From Flavobacteriales bacterium (GTDB lineage Bacteria; Bacteroidota; Bacteroidia; Flavobacteriales_D; Sanyastnellaceae), in assembly GCA_022428285.1 (NCBI GenBank), contig JAKMCX010000156.1, forward strand, positions 1 to 51,389: a stretch of 51,389 nucleotides of DNA, in the 5' to 3' direction. Shown here in pieces: positions 1 through 51,389 of the stretch (its first letter is position 1; each line of letters opens with the position of its first letter). A program made the translations under genes and the position numbers. Below the pieces are notes generated by a model. That model was not told where the DNA came from and searched no databases. It was given only the letters and a program-made list of their open reading frames with translations.

Positions 1-2613
1 GGTGTTACACCGAACGGCATTCAGCCACCATTGTTTGGGACTTTCCCGAACCTCCAATACGATTCGTGGGTGACCATCGGTTTGTCATCCGCACCTGAGT
101 CCTCCATTGGTGAAGCTTCAGTGACCACGGTTCAGGGATCGTCCAATCCATGGGCGGCCAACTTTGACCCAGGCTTTGGCGCTGCAGGTGGAGACATTGT
201 GATCAACGACGCTGTGGGAGGCAGCTGGTTTGCATTGAACGGCGATGCCAATGGCATTGCGGCCAACAGCGATGACCAGCAGGTCCTCATAGCACAGCTC
301 ACCACCAGTGGTGACGTGGAAGGCAACTTCTACGTGCAGGTGTTCGAAAACGGCATTGGATCCAACGCCCTGTTCTTCAACTTCAACATTGGCGACGCTT
401 GTGTGGCTCCCGACGACGACTGCCTGTTCCCCGAGGACTTTTACGGCGTGGACTATGTGGACTGCGACGGCAACTGCCTCAACGATTCAGACGAAGACGG
501 CGTGTGTGACGAGGACGAGATCGGAGGATGTACAGATGAGATGGCTTTGAACTATGACTCTGGAGCTACAGACGACGATGGCACTTGTGCTTATCCTGCA
601 GCCAGTGTTTTTGACATCATTGAGGCGAGTGCAGCGCACACTGTGCTCGAGAGTTTGATCATTGCAGCTGGACTGGATGAAACCCTGACCAACGATGGTG
701 CTTGGACGGTCTTCGCACCCACGGATGCAGCCGTCGACGCTTTGCCAGATGCGATTGTCGACTATGTATTGTCCAACCCAGCTGCGCTGACAGAGGTGTT
801 GACCTATCACGTTGCAGCTGATTCTGTGACGAGCGACATGCTCAGCGATGGCCTCGCGGTTGAAATGCTCAACGGCCAGACCGCCACAATCTCCATCACC
901 GCTGATGGAATCTTCATCAACGATGCAGAAATCATCATTGCGGACTTGATTGCTGAGAACGGCGTGGTCCACGTCATCGACGCGGTCATTGTTCCTGCAA
1001 TTTCTGGCTGCACAGAATTGGTCTCTTGCAACTACAATCCCTTGGCTGCCACGGACGATGGATCTTGTGAAACAGAGAGCTGTACCGGTTGTTTGAACGA
1101 AATGGCCTGCAACTTCGACAGTACAGCCACCATCAATGATGCTCCGAGTTGTTTGTTCCCAGCGGACCTTTACGGTGTCGACTATGTGGACTGCGCAGGA
1201 GACTGTATCAGCGACATCGATGAAGACGGCATTTGTGATGAAGCAGAAGTGGATGGTTGCATTTATGAAGACGCCTGCAACTATGACGCCACAGCCACAG
1301 AAGACGATGGCAGTTGCGACTACGAAAGCTGCGCGGGTTGTACCGACGACATGGCATGCAACTACGATGAGACCGCCACCATCAATGATGGCTGCCTCTT
1401 CCCAGTAGACCTCTATGGTTCACCATACGTGGATTGTGATGGTGTCTGTCTCAATGATTCAGACCAAGATGGCATCTGTAATGAAGATGAGATTGTAGGT
1501 TGCTTGGATCAAGGTGCTTGCAACTACGACCCGAACGCCACGGATTACGATGTGACATTGTGTGATTACAGCTGCTTGGGTTGCACCGATGAAACCGCTG
1601 CGAACTTCGACCCGTCAGCGACCATTGACGATGAGAGTTGCCAATACTGCGCCCTGGCCATTGATTCAGCAGTGACTGTTGTTGATTTGCTCTGCGCTGG
1701 AGATGCCAATGGTAGCATTTCAATTGAAGGGTCTACTGGAGGATTTGGATCGGTGGTCTATGCTTTGGAAGGCGACCCGTTCCAAAACAACCTCACCTTT
1801 GATCAGCTCGCTGGAGGTTCTTACAAAGTGATCGCCATGGACTCCTTGATGTGCACAGACACATTGACTGCATTTGTGAACGAGCCTTCACCCATTGTGC
1901 TGCTCGCCTTCGCCACTGACCCATTGTGTAACGGCGGAACGGACGGAGCCATTTTGGCAACTGCAGAAGGCGGCACCGGTGACATCACCTATGAGTTGGG
2001 TGGAGAAACCAGCGCCGATGGCAACTTTGAAGGCTTGGACGCCGGTCCATACACCGTTGTCGCAACCGACGCCAATGGCTGTGAGACCGACATCGCTGCA
2101 GAGGTGGCCGATCCAGAAGCGATCGTCATCACCGTGGACGAAGCTACCGATCCTGACGGAGCACCAAACGGAGAGATTTCAGTTTCTGTAGAAGGTGGAA
2201 CAGGCGATCTGACTTTCGCTTGGGATGGCCCCAATGGCCCTTATGATACAGAGGACATTGCCGGACTCGAAGACGGAACCTATGCGTTGACCGTCACAGA
2301 CGAAAACGGTTGTTCCGAAGTAGAGGTGGTCACCTTGACCACCATCGGATTGACAGAAGTCACAGGAGCGCTGACTGTTTCATTCATGCCGAACCCCACA
2401 AATGGTCAGCTGATCATGGAGTTGGGACAAGCTGTGAACGACGCCATCCTCGAAGTCTTTGATGGCGCTGGACGCCGTGTCTTCCGCCAAGAGGCGCTGA
2501 GCATCGGAAGCCGCATGCCTTTGGACTTTGGAAGCTTGGCCGATGGAGTTTACCAAGTACGCATTACTGTGGAAGAAGCGACCGCTACCCAGCGTGTTGT
2601 GGTACGCCACTGA
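1..2613 (+). CDS. Secreted T9SS-sorted multidomain protein (5'-truncated by window edge): GCTD-type Cys-rich repeats, fasciclin (FAS1)-like domain, SprB-like repeats, C-terminal sorting domain
   Basis: Frame is open to base 1 (GVTPNGIQPPLFGTFPNL...), so the ORF-track start at 31 is not the real start. FAS1-like segment 'VFDIIEASAAHTVLESLIIAAGLDETLTNDGAWTVFAPTDAAVDALP...NGVVHVIDAVIVP'; three SprB-like repeats '..GTYALTVTDENGCSE'; CTD 'MPNPTNGQLIMEL...GRRVFRQ...LADGVYQVRI'. Confidence 0.85.
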   Translation, partial: GVTPNGIQPPLFGTFPNLQYDSWVTIGLSSAPESSIGEASVTTVQGSSNPWAANFDPGFGAAGGDIVINDAVGGSWFALNGDANGIAANSDDQQVLIAQLTTSGDVEGNFYVQVFENGIGSNALFFNFNIGDACVAPDDDCLFPEDFYGVDYVDCDGNCLNDSDEDGVCDEDEIGGCTDEMALNYDSGATDDDGTCAYPAASVFDIIEASAAHTVLESLIIAAGLDETLTNDGAWTVFAPTDAAVDALPDAIVDYVLSNPAALTEVLTYHVAADSVTSDMLSDGLAVEMLNGQTATISITADGIFINDAEIIIADLIAENGVVHVIDAVIVPAISGCTELVSCNYNPLAATDDGSCETESCTGCLNEMACNFDSTATINDAPSCLFPADLYGVDYVDCAGDCISDIDEDGICDEAEVDGCIYEDACNYDATATEDDGSCDYESCAGCTDDMACNYDETATINDGCLFPVDLYGSPYVDCDGVCLNDSDQDGICNEDEIVGCLDQGACNYDPNATDYDVTLCDYSCLGCTDETAANFDPSATIDDESCQYCALAIDSAVTVVDLLCAGDANGSISIEGSTGGFGSVVYALEGDPFQNNLTFDQLAGGSYKVIAMDSLMCTDTLTAFVNEPSPIVLLAFATDPLCNGGTDGAILATAEGGTGDITYELGGETSADGNFEGLDAGPYTVVATDANGCETDIAAEVADPEAIVITVDEATDPDGAPNGEISVSVEGGTGDLTFAWDGPNGPYDTEDIAGLEDGTYALTVTDENGCSEVEVVTLTTIGLTEVTGALTVSFMPNPTNGQLIMELGQAVNDAILEVFDGAGRRVFRQEALSIGSRMPLDFGSLADGVYQVRITVEEATATQRVVVRH

Positions 2614-2636
2614 CCTCCGAACCTGCAAGTGATTGT

Positions 2637-2664
2637 AAAACGCCGGCCTTTGGGCCGGCGTTTT
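2637..2664. terminator. Intrinsic (possibly bidirectional) terminator hairpin AAAACGCCGGCC-TTTG-GGCCGGCGTTTT
   Basis: Perfect 12-bp inverted repeat with 4-nt loop, A-tract on one side and T-tract on the other, 23 bp after the stop codon at 2613. Confidence 0.85.
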
Positions 2665-2748
2665 CATTTTAATAACCCGCAAAGAATGCGGAAATTGGAC
2701 ATGATGAGTATCCCATCCATTCTACCCGGCACCTTCACGAAACTGAAC

Positions 2749-5319
2749 ATGAGCCGCGCCCTCGTTCTTCCCTTTTTTCTCCTCTTTATACAAGGAGCCC
2801 AAGCTCAATCTTGCGCTCCGCAGGATACCGTGGGCATTCAGCTGTTTTTGGGAGCGGATACGGTTTCTCTGCAGCTTCAAGTCGACACTTCCGCCACCAT
2901 GGGGTTTGATGTCGGGGTGGACAGCCTTTGCGGGCCCGACAGCATTTCGCCTTGGGCTTGTTTGTCTCTGGACACGACTTACACCGTGGCTTCCATTCCG
3001 CCCAACGGCGAGGCCACCTTGGAGTTTGACATTTTGGTTCAAGCCGACACTTCGGCGCCCGTGGTCATGTTCGACTTAGGGGAGTGGCCGCTGTTGTCGG
3101 CATCGGCATGGTGGACAGCAGGTGGGGACACAACGGAGGTGGACCTCTTGATGGAGTCTACGTTCACCCTTGCCGCTGATTCAGCGGTCACCATTGTGCA
3201 CTGCACGTGGACGCCGAATTGCGCGGTTTTTGGCTGCATGGACACAGAGGCCTGCAATTATGATGAATCAGCTACCGAAGACGACGGTTCATGTGAGTAT
3301 CCCTTTTTCTGTTTTGACTGTGATGGCGGATGCCTTTGCGATGAAGACGAAGACGGGGTCTGCGACCCCTTCGAGTTTCCCGGCTGCACCGATCCAGAGG
3401 CCTGCAATTTTGCGCCGGTTTACACAGAAGAAGATGGCAGCTGCTTTTATGCGCAACCAGGGTTTGACTGTGCGGGATTCTGTCTGCCTATGGTCAACGA
3501 TGAATGCGGGTTTGCCGATCCCATCGCCTGTGGCCAAATCGTTTCGGCCTCTACGGTATGTGCGGACACGACCGAGAGCGATTTCTGTGACCAGTACAAC
3601 ATTGGTCAGTACTACCACGGTGGGCTGTGGTACACCATCATGGGCACGGGAGACACCCTCAGGGCAACGATGTGCTTCGAGGATACCGAATACGACACCT
3701 ATTTGAGCGTCTATGATGGCGACTGTGGCAACCTCGATTGCATCGCGGGCAACGACGACCAAGACGAAACGAATTTCTTCGCGGAGCCTTGCTTCGAGAA
3801 TTTCTTGTCCTCTTCGGTGAATTGGGAAAGCGAAGAAGGAGTGGAGTACTTCCTGCATGTGAGCGGATCCAATGCGGTGACGCCTGCGGTGGGCGGTTTT
3901 GATTTCGTGCTTGTTTGCGACGGGGTCGAAGTAGGAGCGTGTTTGGATTCTCTCGCCTGCAACTTCAATCCTTTTGGCACCTTCGAAGATGGATCGTGCG
4001 ACTATACAACTTGCGCAGGTTGCGGACTCCCTGCCTCGTGCAACTTTGACAGCACAGCCGTGATCAACGATTTGACGCTGTGTGATTTCAGTTGTTACGG
4101 TTGCACCGACATCACGGCGTGCAATTTCAACCCTGATGCTACGATTGAAAGTGGCCTGTGTGAGTACACATCTTGCGCGGGTTGTTTGGATCCCGAAGCA
4201 TGCAACTTCGACGTCAACGCTACGATTGACGGAGAGAATTGCGAATTCACATCCTGCGTGGGGTGCACGGATCCAAGCGCATCCAACTACAATCCCGGCG
4301 CCACTGAGGAAGATGGAAGCTGCACCTATTGCGATTTGGTGTTGTCACCACCAGAGGTCACCAATGAGTCTTGTTTTCAAACCGGTGATGGGGCCGCCAT
4401 TGTGGCCGTGGATTCGGCTTTGACCGATTCAGTCTTATTTGGGCTGACGGCCCCAGGATTCGCAGAATCGGGTCTTTGGACCGGGGGGACCTTTGCGAAC
4501 CTGCCTCCAGGCGATTATTTGCTCGAGGTATTTGATGGCGATTCTTCTTGCAGTGCAGTGGAGGTCTTCACCATTGATGCGGCTCCGGACCCCGCCTTGT
4601 TCTTGGTGGCATCTTCACCGGCATGCGCCGAAGGAAATGATGGGAGTGTCTCGGCATTTGTGGCCGGGAACGTCATGGCGACGTCGTATCAATTGAATGG
4701 AGATCCGGCCAGCATCGATGGCAATTTCCTCGGCTTGTTCGCGGGCGAATATTTCGTGGACGTGACCGTACTGACCACAGGCGGATTTACTTGTACCGAT
4801 ACCGCCAGCATTGTTGTGGTCGATCCCGAAGGCATGGTCGTGACCATCGATGAAATCGGCGGAGCCAATCCAGGAGAAGAAAACGGGGAGGTTTCCGTCA
4901 CCGTGACCGGTGGGGTGGAGCCCTACACCTTTGAATGGACAGGCCCAACTGGATCTACTGGTGCAGAAGATCCCGACGATCTCGGATCAGGGGATTGGAC
5001 CTTGGAAGTGACCGGTGATGACGGCTGTTCTACCACGGTGGTGGTGTCTGTACCTGTGGGCATCAAAGAGTGGAGAAGCCCGCGGTTTGCCGTGGTGCCC
5101 AACCCCACCCGAGACGCCTACAAGGTGCAGTTTGCGCGGCCATTCCAAGGCGTCCTTGAATTGACCGATGTCGCGGGCCGTCGATTGGACCTCCAGATTG
5201 TGGAGTCCAGCATCGTGCACGGCACGCTGTCGGGAAGACCAGCGGGTGTCTACCTGCTGAGGGCCATGGACCAGCAGGGCAGTGGCGCTGTAATCCGCTT
5301 GGTCAAGCAGGGCGAATAA
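2749..5319 (+). CDS. Secreted T9SS-sorted adhesin-like protein, paralogous in architecture to the preceding gene (GCTD repeats, PPC/CUB-like module, SprB-like repeats, CTD)
   Basis: ORF 2629-5319; ATG at 2749 begins a good signal peptide (MSRALVLPFFLLFIQGAQAQS). About 7 GCTD/CLD-type units; C-terminus 'VVPNPTRDAYKVQF...GRRLDLQ...RPAGVYLLRAM'. Confidence 0.85.
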   Translation: MSRALVLPFFLLFIQGAQAQSCAPQDTVGIQLFLGADTVSLQLQVDTSATMGFDVGVDSLCGPDSISPWACLSLDTTYTVASIPPNGEATLEFDILVQADTSAPVVMFDLGEWPLLSASAWWTAGGDTTEVDLLMESTFTLAADSAVTIVHCTWTPNCAVFGCMDTEACNYDESATEDDGSCEYPFFCFDCDGGCLCDEDEDGVCDPFEFPGCTDPEACNFAPVYTEEDGSCFYAQPGFDCAGFCLPMVNDECGFADPIACGQIVSASTVCADTTESDFCDQYNIGQYYHGGLWYTIMGTGDTLRATMCFEDTEYDTYLSVYDGDCGNLDCIAGNDDQDETNFFAEPCFENFLSSSVNWESEEGVEYFLHVSGSNAVTPAVGGFDFVLVCDGVEVGACLDSLACNFNPFGTFEDGSCDYTTCAGCGLPASCNFDSTAVINDLTLCDFSCYGCTDITACNFNPDATIESGLCEYTSCAGCLDPEACNFDVNATIDGENCEFTSCVGCTDPSASNYNPGATEEDGSCTYCDLVLSPPEVTNESCFQTGDGAAIVAVDSALTDSVLFGLTAPGFAESGLWTGGTFANLPPGDYLLEVFDGDSSCSAVEVFTIDAAPDPALFLVASSPACAEGNDGSVSAFVAGNVMATSYQLNGDPASIDGNFLGLFAGEYFVDVTVLTTGGFTCTDTASIVVVDPEGMVVTIDEIGGANPGEENGEVSVTVTGGVEPYTFEWTGPTGSTGAEDPDDLGSGDWTLEVTGDDGCSTTVVVSVPVGIKEWRSPRFAVVPNPTRDAYKVQFARPFQGVLELTDVAGRRLDLQIVESSIVHGTLSGRPAGVYLLRAMDQQGSGAVIRLVKQGE

Positions 5320-5328
5320 AGCAGGGCC

Positions 5329-6675
5329 TCAGAGATCGGATGCCTTGTATTCCCGTTCCCAAATGACCGCCCCTTGGGCGTCATGGGTGCGGATGGTCAT
5401 AATGCGTTCCTTTCGCAAACCGGTCACTTCGAGGGTTCCGAAGTTGCGCGTTCCGACCATGGTCCCTGGCACACGCCGTGTGTTGGGTTCCTCGCTGTGA
5501 TCATAAGTGCCGCTGGTCAAAGCGCTGCACGTAAAGTCGATGACCTTTTTGCCATTCGGCCCCTCCAATTCGGTAAGCTCTGAATTGTGACGGTCACCCG
5601 AGAGGAAAACGACACCGCGGATGTCTTCTTGAGCAATGCGGTCCAAAATGCCATCCCGCTCCTCGGGATACAATGCCATGTTTTCGTAGCCTGCGAAATC
5701 CGACAGGAACTGGCCGCCAACTGCGATGACTTTGAACGGGGCGCGGCTGTATTGCAGGGCTTGGATGAGCCAGTCCACCTGCTCTGGGCCCAACACTTGT
5801 GAGGGCTGGGTCACATTGTCATGGTTGACGCGAAAAGAGCGGTTGTCGAGCAAGAAAAAGTCGACGTCGTGGTACTTAAAGGTGGTCGTGATCCCTTGGT
5901 GCTGCATGTCAGGAAGTCCCTGTGAAGGGTTGGCCCAGAATTCACCAAACGTTTGGGCTGCCCAGTCTTTGTGGACCCAGCTTCCATCGGAATTGTCCGG
6001 ACCGTAATCGTGGTCGTCCCACATGGCATAATGGGGGCAAGTGCCGAGCAACTTTTGCAGTTCAGGCAAGCGCCGCAGATGGCTGTACCGGTGCTGCATT
6101 CCCGAGCGTGAGTAAAAGTCCACCTCTCGGAAATAGACGTTGTCACCCAGCCAAAGCATCAGATCGGGATCAAGCGCAGCAATGCCATCAAAAATTTCAT
6201 ATCCTCCACCATATGGGCGGCCGGGGCGGTCAAATTCCGGCTCATTGATGAATGCACAAGACCCTAAGGCCACAGTGAATGGAGGCGGATCAAACCGGTA
6301 TTGCCACAAGGGCTGGGTGGTGAAGCGCTGAAGCAAGGTGTCAATTCCTTGGACCACGCGCTCGCCATCCACCAGCACTTGAAAGCGATAATCGGTTCCC
6401 GGCTGCAGGTCGCCAAGGTCAAACGTGGCGGTGTTGGCCTGGGCCTTCGAAACCACCTGTTCGGCCGCCAACGTGACTTCAGTGGGTGCATTTCCCATGG
6501 AGTCCGCCCAGCAGACGATGGTCGCAGTCGCTGGGGCTTGGGTCTGAATCCAGATCCTCGCGTCCCGCAATCCCACATGTCCGACCATGGGCTGACACGT
6601 CAATTGGGCAGCACAAGGCGCCGTCAAGGACAACAGAAAAAAGGAGAGGAGCAACTGAGGGGCGATACACTTCAT
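5329..6675 (-). CDS. PhoD-like alkaline phosphatase / metallophosphatase, secreted
   Basis: Signal peptide MKCIAPQLLLSFFLLSLTAPCAAQ; PhoD-type motifs 'LGDNVYFRE', 'AMWDDHDYGPDNSD', 'FLSGDRHNSELTEL'. Confidence 0.85.
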   Translation of the reverse strand: MKCIAPQLLLSFFLLSLTAPCAAQLTCQPMVGHVGLRDARIWIQTQAPATATIVCWADSMGNAPTEVTLAAEQVVSKAQANTATFDLGDLQPGTDYRFQVLVDGERVVQGIDTLLQRFTTQPLWQYRFDPPPFTVALGSCAFINEPEFDRPGRPYGGGYEIFDGIAALDPDLMLWLGDNVYFREVDFYSRSGMQHRYSHLRRLPELQKLLGTCPHYAMWDDHDYGPDNSDGSWVHKDWAAQTFGEFWANPSQGLPDMQHQGITTTFKYHDVDFFLLDNRSFRVNHDNVTQPSQVLGPEQVDWLIQALQYSRAPFKVIAVGGQFLSDFAGYENMALYPEERDGILDRIAQEDIRGVVFLSGDRHNSELTELEGPNGKKVIDFTCSALTSGTYDHSEEPNTRRVPGTMVGTRNFGTLEVTGLRKERIMTIRTHDAQGAVIWEREYKASDL

Positions 6676-6756
6676 GAGAAAGGGTTGGCCCCGAAGTTCG
6701 GAACCAACCCTCAAATGCGTAGAGCAGGAAAATAAAACAGCAGATTGATAGAAGAA

Positions 6757-6975
6757 TCAGTCGATGGTGTAATCCACGCCCTCAATGGCGGGGCCTACTT
6801 TCACCATGTATTGGATGCCGGCCATCTCCACACGGATCATTTTGTAGACTTCTTTGCTCGTGGGCAATCGAAGGTTAAATGTCAAGCCATCGAATCCGTC
6901 GGGATAACGGGACTTGATCAGGGAGCGGATGGGTTGGTCGAGCTTCTCATAGCTCACAATGCGTCGGTTGGACAT
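6757..6975 (-). CDS. Small hypothetical protein (72 aa)
   Basis: MSNRRIVSYEKLDQPIRSLIKSRYPDGFDGLTFNLRLPTSKEVYKMIRVEMAGIQYMVKVGPAIEGVDYTID; internal ATG at 6975 chosen because the N-terminal part of the longer ORF looks non-coding. Confidence 0.6.
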   Translation of the reverse strand: MSNRRIVSYEKLDQPIRSLIKSRYPDGFDGLTFNLRLPTSKEVYKMIRVEMAGIQYMVKVGPAIEGVDYTID

Positions 6976-7105
6976 AGGGCAACAGTTTGGAATCGACTTC
7001 GGATACTGTCTCGGATTCCAAAAGGTTTCATCCCACCTCAATTGTCCCCATTCCTGAAGGATGCACTTCTGGGCAGTCGTATATTCACTTTGCAAACCAA
7101 AGGCC

Positions 7106-8494
7106 ATGCGCGACCTGATTGACCAAATCCGCAAAAACACCCCAGCAGGCTTTGATTTCGAGTGGCTCGGGAAGTTCGTCAGGAACATTGATTGCACTTC
7201 CTTGGACCTGACGGGATTGGTCCCGGAATTCGATGCGAATTCGGGGAATTATGCGCGGAATATTTTGCTGATGGAGCCTTTTGAGGTGGTCATTTTGCAC
7301 TGGCCTCCTGGCGTGGAGAGTGCCATCCATCACCACGAAGGCTTTTGGGGATATGTGCTGTGTGTCGAAGGGGAAGTAGAAAATGTGGAGTACACCTTCG
7401 ATGCGGAAACGCAAGAATTGAGAGAACGCAGCGCCCTGTGCGTCAAGGCCGGCGGCGTCTTGCCAGAGCCAGATGGCACCATTCACAAAATTGTGAACCC
7501 CAGTTCAGACCAGCCTTTGGTTACCGTGCATTTTTATGCGCCAGCCCTGGAGGACCTGGACGGTATGGTGCTCTACGATGCCGAACGCTGTTGGCGTGGA
7601 GAGTTGAATGAGAAAGCCACGACAGCTTCCTTCAATCAAGACGAGCAAGGGTTTCGAAGTTTGCAAAAGGACGCGTTTTCATTTGTCCCCCTCAATGCGA
7701 CGCCAGGCAATGAGACCCACAGGCTGTACCCCCTGATCCCCAAGCCATCCAATGGGGAGATTTTGGATTCCATTTCCCGGTATTATGCCGAGCAGGCCGC
7801 GAGCTACGACGACCTCGATGGTGCCAGCATGAAGCGCAGCCGTTACACCGCAAGGATCGACGAAATCTTGGCGGCAGACCTGAAAGAGATTCAGCCAGAG
7901 CGTGTCTTGCACATTGCTTGTGGAACTGGACGCCGCGCGTTGGGGATTCGAGATGCTTCACAGGTAAATTACACCGTGGAAGGGGTCGACATCAGTGCAT
8001 CTATGGTCGAGCAAGCCCGTCAGCGGGGTGTTCAAGCCCGCATTGGTGTGTGGAATGAATGTGGGGCAGACAGGGGTGCCTACGATGCTGTGACTTTCCT
8101 CTATGCGTTTGGACACATTCCATCAGAAAAGGAGCGCAGAGAGAGTTTGGACAAGGTGTTTTCGGCCTTGAAACCAGGAGGGCGTTTTTATTTCGATGTG
8201 TTCAACTTGGACAATGCCAACGAGTGGGGGCCCGAAGCCCTCCGAACTTTTAAGGAACTGAAGCTGAGTGAGGAAGGGTATGAGCAGGGTGACTTGTTCT
8301 ACAAACGTCACAACGGCACTTCGGTGTCATTTCTGCATTATTTCACCCAAGATGGGATCACAGATATGGTCGAAGCCTGCGGATTTGATATTTCGGGAAT
8401 TCACCGGATTGGGTATGTAGAAAAGTGTGGGAAGTCACTGGCCCTCGGAGAAGAGGGAGGCAACTTCTTGATCATCGCAGAAAAACCCCATTGA
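7106..8494 (+). CDS. Fusion: cysteine dioxygenase-like thiol dioxygenase (cupin) + class I SAM-dependent methyltransferase
   Basis: N-terminal 'YARNIL...LHWPPGVESAIHHHEGFWGYVLCVEGEVENVEYTF...GTIHKIVNPSSDQPLVTVHFYAP' (CDO cupin motifs); C-terminal 'ERVLHIACGTGRRALG...VEGVDISASMVEQAR...LKPGGRFYFDVFN' (Rossmann MTase motifs); one continuous ORF. Confidence 0.85.
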   Translation: MRDLIDQIRKNTPAGFDFEWLGKFVRNIDCTSLDLTGLVPEFDANSGNYARNILLMEPFEVVILHWPPGVESAIHHHEGFWGYVLCVEGEVENVEYTFDAETQELRERSALCVKAGGVLPEPDGTIHKIVNPSSDQPLVTVHFYAPALEDLDGMVLYDAERCWRGELNEKATTASFNQDEQGFRSLQKDAFSFVPLNATPGNETHRLYPLIPKPSNGEILDSISRYYAEQAASYDDLDGASMKRSRYTARIDEILAADLKEIQPERVLHIACGTGRRALGIRDASQVNYTVEGVDISASMVEQARQRGVQARIGVWNECGADRGAYDAVTFLYAFGHIPSEKERRESLDKVFSALKPGGRFYFDVFNLDNANEWGPEALRTFKELKLSEEGYEQGDLFYKRHNGTSVSFLHYFTQDGITDMVEACGFDISGIHRIGYVEKCGKSLALGEEGGNFLIIAEKPH

Positions 8495-8528
8495 CAAAAC
8501 AACCTTGGCCCAAAGCAGTTGGATTGAC

Positions 8529-9170
8529 ATGACGGATTTCGAGGACAGAAAAGCATACGACAAAGGCAGCCTGCAGGATTTGGAGCAATCCGATGTCATC
8601 GGGCTTTTAACGGAGTGGCTTCAACAGGCCAAGGCTTCTGATCCCACAGATTACAATGCCATGACGTTGTCGACTGTGGGCCATGACGGCCACCCCAACG
8701 CCCGCATCGTGTTGCTGCGTTCACTTGAGGAAAATGAGAAGGGCTGGTCTGTGGCCTTTTACACCAACTACAGGAGCACAAAAGGACAAGAGTTGACGGC
8801 CCATCCTCATGCCGCTGCCACGTTTTTTTGGAGTGCGCTTGAGCGGCAGCTTCGAATCAGGGGCAGGGTGGTCCAGATGACGCCCGCCGAATCAGACCGC
8901 TATTTCGCGTCCCGACCTCGGGAAAGTCAAATTGGAGCATGGGCATCGTCCCAAAGCGAGAAGGTGGAGAGCCGCGCAGCCCTGCAAACTTTGTGGGATG
9001 AGCAGAACAAGGCGCACAAAGAAGATGTGCCGCGCCCGCCCCACTGGGGAGGTTTTCTGCTGCACATCGAGCAGATCGAATTTTGGCAAGGCCGTCCCGG
9101 AAGGATGCACGATCGGATCAGCGCCCAGCTTCTTGGCCAAGGGTGGCAAATCAGCCGGTTACAACCCTGA
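8529..9170 (+). CDS. pdxH: Pyridoxamine 5'-phosphate oxidase
   Basis: PdxH motifs 'AMTLSTVGHDGHPNARIVLLRSL', 'FYTNYRSTKGQEL', 'ASRPRESQIGAWASSQSE', 'PPHWGGFLLHIEQIEFWQGRPGRMHDR'. Confidence 0.93.
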   Translation: MTDFEDRKAYDKGSLQDLEQSDVIGLLTEWLQQAKASDPTDYNAMTLSTVGHDGHPNARIVLLRSLEENEKGWSVAFYTNYRSTKGQELTAHPHAAATFFWSALERQLRIRGRVVQMTPAESDRYFASRPRESQIGAWASSQSEKVESRAALQTLWDEQNKAHKEDVPRPPHWGGFLLHIEQIEFWQGRPGRMHDRISAQLLGQGWQISRLQP

Positions 9171-9207
9171 ACAGTTCTTGATTGCTGTGTTGCTGTAAAG
9201 GCCGCAA

Positions 9208-10449
9208 TCAGTCCACGTGCAGAACCAATCCCTTGAGGTAGCGGGCTTCCGGGTGACCGGCCCGCGTAGGATGGTCTGCAGGCTGTCCCAATCGCCTCAG
9301 AATGCGCACCTGCCTGCCAGACTCAACTGCAGCGGCCACAATGGTGTCTTCAAAAAGCTGTGCATCCACGACTTGTGAGCAACTAAAAGTCCAGAGTAAA
9401 CCGGCTTTGGGCATCTTCTTGAGTGCTTCCGCGTTGAGCCTCTTGTAGCCTTGGACAGCCTTGTGCCGTGCAGCGCGGCTTTTGGCATAGGCCGGGGGGT
9501 CCAATACCACCACTGGGGGCAGGGTTTCGCATTGACGCAGGTAGCTCAATACGTCGCCTTGTATGCCTTCGTGTTGATTGGCAAAGCCATTGATCTCGGC
9601 ATGATGACAGGCTGCTTTGACCGCTTTTTCAGAGGCGTCGAGGCTGATCACATGCGGACTTCCTCCTTGGAGTGCTGCCACACTGAATCCCCCGGTATAA
9701 CTGAACGCGTTGAGCACTGCGCGGTCTTTGACGCACTGCATCAAAAGCCAGCGGTTGTCGCGCTGGTCCAGGAAAAAGCCCGTCTTCTGGCCGTCAATCG
9801 GAGACACTTTGTAGCGCAGGCCGTGCTCATGCACTTCGCTCACGGCTTCTGGGTTCTCATGGCCCTCTGCGGACCACACTATGCCGTCTTCAACCTGCTC
9901 GTCTACACCGGGAAGCTTGGCAATGAGCGCAGCGCTTTTGTTGACAATCATGTTCAAGGATGCCCCCAGACTGGCCTGTAAACCAGCCGACAACTCGGGC
10001 CAAGCGCGGTGCATGCCCATAGAATGGGTTTGCACCACGGCCATCCCTGCATACCAATCCACAACCAGTCCTGAGAGTCCGTCTCCTTCTCCATGGACCA
10101 AGCGACAGCAGTCGGTTTCTGCCCCAGTCCCTGGCCCCAATCCCACGGATTGACGCACCGCCAAACATTCGGCCATCCTCTCGGCCCACCAATCCGAATC
10201 GGGTGGTGCATGGAGCGATCCGGAAGCGATGATCCTCACCGCTATAGATCCCGCACCCCAATGGCCCCAGCCCAAGGCTTGACCCTTGGAAGAAATGACG
10301 CACACCCAATCTCCGGGAGCCGGCGCATCGTCATCGACTTCAATCCGCTGGATGGCACCGGAAAACACCCAGGGATGCCCGCGTAAAAGGCTTTTTTCCT
10401 TTCCGGGATGAAGGTGCACAAACGGGAAAGCTTGGGGTGACTCCGACAT
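9208..10449 (-). CDS. RlmI/RlmK-like class I SAM-dependent rRNA (cytosine) methyltransferase with N-terminal PUA-like domain
   Basis: MSESPQAFPFVHLHPGKEKSLLRGHPWVFSGAIQRIE...; 'GQKTGFFLDQRDNR', 'VLNAFSYTGGFSVAALQGG', 'VVLDPPAYAKSR'. Confidence 0.88.
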   Translation of the reverse strand: MSESPQAFPFVHLHPGKEKSLLRGHPWVFSGAIQRIEVDDDAPAPGDWVCVISSKGQALGWGHWGAGSIAVRIIASGSLHAPPDSDWWAERMAECLAVRQSVGLGPGTGAETDCCRLVHGEGDGLSGLVVDWYAGMAVVQTHSMGMHRAWPELSAGLQASLGASLNMIVNKSAALIAKLPGVDEQVEDGIVWSAEGHENPEAVSEVHEHGLRYKVSPIDGQKTGFFLDQRDNRWLLMQCVKDRAVLNAFSYTGGFSVAALQGGSPHVISLDASEKAVKAACHHAEINGFANQHEGIQGDVLSYLRQCETLPPVVVLDPPAYAKSRAARHKAVQGYKRLNAEALKKMPKAGLLWTFSCSQVVDAQLFEDTIVAAAVESGRQVRILRRLGQPADHPTRAGHPEARYLKGLVLHVD

Positions 10450-10478
10450 GGGAGCAAGGTAGCGCCGCGGCGCGGGCT

Positions 10479-12386
10479 TCAGGTCGGTTGTTTGACTTTG
10501 AATACCGTTCCGTCTTTCCATGTCACGCTTCCTTGGGCGCGCCATTTCTCCAGCACATTTCGGACGTCTTCTCGGTAAGAGACCGGAACGAGGCGCTGCA
10601 GTTCCACAAATGAAATCCGCTCCCCAATCCAGGCTGCAATTTCCACTTCTGTGGGCGGCGAGGGAGGCAGACACCGGTCGCAAATGCCACAAGGGGGGGC
10701 TGTTTCTGAATCGAAGAGCGATTCCAGAAACTGGGCGCGACAGCCCTCGGTGTGCAGGTAACCTTGCATGAAGTCCCAACGCTGCTCAGTGTCTTGAATG
10801 CGGTCCTCGAGGATGGCCGCAGGTAGTCTGGCTGATTTCACAGCGGGACGCGCCGATGTGAATTGAACTGCGACGCGCTCTGATGGAAGCGCTGCAGCGA
10901 TGAGGGACAACTCGGCGAGCCTTTTGAGGTGCTGCAAGCCCGACTTTTCTGAACAACCCAATTCCGCAAAGACGGCGGCACTGTCCAAGCGCCAGTTGGG
11001 TCGTTTTTCCCTGCCGTGGCGGGCGAGCAGGGCATGAAGCATGCGTCCTTCGGCGCCAACATCAGGCGGATTTTCCCGCAATGATTCAGGATCTTGGAGC
11101 CATTTCATTTCGATGGCCTGGAACACAGGGTGACATTCGAGCCAACCGGCACGCTCCATCAGGTCCAAAGACTTCCGCGCCTGTTGCAATGAACAGCCCG
11201 TTTTACGAGCGAGGGGAGCGACCCACACTTCTTGTGGAGACTCCATGAGCGCTCCTTGGGCCAGGGCCAGCTGATTGGAAAGGGATTGAAGGACACCCCG
11301 AATGGTCTCGGGGTCGGGCCATTGCCGCGATACATGGCGCACTGCGTCCTCCAAAGCCGGAGCATCCACAAACAAAACGGCTTCTGCGGGTTGTCCATCG
11401 CGTCCAGCCCGGCCTGCTTCTTGGATGTAGCCCTCGGGAGATTCTGGAATATGGGCGTGGGCAATGTGCCGCACATCGGCTTTGTCGATGCCCATACCGA
11501 ATGCAGTGGTACAGGCCAAAATGCGCAAGGACCCGGCAATCCACTGGGACTGATGGTGGTCACGGTCGGAACGGGTCATTCCCGCATGGTAGGGCGCCGC
11601 TGAGAAGCCGTGCGCCTGCAGCATGGCTGCCATGGATTCTGCCTCGCGACGTGTGCGGACATACAGTATGGAGGAGCCTTGGGTCTGGTGTCCCCAATCC
11701 ACAACTGCAGCATGGCGGTCGGGGACGTTTCGGACAGAAAAAGCAAGGTTGGGCCTGCGCATCCCGACCCTAATCCGGGAGGGGTTTGCCATACCGAGCA
11801 AGCGCTCGATGTCTCCGGCGACCTTTTCAGTGGCCGTCGCAGTCAACGCAATCCAACCCGCACGGGGATGCAAACTCCTCAGCTGACCCAAGTGGAGGTA
11901 GTCGGCCCTAAACGCGTGGCCCCATTGGCTGACACAGTGGGCTTCATCGACAGCGATGGTGCGCACATCCATGGCTTTGCACGCTGCCTGAAAGTGGGGT
12001 TGGGACAACCTTTCGGGCGCCACAAAAAGAAACCCGCCAGGCCCAAAACGCGCGTTGTCCAAAATGCGCTCAGCTTCTTCCTTGCGCATTCCAGCAGTGA
12101 GGGCGTCTGCGGTGATTCCGCGTTTCCTCAGTCCTTGGACTTGGTCGGCCATCAATGCGACCAATGGACTGATGACCAAGCAGACGCCACCGCGGACCAA
12201 TCCCGGGATTTGATAGCAAATCGACTTGCCTCCTCCGGTGGGGAGAATGGCCAAAGTGTTCCCGCCTGATGCGCCAGAGAGAACCACGGGCACTTGCGAA
12301 GGACGAAAGGCAGAGAATCCCCAACGTTCGCGCAGCACCTGTTCCAGGGTGGCCAAAGTGGGAGGGGATGTGTCTGCCGGTGTCAT
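10479..12386 (-). CDS. recQ: RecQ family ATP-dependent DNA helicase
   Basis: 'FRPSQVPVVLSG...LPTGGGKSICYQIP', 'DEAHCVSQWGHAFRADY', 'QEAGRAGRDGQPA', Zn-binding 'CGICDRC'. No obvious HRDC domain. Confidence 0.9.
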   Translation of the reverse strand: MTPADTSPPTLATLEQVLRERWGFSAFRPSQVPVVLSGASGGNTLAILPTGGGKSICYQIPGLVRGGVCLVISPLVALMADQVQGLRKRGITADALTAGMRKEEAERILDNARFGPGGFLFVAPERLSQPHFQAACKAMDVRTIAVDEAHCVSQWGHAFRADYLHLGQLRSLHPRAGWIALTATATEKVAGDIERLLGMANPSRIRVGMRRPNLAFSVRNVPDRHAAVVDWGHQTQGSSILYVRTRREAESMAAMLQAHGFSAAPYHAGMTRSDRDHHQSQWIAGSLRILACTTAFGMGIDKADVRHIAHAHIPESPEGYIQEAGRAGRDGQPAEAVLFVDAPALEDAVRHVSRQWPDPETIRGVLQSLSNQLALAQGALMESPQEVWVAPLARKTGCSLQQARKSLDLMERAGWLECHPVFQAIEMKWLQDPESLRENPPDVGAEGRMLHALLARHGREKRPNWRLDSAAVFAELGCSEKSGLQHLKRLAELSLIAAALPSERVAVQFTSARPAVKSARLPAAILEDRIQDTEQRWDFMQGYLHTEGCRAQFLESLFDSETAPPCGICDRCLPPSPPTEVEIAAWIGERISFVELQRLVPVSYREDVRNVLEKWRAQGSVTWKDGTVFKVKQPT

Positions 12387-12475
12387 TTCCTTGTAAATGG
12401 AGGTGTGGTCGCGGTGAACGGCTCTAACTTTCGGCGCTCAAACCGGGGAACGTTCCCCATGCAAACCACCGAAAG

Positions 12476-13258
12476 ATGCTCGTAGCTGGCAATTGGAAAA
12501 GCAACAAGTCATTCAACGAGGCAAAGGAATTTGCCAACGCCATCGCCGCCATGCCTCAGGCTCCTGCGGGCGTGGAGGTCATGATTGCACCACCGGCGCC
12601 ATATCTGGCGGCCATGGGTGACGCTCAACCTCCATTTCGACTGGGTTCCCAAAACGTCTCAGCCACAGGTTCTGGGGCTCACACAGGTGAATTTACCGCA
12701 GAAATGTTGGCGGGATGCGGCGTACAAGATGTGATCGTAGGCCACAGTGAACGCCGCGATGGGTACGGTGACGATGACAAAGTGGTGGCCGAAAAGGTGA
12801 GCCGTGTGCTGGATGCAGGCCTGCGGGTGATTTTCTGTTGTGGCGAGAGCCTGCAAGACCGTCAGTCAGACGTCCACTTTGACAAGGTGTTGAGGCAAAT
12901 GGAGTCGGCCGTTCTGCATCTACCCGCAGAAGTGATGGACCGCGTTGTGGTCGCATATGAGCCGATTTGGGCCATTGGAACAGGCCTGACTGCCACAGAA
13001 GAACAGGCACAGGAAATGCACGCCGCCATCCGAGGTTGGTTGCGCGAAGCATTTGATGACGCCACGGCAAAATCCATTCCCCTGCTTTACGGAGGAAGTT
13101 GCAAGCCGGCCAATGCCGATGCACTGTTTGCCTGTGAGGACGTCGATGGCGGATTGATCGGTGGCGCTGCTCTGGACCCCGATTCGTTTAGGGCTCTTGT
13201 GGAGGCCGCGGGCCGCGTGAGTGCCCTGCGCATGCAGGCTGGAGCTGAAGCGTCATAA
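12476..13258 (+). CDS. tpiA: Triose-phosphate isomerase
   Basis: 'VAGNWKSNKS', 'VIVGHSERR', 'VVAYEPIWAIGTGLTAT', 'LLYGGSCKPANADAL'. Confidence 0.95.
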   Translation: MLVAGNWKSNKSFNEAKEFANAIAAMPQAPAGVEVMIAPPAPYLAAMGDAQPPFRLGSQNVSATGSGAHTGEFTAEMLAGCGVQDVIVGHSERRDGYGDDDKVVAEKVSRVLDAGLRVIFCCGESLQDRQSDVHFDKVLRQMESAVLHLPAEVMDRVVVAYEPIWAIGTGLTATEEQAQEMHAAIRGWLREAFDDATAKSIPLLYGGSCKPANADALFACEDVDGGLIGGAALDPDSFRALVEAAGRVSALRMQAGAEAS

Positions 13259-14113
13259 ATGGCCTGGACCCGGATTCACCTGCGGTGTGAGCCCGCCGCG
13301 CCTGGCCATGAGATTGCCACGGCTTGGCTGGCAGATGCGGGTTGTAGCATGTTTGAAGAAGCCGTGGACGGCCTGCATGCTTTCGCCAAAAAGGAAGAGC
13401 TCAATGTGGCCCTTGCAGAGGTGATTCATGAGGACCTCAAGCCACTGGGGCTTCAGACCTGGTTGTATTCGGAAGTAGAAGAGGAGAATTGGAATGCCAA
13501 ATGGGAAGCAGATTACCCTGAGGTGACCATTGGAACCAGCATTCGGGTAAAGGCGCCTTTCCATCCATTGGAGACCCCTTCGAAGTACGACGCGACTTTG
13601 ACGGTCCAACCTCGGATGGCATTCGGCACAGGACACCACGGCACCACCTTTGGCATACTCGCAGAAATGGTCGGCCTACAATGGTCGAACACCAAGGTCC
13701 TCGACATGGGGTGTGGCTCCGGCGTGTTGGGCATTTATGCTGCCCACAGGGGAGCTGAAGCAGTCATGGCCATAGACATCGATCCGTGGAGTGTGAGGAA
13801 CACCCGAGAAAACCTCTCGCTCAATGGGATGAACGTGTCGGATTCATTTGAGGTGCGAGAAGGAGGGGCTGACCAGCTTGGTGACGTTGACAACGGGTAC
13901 TTTGATGTGGTCATCGCAAACATCAACCGCAACATTCTCCTCGAAGACATGGACGCTTATTGCCGGGTCCTGGGGACGCCGGGAACCTTGATGTTGAGTG
14001 GGTTCATGGAGCCGGACATTGGTGCATTGGAAGATGCCGCGGGAAAACACGGTCTTCAGTTGACAGACACCCGTTCCGAATCAGAGTGGCGGATCCTTAC
14101 CCTTCGAAGGTAA
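13259..14113 (+). CDS. prmA: Ribosomal protein L11 methyltransferase
   Basis: 'RMAFGTGHHGTTFGILAEM', 'VLDMGCGSGVLGIYAAHRGA', 'VIANINRNILLEDM'. ATG directly abuts the tpiA stop. Confidence 0.92.
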   Translation: MAWTRIHLRCEPAAPGHEIATAWLADAGCSMFEEAVDGLHAFAKKEELNVALAEVIHEDLKPLGLQTWLYSEVEEENWNAKWEADYPEVTIGTSIRVKAPFHPLETPSKYDATLTVQPRMAFGTGHHGTTFGILAEMVGLQWSNTKVLDMGCGSGVLGIYAAHRGAEAVMAIDIDPWSVRNTRENLSLNGMNVSDSFEVREGGADQLGDVDNGYFDVVIANINRNILLEDMDAYCRVLGTPGTLMLSGFMEPDIGALEDAAGKHGLQLTDTRSESEWRILTLRR

Positions 14114-14834
14114 AACTGATGACAAAGCTGCGGGTGCGCAGCTCATCAAAGGCAGCGCTGAACGGCGTGTCATCTTGAATGAGCACGTTGCGCAATCCAA
14201 ACTCGGTCTTGAGCTCCACGGAAAACTTGAAGAAGGGCAGAAAGAAATCAGCGCCTGCTCCAAAGTCCAGACTGGAATTGTTCTTGGCCAATTTGAGGAT
14301 GTAGCCGTCTTGCAGGCTTTGGTTCACATCGGCTTGAGACTGCATGTCCCTGCTGATTTTACCGCCAAAAAGGGCATAAGGAGCGAAGTTTCCTATGCGC
14401 TGTGTTCTGAGCTTCACCAACAGAGGAAAGTCCAAGAAGACGCTTTCGGTGCGCACCGATATGGGGGTCGTGGTACCATTCGGGTTCCTGAACCTGTACA
14501 GCATGCCACGGTCCTGAAAGCTCAACCCAGGGATAAACCGGATGCGAATGGTCTCGTTCACATTGAGCGATGCGAGGAGGGCCAGGTTGAAACCTGAAAG
14601 GGCGTTGTTCTCAACGCTCAGTAGGCTGTCAGTGAACGTGTAGTCTGGCCTCAGCTTGAAGTTGAAGCTGCTTGTGTTTCCGCTCAGTAGAAATCCAAAG
14701 TGGTAAGAACGGTAGTCAAATTTGGCCAGGTTTTTCTTGGCTGTTTGACCCTGTGCGGCCAATCCACAGAGCATCACAATTCCAACTGTGAACAGCCGCA
14801 ATGGCGATGAAAAGCGGTGTGCGTGCCCCCTCAT
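14097..14834 (-). CDS. PorT-like outer-membrane beta-barrel protein (T9SS-associated)
   Basis: 'FDYRSYHFGFLLSGNTSSFNF', 'LNVNETIRIRFIPGLSFQDRGMLYRF', 'VFLDFPLLVKLRTQRIGNFAPYALFGGK', C-terminal Phe-rich strand; fits PorT family pattern. Confidence 0.78.
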   Translation of the reverse strand: MRGHAHRFSSPLRLFTVGIVMLCGLAAQGQTAKKNLAKFDYRSYHFGFLLSGNTSSFNFKLRPDYTFTDSLLSVENNALSGFNLALLASLNVNETIRIRFIPGLSFQDRGMLYRFRNPNGTTTPISVRTESVFLDFPLLVKLRTQRIGNFAPYALFGGKISRDMQSQADVNQSLQDGYILKLAKNNSSLDFGAGADFFLPFFKFSVELKTEFGLRNVLIQDDTPFSAAFDELRTRSFVISFTFEG

Positions 14835-14878
14835 TGTGCGCTTAACGCCTTTGGATGGGGCATATTGCTGGTGGGGGG

Positions 14879-15439
14879 TCATGACTTGAACCATTGTCCC
14901 AAAAATGAGGTAAACAAAACAGTGGACATGGCCGCTGCGATCCACATGAGCAAACTGGCGGTAAAATGCCACAGGGGATCAAATTGAAAACGCAGACTGG
15001 CCTTGGCCCGCTCTCTTGCGGTTTCCACATCCATCATGGCCAATTGAGGATCGTCTTTTTGCAAAGCAGCAAATGAAGCTTCATCGGCCAGAGACCGGTC
15101 GATAAAGACCTCGCGTTCAAGCATCCTCAACGATGTAGCCTCAGCGCAAACCACATGGTGGTATGCCACCGTGCTGGATGCTGCCAGCAGTGCATAGAGT
15201 ACAGTGGGGCGCAAAGAGGACTTGAAACGGGCAATGAAAGAACCACCTCCAATAATTTGAAAGCCAGCAATTAAGGCCACTGACATGGTCAGGCCAAAGT
15301 GGGTAAACACTCCGATGGAAATGCCGGTTTCAAACGCCACCATTCCAGTGGTCCCCAGCCTTACAGCCCACCATATGGCGATGGCCATCAGGGGAAGCCA
15401 TTGAATCAATGTGCGCTTTGCGCCCAAGGCTTCAGCCAT
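14879..15439 (-). CDS. DUF4199-like multi-pass membrane protein
   Basis: Several hydrophobic helices ([56 protein letters not shown]); overlaps the rho 3' end by 8 bp. Confidence 0.6.
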
Positions 15440-17201
15440 TCATGGTGATCAAAAACTCCTCGTTGGAATCGGTTCTGCTCATCCGGTCTTTCAGGAACTC
15501 CATCGCTTCAATGGGGTTCATGTCGGACAGGTGCTTTCTCAAGACCCAAATGCGCTGGAGCAATTCCTTGTGCATCAACAGGTCTTCGCGGCGGGTACCA
15601 GAAGAAAGGATGTCGATGGCAGGGTAGATGCGGCGGTTGGAGATGCGGCGGTCAAGCTGCAATTCCATGTTGCCTGTTCCTTTGAATTCCTCGAAAATGA
15701 CCTCGTCCATCTTGGATCCGGTTTCGGTCAATGCAGTAGCAATGATGCTCAAAGAACCTCCATTCTCGATGTTTCTGGCCGCACCAAAGAAACGCTTGGG
15801 CTTCTGCAGGGCGTTGGATTCGACACCACCTGAGAGCACCTTGCCAGAGCCAGGAGCAACGGTGTTGTAAGCACGGGCAAGGCGGGTAATCGAGTCGAGG
15901 AGGATGCAGACATCATGGCCACACTCGACCATGCGCTTGGACTTCTCGAGTACGATTTCGGCAATCTTGACGTGGCGGTCTGCGGGCTCATCGAATGTAG
16001 AAGCGATGACTTCCGCATTGACGCTGCGCTTCATGTCGGTGACCTCCTCGGGACGCTCGTCGATCAGCAAAATGATCAAGTAGGTCTCGGGGTGGTTTTC
16101 TGCAATGGCGTTGGCCACGTCCTTGAGGAGGGTGGTCTTTCCTGTTTTGGGCTGCGAAACAATCATGCCGCGCTGTCCCTTCCCGATGGGCGAGAAGAGG
16201 TCCATGACGCGGGTGGAAATGTTGCCGTTTTTGCCAGCGAGCTTAAAGGCCTCCTGAGGAAACAGGGGAGTCAGGTATTTGAAAGGAACCCGGTCCCTGA
16301 CCCATGAAGGGTCCCTGCCGTTGACTTTGAGCACCTCCACCATGGGGTAATACTTGTCGCCTTTGCGCGGCGGGCGGATGGTGCACACCACGTTGTCTCC
16401 AGTCTGGAGTCCGGCGGCTTTGATTTGCTTGTTGCTGACATAAACGTCGTCAGGACTGTTCAAGTAGTTGTAGTCTGCGCTGCGCAGGTAGCCGAAACCC
16501 TCTGGCATGACCTCGAGGACACCCTCTGCCTGAGCGATGCCATCAAAGTTGAAGCCATGCTCTTCGGGCTCTCCCAATCGATCGCGGTCACGTCCACGAC
16601 GGTCTCCACGGTCATTGCGGTCATTGCGGTCCTTGCGGTCTCCGCGGTCTCCGCGGTCATTGCGGTTGCGGTCACGTCCGCGGCGGTCTCCCCGGTCGTT
16701 GCGGTCTCCGCGGTCGTTGCGGCGGTTTCCGCGGTCGTTCTGTTCTCCGTCTTTGTTGGACTTTTCACCGTCCTTGTTGGATGTGTCGGATGACTTTTCG
16801 GCGCTGTCGCTCCGATCGTTGTCTCCACCTTTTTGACGGTTGCCCCGGGATTGGTTGCGTCCACCGCGGTCTCCATCCTCGGATTTGTTGTTGCGCCGCC
16901 CTTTGTTGCGGTTTTCTGACGGAGCCGATTCGTCAGACCCTCCTTCTTCTGAGGCCTGTTCTTTTTTGGCAGCAGCACGTTGACGGCCGCGGCCAGAGCC
17001 AGCGGACTTCTTGTCAGCGTCTTTTTTCTCGCCATCGCCGTCGGCCTTGGCCTTCGCGCTGGTTGTGACCGCTTGCTCATCCAGAATGGCGTAGACCAAT
17101 TCTTGCTTTTTGAGCTTGTCTGTCCTGGCAATATTCAGCTCCTTGGCAATGTCCCGGAGCTCAGCAACCTTGCGGCTGTTCAAATCAATGATGTCGTACA
17201 T
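15432..17201 (-). CDS. rho: Transcription termination factor Rho with a long RG/RD/N-rich low-complexity insertion
   Basis: Rho core '[29 protein letters not shown]', '[27 protein letters not shown]', '[13 protein letters not shown]', '[13 protein letters not shown]'; N-terminal SAP-like '[27 protein letters not shown]'. Confidence 0.95.
16584..16745 (-). repeat. Short coding repeat region (roughly 9-bp units) encoding (R/N)DRGDR-type tripeptide repeats in Rho
   Basis: 'cggtctccgcggtcattgcggtcattgcggtccttgcggtctcc...' on + strand; encodes [39 protein letters not shown]. Confidence 0.75.
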
Positions 17202-17322
17202 GTGGGGGTCCCACTTGCGTGGGCAACTCTGTGTTCAAATTTCCCTGAGGGGAGCCCGAAGGCTTTGCACCGCTGCGGTGCGTTACAAGTTTACAACATC
17301 TTTCTCGGACCTCAAGCCCGCC

Positions 17323-17814
17323 TCACTTCAGTCCCAATTCCACCACCTCGGGAGCTCGGATTTTGCCGGACTCCAAGTCAAACCGCAACAGCGTGCGCAC
17401 CTTGTGAAACCCCTGAACCCCTGCAGCGCCGGGATTGAGGTGAATGCCACCCCAAGTTTTGACACTCTGTACCAGCAGCAGGTGGGAGTGACCGCACACA
17501 AAAATGTCCGGCTTGTGTGCGTCTAGACCGCTGCGGATGCCTTTTGCGTAGCGACCCGGTCGGCCACCAATGTGCGTCATCCAGATGCGGCATCCTTCGC
17601 GATCGAGGTGCTGGTGTTCGGGAAAGGTTCGGCGCATGAGGTGGTCATCGATGTTGCCGTGAACCGCCACCAAGGGCGCCACTGTTGCCAGCGCGTCTGT
17701 GACCTTAAAATCACCAATGTCGCCTGCGTGCCATACTTCGTCGCAGGAGGACAAGTGATGCAAGATCCGGTCGTCGATGTGGCCGTGGGTATCGCTGATG
17801 AGTCCAATTCGCAC
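17323..17814 (-). CDS. YfcE/MJ0936-type metallophosphoesterase
   Basis: Probable GTG start: VRIGLISDTHGHIDDRI...'VWHAGDIGDFKV', 'VAVHGNIDD', 'VCGHSHLLLVQSV...HLNPGAAG'. Confidence 0.85.
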   Translation of the reverse strand: MRIGLISDTHGHIDDRILHHLSSCDEVWHAGDIGDFKVTDALATVAPLVAVHGNIDDHLMRRTFPEHQHLDREGCRIWMTHIGGRPGRYAKGIRSGLDAHKPDIFVCGHSHLLLVQSVKTWGGIHLNPGAAGVQGFHKVRTLLRFDLESGKIRAPEVVELGLK

Positions 17815-17883
17815 GCGACAAATTTCGTTGCTGTTGTGCGATTGGCCCCATCTTGGCGTTCTCCTTAAGCACAAACTTTCCCC

Positions 17884-19851
17884 ATGATTCGATTGCGCGC
17901 TGCACTCATGTTGTTGTTGGTCTTTGTTGGTCCCCATTGGGGCTTCACCCAGCCGGCTCCTCGGTTTCATTCGGAGAGCAAAAAGGCCATCAAACTCTAC
18001 CGCAGGGCGATGGAGGCCAGCCGGGCCGCTATGGTGCCGGGAGCCGCTTCAGATACAGACGCTGCCATGAGAGAAGTGGAGGAGGACCTGCGCAAGGCTT
18101 TGGAGATCGATCCGAATTTTGCAGAAGCCGAACGCGTCCTGGCGGCCATGTCATTTGACCAGGGAGATTTTGAAGCGTCAAAGGGCCATTACGCTCACTA
18201 TTTGTCCCGTTTTGGCGCCGATTGGATTCGGGACCACTTTTCTTGGGCAGAGGCGGCGCGTTTTGCGCTGGATCCTGGGGGCATGAAAGCGGCCATGAGG
18301 GCGATGACACAAATTCCAGGGGTCGGCGAGGGCCCCGATTTGGATGCCATCGCAGCTGTGCTCAAGGATGCAGAATTCATGGAGGGCGCTTTGGCCCATC
18401 CCGTTCCGTTGAACAGCCAGGCCTTGCCTTCGCCGGTATCAACAGGCCAAGACGAGTACTTCCCCAGTGTATGGCTCGCGGGAGATGGCCTTGTATTTAC
18501 CCGCAGGGTAGAAGACGAGCGGTGGCGCCAAGGGCAGGAGGATTTGTACGTCACCCAAAGAGAAGGCACGGGTTGGGCCACCCCCCAACCGTTGCGGGGG
18601 TTGAACACCTCTATGAACGAGGGTGCAGCAGCGTTGTCAGGAGATGGGATGACCATTTGCTACACCGTATGCCGCGATGCAGACCGCGCAGGTGAAGGGC
18701 CGCACAAAGGCAGCTGTGATTTGTATGTCGCCCAGCGCAACGGACAAGAGTGGGGCAGGCCCGTGAATTTGAGCGCCGTCAATACCGCCGGGTGGGAGAG
18801 CCAACCTTGTCTCAGCCCCGACGGTCAGCAGTTGTATTTCACGCGGGGATCGGGCCGCGCTGGACGGCGCAAATACGACCTGTTCACATCGCGCCGGATG
18901 GCAGATGGCCAGTGGGGAACGGCCTTCCGAATGGGGGGAGAAATCAACTCCAACGGGAAGGAAATGCGGCCTTTCATCCATCCCGATGGACGGCATTTTT
19001 ATTTCACCTCTGACGGCAGGGCCGGCATGGGAGGCATGGACCTTTATGTCTGCACGCTGCAAGACAATGGAAAATGGGGAAGTCCGGCAAACCTGGGGTG
19101 GCCCATCAACACGCCCGAAGATGAAAGCGGCTTGGTGGTGTCTTCGGATGGCGTGACGGGTTTTTTCAGCCGGTCCACAGGCGGGCAATTGGACTTGCAT
19201 GAGCTCACCTTGCCGGCGAATGTGGCCGCCAATGCCACCTCTGCCATGGAAGGCCGTTTGAGTTCGGCTTCGGGCGTTCCGCTTCAATCTGCCCGCATCC
19301 GACTCGTAGACAGCGACAGCGGAACCCCTTTTGCGGAGGCCATTGCAGCGTCGGACGGAAGCTATCATGTTCCAGTGCCCTTGGACCGGTCTTTTGTGGT
19401 GATGGCAGAAGCCACAGGCCACATGTTGCTGTCAGAGCGCATCGACCAAGGCGAATTGCAAGGCCGTGTGGTCCGAGACTTTGAGCTTGCGCCACTGAAG
19501 GCAGGCAGTGAAGCGGTCTTGAATAACGTCTTTTTCGAAAGTGGCAGCGCCAATTTGAGTCCGGCCTCCAATGTTGAGTTGGAGCGGGTTGGACTTTGGC
19601 TGGCAGCGCAACCCAACCTTGTGATGGAAGTCGGTGGACACACCGACGACGTGGGTTCTAAATCCGAGAACTTGGCGCTTTCCGTCTTGCGGGCGGAAGC
19701 GGTCAAAACCGCGTTAGAAGCTGCCGGCGTTTCTGCAGAACAGCTGGTCGCAAAGGGGTACGGTCAATCCAAGCCCGCAGCCACCGGAACTTCTGAGGAG
19801 GCCAGAAAGCAAAACCGGCGCACCACGTTAACGGTGCTGCCGGTGCGCTAA
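17884..19851 (+). CDS. PorE-like T9SS-associated protein: TPR, PD40 beta-propeller, carboxypeptidase-regulatory-like domain, OmpA-like C-terminus
   Basis: Signal peptide; 'ALEIDPNFAEAERVLAAM' (TPR); 'SQPCLSPDGQQLYFTRG', 'MRPFIHPDGRHFYFTSDGRAGMGGMDLYV' (PD40); 'LQSARIRLVDSDSGTPFAEAIAASDGSYHV' (CRD-like); 'VFFESGSANLSPAS...GHTDDVGS...RAEAVKTAL' (OmpA). Confidence 0.8.
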   Translation: MIRLRAALMLLLVFVGPHWGFTQPAPRFHSESKKAIKLYRRAMEASRAAMVPGAASDTDAAMREVEEDLRKALEIDPNFAEAERVLAAMSFDQGDFEASKGHYAHYLSRFGADWIRDHFSWAEAARFALDPGGMKAAMRAMTQIPGVGEGPDLDAIAAVLKDAEFMEGALAHPVPLNSQALPSPVSTGQDEYFPSVWLAGDGLVFTRRVEDERWRQGQEDLYVTQREGTGWATPQPLRGLNTSMNEGAAALSGDGMTICYTVCRDADRAGEGPHKGSCDLYVAQRNGQEWGRPVNLSAVNTAGWESQPCLSPDGQQLYFTRGSGRAGRRKYDLFTSRRMADGQWGTAFRMGGEINSNGKEMRPFIHPDGRHFYFTSDGRAGMGGMDLYVCTLQDNGKWGSPANLGWPINTPEDESGLVVSSDGVTGFFSRSTGGQLDLHELTLPANVAANATSAMEGRLSSASGVPLQSARIRLVDSDSGTPFAEAIAASDGSYHVPVPLDRSFVVMAEATGHMLLSERIDQGELQGRVVRDFELAPLKAGSEAVLNNVFFESGSANLSPASNVELERVGLWLAAQPNLVMEVGGHTDDVGSKSENLALSVLRAEAVKTALEAAGVSAEQLVAKGYGQSKPAATGTSEEARKQNRRTTLTVLPVR

Positions 19852-19853
19852 CG

Positions 19854-21236
19854 TCAGTGGACCAGCAAATCGGCCGCTCCGATGGCGGTCCAAACGATGT
19901 AACGGCCTGTCGAGAAGCCGCTGATGTCGAGGTCAAACTGCACCGAAGGAACCGTTCCTTCAAACACCACACGGCCTGTCATGTCGCGGATGACCAATGG
20001 CCCTCCAACTGCGCCGTCCGTAGCAAAAATAGAGGCGCTGTTGCGCGCAGGGACGGGCTGAATCAACAGGGGCTTGACCACTGGCGTCGGCACCAAGGAA
20101 GGGCCAGAGGTGCTGAACTCCTTGATGATGTTGGGCGGATTGCCGGGATAGGATTGACCATTGAAGGCGAGGTAAAAGGCCCCTGTGTAAGGGTTCACCG
20201 CCACATCCCGAATGCGCTGGTTAAAGCTGCCAAAGAAGGCTTCTTGGCTGTCGGCTGTGAGTCCGTCCTCGGAGAGTTCGATCATGATCAACCGGCCGGG
20301 AAGGGGGTCATTGAATCCACTCATGACGCCCATCATGATTTTTCCTTGGAATTCAGGGATGGCTTCGTGGGTGTAGTACTCCAAACCGTTCAGTGCGATG
20401 CAAGGCGTCCATGCCAGAAGCGGCTCGGCAACGTCCCATTCTTGGCAGAATGCAGTTTCTGAAGGAGCGTTACAAGCACCCTGAACGTTGGGCCAACCAT
20501 AGTTGCGGCCAGCCTCCACAAGGTTGAACTCGTCGTCTTGGTTCTGGCCGTGCTCTGAGGCGTAAATCAATCCGTTGGGTCCAATGCACAAGCCCTGCGC
20601 GTTCCGGTTGCCCCAAGTGTAGACATAGCTCTCTGGACCAAAGGGGTTGTCTTCTGGAATGGAGCCGTCGGGGTTGATGCGGAGGATCTTGCCGTTGAGG
20701 CTTTCCAGGTCCTGGCTGTTGTCGGTGTCACCCGCATCGCCAGTGGTCATCAGCATGGTGTTGTCGGGCAGCCAAAGCAGCCGACTGCCGTTGTGGATTT
20801 GCGCACCGGGCAACGTCAGTAGCTCCTGCTCGTTGACCAATTCTGTTCCGTTCCATTCAAACACACTCAGGTGCTCGGAAACGCTGTTTTGACCATTGCA
20901 GTAAACCACCCATACACGGGGGTCTTCTGGGAAGTCTGGGTGTTGCACCATGCCGAGTAGGCCAGGTTCGCCAGAACCGTTAAAGGTCACATTCAGATCG
21001 AGCACAGTCGTGTAATCCCCGGATGAAGGGTCGATTCGAATCACCCTTCCTTTGCGTTCGCTGCACCACAACATGTCGTCTCCACCCCATACCAATTCCC
21101 AAGGAATTTGGCTGTCCGATACCAAGTCGGTTGCGAAGAGGGTGGTGTTTCCTACAGTAAATGTGTCCTGGGAAAATGCCTGAACGGGCAGCAACATGGC
21201 TACCACCAGTCCCATCAAAAACAAAGCTTTATTCAT
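19854..21236 (-). CDS. Secreted PQQ-type glucose/sorbosone dehydrogenase-like protein with T9SS C-terminal domain
   Basis: Signal peptide MNKALFLMGLVVAMLLPVQAFSQ; 'GEPGLLGMVQHPDFPEDPRVWVVYC', 'HNGSRLLWLPDNTMLMTTGDAGD', 'YVYTWGNRNAQGLCIGPNGLIYASEHGQNQDDEFN'; CTD 'QPVPARNSASIFA...TGRVVFEG'. Confidence 0.85.
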   Translation of the reverse strand: MNKALFLMGLVVAMLLPVQAFSQDTFTVGNTTLFATDLVSDSQIPWELVWGGDDMLWCSERKGRVIRIDPSSGDYTTVLDLNVTFNGSGEPGLLGMVQHPDFPEDPRVWVVYCNGQNSVSEHLSVFEWNGTELVNEQELLTLPGAQIHNGSRLLWLPDNTMLMTTGDAGDTDNSQDLESLNGKILRINPDGSIPEDNPFGPESYVYTWGNRNAQGLCIGPNGLIYASEHGQNQDDEFNLVEAGRNYGWPNVQGACNAPSETAFCQEWDVAEPLLAWTPCIALNGLEYYTHEAIPEFQGKIMMGVMSGFNDPLPGRLIMIELSEDGLTADSQEAFFGSFNQRIRDVAVNPYTGAFYLAFNGQSYPGNPPNIIKEFSTSGPSLVPTPVVKPLLIQPVPARNSASIFATDGAVGGPLVIRDMTGRVVFEGTVPSVQFDLDISGFSTGRYIVWTAIGAADLLVH

Positions 21237-21273
21237 GGTGCAAGGATAGGGTGCGCCATGCGATTAGTCAGGC

Positions 21274-23637
21274 TCAGAGGCTGCCGGAATAGGCGAGGGC
21301 AGTGTAGGGGGCAATTTGACGGCCAAGGGGCTTACCAAGAATGCATTCGGCCTGCTCTGCGTTGGGAATGTCCACAGGGACGCCGCTTTGATTGAAGAAC
21401 ACCGTGGTCGTCTCGTCCAAATATTGGCGTGTGATCTTGAGCAGCTGTGGTGCGGGAGACGTCAGTTGTGTCTGGCCATACATCATGCTCATGCGGCTCC
21501 GGCGCAAGGCCACCCATCTCGAGGCCATTTCTCGCGTTCTTTTTTCTTCGAGGTCCAGGCCGTCAAAGCGCACCATGCGCCGGTTGTCCGGATCGTTGCC
21601 ACCGACATCGGCATATTCGTCTCCTTGGTAAATGCACGGCACCCCTGGCATGCTCATATTGAATGCAGTCAGCATGCGCATGGCCTGGTGTCCGCGCAGG
21701 CCATCTCTGCGAATGTCGCGGGTCCATCCGGCCAGCTTGTGGTCTTCCTCCCAGCGCACAGTCCCCTCAGCCAAAGAAGCAAACCGAGGGCGGTCTTGGT
21801 TGCCTGTGATCGTCCCCATGAGGTGGTGCGCACCATAGTGGTCTAACCCCTCCTGAGCGACCTGAATAAGGTCTTCAAATCCGGCGTTCTCCTTGCCAAA
21901 TGCCACGATGGCCTTGTCGTACAAATTGAAGTCGAATTGCGCGTCTAAAAGACCCGACCCCAGATAACTTCCGATCAATTCGGCACTGCCATAGGTCTCC
22001 CCAATCTGATAGACCCGCCGGTTTGTGCCGTCGGTATGCTGTTTGATTTTTCGCGTCAGGAGGCGCCAAAAAGACAAGGGAATGTGCTTGGTGGCATCAT
22101 GACGGAAGCCATCAATTTCGCTGTTCAATACCCACCATGCCGCACTGTCTGACATGGCTTCTGCGACATCCTCACGTTCTAAGTTCAGGGTGGGCATGAA
22201 CGTATCAAACCACGTTGTCAAACGCTCATCGTCCCAGAGCTGGGTGTTTTCTCGCCCATCGGGCAGATACAGGCTGGTCGCCCAATCTGGGTGCGCTTTG
22301 TACAAGGGATGGGCTTCGTGGACATGGTTCGCTACATAATCCAGCAGGAAATTCATGTCTTTGTCGTGCGCGGCATCAACGAGTCCATCAAAAACAGAGC
22401 GGGTGCCAAAGCGGGGATCGATTTCGGTATTGGAAATGGGCCAGTACCCATGATACCCGCTGAAACGGCTGGTGACATCTGTACTGGGGTCTTGCCAGTA
22501 GCCATAGGCGGAATCGGGATTGGTGGTAATGGGGCTGATCCACAATGCGGTGACCCCGAGGTCGTCGAAGTATCCCTCATCCAAGGCCTTGCGAATGCCC
22601 GCCAAGTCGCCGCCTTGGTCATTGGCAGGGGGCAGGATAGAAGGGTCGTCCACAGGGCTGTCGTTGCCCTGGTCTCCATTGCGGAAACGGTCAACCAGCA
22701 TGAAATAAAGCACCTGGCTTTCCCAATCTTGCCGGGTCAGTTGATCGGGGGAGGCGATGGGGATGCCATCCATGAGCGGGATGCGGACCTCGTGGCTCGG
22801 TTGGCCGGCGCCGCTGGCCCAGAGCCGCAAATTGGTCCTGCCAGATCCGTAAGCCCTTGCTGGGATGCGCACGACCCCTGTTCCATTGTCACCAATGACC
22901 GTCGAAGCGTAAAGGTGGTCCTCCCACCATCCCCATACCCGAGCGCCTGGCGTTCCGAGCAAGCGAACATCGTGTACTTGGTTGCCTCCGAATCCTATGG
23001 CGGCCAGTTCCAGTTTTTCGCCGCTGCCTTCGATGGTCAGGATGGAGTTGAATCCACCAAATCCATTGTCCACCTTTTCGGGATTGGCGGGATCGGGCAT
23101 TTCGACGCCATCGGCGACCAGCTGATAGGGGTGGTGTCCTTCGGGTAAGGAGAGCTCGGTCTGCCAGCGTCCATCTGAACCGAGGGTCAAAGGATGGCTG
23201 CTGCGCGACCAACCGTTAAAAGCGCCCATGATGTATACCTGCTCGTATGTCTGGTCGCTGGCCGGCATGGTATAGGTGATGCTGCGCTGCACGGAGGCAA
23301 AGACCGGAACGTGCGCTGAACGGCCACCGAGCCTCAGCTCCAATGCGCCGAATCCCTGTTCGGGTTGGCCTTGAATCCAAACGCCTTGCTGACCGCCGAC
23401 AGCAGAGAGTTCCTGCTGTTTTCCTCCGCCCCATTCAGGAATCCAAAACACCTCCTCTGGGAGCGTTTCTGGACAAAAGTCCGAGAGGGGAATCCAAGTG
23501 GAGTCCGGCGCGAGTCTCAGCGGCATTGCCATTCCTGGGATGACCTCAGCCAAAATCGGCGTCGGTGTGTCAGGGGTGTTGCAAGCGGCCAAGGTCAATG
23601 CCGTGATACAGAACAAAAGGAGCGGATGGCGCATCAT
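21274..23637 (-). CDS. Lipoprotein alpha-amylase family glycoside hydrolase (GH13) with CBM48-like N-terminal domain
   Basis: Lipobox MMRHPLLLFCITALTLAACN; 'YEQVYIMGAFNGWSRSSHPLTLGSDGRWQ' (CBM48-like); GH13 motifs 'DYVANHVHEAHP', 'IDGFRHDATKHIP', 'QIGETYG', 'GNQDRPR'. Confidence 0.9.
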   Translation of the reverse strand: MMRHPLLLFCITALTLAACNTPDTPTPILAEVIPGMAMPLRLAPDSTWIPLSDFCPETLPEEVFWIPEWGGGKQQELSAVGGQQGVWIQGQPEQGFGALELRLGGRSAHVPVFASVQRSITYTMPASDQTYEQVYIMGAFNGWSRSSHPLTLGSDGRWQTELSLPEGHHPYQLVADGVEMPDPANPEKVDNGFGGFNSILTIEGSGEKLELAAIGFGGNQVHDVRLLGTPGARVWGWWEDHLYASTVIGDNGTGVVRIPARAYGSGRTNLRLWASGAGQPSHEVRIPLMDGIPIASPDQLTRQDWESQVLYFMLVDRFRNGDQGNDSPVDDPSILPPANDQGGDLAGIRKALDEGYFDDLGVTALWISPITTNPDSAYGYWQDPSTDVTSRFSGYHGYWPISNTEIDPRFGTRSVFDGLVDAAHDKDMNFLLDYVANHVHEAHPLYKAHPDWATSLYLPDGRENTQLWDDERLTTWFDTFMPTLNLEREDVAEAMSDSAAWWVLNSEIDGFRHDATKHIPLSFWRLLTRKIKQHTDGTNRRVYQIGETYGSAELIGSYLGSGLLDAQFDFNLYDKAIVAFGKENAGFEDLIQVAQEGLDHYGAHHLMGTITGNQDRPRFASLAEGTVRWEEDHKLAGWTRDIRRDGLRGHQAMRMLTAFNMSMPGVPCIYQGDEYADVGGNDPDNRRMVRFDGLDLEEKRTREMASRWVALRRSRMSMMYGQTQLTSPAPQLLKITRQYLDETTTVFFNQSGVPVDIPNAEQAECILGKPLGRQIAPYTALAYSGSL

Positions 23638-23652
23638 GAAGGCACAATATCA

Positions 23653-23681
23653 GAAACGCCCGGGACGTGGCCGGGCGTTTC
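23653..23681. terminator. Intrinsic terminator hairpin GAAACGCCCGG-N7-CCGGGCGTTTC
   Basis: Perfect 11-bp inverted repeat between the 315-aa ORF stop (23717) and the GH13 start (23637). Confidence 0.75.
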
Positions 23682-23716
23682 GAGGAGTTGCAGGGTAAAG
23701 AGGCTGAAATGGGCGC

Positions 23717-24598
23717 TTATTCGCACAGCAACAGTCCCAAGCTGTTGGCTGGGGGCGGGCCCGTAAAGTTGTAGCCAGGTGTGGTGACGTACCAACGAAC
23801 CCCGTTTTGCAAGGGTTCACCGGTGTAAGGACTTTGATCGATGTTGCTCAGCGTACCGAGAAAGAAGTCCTCGGGCACAAAGGTGAAAGAGAAGAACCCC
23901 GGTTTTCCATCCACGGGATCCATGCGCAACTCCGGCACCGTTCCCGCGTCAAAAGGGGTGGAGGCCACACCATCGTCACCGTAGGTGTACAATGTGAAGG
24001 CGTCTGTTCTGGCCGTCAGGTGCAGGTAGACCTCGTCGAGGTTCTGCAGGTCGGGGTTGGTTTCTTGGTTGTTGTCGTACGTGAAGGTCACAAAGTCGTC
24101 GCCTTCTCTGATTTCGGGGAAGATGCACATTCGGCCATTGCAGAGCTGGGGCACAATGCCCACGGACAGGTCTTCTGTTTTGGCCTCTCCGCCGAATTCC
24201 TCTTCGTAGGCATATCCGCTGTCGAACTTGGCCAAACAGGATATGCCCCGTGTAAAGAAGGTGGGGCCATCTACACCAAAGTATTCGGTGGGGATGAAGC
24301 TCATGCTGTAGAGCTTCTCGCTCACCTTCGTCATGAGCTGGTGGTCGTCGCTGTCGCCCCAATCGCCATTGCCGGCGACGGGTGCCGATGGATTCCAAGC
24401 CCAGAGGTAAACGTCCTCATCGGGATAGGCATCGAGCATCTCGCTCAAGCGCTGGTCTTGGCATTGGGTCAGGTCGATGTACAGCGTGCATTCTGAGTCA
24501 GCTGCAGTGGGGGAGGGCAAAACGTAAGCAGCCTGCCCAAACGAAAGGGAACAGGTGCTGGTCAGCAGCATGGCCAAGCCCGTGGTGATGCGGTTCAT
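23717..24598 (-). CDS. Secreted surface protein in SusE/SusF position; contains an apparent duplicated beta-sandwich domain
   Basis: Signal peptide MNRITTGLAMLLTSTCSLSFGQ; two similar segments '..DVYLWAW..LMTKVSEKLYSMSFIPTEYFG..' and '..EVYLHLTA..LRMDPVDGKPGFFSFTFVPEDFFLG..'; start overlaps stop of upstream gene. Confidence 0.75.
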   Translation of the reverse strand: MNRITTGLAMLLTSTCSLSFGQAAYVLPSPTAADSECTLYIDLTQCQDQRLSEMLDAYPDEDVYLWAWNPSAPVAGNGDWGDSDDHQLMTKVSEKLYSMSFIPTEYFGVDGPTFFTRGISCLAKFDSGYAYEEEFGGEAKTEDLSVGIVPQLCNGRMCIFPEIREGDDFVTFTYDNNQETNPDLQNLDEVYLHLTARTDAFTLYTYGDDGVASTPFDAGTVPELRMDPVDGKPGFFSFTFVPEDFFLGTLSNIDQSPYTGEPLQNGVRWYVTTPGYNFTGPPPANSLGLLLCE

Positions 24599-25095
24599 TG
24601 CGGGATGCGGTTGAAGGTGAACGTGTAGACCACGGTTTCGATGAGGGCGCCGCCTTCGCCACAAGTGCGGCGGTATTCGATCGCCATCTGATCATCATAA
24701 GGGCGCACGGTGGTGCCGAGGTTGTACTGAAGGGTATCCGAGGGCCCCATCAGCATTAGAAACGTGGGGAATGCGGGGTCGTCAAATGACCATGTACCGC
24801 CTTCACCGAAGTACTCCCGGCCAATCTCCTGTTGGATGGAATACGTGTCGTCCTCCCCAAAGGTCATGCGCATGGGTGTGACGCCCTCTTGAATGTACAG
24901 GGCGCTCAAGTCGCGCGTTTCCTTCACGGGATTGTTCAGGTCTTGCTGGGCAAAGGAAGCGAGCTCCCAAGTGCCGAGGAATCCGGCGCGCTTGTCGACA
25001 GGGTCGCCGAGTTCGCCTCCTATTTCTGGCTTGCAACCCGCAAGGCCCGCCAAAAAAGCCATGGCCAGCAGCGGTATGATTGAATGTTGCTTCAT
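24595..25095 (-). CDS. Small lipoprotein (about 166 aa), accessory gene of Sus-like operon
   Basis: Lipobox MKQHSIIPLLAMAFLAGLAGCKPE; 'FLGTWELASFAQQ...MTFGEDDTYSIQQEIGREYFGEGGTWSFDDPAFPTFL' lipocalin-like/DUF5004-like pattern. Confidence 0.7.
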   Translation of the reverse strand: MKQHSIIPLLAMAFLAGLAGCKPEIGGELGDPVDKRAGFLGTWELASFAQQDLNNPVKETRDLSALYIQEGVTPMRMTFGEDDTYSIQQEIGREYFGEGGTWSFDDPAFPTFLMLMGPSDTLQYNLGTTVRPYDDQMAIEYRRTCGEGGALIETVVYTFTFNRIPQ

Positions 25096-25115
25096 TTCAA
25101 TGCGGTTTCTGATGT

Positions 25116-26531
25116 TCACAAGCAGCCTCCTTCGTCGTTGAGGACGAAGCCAGCAGCAGTGGTAGATGAATTCGGGAATTGGAGCAATGAGCCGGGGCAG
25201 TCCCATGGCGCACCGCGCACGGTCTCAGGTTCCCCCATGACGCCGCGCAGTTTGACTTGATCCATCTCCCATCCTTCGCACAAGGTCTCTTTGCGGTATT
25301 CCTCGCGCGCAGCGGTGAGCACAGCATCGGCATCGACGCCTGCTGGCAGGTCATTCAAGTCTGCGCCGAATGCGCGGTCGCGGATGGCATTGACGTCGCC
25401 AATGGCGGTGGCCAGGTTGCCGCCATTCGTGGCGATGGCCATGGCCCTCAAGAGGTGAAGCCCAGTCAAGTGAATGACCGGGACGTTGAAGAATTGCTTG
25501 TCGTCGAACCGGGTCACCTTGTGGACAACGCCATTGGATTCGACCCAGTTTCCGCGGTCGTCTGCAGCGTTCAGCTGAAACAAATCGTTGATGCCACCGC
25601 TAAAGGTGAGCTGCGGATTGGCGTTGTTGTCCTGTCGGAAGTTGTCTCGGAATGCCGAACTGCGGTCGTTGAGCAGGCTGTCACCGTCCACAGCGAAATA
25701 GCCGCCGGTGATGCCGAACACCGTTTCTGGATTGATGTTGTCGCCTGCCAAAGTGCTGTCGCTTCCCGCTTCATAACGATCGAGGTCATCGTCGAGTTGG
25801 AACAAACCGCTGTTGATCACGCGTTCTGCCTCGGTCTGTGCCGCATTCCAGTCTTGGCGCAAGAAGTGGATGTGGGCCAGAAATCCACTGGCCGCCATGC
25901 TGCTGGCATAAGGGCCGTTCTCATTGGGAAGGTTGGACTTGGCAAATTCGAGGTCTTCGATGATCTGCGCATAGACCTCGGCGACAGAAGCGCGTGGACT
26001 GGGAGGTGCCACGGCATCGGTGCGCAGCGGTATGCCCAGGTGGCCATTGTCTGCTGTGTATCCATAGGGGTAGGCCCACATCTTGACCAGGTACCAGTGG
26101 CACACGGCACGGACAAACCGGGATTCGGCCTCCAACCTCACCCGTGTGGCGTCGTCCAAATCGTCCACCAAACCGAAGCTCTCGACCACCACGTTGGCCC
26201 TGTAAATGGCATAGTAGAAGTCGGTGTAGAGCCCGCCAGTGGTGGGGGTAAAGAAATTGGTTTCGCGGTTCCAAACAGCCGTGTAGTCCAAGCTTGAGTA
26301 AGGACGGGCCATGTTGCCAGTCAGCAATTCCGCAATGCTCTGTTGCCGCCCATTCAGGACATTGGCCAAGACATCGTAGTTGGAATTCAGCATCCGCTGC
26401 AGGTCGTCCGAATTGTTGATGGCATCCTCTGCCAGGATCACATCACCGGGTTCGAATTCCAGCATTCGGTCACAACTGGACAACACCAATGTGCATCCTA
26501 CAAAACAGCCGAGAAGGCGGAGGGAGTTCAT
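25116..26531 (-). CDS. SusD/RagB family outer-membrane nutrient-binding lipoprotein
   Basis: 'LGCFVGCTLVLSSCDRMLEFEPGDVI', 'RANVVVESFGLVDDLDDATRVRLEAESRFVRAVCHWYLVKMWAYPYGYT', 'REEYRKETLCEGWEMDQVKL'. Confidence 0.92.
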   Translation of the reverse strand: MNSLRLLGCFVGCTLVLSSCDRMLEFEPGDVILAEDAINNSDDLQRMLNSNYDVLANVLNGRQQSIAELLTGNMARPYSSLDYTAVWNRETNFFTPTTGGLYTDFYYAIYRANVVVESFGLVDDLDDATRVRLEAESRFVRAVCHWYLVKMWAYPYGYTADNGHLGIPLRTDAVAPPSPRASVAEVYAQIIEDLEFAKSNLPNENGPYASSMAASGFLAHIHFLRQDWNAAQTEAERVINSGLFQLDDDLDRYEAGSDSTLAGDNINPETVFGITGGYFAVDGDSLLNDRSSAFRDNFRQDNNANPQLTFSGGINDLFQLNAADDRGNWVESNGVVHKVTRFDDKQFFNVPVIHLTGLHLLRAMAIATNGGNLATAIGDVNAIRDRAFGADLNDLPAGVDADAVLTAAREEYRKETLCEGWEMDQVKLRGVMGEPETVRGAPWDCPGSLLQFPNSSTTAAGFVLNDEGGCL

Positions 26532-26549
26532 TTTCGTCAGCATGGCGGA

Positions 26550-29500
26550 TCAGAATGACATGTTGATACCGAGGGTGAAGGCCCGCTCTTGGGGAGGCGT
26601 GAGGTAGGTCACGTTTGGACTCATATTCCGGTCTTGGGCGTTCTCAAAGTCGCGCACAACCTCTGGGTCCAGTCCGGGAAAGCTGGTCAGGGTAAACAGG
26701 TTGGTGACACTGGCGTTGACCCGCAGGTTGCGGATGGCGTGCTTGCCTGTCCCCAAACTTGGGATGGTATAGCCCAGCGTGAGGTTGCGCAAGCGCAAAT
26801 AACTCGCGTCAAACACAAACAGACTGGTGTTCCACCAAGGGAATCCACTGGGCAGGCCATAGGTGGTTTCATCCAAGGTCAGGCGGGGGAAAGTGGCTTC
26901 ATCACCGGGCTGTCTCCAGCGGTCGAGGATCTCGGTGCGCATGTTCCAACTGGTGACCACCCCGAGCTGCCGCTTGGAAGAGCTGTCAAAGATTTTGGCG
27001 CCGTAGCTAAAGGTGGCCAAGGCGCGCAAATCCCAGTTCTTCCAACGGAAAGTATTGGTCATGCCCCCCACAAAGTCAGGGAGGCCGTCGCCCACGTATT
27101 GACGCTCGCTGTTGTCATAATCGAACGTTTCGTTCCCGGCGCGGTCCAGGTAGACAGGAAGGCCTGTCTCGGCATCGACATGAGAGAACATCATGAGGTA
27201 GAAGCTCCCGACTGGACTTCCGGTGATGACCCGGCTGTCGTTGGTGCCGCCACTGACCGCATCCGGTGTGTAGTTGCCAATGCTCTTGAGCTCGTTGTAG
27301 TTCCGGGCCACGTTGAGCTCCGTCGTCCACTGAAACCCGCCAATCAGGTTGCGGCTTTTCACGCTCAGCTCCACACCTCGGTTGAGGATGGTCGCCACAT
27401 TGTCCCAACGGTTGGTGAATCCAGTACTCGGAGGGGTCGAGACGTTCATAATGACGTCCTGCGACAGCTTGTTGTAATAGGCGATTTCCGTGGTGACCCT
27501 GTCGTTCCACAATCCCACTTCGATGGAGGCGTCGACCGTGCGGGAGGTCTCCCAACGGAGGTTGGGGTTGGCAGGCTGCAGGGGAAATAAAATCGGCTCT
27601 CCGTTGTAGAGGATGCCGTTATCGGGGGCACTGTATGTGCCAAAGCGGGCGTAGTCCGGTAAGGCGGCATTGCCGGTCTTGCCCCAGCTGGTGCGTGCCT
27701 TCAAAAAGCTCAGTGTTCCGCTTTCGAACCAGGGTTCATCGCTGACGACCCAACCGGCACTCAAGGAGGGGAAGAATCCGTAGCGGTAATTCCGGCCAAA
27801 GCGGCTGGAGCCATCTACCCGCGCAGTTCCTTGGAAGAAATAGCGGTCTTTCAAGGTGTAGTTCGCACGTCCGAAGTAGGAGAGGAAACTGTGTTGAGAA
27901 GGGTTGTTGACGGTGGTTTGCCCGTTGGCGACTTCAAGCAAGCTGTCGTTGTCGAAAATCGGCCCGGTCACATCGCCAAACCCAATGCCGTAACCATAGC
28001 TGTCTGTCCGCTGAAATTCGGAGCCGGCCAGCAATCCAAGCGAGCTGAACTCGGTCAAGTCCATCTTGTAATCAGCCGTCAAGCTGTAGTTCCAATTCAG
28101 CACATAGTTGGCGTAGCGGTTGGCATTGCCCAAGTCGCTGGTCAAGAAAATGCTCGGCGGGTTGTAGATGTCTTCCCGCACGTGCATGTAGTCGAAGCCG
28201 CCAGAACCCTTGATGAACAGGTTGTCCATGGGGGTGAGGATCAGGCTCGCGTTGTTGATGGAGCGGTTTTCGGTGGTGATCCACGTCTTGCTTTCGCGCA
28301 CGGCGACGGGATTCTTTGTTCCTCCCCATTCGTCCTGGTACAGGTAGTAATCCCCCGGAAGCCCGCTGATGGTGCCGTCGGCGTTGAACAACGTATCGGA
28401 ACGGTAGACCGGATAGTACGGCAAGGCGTTGGACATCGCATCACCCAAGCCGCCAGACCAAGCGGCATCGATGCGGTTGTTGATGCCTTGGCTCACACTC
28501 GAAGACACCATGATTTTGGCCCAGTCGGCAGGTTCAAAGTCCGCATTGAGGCGGCCGCTCACACGCTCGTAGCTGTTGCCAATGAGGTAGCTGCCGTTGT
28601 CGTCATAGCTCACGCCGGCGTACAAATTGTAATCCTCGCCGCCTTTGCGCGCACCAAAGCTGTAATTGTGCTTGACGCCAGTTCCAATGGTCTCATCCAC
28701 CCAATCGGTGTCGGTCATCATGGCCTGTTCAAACGCAGCCTTGCGCGACTCTGGGCTGTCTCCGGCAGAGGTGAATCCGGGCAGCCAGACGTATCCGGTG
28801 CCGCCGTCGTTCTCCCAAGCTTCTTGACGCAGGGTCAAGTATTGCTCGGTATTCAGCATGTTGGGGAGGGAGGCTGGGTTGGAGAAGCCAGCGCTGCTGC
28901 TGAATTCGTAGGACGTGCCCGCCTGACCCCGTTTGGTGGTGATCAAGATGACACCATTGGCGCCACGGGATCCGTAAATGCCCGTTGCGGCCGCATCCTT
29001 GAGGATCTCCACCGATTCGATGTCGTTGGGGTTGATGGTGGCCAGCGGGTTGTTGTTCATGGCACCGCTGTTGCCGCGCAGGAAATAATTCTGTGTGATG
29101 GGAATGCCATCGACCACATAGAGCGGGTCGCCCGCTGCAGAAACCGAAGCCACGCCCCTCACACGGATGAGACTGCCTGCACCGGCAACCCCAGAGCTTT
29201 GGCTGACTTGCACTCCTGCGGCTTGGCCTTGCAATGCCGCTTCGAAACTCGGTGTGCGCACCGCGGTGATTTCCTTGGAGTCAATTTGGGCGATCGACCC
29301 GGTGACTTCTTTTCTGCGTTGAACCCCATAGCCGATGACCACCACGTCGTCCATCATGACAGCGTCGGTCTCGAGCGATACATTCAACGAGCGGGTCTGG
29401 CCGGCGGCCAGCGTCACCTTGCGGGTGACCTTGACATAGCCCACAAAGCTGAAACTCAACGTGTGTTCGCCCTCGCCCAAGGACAGGCTGTAGCGCCCAT

Positions 29501-29666
29501 CGATATCGCTTGAAACGCCGCGCGCGCCGCCATTGGCCACGATGGTGGCTCCAGGCATTGGCCCACCGTCTTCGTCAGTGACCACACCCGTGATGGTCTG
29601 GGCAGCCAGGCCACAAGACCACACTACGGCCGCAAGCGTCAAAAGACTTGAAATAGTTCGGTTCAT
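26550..29666 (-). CDS. SusC/RagA family TonB-linked outer-membrane transporter
   Basis: Signal peptide; CarboxypepD_reg-like 'ITGVVTDEDGGPMPGATIVANGGARGVSSDIDGRYSL'; 'YGVQRRKEVTGSIAQID', 'VDGIPITQN', 'SVEILKDAAATGIYGSRGANGVILITTKRG'. Confidence 0.96.
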   Translation of the reverse strand: MNRTISSLLTLAAVVWSCGLAAQTITGVVTDEDGGPMPGATIVANGGARGVSSDIDGRYSLSLGEGEHTLSFSFVGYVKVTRKVTLAAGQTRSLNVSLETDAVMMDDVVVIGYGVQRRKEVTGSIAQIDSKEITAVRTPSFEAALQGQAAGVQVSQSSGVAGAGSLIRVRGVASVSAAGDPLYVVDGIPITQNYFLRGNSGAMNNNPLATINPNDIESVEILKDAAATGIYGSRGANGVILITTKRGQAGTSYEFSSSAGFSNPASLPNMLNTEQYLTLRQEAWENDGGTGYVWLPGFTSAGDSPESRKAAFEQAMMTDTDWVDETIGTGVKHNYSFGARKGGEDYNLYAGVSYDDNGSYLIGNSYERVSGRLNADFEPADWAKIMVSSSVSQGINNRIDAAWSGGLGDAMSNALPYYPVYRSDTLFNADGTISGLPGDYYLYQDEWGGTKNPVAVRESKTWITTENRSINNASLILTPMDNLFIKGSGGFDYMHVREDIYNPPSIFLTSDLGNANRYANYVLNWNYSLTADYKMDLTEFSSLGLLAGSEFQRTDSYGYGIGFGDVTGPIFDNDSLLEVANGQTTVNNPSQHSFLSYFGRANYTLKDRYFFQGTARVDGSSRFGRNYRYGFFPSLSAGWVVSDEPWFESGTLSFLKARTSWGKTGNAALPDYARFGTYSAPDNGILYNGEPILFPLQPANPNLRWETSRTVDASIEVGLWNDRVTTEIAYYNKLSQDVIMNVSTPPSTGFTNRWDNVATILNRGVELSVKSRNLIGGFQWTTELNVARNYNELKSIGNYTPDAVSGGTNDSRVITGSPVGSFYLMMFSHVDAETGLPVYLDRAGNETFDYDNSERQYVGDGLPDFVGGMTNTFRWKNWDLRALATFSYGAKIFDSSSKRQLGVVTSWNMRTEILDRWRQPGDEATFPRLTLDETTYGLPSGFPWWNTSLFVFDASYLRLRNLTLGYTIPSLGTGKHAIRNLRVNASVTNLFTLTSFPGLDPEVVRDFENAQDRNMSPNVTYLTPPQERAFTLGINMSF

Positions 29667-29702
29667 GAATCGCTTTGATAAGGCTCCAATCCAGGAGTGG
29701 GT

Positions 29703-29710
29703 CAAATTTA
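29703..29710 (-). promoter_or_regulatory. Candidate Bacteroidota -7 element (TAAATTTG on minus strand) for susC
   Basis: CAAATTTA on + strand, matching TANNTTTG, 37 bp upstream of the susC start at 29666. Confidence 0.55.
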
Positions 29711-29717
29711 CTTCTGC

Positions 29718-29734
29718 TGTGTGAAAAGGACACG
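29718..29734. promoter_or_regulatory. Candidate operator TGTGT-GAAAAGG-ACACG upstream of susC
   Basis: Same GTGT-N7-ACAC geometry as the sites at 32577 and 33336; immediately upstream of the putative susC -7 element. Confidence 0.45.
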
Positions 29735-29753
29735 TTGATGGTCCCATCACGCG

Positions 29754-32546
29754 TCAATCCCGGTTCAGCCAATACGCTGAGGTACTGGAGTTGCCATGCG
29801 TAAGCCGCACAACGTAGGGGCCTGCAGGCAAAGTGTCAGGCAGCGGAATGGAAGCCCTTCCAACCGCGCATTCAAAAGAAGCCACGCGACGGCCAGTGAG
29901 GTCAAAGACCGCAACATGCCCCGTTGATTTGAGCGGAGTGCCCAGTGTGAGATGGGGAGAAGAGCTCGGGTTGGGCACCACCAGGAAGTCAGAGGGGCGC
30001 TGTGCCTCGTCGATGGCCAAGATGTTGTCCGGCGTATCCAAAGCCACATCGGTCCAGAGGTGGTACTCGCCAGGGCCAAAATCAAACGCAGCGTCCAAGT
30101 CAGACACCTCCAATGATGCACCGGTGAAGTAGTCGTACCACGTTCCCGTGTGTTGGAATCCCGGAGTCATGGACAAATCCGTCACTTGGAAGTTTCCAGC
30201 GATGACCACATTCATGTCCTCGCCATTCAATTGAAGCCGCTTGCCAAACCCCCAGACATCCCAGTTGAAATCGCTGGTCTGAAATACAGGGTAGTCGCGC
30301 TTGAGGGCCGACAAAGCTGACATGACCTGATATACGCGATAACGGGCAGGCATTTCGCGGTAATCCCACCGGACAGGCTTGGCCGCGACGCGACAATCTT
30401 CGCTGACTGTGACCCCATCGCTGCACGTGTTGATGGAGTAGTCGTAGCCCAATTCACCAAACTGCCAGATCATTTTGGGGCCGGGGAGGGGGAGGCTGAA
30501 ACAAGAGGCCAGTTCCATGCGCCCCAACGCGGTTTCGAAGTCGGTGATGCTGTATCCACCGTTGCCGTTGCCGAATTGCAGGTTCTTGTACATGAGGCGC
30601 TCCTCGTCGTGGCTTTCCATGTAACTCACCGACCGCGGGTGGTTCCAGCCGCGCTCTTGCCAGCTCGCCCACGCGAGGTTGGACGCATAACCCATGGCAC
30701 CCTCTTGATAGTCGTGGGTCACATTGGCCCAGGTCATGAACCCCAGGTCGCTCAATGCCTTCTCTTCATTGTTGTCGGTCCAATGCTCGAGGATCATGTA
30801 AAAGCCCGGGTCCTGCGACCACACATGGTTGCCGTAGTCTGACCACAGGTTGATCCTGTCTTGGTCATAGCTGCCCCCAGTTCCGTTCCAAGTGAATCCC
30901 TGTGAAAGGTCCCATCGGTAACCGTCCACGTGAAACTCTTCGCGCCAAAAGTCCATGACGCGCTTGGTGAAGTCTTGCGTGGCCGTCGCCTGGTGGTCGT
31001 AGTCAAAGAAGAAGTCAACCCCATTGGCAGGTGCAACGGTGTTGAAGAAAGGGTTGTCCGCAGCCGGGGCATTGTTCTGCCACCACATGAGAATCTGTGG
31101 ATTGGGCCAGTCGCTGTGGTTCATCACCATGTCCAAAATCACAGCAATGCCGCGCTCGTGACAGGCATTGATCAATTCTTGAAGCTTGGCTTTGGGGCCA
31201 TAGGCTTTGTCCACAGCGAAGTAAAAGGAGGGGTTGTAGCCCCAGCTGTCATTTCCGTTGAATTCGTTGACCGGCATCAATTCCAAAGCCGTGATGTTCA
31301 AGCCCGCCAGGTAATCCAGGGTGTCAATGATGAAGTCAAAGGTGCGCTCATCGCTGAAGTCACGCACGAGCAATTCGTAGATGACCAGGTTTTCTTGGGC
31401 AGGACGCTCAAAGTCACCGTCGGTCCAATCAAAACCAGGTCCGCCAGTTTGAAAAACACTCACAGGAGCCTGATTGGTCAAGCCTGTGGGATAGTCTATC
31501 AGAAACGGGTAGGTAGACTCAGAGATCCACGGATCATTCCAGTAATCCAGTTGCTTTTCTGCATAGGGGTCGGGGTACCGTTCGTCATTGGGCATGACGT
31601 GGTACTGGTAGCGGTATTCTTGGGTGGGGTTCAGCCCTGAAAGCTCAATCCAGAAACGGTTGCCATCTGGCGTCACATTCATCAAATAGTCCTCTTGGAT
31701 TTCCCAATTCGTGAGGTCACCGATGAAGAATACGTGGCCCTTTCCTGGAGCGAAGAGTTGAAGGACCAGCGTGGATCCATCTTCCGACGGGTTCAATCCG
31801 TCCTGCGTTCCCTCTGGAGCTTCTGCAACATTGGGGGTGTCTGGAAGCACCAGGATTTCAGTGCTGATCACGGCCGTGCTGCTGCCGTTGTCTGCGTGGA
31901 ACTCCACAACCTGCGTTCCGGGGACAGAGGGCACAAAGTTGTGGCTGAGTTGAACTGCGTCGTCAGCAGAAGCGAGGGTGTCGCCGTTGCTGATAAAACT
32001 CAAAGCGGCGGATTCTGATGCCGTTGCTTGAAGCGCAAAGTCTTGTCCCATGACCGCAATCGAACTGCTGGCCTGGGGTTGCAAAAAAACCGCAGAGAAA
32101 CTGCCGTCGTTCAGCGGCAAGAAAATGTCTCCACCATCGGAGTCGCGGCCTACAGCCGAGCCACTTCCGTTGCGAAAGACCATCGCCAATTGCTCTGCGG
32201 TCACGTTTGAAGGCAATCCAAAGAAGTCGGCTATGGTTTGCCCTCCAAAGTCATAGCTCCACAAATCAGAACCGACATAATCCATGACCCAAGCGGGGTC
32301 CGTGCTGGCCCACGGCATGTTGACGAACTGCCAATCTGTAGGAGAAGAACTTTCAGAGGTGATCAGTCCCGTGTGAATGTAGACGGGAATGACACCGGCG
32401 AGCTCTCCATTGCCTTGGGTGGCGTCGTAATACAGGGTCACCGTTTCATCTGCCGACGGAAATGGCGGGTCTGTCCACACCACTTGAGCGCCAAGAAAAA
32501 CGGGAAATGCAGCCAAAATGGCGGCAAATAGAACACGATAGGACAT
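29754..32546 (-). CDS. Secreted GH13 alpha-amylase-like glycoside hydrolase with N-terminal carbohydrate-binding-like modules and T9SS C-terminal domain
   Basis: Signal peptide MSYRVLFAAILAAFPVFLGAQ; 'APGKGHVFFIGDLTNWEIQ'; GH13 motifs 'ILDMVMNHSDWP', 'VDGYRWDLSQGF', 'ILEHWTDN', 'SYMESHDEERL'; CTD 'VVPNPSSSPHLTLG...GRRVASFE...LPAGPYVVRLTH'. Confidence 0.93.
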   Translation of the reverse strand: MSYRVLFAAILAAFPVFLGAQVVWTDPPFPSADETVTLYYDATQGNGELAGVIPVYIHTGLITSESSSPTDWQFVNMPWASTDPAWVMDYVGSDLWSYDFGGQTIADFFGLPSNVTAEQLAMVFRNGSGSAVGRDSDGGDIFLPLNDGSFSAVFLQPQASSSIAVMGQDFALQATASESAALSFISNGDTLASADDAVQLSHNFVPSVPGTQVVEFHADNGSSTAVISTEILVLPDTPNVAEAPEGTQDGLNPSEDGSTLVLQLFAPGKGHVFFIGDLTNWEIQEDYLMNVTPDGNRFWIELSGLNPTQEYRYQYHVMPNDERYPDPYAEKQLDYWNDPWISESTYPFLIDYPTGLTNQAPVSVFQTGGPGFDWTDGDFERPAQENLVIYELLVRDFSDERTFDFIIDTLDYLAGLNITALELMPVNEFNGNDSWGYNPSFYFAVDKAYGPKAKLQELINACHERGIAVILDMVMNHSDWPNPQILMWWQNNAPAADNPFFNTVAPANGVDFFFDYDHQATATQDFTKRVMDFWREEFHVDGYRWDLSQGFTWNGTGGSYDQDRINLWSDYGNHVWSQDPGFYMILEHWTDNNEEKALSDLGFMTWANVTHDYQEGAMGYASNLAWASWQERGWNHPRSVSYMESHDEERLMYKNLQFGNGNGGYSITDFETALGRMELASCFSLPLPGPKMIWQFGELGYDYSINTCSDGVTVSEDCRVAAKPVRWDYREMPARYRVYQVMSALSALKRDYPVFQTSDFNWDVWGFGKRLQLNGEDMNVVIAGNFQVTDLSMTPGFQHTGTWYDYFTGASLEVSDLDAAFDFGPGEYHLWTDVALDTPDNILAIDEAQRPSDFLVVPNPSSSPHLTLGTPLKSTGHVAVFDLTGRRVASFECAVGRASIPLPDTLPAGPYVVRLTHGNSSTSAYWLNRD

Positions 32547-32576
32547 GAAATTTACTTTGGGATAAGCCGACAACAC

Positions 32577-32593
32577 GGTGTCGAATTTACACC
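32577..32593. promoter_or_regulatory. Candidate operator GGTGT-CGAATTT-ACACC upstream of the GH13 gene
   Basis: Perfect 5-bp inverted repeat with 7-bp spacer, 31 bp upstream of the GH13 ATG (32546) and just past the regulator stop codon; overlaps a near-consensus -7 box TAAATTCG on the minus strand. Confidence 0.55.
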
Positions 32594-33328
32594 TCAATCC
32601 TGTCTGCGGTAGGTGTACAGTTGTGCGGGCTTGTGCAGCACACCGGCTTGCTTTTCATCGAGGGGCACGACTTCGGCCATGCGCTTGACGTTTTTCCTGA
32701 AATTCCGCTTGTCCAAGGCTTTGCCCAAGATGATCTCGTGCAGCCTTTGAAATTGGCCCAACGTGAATTTCTCTGGGAGCAGCTCGAAGATGATGTTGTT
32801 GTGCACCACATCTTCTCTCAACTTCTCCAAGCCTGCCTTGATGATGCTGTTGTGGTCAAATGCCAACGTTGGGATGTCGGCCAAAGGACACCATTCTGCC
32901 CGGCTCGCAAAGCTGCTGGGCTTGGGTCGGTAATCCTCCAAAGCCACCAAGCTGTAGTATCCCACCGTCACCACCCGGCGGTTCGGGTAGCGGCGGATTT
33001 TGGTCAGCCATTCCCTGTCCTTTTCGTCAAAAACACGGTCAGGTGCGCCAAAGGCGTGAAACTGCTTGAGGTAAATGTCTTTGATGGACGTCAGGTTCGA
33101 CAAGATTCGGGCAGCGGCCTCATCGAGTCCTTCTTCTGGAAGAATGAGGTCTCCAGGAACAGCCATGTGGAAGCGTTCTGCTCCCATGTCTTCACCCGGT
33201 AACCCTTGCCGAATCAACAAAACCTGAAGTTCTTCTCCGTCGAAGCCGAAGACCACATTGTCCACACTGACGTCAAAAGTCAGGCTCCGGACGTCCGGCC
33301 CAAGAGGGGAAGAAGAAGTGGTGTTCAT
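32594..33328 (-). CDS. NUDIX-domain/winged-helix transcriptional regulator (NrtR/AraR-like)
   Basis: N-terminal NUDIX fold 'VDNVVFGFDGEELQVLLIRQ...HMAVPGDLILPEEGLDEAAARILSNLTSI' with degenerate Nudix box; C-terminal wHTH-like 'ELLPEKFTLGQFQRLHEIILGKALDKRNFRKNVKRMAEVV'. Confidence 0.85.
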   Translation of the reverse strand: MNTTSSSPLGPDVRSLTFDVSVDNVVFGFDGEELQVLLIRQGLPGEDMGAERFHMAVPGDLILPEEGLDEAAARILSNLTSIKDIYLKQFHAFGAPDRVFDEKDREWLTKIRRYPNRRVVTVGYYSLVALEDYRPKPSSFASRAEWCPLADIPTLAFDHNSIIKAGLEKLREDVVHNNIIFELLPEKFTLGQFQRLHEIILGKALDKRNFRKNVKRMAEVVPLDEKQAGVLHKPAQLYTYRRQD

Positions 33329-33335
33329 TTTGGAG

Positions 33336-33356
33336 TTGGTGTCAAAAGTACACCAA
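33336..33356. promoter_or_regulatory. Candidate operator TTGGTGT-CAAAAGT-ACACCAA in the divergent regulator/pfkA intergenic region
   Basis: Perfect 7-bp inverted repeat with 7-bp spacer; on the minus strand it contains TACTTTTG, an exact TANNTTTG match. Confidence 0.65.
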
Positions 33357-33401
33357 TTTCTAATCGGCGCATCTCTCGCTACCTTCGCCGTCCCTTATCT
33401 G

Positions 33402-34382
33402 ATGAGTAAAATTGAACGCATCGGCGTCTTAACGAGTGGAGGAGACGCCCCCGGAATGAATGCTGCCATCCGCGCCGTCGTGCGTTGTGCAGTGTTTCAC
33501 GGCATTGAAGTCTCTGGTGTTTTTCAAGGCTATGAAGGCCTGATATCAGGCGATTTGAAGCGTTTGCATGCCCGAAGTGTCGCCAAGATTCTCGGCCGTG
33601 GAGGCACCATTTTGAAGAGCGCCCGCTGCATGGATTTCCATGAGCCGGAAGGAAGGACCAAGGCCGCCAATGTGCTGCGTGAATCGAAGGTAGATGCCCT
33701 TGTTGTGATCGGCGGAAACGGCACCTTTACAGGGGCCCAGAAGCTCGCAGAAGAGCACGGTGTGAAAGTCGTCGGCATCCCCGGAACCATAGACAATGAT
33801 TTAGCGGGTACCGATTACACCATTGGGTACGACACCGCCACAAACACGGTCGTAGAGGCCGTCGACAAGATCAGGGATACGGCCAGCAGCCACAACCGTT
33901 TGTTCTTTGTGGAGGTGATGGGACGCGACAGCGGATACATCGCTTTGAAGACCGCCATCGCAACGGGGGCCATTGCGGTCATGACGCCAGAGGCGGGCAT
34001 GAGCGTTGAGGACTTGATTGACATCTTAGAACGCGGCGAAGAGTCCAACAAAACCAGCAGCATTGTCATTGTCGCCGAAGGTGACACCAATGGAGGTGCC
34101 ATGGAGATTGCCGCCAAAGTGCACGCCAAGTACACCAAGTACGACACACGGGTCACCGTGCTGGGACACATTCAAAGGGGTGGAGACCCCAGTTGTTTCG
34201 ACCGCGTACTGGCCAGCCGTTTGGGCGTAGGTGCTGTAGAAGCGTTGATCAGTGGCCATTCTGCCGTGATGGCGGGCATGGTCAATGACGATGTGGTGTA
34301 CACCCCATTCCCAGAGGCGATCAACAGAAAGAGCAAGGGCCTCGACGAAGAACTGCGCGTTGCCCAAATCCTGAGTATTTGA
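33402..34382 (+). CDS. pfkA: ATP-dependent 6-phosphofructokinase
   Basis: MSKIERIGVLTSGGDAPGMNAAIRAVVR...'GGNGTFTGAQKL', 'GIPGTIDNDLAGTDYTIGYDTA', 'VEVMGRDSGYIAL', 'LGHIQRGGDPSCFDR'. Confidence 0.96.
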   Translation: MSKIERIGVLTSGGDAPGMNAAIRAVVRCAVFHGIEVSGVFQGYEGLISGDLKRLHARSVAKILGRGGTILKSARCMDFHEPEGRTKAANVLRESKVDALVVIGGNGTFTGAQKLAEEHGVKVVGIPGTIDNDLAGTDYTIGYDTATNTVVEAVDKIRDTASSHNRLFFVEVMGRDSGYIALKTAIATGAIAVMTPEAGMSVEDLIDILERGEESNKTSSIVIVAEGDTNGGAMEIAAKVHAKYTKYDTRVTVLGHIQRGGDPSCFDRVLASRLGVGAVEALISGHSAVMAGMVNDDVVYTPFPEAINRKSKGLDEELRVAQILSI

Positions 34383-34401
34383 ATTCTAGAACATCATATA
34401 G

Positions 34402-35391
<990 letters not shown>

Positions 35392-35394
35392 GTC

Positions 35395-36264
35395 ATGCGC
35401 GTGCTCATAGCGGACAGCGGTTCCACCAAATGTGATTGGCAGCTTCTCGACGCCTCAGGCAAGGAGTTGATGGAATTCCATACCATGGGGTTCAATCCAT
35501 ACTTCCACAGCGCCGAAAAGGTGGAGGGGGTGATGTCATCGCATACAGATGTGGACGCCATCAAGACGGAAGTCACCCATGTGTTCTTCTACGGTGCGGG
35601 AAGCAGTTCTGCTCCTTTGTGTGCCGTGATTCAGGAGGGCTTGCAGCGGGTTTTCAAACAAGCTCAAATCACCGTCGACCATGACTTGGTCGGTGCTGCT
35701 TACAGCACGTTTGATGGCCGACCTGGCATTACGTGCATCATCGGCACGGGATCCAACAGCTGCCACTTCAATGGTGCTGAGGTGAGCGAGGAGGTTCCTG
35801 CACTGGCGTACATCCTCGGAGATGAAGCCAGCGGCAGTTGGCACGGCAAGAAATTGCTGGCGGCCAAGTTGTACCACCACTTACCGGCTGCCATCGAAGC
35901 TGATTTCGATGCCACTTATGGATTGTCCAAAGACGACATTGTAGACCACGTTTACATCAAGGAAGATCCCAACGTGTTCTTGGCGAGTTTCATGACCTTC
36001 ATTGGCAAGCACAAGGATGAGCCCATGTTCAAGGCATGGCTTGCCGAAGGATTCAGGGCATTCCTCGATGTGCACGTCAAGTGTTTTGAGGGCTGGGCCA
36101 GCGAACCCGTTCACTTCATTGGCAGTGTGGCCTATCATTTCCAAGAGGAGTTGAGGGCCGAATGTGCCAAGGATGGCATTGAAGTGGGGCAAATCATCAA
36201 GAAGCCCATCGATGGTTTGGCGGCTTATCACTTAAAGCACATCTTGCCTCACGTGGAATCCTGA
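35395..36264 (+). CDS. BadF/BadG/BcrA/BcrD-type ATPase family sugar kinase (N-acetylglucosamine kinase-like)
   Basis: 'MRVLIADSGSTKCDWQLLD', 'HDLVGAAYSTFDGRPGITCIIGTGSNSCHFNG', 'YILGDEASGSWHGKKLL', 'VHFIGSVAYHFQEEL'. Confidence 0.85.
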   Translation: MRVLIADSGSTKCDWQLLDASGKELMEFHTMGFNPYFHSAEKVEGVMSSHTDVDAIKTEVTHVFFYGAGSSSAPLCAVIQEGLQRVFKQAQITVDHDLVGAAYSTFDGRPGITCIIGTGSNSCHFNGAEVSEEVPALAYILGDEASGSWHGKKLLAAKLYHHLPAAIEADFDATYGLSKDDIVDHVYIKEDPNVFLASFMTFIGKHKDEPMFKAWLAEGFRAFLDVHVKCFEGWASEPVHFIGSVAYHFQEELRAECAKDGIEVGQIIKKPIDGLAAYHLKHILPHVES

Positions 36265-36276
36265 TCACCCTGCTTT

Positions 36277-36936
36277 ATGGCCTTTACCCCCAAAGCCTGC
36301 CTTTTCGACCTCGACGGTGTCATTGTGGATACCGCGAAATACCATTTCACGGGGTGGAAGCGTCTGGCCGATGAGTTGGGCATTCCTTACACGCAGGAGG
36401 ACAACGAACAGCTCAAAGGCGTCAGCCGAGTAGGTTCCCTGGAATACATCCTGCAGAAAGGAGGGTTGGTGTTGGACAATGACACCAAGGTCCGCTTGAT
36501 GGACCGCAAGAACAGCCAATACCTGGAGCTGGTAGAGACCATGACATCCCGCGAATTGTTCCCGGGTGTGGTAGAATTCATAGACGAGCTGATCGCAGCG
36601 GGCATCAAGGTGGGCCTCGGGTCGAGCAGCCGCAACGCACCGCTGATTCTGGACCTGTGTGGCATAGCTGACCGGTTCGAGGTGGTGGTCGACGGCAACA
36701 GCATTACGTTTTCCAAGCCCGACCCAGAAGTGTTCCTCAAGGGCGCGCAATACTTTGGTTTCGCGCCACAGGATTGCGTGGTCTTCGAAGATGCGGTCTC
36801 CGGCATCCAGGCCGCCCTCAATGGCAAATTCCGCGCGGTTGGAGTGGGCCATCCCCAAAACCTGCCCCAAGCCGAAGTCGTCATTCCGGGCTTCGAAGGG
36901 TACAGCCTGTCCAAATTGGAACAGCACCTTTCCTGA
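36277..36936 (+). CDS. pgmB: Beta-phosphoglucomutase
   Basis: 'ACLFDLDGVIVDTAKYHFTGWKRLADELGI', 'KGVSRVGSLEYIL', 'VGLGSSSRNAPLIL', 'SKPDPEVFLKGAQ', 'VFEDAVSGIQAAL'. Confidence 0.94.
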   Translation: MAFTPKACLFDLDGVIVDTAKYHFTGWKRLADELGIPYTQEDNEQLKGVSRVGSLEYILQKGGLVLDNDTKVRLMDRKNSQYLELVETMTSRELFPGVVEFIDELIAAGIKVGLGSSSRNAPLILDLCGIADRFEVVVDGNSITFSKPDPEVFLKGAQYFGFAPQDCVVFEDAVSGIQAALNGKFRAVGVGHPQNLPQAEVVIPGFEGYSLSKLEQHLS

Positions 36937-36956
36937 ACCACCTACCTTTCTGAACC

Positions 36957-39230
36957 ATGCGGCGTTACCTTGATGTAGATCCTTGGAAAATTGTCGAGTC
37001 CGGATTTCATCCGGAGAGACAGCGCAGCTCCGAGTCGATTTTTAGCATTGGCAATGGGCGCTTTGGACAGCGGGCAAACCATGAGGAAGGTTACTCCGGT
37101 GACGCTTTGCGTGGGAGCTATGTCGGTGGTGTTTATTACCCAGACAAGACCAAGGTGGGCTGGTGGAAAAACGGCTACCCAGAATACTTTGCCAAGGTGC
37201 TCAACGCACCCGATTGGACCACCATTCGCATTCGCGCCAATGGAGAAGGGTTGGACCTATCTGTCCAAGCCCCCGACTACTTTCGGCGGGAGCTCGATAT
37301 GCTGAGGGGCCTGCTGACCCGGTCCTTTGAAGTGACCGTGGGCGGCATGCGGCTTTCGGTCAAGGCCCAGCGCTTTTGCAGCATGGCCGACACCGAGACG
37401 GCTCACCTGCGCTATGCGGTGGACGTTTTGGACGGCAGTGGGACCCTCGTGATGGAACCCCTCCTCGATGGAGACGTCACCAACGAAGACGCCAATTGGG
37501 ACGAACGGTTCTGGGAAGTCGACGACATGGGGGGCGATGCCCACGGCGGGCATTTGACGGTTTCGACCAGAAAGACAGGCTTCACTGTGGGGCACGCCAT
37601 GCGCACTTCCGCATGGTTCGACGCCCAATCGGCAGAAGGCGTGGCCGTTCCTCAGAAATGTGGCCATGCGGTGCAATACACCTTTGAGGTGGAGGCCGGT
37701 TCACGTTGTGTAACCGATAAAACCGTCGGACTGTTGCGGGGCATGGACCACCCGAAAAGCGCCATCCAAGGGCTGACTGCACAAAAGGTCGAGGAAGCCG
37801 TGGCCCTCGGTTGGAGCGCGGCATTGCAAGACCACATGATGGCGTGGGAGCGCATCTGGGAGCGCGCAGACGTCACCATCTCGGGCGACGATGCGGCACA
37901 GCAGGCCATCAGATTCAACATCTACCACCTCAACCAAACGTTTACAGGCGATGATCCGCGCCTCAACATCGGGCCAAAGGGCTTTACGGGGGAGAAGTAT
38001 GGCGGCGCCAGCTATTGGGACACCGAAGCCTATTGCCTGCCTTTTTACCTCGGCACCCATCCGCCAGAAGTGGCCAGGCAATTGTTGGTCTACCGCCGCA
38101 ATCACCTTGATCGGGCCATTGAAAATGCCTCCAAACTCGGGTTCGAAGGAGGCGCAGCCCTGTATCCCATGGTGACCATGAACGGGGAGGAGTGCCACAA
38201 CGAATGGGAAATCACCTTTGAGGAAATCCACCGCAATGGTGCCATGGTGTATGCCATTCACAATTACATCCGGTATACAGGCGACGAAGCGTACATGGCA
38301 GAAGGGGGCTGGGAGGTCATCCTCGGCGTGGCCCGGTTCTGGGCCCAGCGCGTGAATTGGTCAGAGGCCAAGCAGGCCTGGGTGATGTTAGGCGTGACAG
38401 GCCCCAACGAGTACGAGAACAACGTCAACAACAATTGGTACACGAATTACCTGGCGGCGTGGTGTCTGAAGCGGGCTTGTGCCGCTTTGGATTGGATGAA
38501 GGCACATTCACCCGAGGCGCTACAGACGGCATCCGATCATTGGGGTTTTGAAGAGGCCCAAGAACGCCCGCATTGGGAGTCAGTGGCTGCAGGCATGTTC
38601 CAACCTGCACTGGAAGGAACGCGCGTGTTTTTGCAACAGGATGGCTTCATGGACAAGGTCCAGCAGATGGCCTCTGACCTTCCAGAAGCAGAACGCCCCA
38701 TCAACCAGCATTGGAGTTGGGACCGGATTTTGAGGTCGGTGTTCATCAAGCAAGCCGACACCTTGCAAGGCTTGTACTTTTTCGAGGACGACTTTGACGT
38801 GGACACCCACCGCGAGAACTTTGAGTTTTACGAGCCCAGGACCGTTCATGAAAGCAGTTTAAGTCCTTGTGTCCATGCCGTTTTGGCGGCCAAGCTCGGC
38901 CTCGAAGAAAAGGCCGTGGAAATGTACCTGCGCACGGCAAGACTGGACTTAGACGACTACAACAACGAAGCTTACCAAGGCTTGCACATCACCAGTATGG
39001 CAGGCACTTGGATGAGCGTCATTGAGGGTTTTGGGGGCTTCCGGGTCCGCGATGGCGTGCCCCACTTCGACGCCATGTTGCCAAAGGCATGGGACGATTT
39101 CGCCTTTCACTTGCAGTTCAGGGGCCGGCAACTTCAAGTCCAAGTAGGAGCAGAAGGCACCCGGGTACTGCTTCAAGAGGGTGAACCGCTCCAGGTCGTG
39201 ATCGACGGTGAAGCGGTCCACCTTTCTTGA
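36957..39230 (+). CDS. Glycoside hydrolase family 65 protein, probable maltose phosphorylase
   Basis: 'ESIFSIGNGRFGQRANHEE', 'FTGEKYGGASYWDTEAYCLPFYL', 'GEECHNEWEITFEEIHRNGAMVYAI', 'VTGPNEYENNVNNNWYTN', 'YEPRTVHESSLSPCVHAVLA'; directly follows pgmB. Confidence 0.92.
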   Translation: MRRYLDVDPWKIVESGFHPERQRSSESIFSIGNGRFGQRANHEEGYSGDALRGSYVGGVYYPDKTKVGWWKNGYPEYFAKVLNAPDWTTIRIRANGEGLDLSVQAPDYFRRELDMLRGLLTRSFEVTVGGMRLSVKAQRFCSMADTETAHLRYAVDVLDGSGTLVMEPLLDGDVTNEDANWDERFWEVDDMGGDAHGGHLTVSTRKTGFTVGHAMRTSAWFDAQSAEGVAVPQKCGHAVQYTFEVEAGSRCVTDKTVGLLRGMDHPKSAIQGLTAQKVEEAVALGWSAALQDHMMAWERIWERADVTISGDDAAQQAIRFNIYHLNQTFTGDDPRLNIGPKGFTGEKYGGASYWDTEAYCLPFYLGTHPPEVARQLLVYRRNHLDRAIENASKLGFEGGAALYPMVTMNGEECHNEWEITFEEIHRNGAMVYAIHNYIRYTGDEAYMAEGGWEVILGVARFWAQRVNWSEAKQAWVMLGVTGPNEYENNVNNNWYTNYLAAWCLKRACAALDWMKAHSPEALQTASDHWGFEEAQERPHWESVAAGMFQPALEGTRVFLQQDGFMDKVQQMASDLPEAERPINQHWSWDRILRSVFIKQADTLQGLYFFEDDFDVDTHRENFEFYEPRTVHESSLSPCVHAVLAAKLGLEEKAVEMYLRTARLDLDDYNNEAYQGLHITSMAGTWMSVIEGFGGFRVRDGVPHFDAMLPKAWDDFAFHLQFRGRQLQVQVGAEGTRVLLQEGEPLQVVIDGEAVHLS

Positions 39231-39239
39231 CGTTGCAGG

Positions 39240-39917
39240 TCAGTCCAGCCACAAACTGTTGGTGGCACCTGGCGTGCCGCCGACATTGATGGAGGCCGAC
39301 CATTGTTCGGGCGAGCTTGGATCACCTGTGAGAAAGAGGCGCTCCAAAGAGGGGCCGAGGCCATCGGGTGCGCCATCCCAGTCTCCGGCGTCCGAATAGG
39401 TCACCGACTCGACCACCTGTCCGTTTGGAGCGCGAATGGCCAGCAGTTCGCCCGAATTGTGCAGTCCGCCTGTGCCCCAATCATAGACGGGGTAACCAAG
39501 GCCGGCATAGGTCACCGCCGAGGACGTGACAACCACATAGCCTCCTGCGGAGATGGTTGCACCGGAAGGGAAGGTGAAGGACAGTCCTTCTGACAGGGAC
39601 CAACCTTCGAGGTCCACCGCAACGCTGTCGGGGTTATAGAGCTCCAAGAACTCGAAAGCATTGTCGCTTCCTTGGACAGAGGCTGGATTGTAATGCAACT
39701 CCGAGAAATGAAGGACAGGCAGAGGGCCCGAAGGCGGAGGAGCACCGTCGCAATACGAACCGAAATCGGCCAAGACGATGAGCAGGTCTGACATGCCTAC
39801 GACGCCGTCGCCATCGAGCTCCGTCGGGCATCCCTCGGAAGCATAAGTTTGAGAAAAAACAGCGATCGGACAGGCCGTGAAGCACACAAGTAGAGAGAGA
39901 AAGAAAGGGTGTCGCAT
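39240..39917 (-). CDS. Secreted lamin-tail (LTD)-domain protein with an EF-hand/dockerin-like segment
   Basis: Signal peptide; 'DGDGVVGMSDLLIVLADFG'; 'LHFSELHYNPASVQGSDNAFEFLELYNPDSVAVDLEGWSLSEG' typical LTD. Confidence 0.8.
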   Translation of the reverse strand: MRHPFFLSLLVCFTACPIAVFSQTYASEGCPTELDGDGVVGMSDLLIVLADFGSYCDGAPPPSGPLPVLHFSELHYNPASVQGSDNAFEFLELYNPDSVAVDLEGWSLSEGLSFTFPSGATISAGGYVVVTSSAVTYAGLGYPVYDWGTGGLHNSGELLAIRAPNGQVVESVTYSDAGDWDGAPDGLGPSLERLFLTGDPSSPEQWSASINVGGTPGATNSLWLD

Positions 39918-40065
39918 GGGGTTGTGAGATGATTGTCACCCCGAATCAACCCACAGAAATCACCGGCTCAACCTCCGCTTCGCCAACGCCCCATCTCCCT
40001 TTGTTGGCGCCAACTCATGCGCACACTGTTCCATTGAAGGTGGCACGCGCTCCCCTTTTGGAAGC

Positions 40066-41622
40066 TCAGAGGTATTCGTTGGCGAGGTTGGCCAAGGGGC
40101 TCCTTTCGCCTTTGTCGAGGGTGACATGCGCAAAGAGCTCACGTCCTTTGAGGCGGTCGATCACATAACTCATGCCGTTGGACTGCTCATCCAAATAAGG
40201 GGTGTCGATTTGCCGCACATCGCCCGTGAGGATGACCTTGGAATTTTCACCTGCCCGCGTGATGATGGTCTTGACCTCATGGGGCGTCAGGTTTTGGGCC
40301 TCATCCACGATGAAGATCACATTGGAAAGGCTCCGTCCTCGGATGTAGGCGAGGGGGCAAATGGTGATTTTACCCTCTGCCCGCATTTCCTCTATGGCCC
40401 GGAATTTCCGCTCGTTCTGACCAAATTGGCTCTTGATGAAATTCAGATTGTCCCACAGTGGCTGCATGTAAGGATTGACCTTGTCCTCTGCATCTCCCGG
40501 CAAGAATCCCAAGTCCTTGTTGCTGAGCGGCACAATGGGGCGGGCCAATATGATCTGGTCGTATCGGTTTTTCTGCTCCAAGGCGCCGGCGAGTGCCAGC
40601 AGCGTTTTGCCAGTACCAGCAACGCCACTCACCGTGACCAATTGGATGTCCGGATTCAAGATGGCATGCAGCGCAAAAGCCTGTTCGGCATTCTTGGGCT
40701 TGATGCCATAGGCATAGCTCTTGTCTACCCGTTCAATCAACCGCTTGGATTCAGCAAAGAAGCCCAGCGCAGAAGCGGATTGGTTGCGCAGGATATAGAA
40801 GTGGTTGTTTTTGCGGTCCTTGCCCAGGACACTGATTTTCCGGGATTGCCCAGACACATACATCTTGCGCACGACATCGCCGTCGACGTCTTCGATCAGG
40901 GTCTTGCCATTGTACAAGTGTTGCTTGTCCTTGACTTTGCCCGTTTTGAAGTCTTCCGCTGGTAGGTTCAGTGCCTTGGCCTTGAGCCGAAGGTTGATGT
41001 CCTTGGAAACCAGCACCACCTTCATGTCCGGCTCGTCGTATTGCAGCTGCAACGCCGCACTCAGAATCTTGTGGTCGTTGGTCTTTTTGTCGAACACCAC
41101 GGCGGCATCCAATCCGCTCTGGTGGTTGTCGGTACTCAGGATGATCCGCAAGAATCCTGTCCCGTCATTGTCCAGGGGAATCCAATCCTGCAGCGTAAAG
41201 TCTTTGCTGAGCTGGTCAATGATGCGGATGCATTCACGGGCTTCGAAATTCTTGGTGTCATTGCCCACCTTGAACGTGTCCAGTTCTTCGAGCACCGTGA
41301 TCGGGATGGCGATGCGATTGTCCTCAAAACTCCGAATGGCATTGTGGTCGTGAAGCAACACCGAGGTGTCGATCACAAACACCTTGCTCCGCACATCCTT
41401 TTTGACAGGAGGCTGGGACTGGGTTGATGGGGAGACATTGACAGGCGCATCGGAAGCGTCCGGGGTTTGGACCGTGTCGTGCGCTTGGGGCTCTGGAGCG
41501 AGGAAGGGAGTCTTGGTCGTCAAGGTCAGTTCTTTTGTGGAACGTCCATGTCCAAGCGATAGAATCAACTGGTGACCCCGCGGGTGTCCGAACGAACCGA
41601 AGCTGAACACCAAGCTATCCAA
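40066..41622 (-). CDS. PhoH family protein with N-terminal PIN domain (YlaK-like); start codon uncertain
   Basis: PIN 'KVFVIDTSVLLHDHNAIRSFEDNRIAIPITVLEELDTFK'; PhoH 'VTVSGVAGTGKTLLALAGALEQ', 'ARPIVPLSNKDLGFLPGDAEDKVNPYMQPLWDNL', 'FIVDEAQNLTPHEVKTIITRAGENSKVILTGDVRQID'. Confidence 0.9.
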   Translation of the reverse strand: MDSLVFSFGSFGHPRGHQLILSLGHGRSTKELTLTTKTPFLAPEPQAHDTVQTPDASDAPVNVSPSTQSQPPVKKDVRSKVFVIDTSVLLHDHNAIRSFEDNRIAIPITVLEELDTFKVGNDTKNFEARECIRIIDQLSKDFTLQDWIPLDNDGTGFLRIILSTDNHQSGLDAAVVFDKKTNDHKILSAALQLQYDEPDMKVVLVSKDINLRLKAKALNLPAEDFKTGKVKDKQHLYNGKTLIEDVDGDVVRKMYVSGQSRKISVLGKDRKNNHFYILRNQSASALGFFAESKRLIERVDKSYAYGIKPKNAEQAFALHAILNPDIQLVTVSGVAGTGKTLLALAGALEQKNRYDQIILARPIVPLSNKDLGFLPGDAEDKVNPYMQPLWDNLNFIKSQFGQNERKFRAIEEMRAEGKITICPLAYIRGRSLSNVIFIVDEAQNLTPHEVKTIITRAGENSKVILTGDVRQIDTPYLDEQSNGMSYVIDRLKGRELFAHVTLDKGERSPLANLANEYL

Positions 41623-41760
41623 CGGTTACAACGACATCACTGCATCCGAACAGACTTCTTCACCAAGAGGGTGTGACAGTTTTAAGTCCGTTCACAAGCC
41701 CTATCCCCATTGGCTGTTCCAACGGACTTCTCGCTGTCCCACCATTCAAGGAGAATCAGC

Positions 41761-42300
41761 TTACAGTGCAGCGTTGTCGAAATACAGTTCGGGCAAGCCT
41801 TCGGGCATACTCACGACAATGGTCTTCGCCTCGCGGTTCACAGAAACCAAGGTCTCGTCCTTGATGGGGAAGAAGCCCTCACTCTCATTGAGCGCAGTCT
41901 TGAAGAGGGGGTTGCCCGGCAGGTCCATGACCGTCGCGATGGTGCCCAGTGATCCAAAGCGTTCATCTTCTAAGGCAAAGCCCACCACTTCGTGGTAATA
42001 GAACTTCAAACCCTTCAAGGGTGGCAAGGCGGCAACCGGAAGCAACAGCCTGTGACCCGATAGGGCGGTGGCGGCTTCCACATCGTCCACACCATCGAAT
42101 TGCACAACGGTCGTCTTTGGACGGATGGCAATAGAATGGATGGTGTAAGGCACCAAAGTTCCCTGCCGTTCAACCCACACCATATCGAGTGAGGCGTAAT
42201 GCTTGGGGACGTCCACATCCAACTTGATGGCCACTTCGCCTTTGAGGCCATGGGGCTTCAAGGTGCGCCCCAATTCAAACATCTCGTCGGTTACAGCCAT
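41761..42300 (-). CDS. rimM: Ribosome maturation factor RimM
   Basis: MAVTDEMFELGRTLKPHGLKGEVAIKLDVD...'YYHEVVGFALEDERFGSLGTIATVMDLPGNPLFKT', 'FFPIKDETLVSVNREAKTIVVSMPEGL'. The upstream part of the longer ORF is out of frame with rpsP and not the gene. Confidence 0.92.
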   Translation of the reverse strand: MAVTDEMFELGRTLKPHGLKGEVAIKLDVDVPKHYASLDMVWVERQGTLVPYTIHSIAIRPKTTVVQFDGVDDVEAATALSGHRLLLPVAALPPLKGLKFYYHEVVGFALEDERFGSLGTIATVMDLPGNPLFKTALNESEGFFPIKDETLVSVNREAKTIVVSMPEGLPELYFDNAAL

Positions 42301-42331
42301 GGTGCGAATTTCGGGATTGTCTGTAAATGAA

Positions 42332-42353
42332 GAAGCCACCCGAAGGTGGCTTC
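42332..42353 (-). terminator. Hairpin between rpsP and rimM (minus strand: GAAGCCACC-TTCG-GGTGGCTTC)
   Basis: Perfect 9-bp stem with a cUUCGg-type tetraloop in the minus-strand transcript, followed by TTCATTT. Confidence 0.65.
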
Positions 42354-42376
42354 CAAAGTCGTTGTGTCGGCTGCAA

Positions 42377-43084
42377 TCAGCCTTCTTTCTCTTCGCCGCC
42401 TTCTTCGGCTGGCTTCTCTTCTTCAGCAGCAGGTGCTTCCTCAGCAGCGGGTGCTTCTTCAGCAGCAGGCGCTTCTTCAGTAGCGGGTGCTTCCTCAGCA
42501 GCAGGTGCTTCTTCAGCAGCAGGTGCTTCCTCAGCAGCGGGCGCTTCTTCAGCAGGAGCTTCCTCCACAGCAGGAGCTGCGGCAGCCTCAGCAGCAGCTT
42601 GGGCAGCAGCAGCTTCGGCAGCAAGCTCGGCTTGCTTACCAGCGAGTTCTTTCGAACGCGCATCGTTGACTTCCTTCTCCTTGGCGAGGGCCTTGGCGCG
42701 GGCTTCATCTGCCGCAGCAGACAGCTTGTTGGCAGCCGTGGCCACTTTGCCTTCCTTCTCGCGGAGCCACTCTTCGAATTTGGCCTGGGCCTGCTCCTCG
42801 GTGAGGGCGCCCTTTTTGACACCGTTCAAAAGGTGGTTGTGGTAGACCACACCCTTGTACTTCATAATAGCACGGGCGGTGTGGCTCATTTCAGCACCCA
42901 CCTGCAACCAGTAGAGGGCGCGATCGTGCACGATGTCAATCGTGGCGGGGTTGGTGTTGGGGTTGTATGTACCGACTTTTTCGATGAATCGACCATCGCG
43001 CTTAGCGCGGGCATCGGCGGCTACAATGTGGAAGAAGGGCTTGCCTTTCTTACCGTGACGTTGGAGGCGGAGGCGTGTTGCCAT
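42377..43084 (-). CDS. rpsP: 30S ribosomal protein S16 with a long Ala/Glu/Pro-rich C-terminal extension
   Basis: MATRLRLQRHGKKGKPFFHIVAADARAKRDGRFIEKVGTYNPNTNPATIDIVHDRALYWLQVGAEMSHTARAI (S16 core), then about 150 aa of extension ending in (EEAPAA)n. Confidence 0.95.
   Translation of the reverse strand: MATRLRLQRHGKKGKPFFHIVAADARAKRDGRFIEKVGTYNPNTNPATIDIVHDRALYWLQVGAEMSHTARAIMKYKGVVYHNHLLNGVKKGALTEEQAQAKFEEWLREKEGKVATAANKLSAAADEARAKALAKEKEVNDARSKELAGKQAELAAEAAAAQAAAEAAAAPAVEEAPAEEAPAAEEAPAAEEAPAAEEAPATEEAPAAEEAPAAEEAPAAEEEKPAEEGGEEKEG
42418..42543 (-). repeat. Seven near-identical 18-bp tandem repeats encoding (EEAPAA)-type hexapeptides in the S16 tail
   Basis: Units such as cttcttcagcagcaggtg / cttcctcagcagcgggtg repeat every 18 bp. 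Confidence 0.9.
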
Positions 43085-43195
43085 TTGAAAAACGTTTTAG
43101 AAGGGTCCGAAACCCCGTTGTTGATACTGGTGAAAATGGGGCGCGAAGATAGGCAGTGACCAGCGGTCGAACAACCTTTTCATTCGGAAACCCAA

Positions 43196-43885
43196 TCAGC
43201 CGCGAATGTGGTCCAAAAATTCTCGGCGTGCCTCGTTGGTTTTGAATGCGCCGTGATAGTCTGCGGTCACCGTCGAGCTCTGCTCATCTTCGATGCCGCG
43301 GCTGGACACACACATGTGCTTGGCTTCAATGATGACGGCGACGTCCTCGGTATCCAAAATGGTCTTGAGCGCCTCTGCAATCTGCCGGGTGAGCCTCTCT
43401 TGAACCTGGGGCCTCTTGGCGTAGTGGTCTACCAAACGGTTGATTTTGCTCAGGCCGATCACTTGACCAGAAGACTTGTAGGCCACGTGCGCCCTTCCTG
43501 CAATGGGCAAGAAGTGGTGCTCACATGTGGAGTTGAGGTTGATGTCCTTTTCAACCAGCATCTCACCGTACTCGTAGGTGTTGTTGAAGGTTTTGCAGAC
43601 GGGATGGTTCTCGGGATTTAAGCCCTTGAAAATCTCCTGCACATACATCTTGGCTACCCGCTTCGGGGTTCCGGCGAGGCTGTCGTCGGTCAAATCGAGC
43701 CCCAGCGTCTCCATAATTTCCCGGAACAATGGAGCGATGCGCTCCATTTTTTCTGCATCTGACAAGGCAAAGGCATCGGCCCGCAATGGCGTGTCTACGG
43801 AAGTGCCAACGTGGTTGTCGCCTATGGTGTCGTTGTGGGCAGCGTGATCAAAAGCACCGCTGGTCATGGGATTGGATGTTGTCAT
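43196..43885 (-). CDS. folE: GTP cyclohydrolase I
   Basis: 'TPKRVAKMYVQEIFKGL', 'LNSTCEHHFLPIAGRAHVAYKSSGQVIGLSKINRLVDHYAKRPQVQERLTRQIA', 'EAKHMCVSSRGIED'. Confidence 0.95.
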   Translation of the reverse strand: MTTSNPMTSGAFDHAAHNDTIGDNHVGTSVDTPLRADAFALSDAEKMERIAPLFREIMETLGLDLTDDSLAGTPKRVAKMYVQEIFKGLNPENHPVCKTFNNTYEYGEMLVEKDINLNSTCEHHFLPIAGRAHVAYKSSGQVIGLSKINRLVDHYAKRPQVQERLTRQIAEALKTILDTEDVAVIIEAKHMCVSSRGIEDEQSSTVTADYHGAFKTNEARREFLDHIRG

Positions 43886-43972
43886 CTGGAAGCAGGTATA
43901 ATGAATAAAGCAAATGGCAACCGATGATGTTCAATCCACCGGGTGTCCACAATGCGCGGCTGGGACAGCTCT

Positions 43973-46900
43973 ATGGCCGAAATTGCCCCTATGATTCTCG
44001 TCTACGATACCGAGACCACTGGTCTGCCGCGCGATTGGAATGCGCCTTTGACCGATGGAGAGAACTGGCCCCGTCTGGTTCAGTTGGCTTGGCAGCTGCA
44101 CACGCCAGATGGGAAGCTCGTTTCACGCGGCAACCGCATCGTGCGCCCCGACGGGTTTACCATTCCCTTCAATGCTGCCAAGGTGCACGGCATCACCACC
44201 GAACGGGCCGAAACCGAGGGGGTCGACCTGGACAGCGTGCTCGAGGAGTTTGGGCGTGATTTGGACCGTGCCGAATACGTCATGGGCCACAACATTGGCT
44301 TCGACGTCAACATCATGGGGGCGGAGTGGATTCGCCGCGGGGCAGCTGCAGAGCGGGTCACCGACAAGGCCACCATTGATTCCAAGGATGAAGCCACTGA
44401 ATTTTGTGCCATTCCCGGTGGCAGGGGAGGCCGCTTCAAGTGGCCCACGCTGACGGAGTTGCACCAAAAACTATTCGGCACCGGATTTGGCGATGCCCAC
44501 GATGCGGCATACGATGTAGACGCCACGGCCAAGTGCTTCTTTGCGCTGGTCCAACACGGCGTGATCCAACGCGACGGATTTCCAAAAGGAAGCGCGGTTC
44601 AATACGAGCCCCCCAAACTGGAGGCGGCGAACTTTGCCCAGACCAAGGCCAAGCCAGCCAAGGCGCCCCAGCAGTCACCCGCAGGTGGCACCCCCGCTGC
44701 GTCCTCCAACGCAGCCGCCATTGCGGACGTTCCGTTCTCTCATTTGCACGTCCACAGTCAATTCAGCGTACTGCAAGCCACTTCAAGTGTGCAGGCGTTG
44801 GTAGACAAGGCCGTGGAGGCAGGCATGCCCGCCATGGGCTTGACAGACCGCGGCAACATGATGGGGGCTTTTCACTTTGTGCGCGCTGCCAACAAGGCGG
44901 GCATCAAGCCCATCGTGGGGGCCGAGCTCAATGTGTGCCGCGACCACGCCGACCGTTCCAAAAAAGACGACGGTTACCCCATTGTCTTGCTCGCCAAGAA
45001 CCGCGATGGATATCACCGTTTGGCCAAGCTGAGTTCGCTGGCCTACACCGACGGGTTTTATTACGTCCCGCGCATTGACCGCGTGCAGCTCCTCGAATAC
45101 AAGGAAGACTTGATCGTCACCACCGGCGGCCTTTTCAGCGAGGTGCCCAGCCTGCTGCTCAACGTGGGGGACCGCCAAGCCGAGGAGGCGTTTTTGTGGT
45201 GGAAGAATGAATTTGGAGCCAACTTCTATGCGGAGCTCAACCGCCATGGATTGGAGGAGGAAAAGGTGGTCAACGACTTCTTGCTTCAGATGTGCACCAA
45301 GCACGGTGTGCGCTACATCGCCGCCAACAACAGCTTTTACACGACCCGGAAAGAGGCCGATGCCCACGACATTTTGCTGTGCGTCAAGGATGCCGCCAAC
45401 GTGAGCCAGCCCAAGCGCTACGTGGGCAAACGGGGCCGTGAATTCCGTTTTGGATTGCCCAACGACGAGTTTTATTTGAAGTCACCGCAAGAGATGAAGC
45501 AGCTCTTTGCGGATGTTCCAGAGGCCTTTCACACAGTGCGCGACATCGTGGACGGCTGCGAAGGCTATGAACTGGAGCGCGATGTCCTGCTGCCAGCGTT
45601 TGACATTCCCCAAGAATTTGTAGACCCCAAAGACGCCGATGACGGCGGAAAGCGGGGAGAAAATGCCTACCTCAGGCACCTGACCTACTTGGGGGCAGAG
45701 AAACGCTACGAAGACATCAACGAAGAAGTCCGCCAGCGCCTGGACTTCGAGCTTGAAACCATTGAGCGAACCGGATACCCGGGTTATTTCCTCATCGTGC
45801 AGGACTTCACGACAGCCGCCCGGGAGATGGGCGTCAGTGTGGGGCCAGGCCGTGGTTCTGCCGCAGGCAGCGCCGTGGCATATTGCACAGGCATCACCAA
45901 CGTCGACCCCATCGCTTACGACCTGCTGTTCGAGCGCTTTTTGAATCCCGATCGTGTGTCTCTGCCGGACATCGACATAGACTTCGATGATGAAGGCAGA
46001 GGAAAGGTCATCGACTACGTGATCGACAAATACGGGGCGAACCAGGTCGCGCAGATCATCACCTATGGCACCATGGCGGCCAAGAGTTCCATCCGGGACA
46101 CGGCCCGGGTCATGGAACTTCCTTTGGGCGATGCCGACAGGTTGTCCAAACAGATGCCGGACATCTCGTTGTCCAAACTGTTCAAGCTGGATGACAAGTC
46201 ACTCAAAGACAAGCTCCGTGGTCAGGAAGGCCTGGATCAGGTCAACGCCATCAAGGCCATCCACGATGGCCACGGTTTGGAATCCGAAGTCCTCAAAAAG
46301 GCCCGCGTGATCGAGGGCTCGGTGCGCAATACGGGCATCCACGCTTGTGGGGTCATCATTACCCCCGACGACATCACCAAGTTTGTCCCTGTGGCCACGG
46401 CCAAGGACAGCGACATGGTGTGCACGCAGTTCGACAACTCCGTGGCAGAGGATGCCGGTTTGCTCAAGATGGACTTCTTGGGATTGAAGACCCTCACCAT
46501 CATCAAGGATGCGGTGCGCAACGTCAAGCTGCGCAGTGGGGTGGAGCTCGACCCGGAGGCCTTTCCCCTGGACGACGAGGCCACCTATGAGCTGTTCCAA
46601 CGCGGCGACACCGTGGGCATTTTTCAGTACGAGTCAGTGGGGATGCAGCGCTACCTCAAGGACCTCAAGCCCACCGAATTCGCGGACTTGATCGCGATGA
46701 ACGCCCTGTACCGCCCAGGCCCGCTGGAATACATCCCCGCTTTTGTGCGCCGGAAGCACGGACAGGAACCCGTCAAATACGACCTCGATGCCTGCGAGGA
46801 ATACCTCGCAGAGACTTACGGGATCACTGTATACCAGGAGCAGGTCATGTTGCTCAGCCAGAAACTGGCAGGATTCACCAAGGGCGAGGCGGACACCCTG

Positions 46901-48292
46901 CGTAAGGCGATGGGCAAGAAGAAGGCCGATTTGATCGCCAAGATGAAGCCCAAGTTCCTCGAAGGCGGAGGGGAGCGCGGCCACGACACCACCGTCTTGG
47001 AGAAAATCTGGAAGGACTGGGCGGCCTTTGCCAGCTATGCCTTCAACAAGTCACACTCGACGTGCTATGCTTGGGTGGCCTATCAAACGGCTTACCTCAA
47101 GGCCAACCACCCTGCAGAATTCATGGCAGCGGTGTTGTCCAACAACATGTCCGACATCAAGAAGGTGACCTTCTTTATGGAGGAGTGCAGGCGCATGGGC
47201 ACTTCGGTGCTGGGCCCCGATGTCAACGAGTCACAGTACAAGTTTGCGGTCAACGCCGAAGGGGCCATCCGCTTTGGATTGGGCGCCATGAGTGGCGTGG
47301 GAGAAGGGGCGGTGGCATCCATAGTGGAAAGCCGCACCGAGGAACCTTACAACAGCATTTTTGACTTCGCTGTCAAGGTCAACCTCAAGGACTGCAACAA
47401 ACGCGTGTTCGAGGCGCTGGCCCGAGGCGGTGGTTTTGACGACTTGCCCCATGCCATTTTCCGTGCGCAGTGTTTTGCAGAGGACACCAAGGGCCGCACG
47501 ACCATAGAATTGGCCATCCGCTACGGACAGGCCATCCAAGAAAGCGAGAATTCTTCGCAAGCCTCGCTGTTTGGGGGAGACTCCGGCGCCATGGAAATTC
47601 CCGAACCGCCGGTGCCCGTGTGTGACGAATGGGATCCTTTCGACAAGCTCGCCCGCGAAAAAGAAGTGGTGGGGGTGTACCTCTCGGGACATCCGCTCGA
47701 CGAATTCAAGGTGCAACTCGATCAGTTCTGCACACCAGGAGGCCTGTCCAATTTGGAAGACATGGTGGCCGCCCGCGGACGCACCATTTCTTTTGGTGGC
47801 ATGGTCACAGAGTCCGAGCACAAGGTGGGCAAGAACGGCCGGCCTTGGGGGGCCATGACCGTCGAGGATTACCACGGTTCGCAGCGCATGACGTTCTGGC
47901 GCGAGGACTACCTCAAATTCCGGGAATTCATGGTCTCGGGCTGGTTCCTCTTCATCAAAGGCAAGGTCCAGATGAAGCAATTTCGCGGCGCCGATGAACT
48001 CGAATTCAAGGTCACGCGCATCGAACTCCTGTCGGACGTCTTGGAAAAGATGGCGGGCAGACTCCGGGTACAGGTAAACCTGGCCAAGTTGGACACTGGA
48101 CTGGTAGAGCAGGTGTGCGCCTTGATCGAATCCAACCAAGGTGGAGTAGGGGTCACCGTGGAGCTTCACCATCCAGAAGCAGTGCTCGAGATGCCATCGC
48201 GCAGAAAGCGTGTGGCACTGTCTTCTGAATTGCTGGACGGATTGGAAGCGTTGGACGGTGTCGAATATAAGGTGCTCGGTAGCGGTGGATAA
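43973..48292 (+). CDS. dnaE: DNA polymerase III alpha subunit (DnaE) with fused N-terminal DnaQ-like 3'-5' exonuclease domain; exact start uncertain (43943, 43973 or 43991)
   Basis: N-terminus 'MILVYDTETTGLP' (ExoI), 'GHNIGFDVNIMGAE' (ExoII), 'HDAAYDVDAT' (ExoIII); then PHP 'FSHLHVHSQFSVLQA'; polymerase 'GPGRGSAAGSAVAYCTGITNVDPI', 'LPDIDIDFDDEGRGKVIDYV', 'FNKSHSTCYAWVAYQTAYLKANHPAEFMAAVL'. Confidence 0.95.
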   Translation: MAEIAPMILVYDTETTGLPRDWNAPLTDGENWPRLVQLAWQLHTPDGKLVSRGNRIVRPDGFTIPFNAAKVHGITTERAETEGVDLDSVLEEFGRDLDRAEYVMGHNIGFDVNIMGAEWIRRGAAAERVTDKATIDSKDEATEFCAIPGGRGGRFKWPTLTELHQKLFGTGFGDAHDAAYDVDATAKCFFALVQHGVIQRDGFPKGSAVQYEPPKLEAANFAQTKAKPAKAPQQSPAGGTPAASSNAAAIADVPFSHLHVHSQFSVLQATSSVQALVDKAVEAGMPAMGLTDRGNMMGAFHFVRAANKAGIKPIVGAELNVCRDHADRSKKDDGYPIVLLAKNRDGYHRLAKLSSLAYTDGFYYVPRIDRVQLLEYKEDLIVTTGGLFSEVPSLLLNVGDRQAEEAFLWWKNEFGANFYAELNRHGLEEEKVVNDFLLQMCTKHGVRYIAANNSFYTTRKEADAHDILLCVKDAANVSQPKRYVGKRGREFRFGLPNDEFYLKSPQEMKQLFADVPEAFHTVRDIVDGCEGYELERDVLLPAFDIPQEFVDPKDADDGGKRGENAYLRHLTYLGAEKRYEDINEEVRQRLDFELETIERTGYPGYFLIVQDFTTAAREMGVSVGPGRGSAAGSAVAYCTGITNVDPIAYDLLFERFLNPDRVSLPDIDIDFDDEGRGKVIDYVIDKYGANQVAQIITYGTMAAKSSIRDTARVMELPLGDADRLSKQMPDISLSKLFKLDDKSLKDKLRGQEGLDQVNAIKAIHDGHGLESEVLKKARVIEGSVRNTGIHACGVIITPDDITKFVPVATAKDSDMVCTQFDNSVAEDAGLLKMDFLGLKTLTIIKDAVRNVKLRSGVELDPEAFPLDDEATYELFQRGDTVGIFQYESVGMQRYLKDLKPTEFADLIAMNALYRPGPLEYIPAFVRRKHGQEPVKYDLDACEEYLAETYGITVYQEQVMLLSQKLAGFTKGEADTLRKAMGKKKADLIAKMKPKFLEGGGERGHDTTVLEKIWKDWAAFASYAFNKSHSTCYAWVAYQTAYLKANHPAEFMAAVLSNNMSDIKKVTFFMEECRRMGTSVLGPDVNESQYKFAVNAEGAIRFGLGAMSGVGEGAVASIVESRTEEPYNSIFDFAVKVNLKDCNKRVFEALARGGGFDDLPHAIFRAQCFAEDTKGRTTIELAIRYGQAIQESENSSQASLFGGDSGAMEIPEPPVPVCDEWDPFDKLAREKEVVGVYLSGHPLDEFKVQLDQFCTPGGLSNLEDMVAARGRTISFGGMVTESEHKVGKNGRPWGAMTVEDYHGSQRMTFWREDYLKFREFMVSGWFLFIKGKVQMKQFRGADELEFKVTRIELLSDVLEKMAGRLRVQVNLAKLDTGLVEQVCALIESNQGGVGVTVELHHPEAVLEMPSRRKRVALSSELLDGLEALDGVEYKVLGSGG

Positions 48293-48341
48293 GTTGACAC
48301 CCTTTGGCGACCTGAGTCACCTTGCACAACAAAAGCCCGGT

Positions 48342-48349
48342 TAAATTTG
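48342..48349 (+). promoter_or_regulatory. Candidate -7 element TAAATTTG for trxA
   Basis: Exact TANNTTTG match 20 bp upstream of the trxA ATG with a TTG at 48322-48324. Confidence 0.5.
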
Positions 48350-48368
48350 ATTCTAAATAACGCTCCCC

Positions 48369-48689
48369 ATGGCTATTGAAATCAACGAAGCAAACTTCGA
48401 AGAAGTCGTGATGAACACGGACAAGCCCGTGATGGTCGACTTCTGGGCAGAATGGTGTGGCCCTTGCCGCATGGTCGGTCCCGTCGTCGAGAAAATCGCA
48501 GGCGACTACGAAGGAAAAGCCGTCGTCGGCAAAGTCGACGTCGACTCCAACCAAGAAATCAGTTCGAAATTTGGTGTGCGCTCCATCCCAACCATCGTCT
48601 TTTTGAAGAACGGCGAAGTGGTCGACAAGTCGGTCGGAGCGGTCCCCGAGAACGTCCTGACAGAGAAGCTCGAGAAGCTGATGGCCTAA
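48369..48689 (+). CDS. trxA: Thioredoxin
   Basis: 'VMVDFWAEWCGPCRMVGPVVEKIA', 'VDVDSNQEISSKFGVRSIPTIVFLKNGEVV'. Confidence 0.97.
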   Translation: MAIEINEANFEEVVMNTDKPVMVDFWAEWCGPCRMVGPVVEKIAGDYEGKAVVGKVDVDSNQEISSKFGVRSIPTIVFLKNGEVVDKSVGAVPENVLTEKLEKLMA

Positions 48690-48715
48690 CCGCCACATCA
48701 ACCATTCAGATTTTG

Positions 48716-48742
48716 AAACGCCCCGCCGCAAGCGGGGCGTTT
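48716..48742. terminator. Intrinsic terminator hairpin AAACGCCCCGC-CGCAA-GCGGGGCGTTT
   Basis: Perfect 11-bp stem with T-tract, 27 bp after the trxA stop. Confidence 0.85.
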
Positions 48743-48767
48743 TCGTCTCCGTATCTTTGAAACAGCC

Positions 48768-49697
48768 GTGCCCATCAACCTGCAACCCCACCAGTTCCGA
48801 CAACTCGGATCGCTTGAATTCCTCGCCAAACAGGCGGTGGAAGGATTTATTACGGGACTGCACCGCAGCCCCTACCACGGATTCAGCGTAGAGTTTGCCG
48901 AACACCGGTTGTACAACCCGGGTGAGAGCATGCGCCATGTGGATTGGAAGCTCTACGCGCGCTCCGACCGGTTCTATGTCAAGACCTACGAGGAGGAGAC
49001 CAACTTGCGGTGTCAGATTGTATTGGACACTTCGGGCTCCATGTATTACCCCGCCGATGTCTCACCAGAGTCGGGCATGAACAAGATCAAGTTTGCCACC
49101 CATGCGGCAGCGACACTGATTGAGCTCTTCAAGCGCCAGCGCGATGCTGTGGGCTTGAGCTTGTTTGACAGCAACCTCAACGCGCACCACAAGGCCAGGT
49201 CTACCCAAGCCCACCAGCACCTCATGTACGCCGAGCTGGAAAAGGTGCTCTCGGGAGTGGGCCAAGGGGGAGGAGAAACCGCAGCCATCGAGGCGATTCA
49301 CACCATCGCCGAAGCCACACCGAAGCGATCGCTCATCGTCTTGTTCAGCGACATGCTGGACCGCACGCATGACCTCGATGCCATCTTCGCCGCACTGGCG
49401 CACTTGCGCCACGCCAAGCACGAAGTCGTCGTGTTCCATGTGCTGGACGAAAAGACAGAACAGCGTTTCGATTTTGCAGACCGCCCCACGACGTTCATCG
49501 ATTTGGAGAGCGGGGAAGAGGTCCGGGCCAACCCGGCCGAAGTCCGCGAAGCGTATGTATCCAAGATGGCCGCATTGCGCCGCGACCTCGACGTCAGGTG
49601 CGGTTCCGCAGGCATTGATTGGGTGGACGTTGACATTGCCAAAGGGGTCAATCCAGTCCTGACAGCCTATTTGCTCAAGCGGCAAAAGATGCGCTAA
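48768..49697 (+). CDS. DUF58 domain-containing protein (MoxR-associated type)
   Basis: GTG start; 'GFSVEFAEHRLYNPGESMRHVDWKLYARSDRFYVKTYEEETNLRCQIVLDTSGSMYY', 'SLIVLFSDML'. Confidence 0.85.
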   Translation: MPINLQPHQFRQLGSLEFLAKQAVEGFITGLHRSPYHGFSVEFAEHRLYNPGESMRHVDWKLYARSDRFYVKTYEEETNLRCQIVLDTSGSMYYPADVSPESGMNKIKFATHAAATLIELFKRQRDAVGLSLFDSNLNAHHKARSTQAHQHLMYAELEKVLSGVGQGGGETAAIEAIHTIAEATPKRSLIVLFSDMLDRTHDLDAIFAALAHLRHAKHEVVVFHVLDEKTEQRFDFADRPTTFIDLESGEEVRANPAEVREAYVSKMAALRRDLDVRCGSAGIDWVDVDIAKGVNPVLTAYLLKRQKMR

Positions 49698-49775
49698 TTG
49701 TTAATTTCTTTGATTTGATAATCAGTCGTTTAGGGTGGTTATCAACATTTCAACAGTGCGTTTCCTTGCGCAATT

Positions 49776-50234
49776 GTGAATGACGTGCTTTCTTGCCGGC
49801 CCATCACAACCGCCCTCGGGCACGCCATGGCAAAACACTTCCTGATCCGCCGCGCTACGCGCACCGCAGCTGCCTCTGCTGCCATGTTGGCCCCCGCTGC
49901 TTTTTCGATGGCCACGACAGCAGAATCCGCATTCGTTTTGCCCTCGAACCGCATCACTGTAAAGGACCCCATTCACAAGAAACACCTCTTGGAACGGATC
50001 CTCATCGATACGGAATCCAAAGAGCGCGTTGTGCTCCGTGTAGAAATGGAAGAAGAAAATTTTGTGCTCTATCAGGTTGGATTACCCAACGGTAGAGTGC
50101 TCCGAAGTGGCTCTTGGCTTCTCGCGCCAGGCCCCAACGAATTGATCCTCGATGCCAAAGAGTGGCCATTGGGGACCTTGGAACTCAGTGTCCTGACAAA
50201 GAAGGACCTGATGAAGCTCGATTTCGAAAGATGA
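49776..50234 (+). CDS. Hypothetical secreted/exported protein with a T9SS-CTD-like beta-sandwich pattern
   Basis: Ala-rich N-terminal hydrophobic segment (TAAASAAMLAPAAFSMATTAESAF) and 'RVEMEEENFVLYQVGLPNGRVLRSGSWLLAPGPNELILDAKEWPLGTLELSVLTKK'. Confidence 0.6.
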   Translation: MNDVLSCRPITTALGHAMAKHFLIRRATRTAAASAAMLAPAAFSMATTAESAFVLPSNRITVKDPIHKKHLLERILIDTESKERVVLRVEMEEENFVLYQVGLPNGRVLRSGSWLLAPGPNELILDAKEWPLGTLELSVLTKKDLMKLDFER

Positions 50235-50306
50235 GCTTTGATCACCGCGGAGGCATTTTCCGCAAAAAAAACCGATGCCACTTGTAACCACTTTAAAGCG
50301 CAACCG

Positions 50307-50314
50307 TATATTTG
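50307..50314 (+). promoter_or_regulatory. Candidate -7 element TATATTTG for tRNA-Asp
   Basis: Exact TANNTTTG, 44 bp upstream of the tRNA 5' end. Confidence 0.5.
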
Positions 50315-50357
50315 CGCTCCCGCAGACGAGAAGTCGAATGCGGAGGTCGAAAGACCA

Positions 50358-50434
50358 GGTCTGGTAGTTCAGTTGGTTAGAATACATGCCTGTCACGCAT
50401 GGGGTCGCGAGTTCGAGTCTCGTCCAGACCGCCA
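50358..50434 (+). tRNA. tRNA-Asp (anticodon GTC), CCA encoded
   Basis: Cloverleaf: acceptor GGTCTGG/CCAGACC, anticodon arm CATGC-CTGTCAC-GCATG (anticodon 50392-50394 GTC), T arm GCGAG-TTCGAGT-CTCGT, 3' GCCA. Confidence 0.96.
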
Positions 50435-50446
50435 ACACAAATCGAG

Positions 50447-50475
50447 AGTCCCTCAGCCCCAACGGCTGGGGGACT
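50447..50475 (+). terminator. Intrinsic terminator after tRNA-Asp: AGTCCCTCAGCC-CCAAC-GGCTGGGGGACT-TTT
   Basis: 12-bp stem with one G-T wobble, followed by a T-run. Confidence 0.8.
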
Positions 50476-50613
50476 TTTGCTTTCCACCTGTGCTTACCAC
50501 AGTGCTTACATGACCATCGATGGGGCGGCCATTGGAAACTGCTACAAACGCCCACAAATAGCCCTTTCAACCGATTCTTTCGTTATATACCTTGCAGGGA
50601 ACCAAACCATCTC

Positions 50614-51389
50614 ATGAGGAACCTACTTGCCCTCCTGCTCTTCGTGCCTAGCCTGTGCCTCGCGCAGGTCCCTGATTATGTTCCCTTGGAAGGATTGGTG
50701 GCGTGGTATCCATTTAATGGCAATGCCAATGATGAGAGTGGTAATGGTAATGATGGTGACTTGATTGGTAACCTAGACGTTACTGAAGACCGAAATGGCG
50801 TTAGCAATGCTGCGATCAATTTGTCAGGCGACGGAGCATATGTCAACCTCAATTGGATAGAAGATTTGCATCCCGCATCTGGAGAATTAAAAAAAAGCAT
50901 TTCCATCTGGTTTTCAATGAATGGAGGTTACTATAATCCACGGCTGTTTCAGTGGGGATGCGGCGGTTCTAATCAGGATTTATATATATACACATTTGGC
51001 ACTTCTGATGAACAGAGGGAAATGATAATCGATGGCGTCGGTGTTGTAACTGTATTAGGACAAACTTGGAATCATTTGGTAGTTACCTGGGACTTTGCCG
51101 GCGGCGGGCTAAATAGAGCTTATTTAAATGGTGTTCAGCTTGCTGAAGCTGAGAGTGTTCTTACAGAAAACTGGCTAATTTCAGGAGATATTAATATTGG
51201 CAGACTCCCTTGTCCAGCATATGATTCGTGGGGTGGATTGGTGGATGATATTGGGTTTTGGGAGAGGATTTTGACAGCTGAAGAAGTAAATTCTTTATTC
51301 ACAACTTCGTTTATGCCAGGCTGCACCGACTCCACCGCCTGCAACTTTGACTCAGAAGCCACCTCAGACAACGGCAGCTGTATTCTTTC
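50614..51389 (+). CDS. Secreted LamG/concanavalin-like domain protein, 3'-truncated by the window edge; starts a GCTD repeat at the edge
   Basis: Not in ORF track because it has no stop in the window. Translates MRNLLALLLFVPSLCLAQVPDYVPLEGLVAWYPFNGNANDESGNGNDGDL...WNHLVVTWDFAGGGLNRAYLNGVQLAEAES...GGLVDDIGFWERILTAEEVNSLFTTSFMPGCTDSTACNFDSEATSDNGSCIL. Confidence 0.85.
   Translation, partial: MRNLLALLLFVPSLCLAQVPDYVPLEGLVAWYPFNGNANDESGNGNDGDLIGNLDVTEDRNGVSNAAINLSGDGAYVNLNWIEDLHPASGELKKSISIWFSMNGGYYNPRLFQWGCGGSNQDLYIYTFGTSDEQREMIIDGVGVVTVLGQTWNHLVVTWDFAGGGLNRAYLNGVQLAEAESVLTENWLISGDINIGRLPCPAYDSWGGLVDDIGFWERILTAEEVNSLFTTSFMPGCTDSTACNFDSEATSDNGSCIL

Follow-up and report, generated by a model that had tools for sequence, protein, structure and literature searches.

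The window analysed here, a 51,389-nucleotide stretch of contig JAKMCX010000156.1 from a Flavobacteriales bacterium (family Sanyastnellaceae; assembly GCA_022428285.1), contains a reading frame that an initial annotation took for a thiol dioxygenase (CDO) fused to a SAM-dependent methyltransferase (MTase). The locus raises the questions whether the two domains truly form one protein and, if so, whether the fusion couples the oxidation of a thiol to methylation. Thiol dioxygenases are known enzymes; the fused methyltransferase is what is new. A search of open-licence full text found nothing on a CDO-MTase architecture, in agreement with the earlier remark that no such pathway had been described.

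A single open frame encodes both domains

Nucleotides 7106-8494 of the forward strand constitute one uninterrupted open frame, without a stop, for a protein of 462 amino acids. Relatives share the ATG at 7106 and make no use of another ATG that lies in frame at 7061. The features of the locus are as follows.

7106..8494, + strand: CDO-MTase fusion gene, 462 aa plus stop (open frame, start common to relatives, full-length homologues)
7106..7705, + strand: thiol dioxygenase (cupin, CDO_I) domain, residues 1-200, with predicted metal ligands H75, H77 and H127, putative substrate arginine R51 and a T140-H142-Y144 network (PF05995, alignment to solved CDOs, invariance, Foldseek)
7706..7747, + strand: ordered linker, residues 201-214, ending in an invariant PKP (model confidence >90)
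7748..8491, + strand: class I SAM-dependent methyltransferase domain, residues 215-462 (Pfam PF13649/PF13489, Foldseek to small-molecule MTases)
8529..9170, + strand: pdxH, pyridoxamine 5'-phosphate oxidase (TIGR00558 equivalog, scoring 231.6 bits; cut-off 180)

Pfam placed CDO_I (PF05995) at residues 49-150 (E=3.8e-10; 40 bits, cut-off 23) and Methyltransf_25 at residues 267-359 (E=1.7e-13; 51.5 bits, cut-off 27). Based on 44 sequences, AlphaFold2 predicted a compact single two-domain protein (pLDDT 94.8, pTM 0.90). The linker, in which P212-K213-P214 is invariant across 44 fused homologues, was modelled at a confidence >90 with no weak stretch, and in this confident predicted fold the two domains would form one rigid unit. 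Both domains are under purifying selection, with dN/dS values of 0.049 for the CDO part and 0.069 for the MTase part; these values rest on the comparison with a close relative (L004), several other pairs being saturated and giving no value.

Residues of Arg-type CDOs and class I MTases are conserved

Alignment to solved CDOs showed that Y49 and R51 correspond to Tyr58 and Arg60 of rat CDO, H75 and H77 to His86 and His88, H127 to His140, H142 to His155 and Y144 to Tyr157, with G82 at the position of Cys93. Seven of these residues (Y49, R51, H75, H77, G82, H127, Y144) do not vary among the 44 fused homologues, and the eighth, H142, is conserved in at least 90%. The three-histidine metal site of Arg-type CDOs (H75, H77, H127) is therefore present. 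Arg or Gln at the Arg60 position tells Arg-type CDOs from 3-mercaptopropionate dioxygenases (PMC8050391), and here it is the invariant R51, not Gln. The alignment thus bore out what had been read by eye, namely the kept CDO residues, Gly at the Cys93 position and the Arg type. A point missed at that time concerns the Ser-His-Tyr network: His and Tyr are kept, but Ser is replaced with Thr (T140, conserved in at least 90%) in most members and kept in a few.

In the C-terminal half, the SAM motif I ACGTGRR at residues 271-277 is conserved, and G273-T274-G275-R276-R277 are invariant in the 44 fused homologues. The Rossmann-like SAM-binding fold and the glycine-rich motif I of class I MTases were both found (Pfam, model, Foldseek), and the earlier assignment of a complete class I MTase holds. 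Judged from its sequence, the fusion protein is an Arg-type thiol dioxygenase joined to a complete class I SAM methyltransferase.

The nearest known counterparts of the N-terminal half are the Arg-type type I CDOs (B. subtilis YubC, PDB 3EQE/4QM8/4QM9; mammalian CDO1). It shares with them the 3-His site, the carboxylate-binding arginine, the His-Tyr outer sphere and, with Gly in place of Cys93, an unmodified Tyr, and Foldseek aligned it with B. subtilis CDO 4qm9 at a TMt of 0.85 and 24% identity. The fusion differs from ordinary CDOs in having mostly Thr for the network Ser and in its C-terminal MTase domain, and its CDO clade is divided from theirs by a long, starred branch of the tree.

The best matches of the MTase domain, in sequence and fold, are small-molecule MTases of about 20% identity, including NmbA and glycine sarcosine N-methyltransferase; the matches are generic, with N- and C-MTases scoring alike. 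NmbA (PDB 9RI2), which methylates the cysteine nitrogen of bacillithiol (PMC12719100), shares the class I core, but is free-standing and acts on bacillithiol. The match to NmbA is not specific: 1WZN and 9ICZ, among other MTases, score about as well. A comparable fold score came from glycine sarcosine N-methyltransferase (PDB 5HII family), a class I amino-acid N-MTase that is also free-standing, but membership of its family was rejected (NF051855, 29.7 against a cut-off of 350). OvoA likewise joins a SAM MTase to an iron-dependent enzyme that oxidises sulfur, and its iron domain is not a cupin. Membership of the OvoA family was also rejected: the model of its C-terminal MTase (TIGR04345) scored 21.6 bits against a cut-off of 170, and a CDO cupin stands in place of the OvoA iron domain.

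The fusion is conserved in a restricted lineage

Scanning one genome per species, we found 55 related loci. Both domains lie in one frame in 49 of them; of the other six, three have only the CDO domain, two are cut by contig ends and one encodes an unrelated MTase. The 49 full-length fused loci come from independent Bacteroidota genomes and are 37-82% identical. They are mostly labelled as uncultured Flavobacteriales, with some Cytophagales, Chitinophagales, Salibacteraceae and unclassified Bacteroidota. One species label, Chryseobacterium gleum for CAMCHP010000047.1 (L067), looks wrong; its counterpart, G030:C47, sits in the window's own family. Within the order, this CDO clade was present in 40 of 395 genomes, and 39 of the 40 frames are about 450 aa or longer, the remaining one being cut by a contig end.

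An error of assembly or a frameshift could in principle have joined two separate genes. We found no support for such an artefact, and the 49 full-length fused loci together with the 39 long frames of the order sample make it extraordinarily improbable; we reject it. The one-polypeptide fusion claimed by the initial annotation is therefore real, and the search for the two-domain architecture that it proposed recovered the fusion in relatives. It had named a frameshift, a lack of conservation in related genomes and a loss of catalytic residues upon real alignment as findings that would speak against its reading, and none of the three was found.

Among 297 genomes sampled from the phylum, the window's own was the only one to carry the fusion. 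The fusion is therefore lineage-restricted, and a wide spread across the phylum is rejected. A census of CDO_I in 60 relatives identified 23 genomes with a CDO, none of them with two, and the CDO is fused to an MTase in 21 of the 23. The fusion described above accounts for 20 genomes (21 with the window's own), a second fusion for one (G038) and an ordinary single-domain CDO for two (G033 and G042). The fused form is the main CDO in these relatives; in the lineages sampled, it has all but replaced the ordinary one.

A second fusion and CDO-only relatives bear on coupling in opposite directions

The second CDO-MTase fusion (L041, L128 and L147/L149) occurs in three families and encodes proteins of 528-551 aa. 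Like the first, it consists of an Arg-type CDO followed by Methyltransf_25 and has MTase-less relatives (L129, L130 and L138) in its CDO clade. It differs from the first in about 120 further residues between the domains and in its CDO clade, which a 100/98 branch splits off the first clade; moreover, the MTases of the two fusions match each other no more closely than they match generic MTases. A single shared origin is thus not supported by the distinct CDO clades and the generic MTase-MTase match. We read this as a second, separate fusion event, which took place within the same class and involved a CDO of another clade. Because there are two separate fusions, a functional link between CDO and MTase is favoured, and the coupling reading is strengthened.

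Evidence of the opposite kind came from relatives that carry the CDO domain without an MTase. There are three in the first clade (L091, L095 and L096). On a starred branch of the tree, L095 nests among fused proteins. The CDO-only gene of L096 (6001-6576, +) has the same gene context as the fused genes of L058 and L064, with pdxH next; at this locus the MTase domain appears cleanly absent. A natural split would have left a detached MTase, but no close one was found in the genomes of the CDO-only relatives, only generic MTases of 23-30 bits. Given the nesting, the shared context and the lack of a detached MTase, the MTase was probably lost in these relatives and the CDO is probably able to work alone. 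Methylation would therefore be dispensable in L091, L095 and L096, which weakens the coupling reading.

The two domains might also act on unrelated substrates, the fusion being a historical accident retained for expression or stability. The nesting of CDO-only relatives in the fusion clade is compatible with such an accident, as is the fact that the methyl acceptor is not identified by the MTase matches. The second, separate fusion and the retention of the first across many lineages make it less likely, and we regard it as improbable.

pdxH is a probable operon partner of the fusion

pdxH begins 34 bases past the stop codon of the fusion and is the sole copy in the genome (the only PF10590 match). 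It is the next same-strand gene in 20 of the 49 fused loci, as well as after the CDO-only gene of L096, and the adjacency recurs in several otherwise different gene contexts. Four-base overlaps of the fusion with pdxH (6882-6885 in L061, 7356-7359 in L065) suggest translational coupling. PdxH may feed PLP to enzymes that use cysteine sulfinate, or offset the loss of PLP to cysteine.

Fused loci without pdxH next have other neighbours, SulP-family transporters included, and genes similar to YeeE/YedE for sulfur transport lie near the second fusion in L149. Asparaginase_2 genes adjoin both fusions (L094, 7381-8439, +; L148, 1404-2429, -); they are probably not part of the system, as the surroundings hold glycan-degrading genes (GH92, GH16, PNGase F). 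In the window itself, two long proteins encoded at 31-2613 and 2629-5319 (+) show, by eye, repeated cysteine-rich units (ACNYD..AT..DGSC) and C-termini that resemble secretion sorting tails.

The linkage to pdxH bears on another explanation, in which a PLP enzyme, supplied by PdxH, decarboxylates the cysteine sulfinate made by the CDO, and the MTase then methylates hypotaurine or taurine to produce N-methyltaurine or taurine betaine. Consistent with this, pdxH is the gene immediately after the fusion in many loci, and the window's genome has one PF00282 PLP decarboxylase. In G033 (L142), such a decarboxylase (2067-3473, +) starts 5 bases after an ordinary single-domain CDO (1507-2061, +); this pair is likely a cysteine-to-hypotaurine operon, the layout expected for taurine synthesis. 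However, the decarboxylase of the window's genome is unlinked to the fusion, and several fused genomes show no such decarboxylase. Members of the genus have PF00282 with and without the fusion, so that there is no clear co-occurrence. On balance, we consider methylation after decarboxylation unlikely. The sulfite oxidase family PF00174 is absent from the window's genome, which is incomplete.

Proposed function of the fusion protein

Mammalian CDO binds cysteine bidentately through the thiolate and the neutral amine, with contributions from Arg60 and Tyr157 (PMC8050391). We propose that the N-terminal cupin would bind Fe(II) via its three histidines, with Arg51 holding L-cysteine, or a close analogue of it, by the carboxylate, and would add O2 to the thiol to yield cysteine sulfinate; this oxidation step is strongly predicted, with cysteine as the most likely among carboxylate-bearing thiols. 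The class I MTase, packed rigidly on the cupin, would then methylate the product with SAM. Methylation should be the second step, because CDOs bind the free amine of cysteine at the iron and, by analogy, a cysteine already methylated on nitrogen should be a poor ligand. The acceptor is most likely nitrogen, the alternatives being a sulfinate or carboxylate oxygen and the sulfinate sulfur; since N- and C-MTases score alike, nitrogen is a guess favoured by chemistry, not a result. To a bifunctional enzyme of this kind, with methylation most likely on nitrogen, we assign a probability of about 0.45.

CDO-driven oxidation of cysteine normally ends in taurine or sulfite. With its nitrogen methylated, cysteine sulfinate would escape both PLP-dependent routes, decarboxylation to hypotaurine and transamination to sulfite, and would be stabilised as an end product or an osmolyte-like compound.

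Alternatively, the two domains could be parallel sinks for thiols: the CDO would oxidise cysteine while the MTase methylates cysteine, homocysteine or a low-molecular-weight thiol on the thiol group, serving thiol homeostasis instead of a sequential pathway. Parallel sinks account for CDOs that live without the MTase. NmbA, a near match of the MTase, acts on a low-molecular-weight thiol, albeit on its nitrogen (PMC12719100), but it is one of several near-equal matches. Furthermore, the rigid joint architecture and the long-kept fusion better suit a shared intermediate, and no gene for the use of S-methylcysteine was seen near the fusion. We therefore hold parallel sinks to be quite unlikely.

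The coupling of S-oxidation and methylation suggested by the initial annotation thus stands as a plausible inference. The second, separate fusion speaks for it, as do the conserved CDO and SAM-motif residues, the low dN/dS, the rigid predicted fold, the prevalence of the fused form, the sulfur transporters near some fused genes, the linkage to pdxH and the presence of two N-MTases among the best MTase matches. Besides the CDO-only relatives, the generic MTase matches, the lack among the neighbours of genes that make or use a methylated sulfinate, the occurrence of the PLP decarboxylase family in the genus irrespective of the fusion, and a pdxH linkage that over half of the fused loci lack count against it.

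Aquatic Flavobacteriales, a little-studied group, live where sulfonates and methylated sulfur compounds serve as major currencies, and our results suggest that these bacteria add methyl groups to oxidised cysteine. A far-reaching version, which we think unlikely, is that the fusion makes a new class of metabolite, cysteine sulfinate or sulfonate with up to three methyl groups on its nitrogen and then betaine-like, and that Bacteroidota evolved the coupling of dioxygenation to methylation at least twice. The coupling, to which the second fusion adds weight, is directly testable with a single purified protein. A CDO that may hand its product straight to an MTase points to a branch of the organic-sulfur metabolism of aquatic Flavobacteriales for which we found no description.
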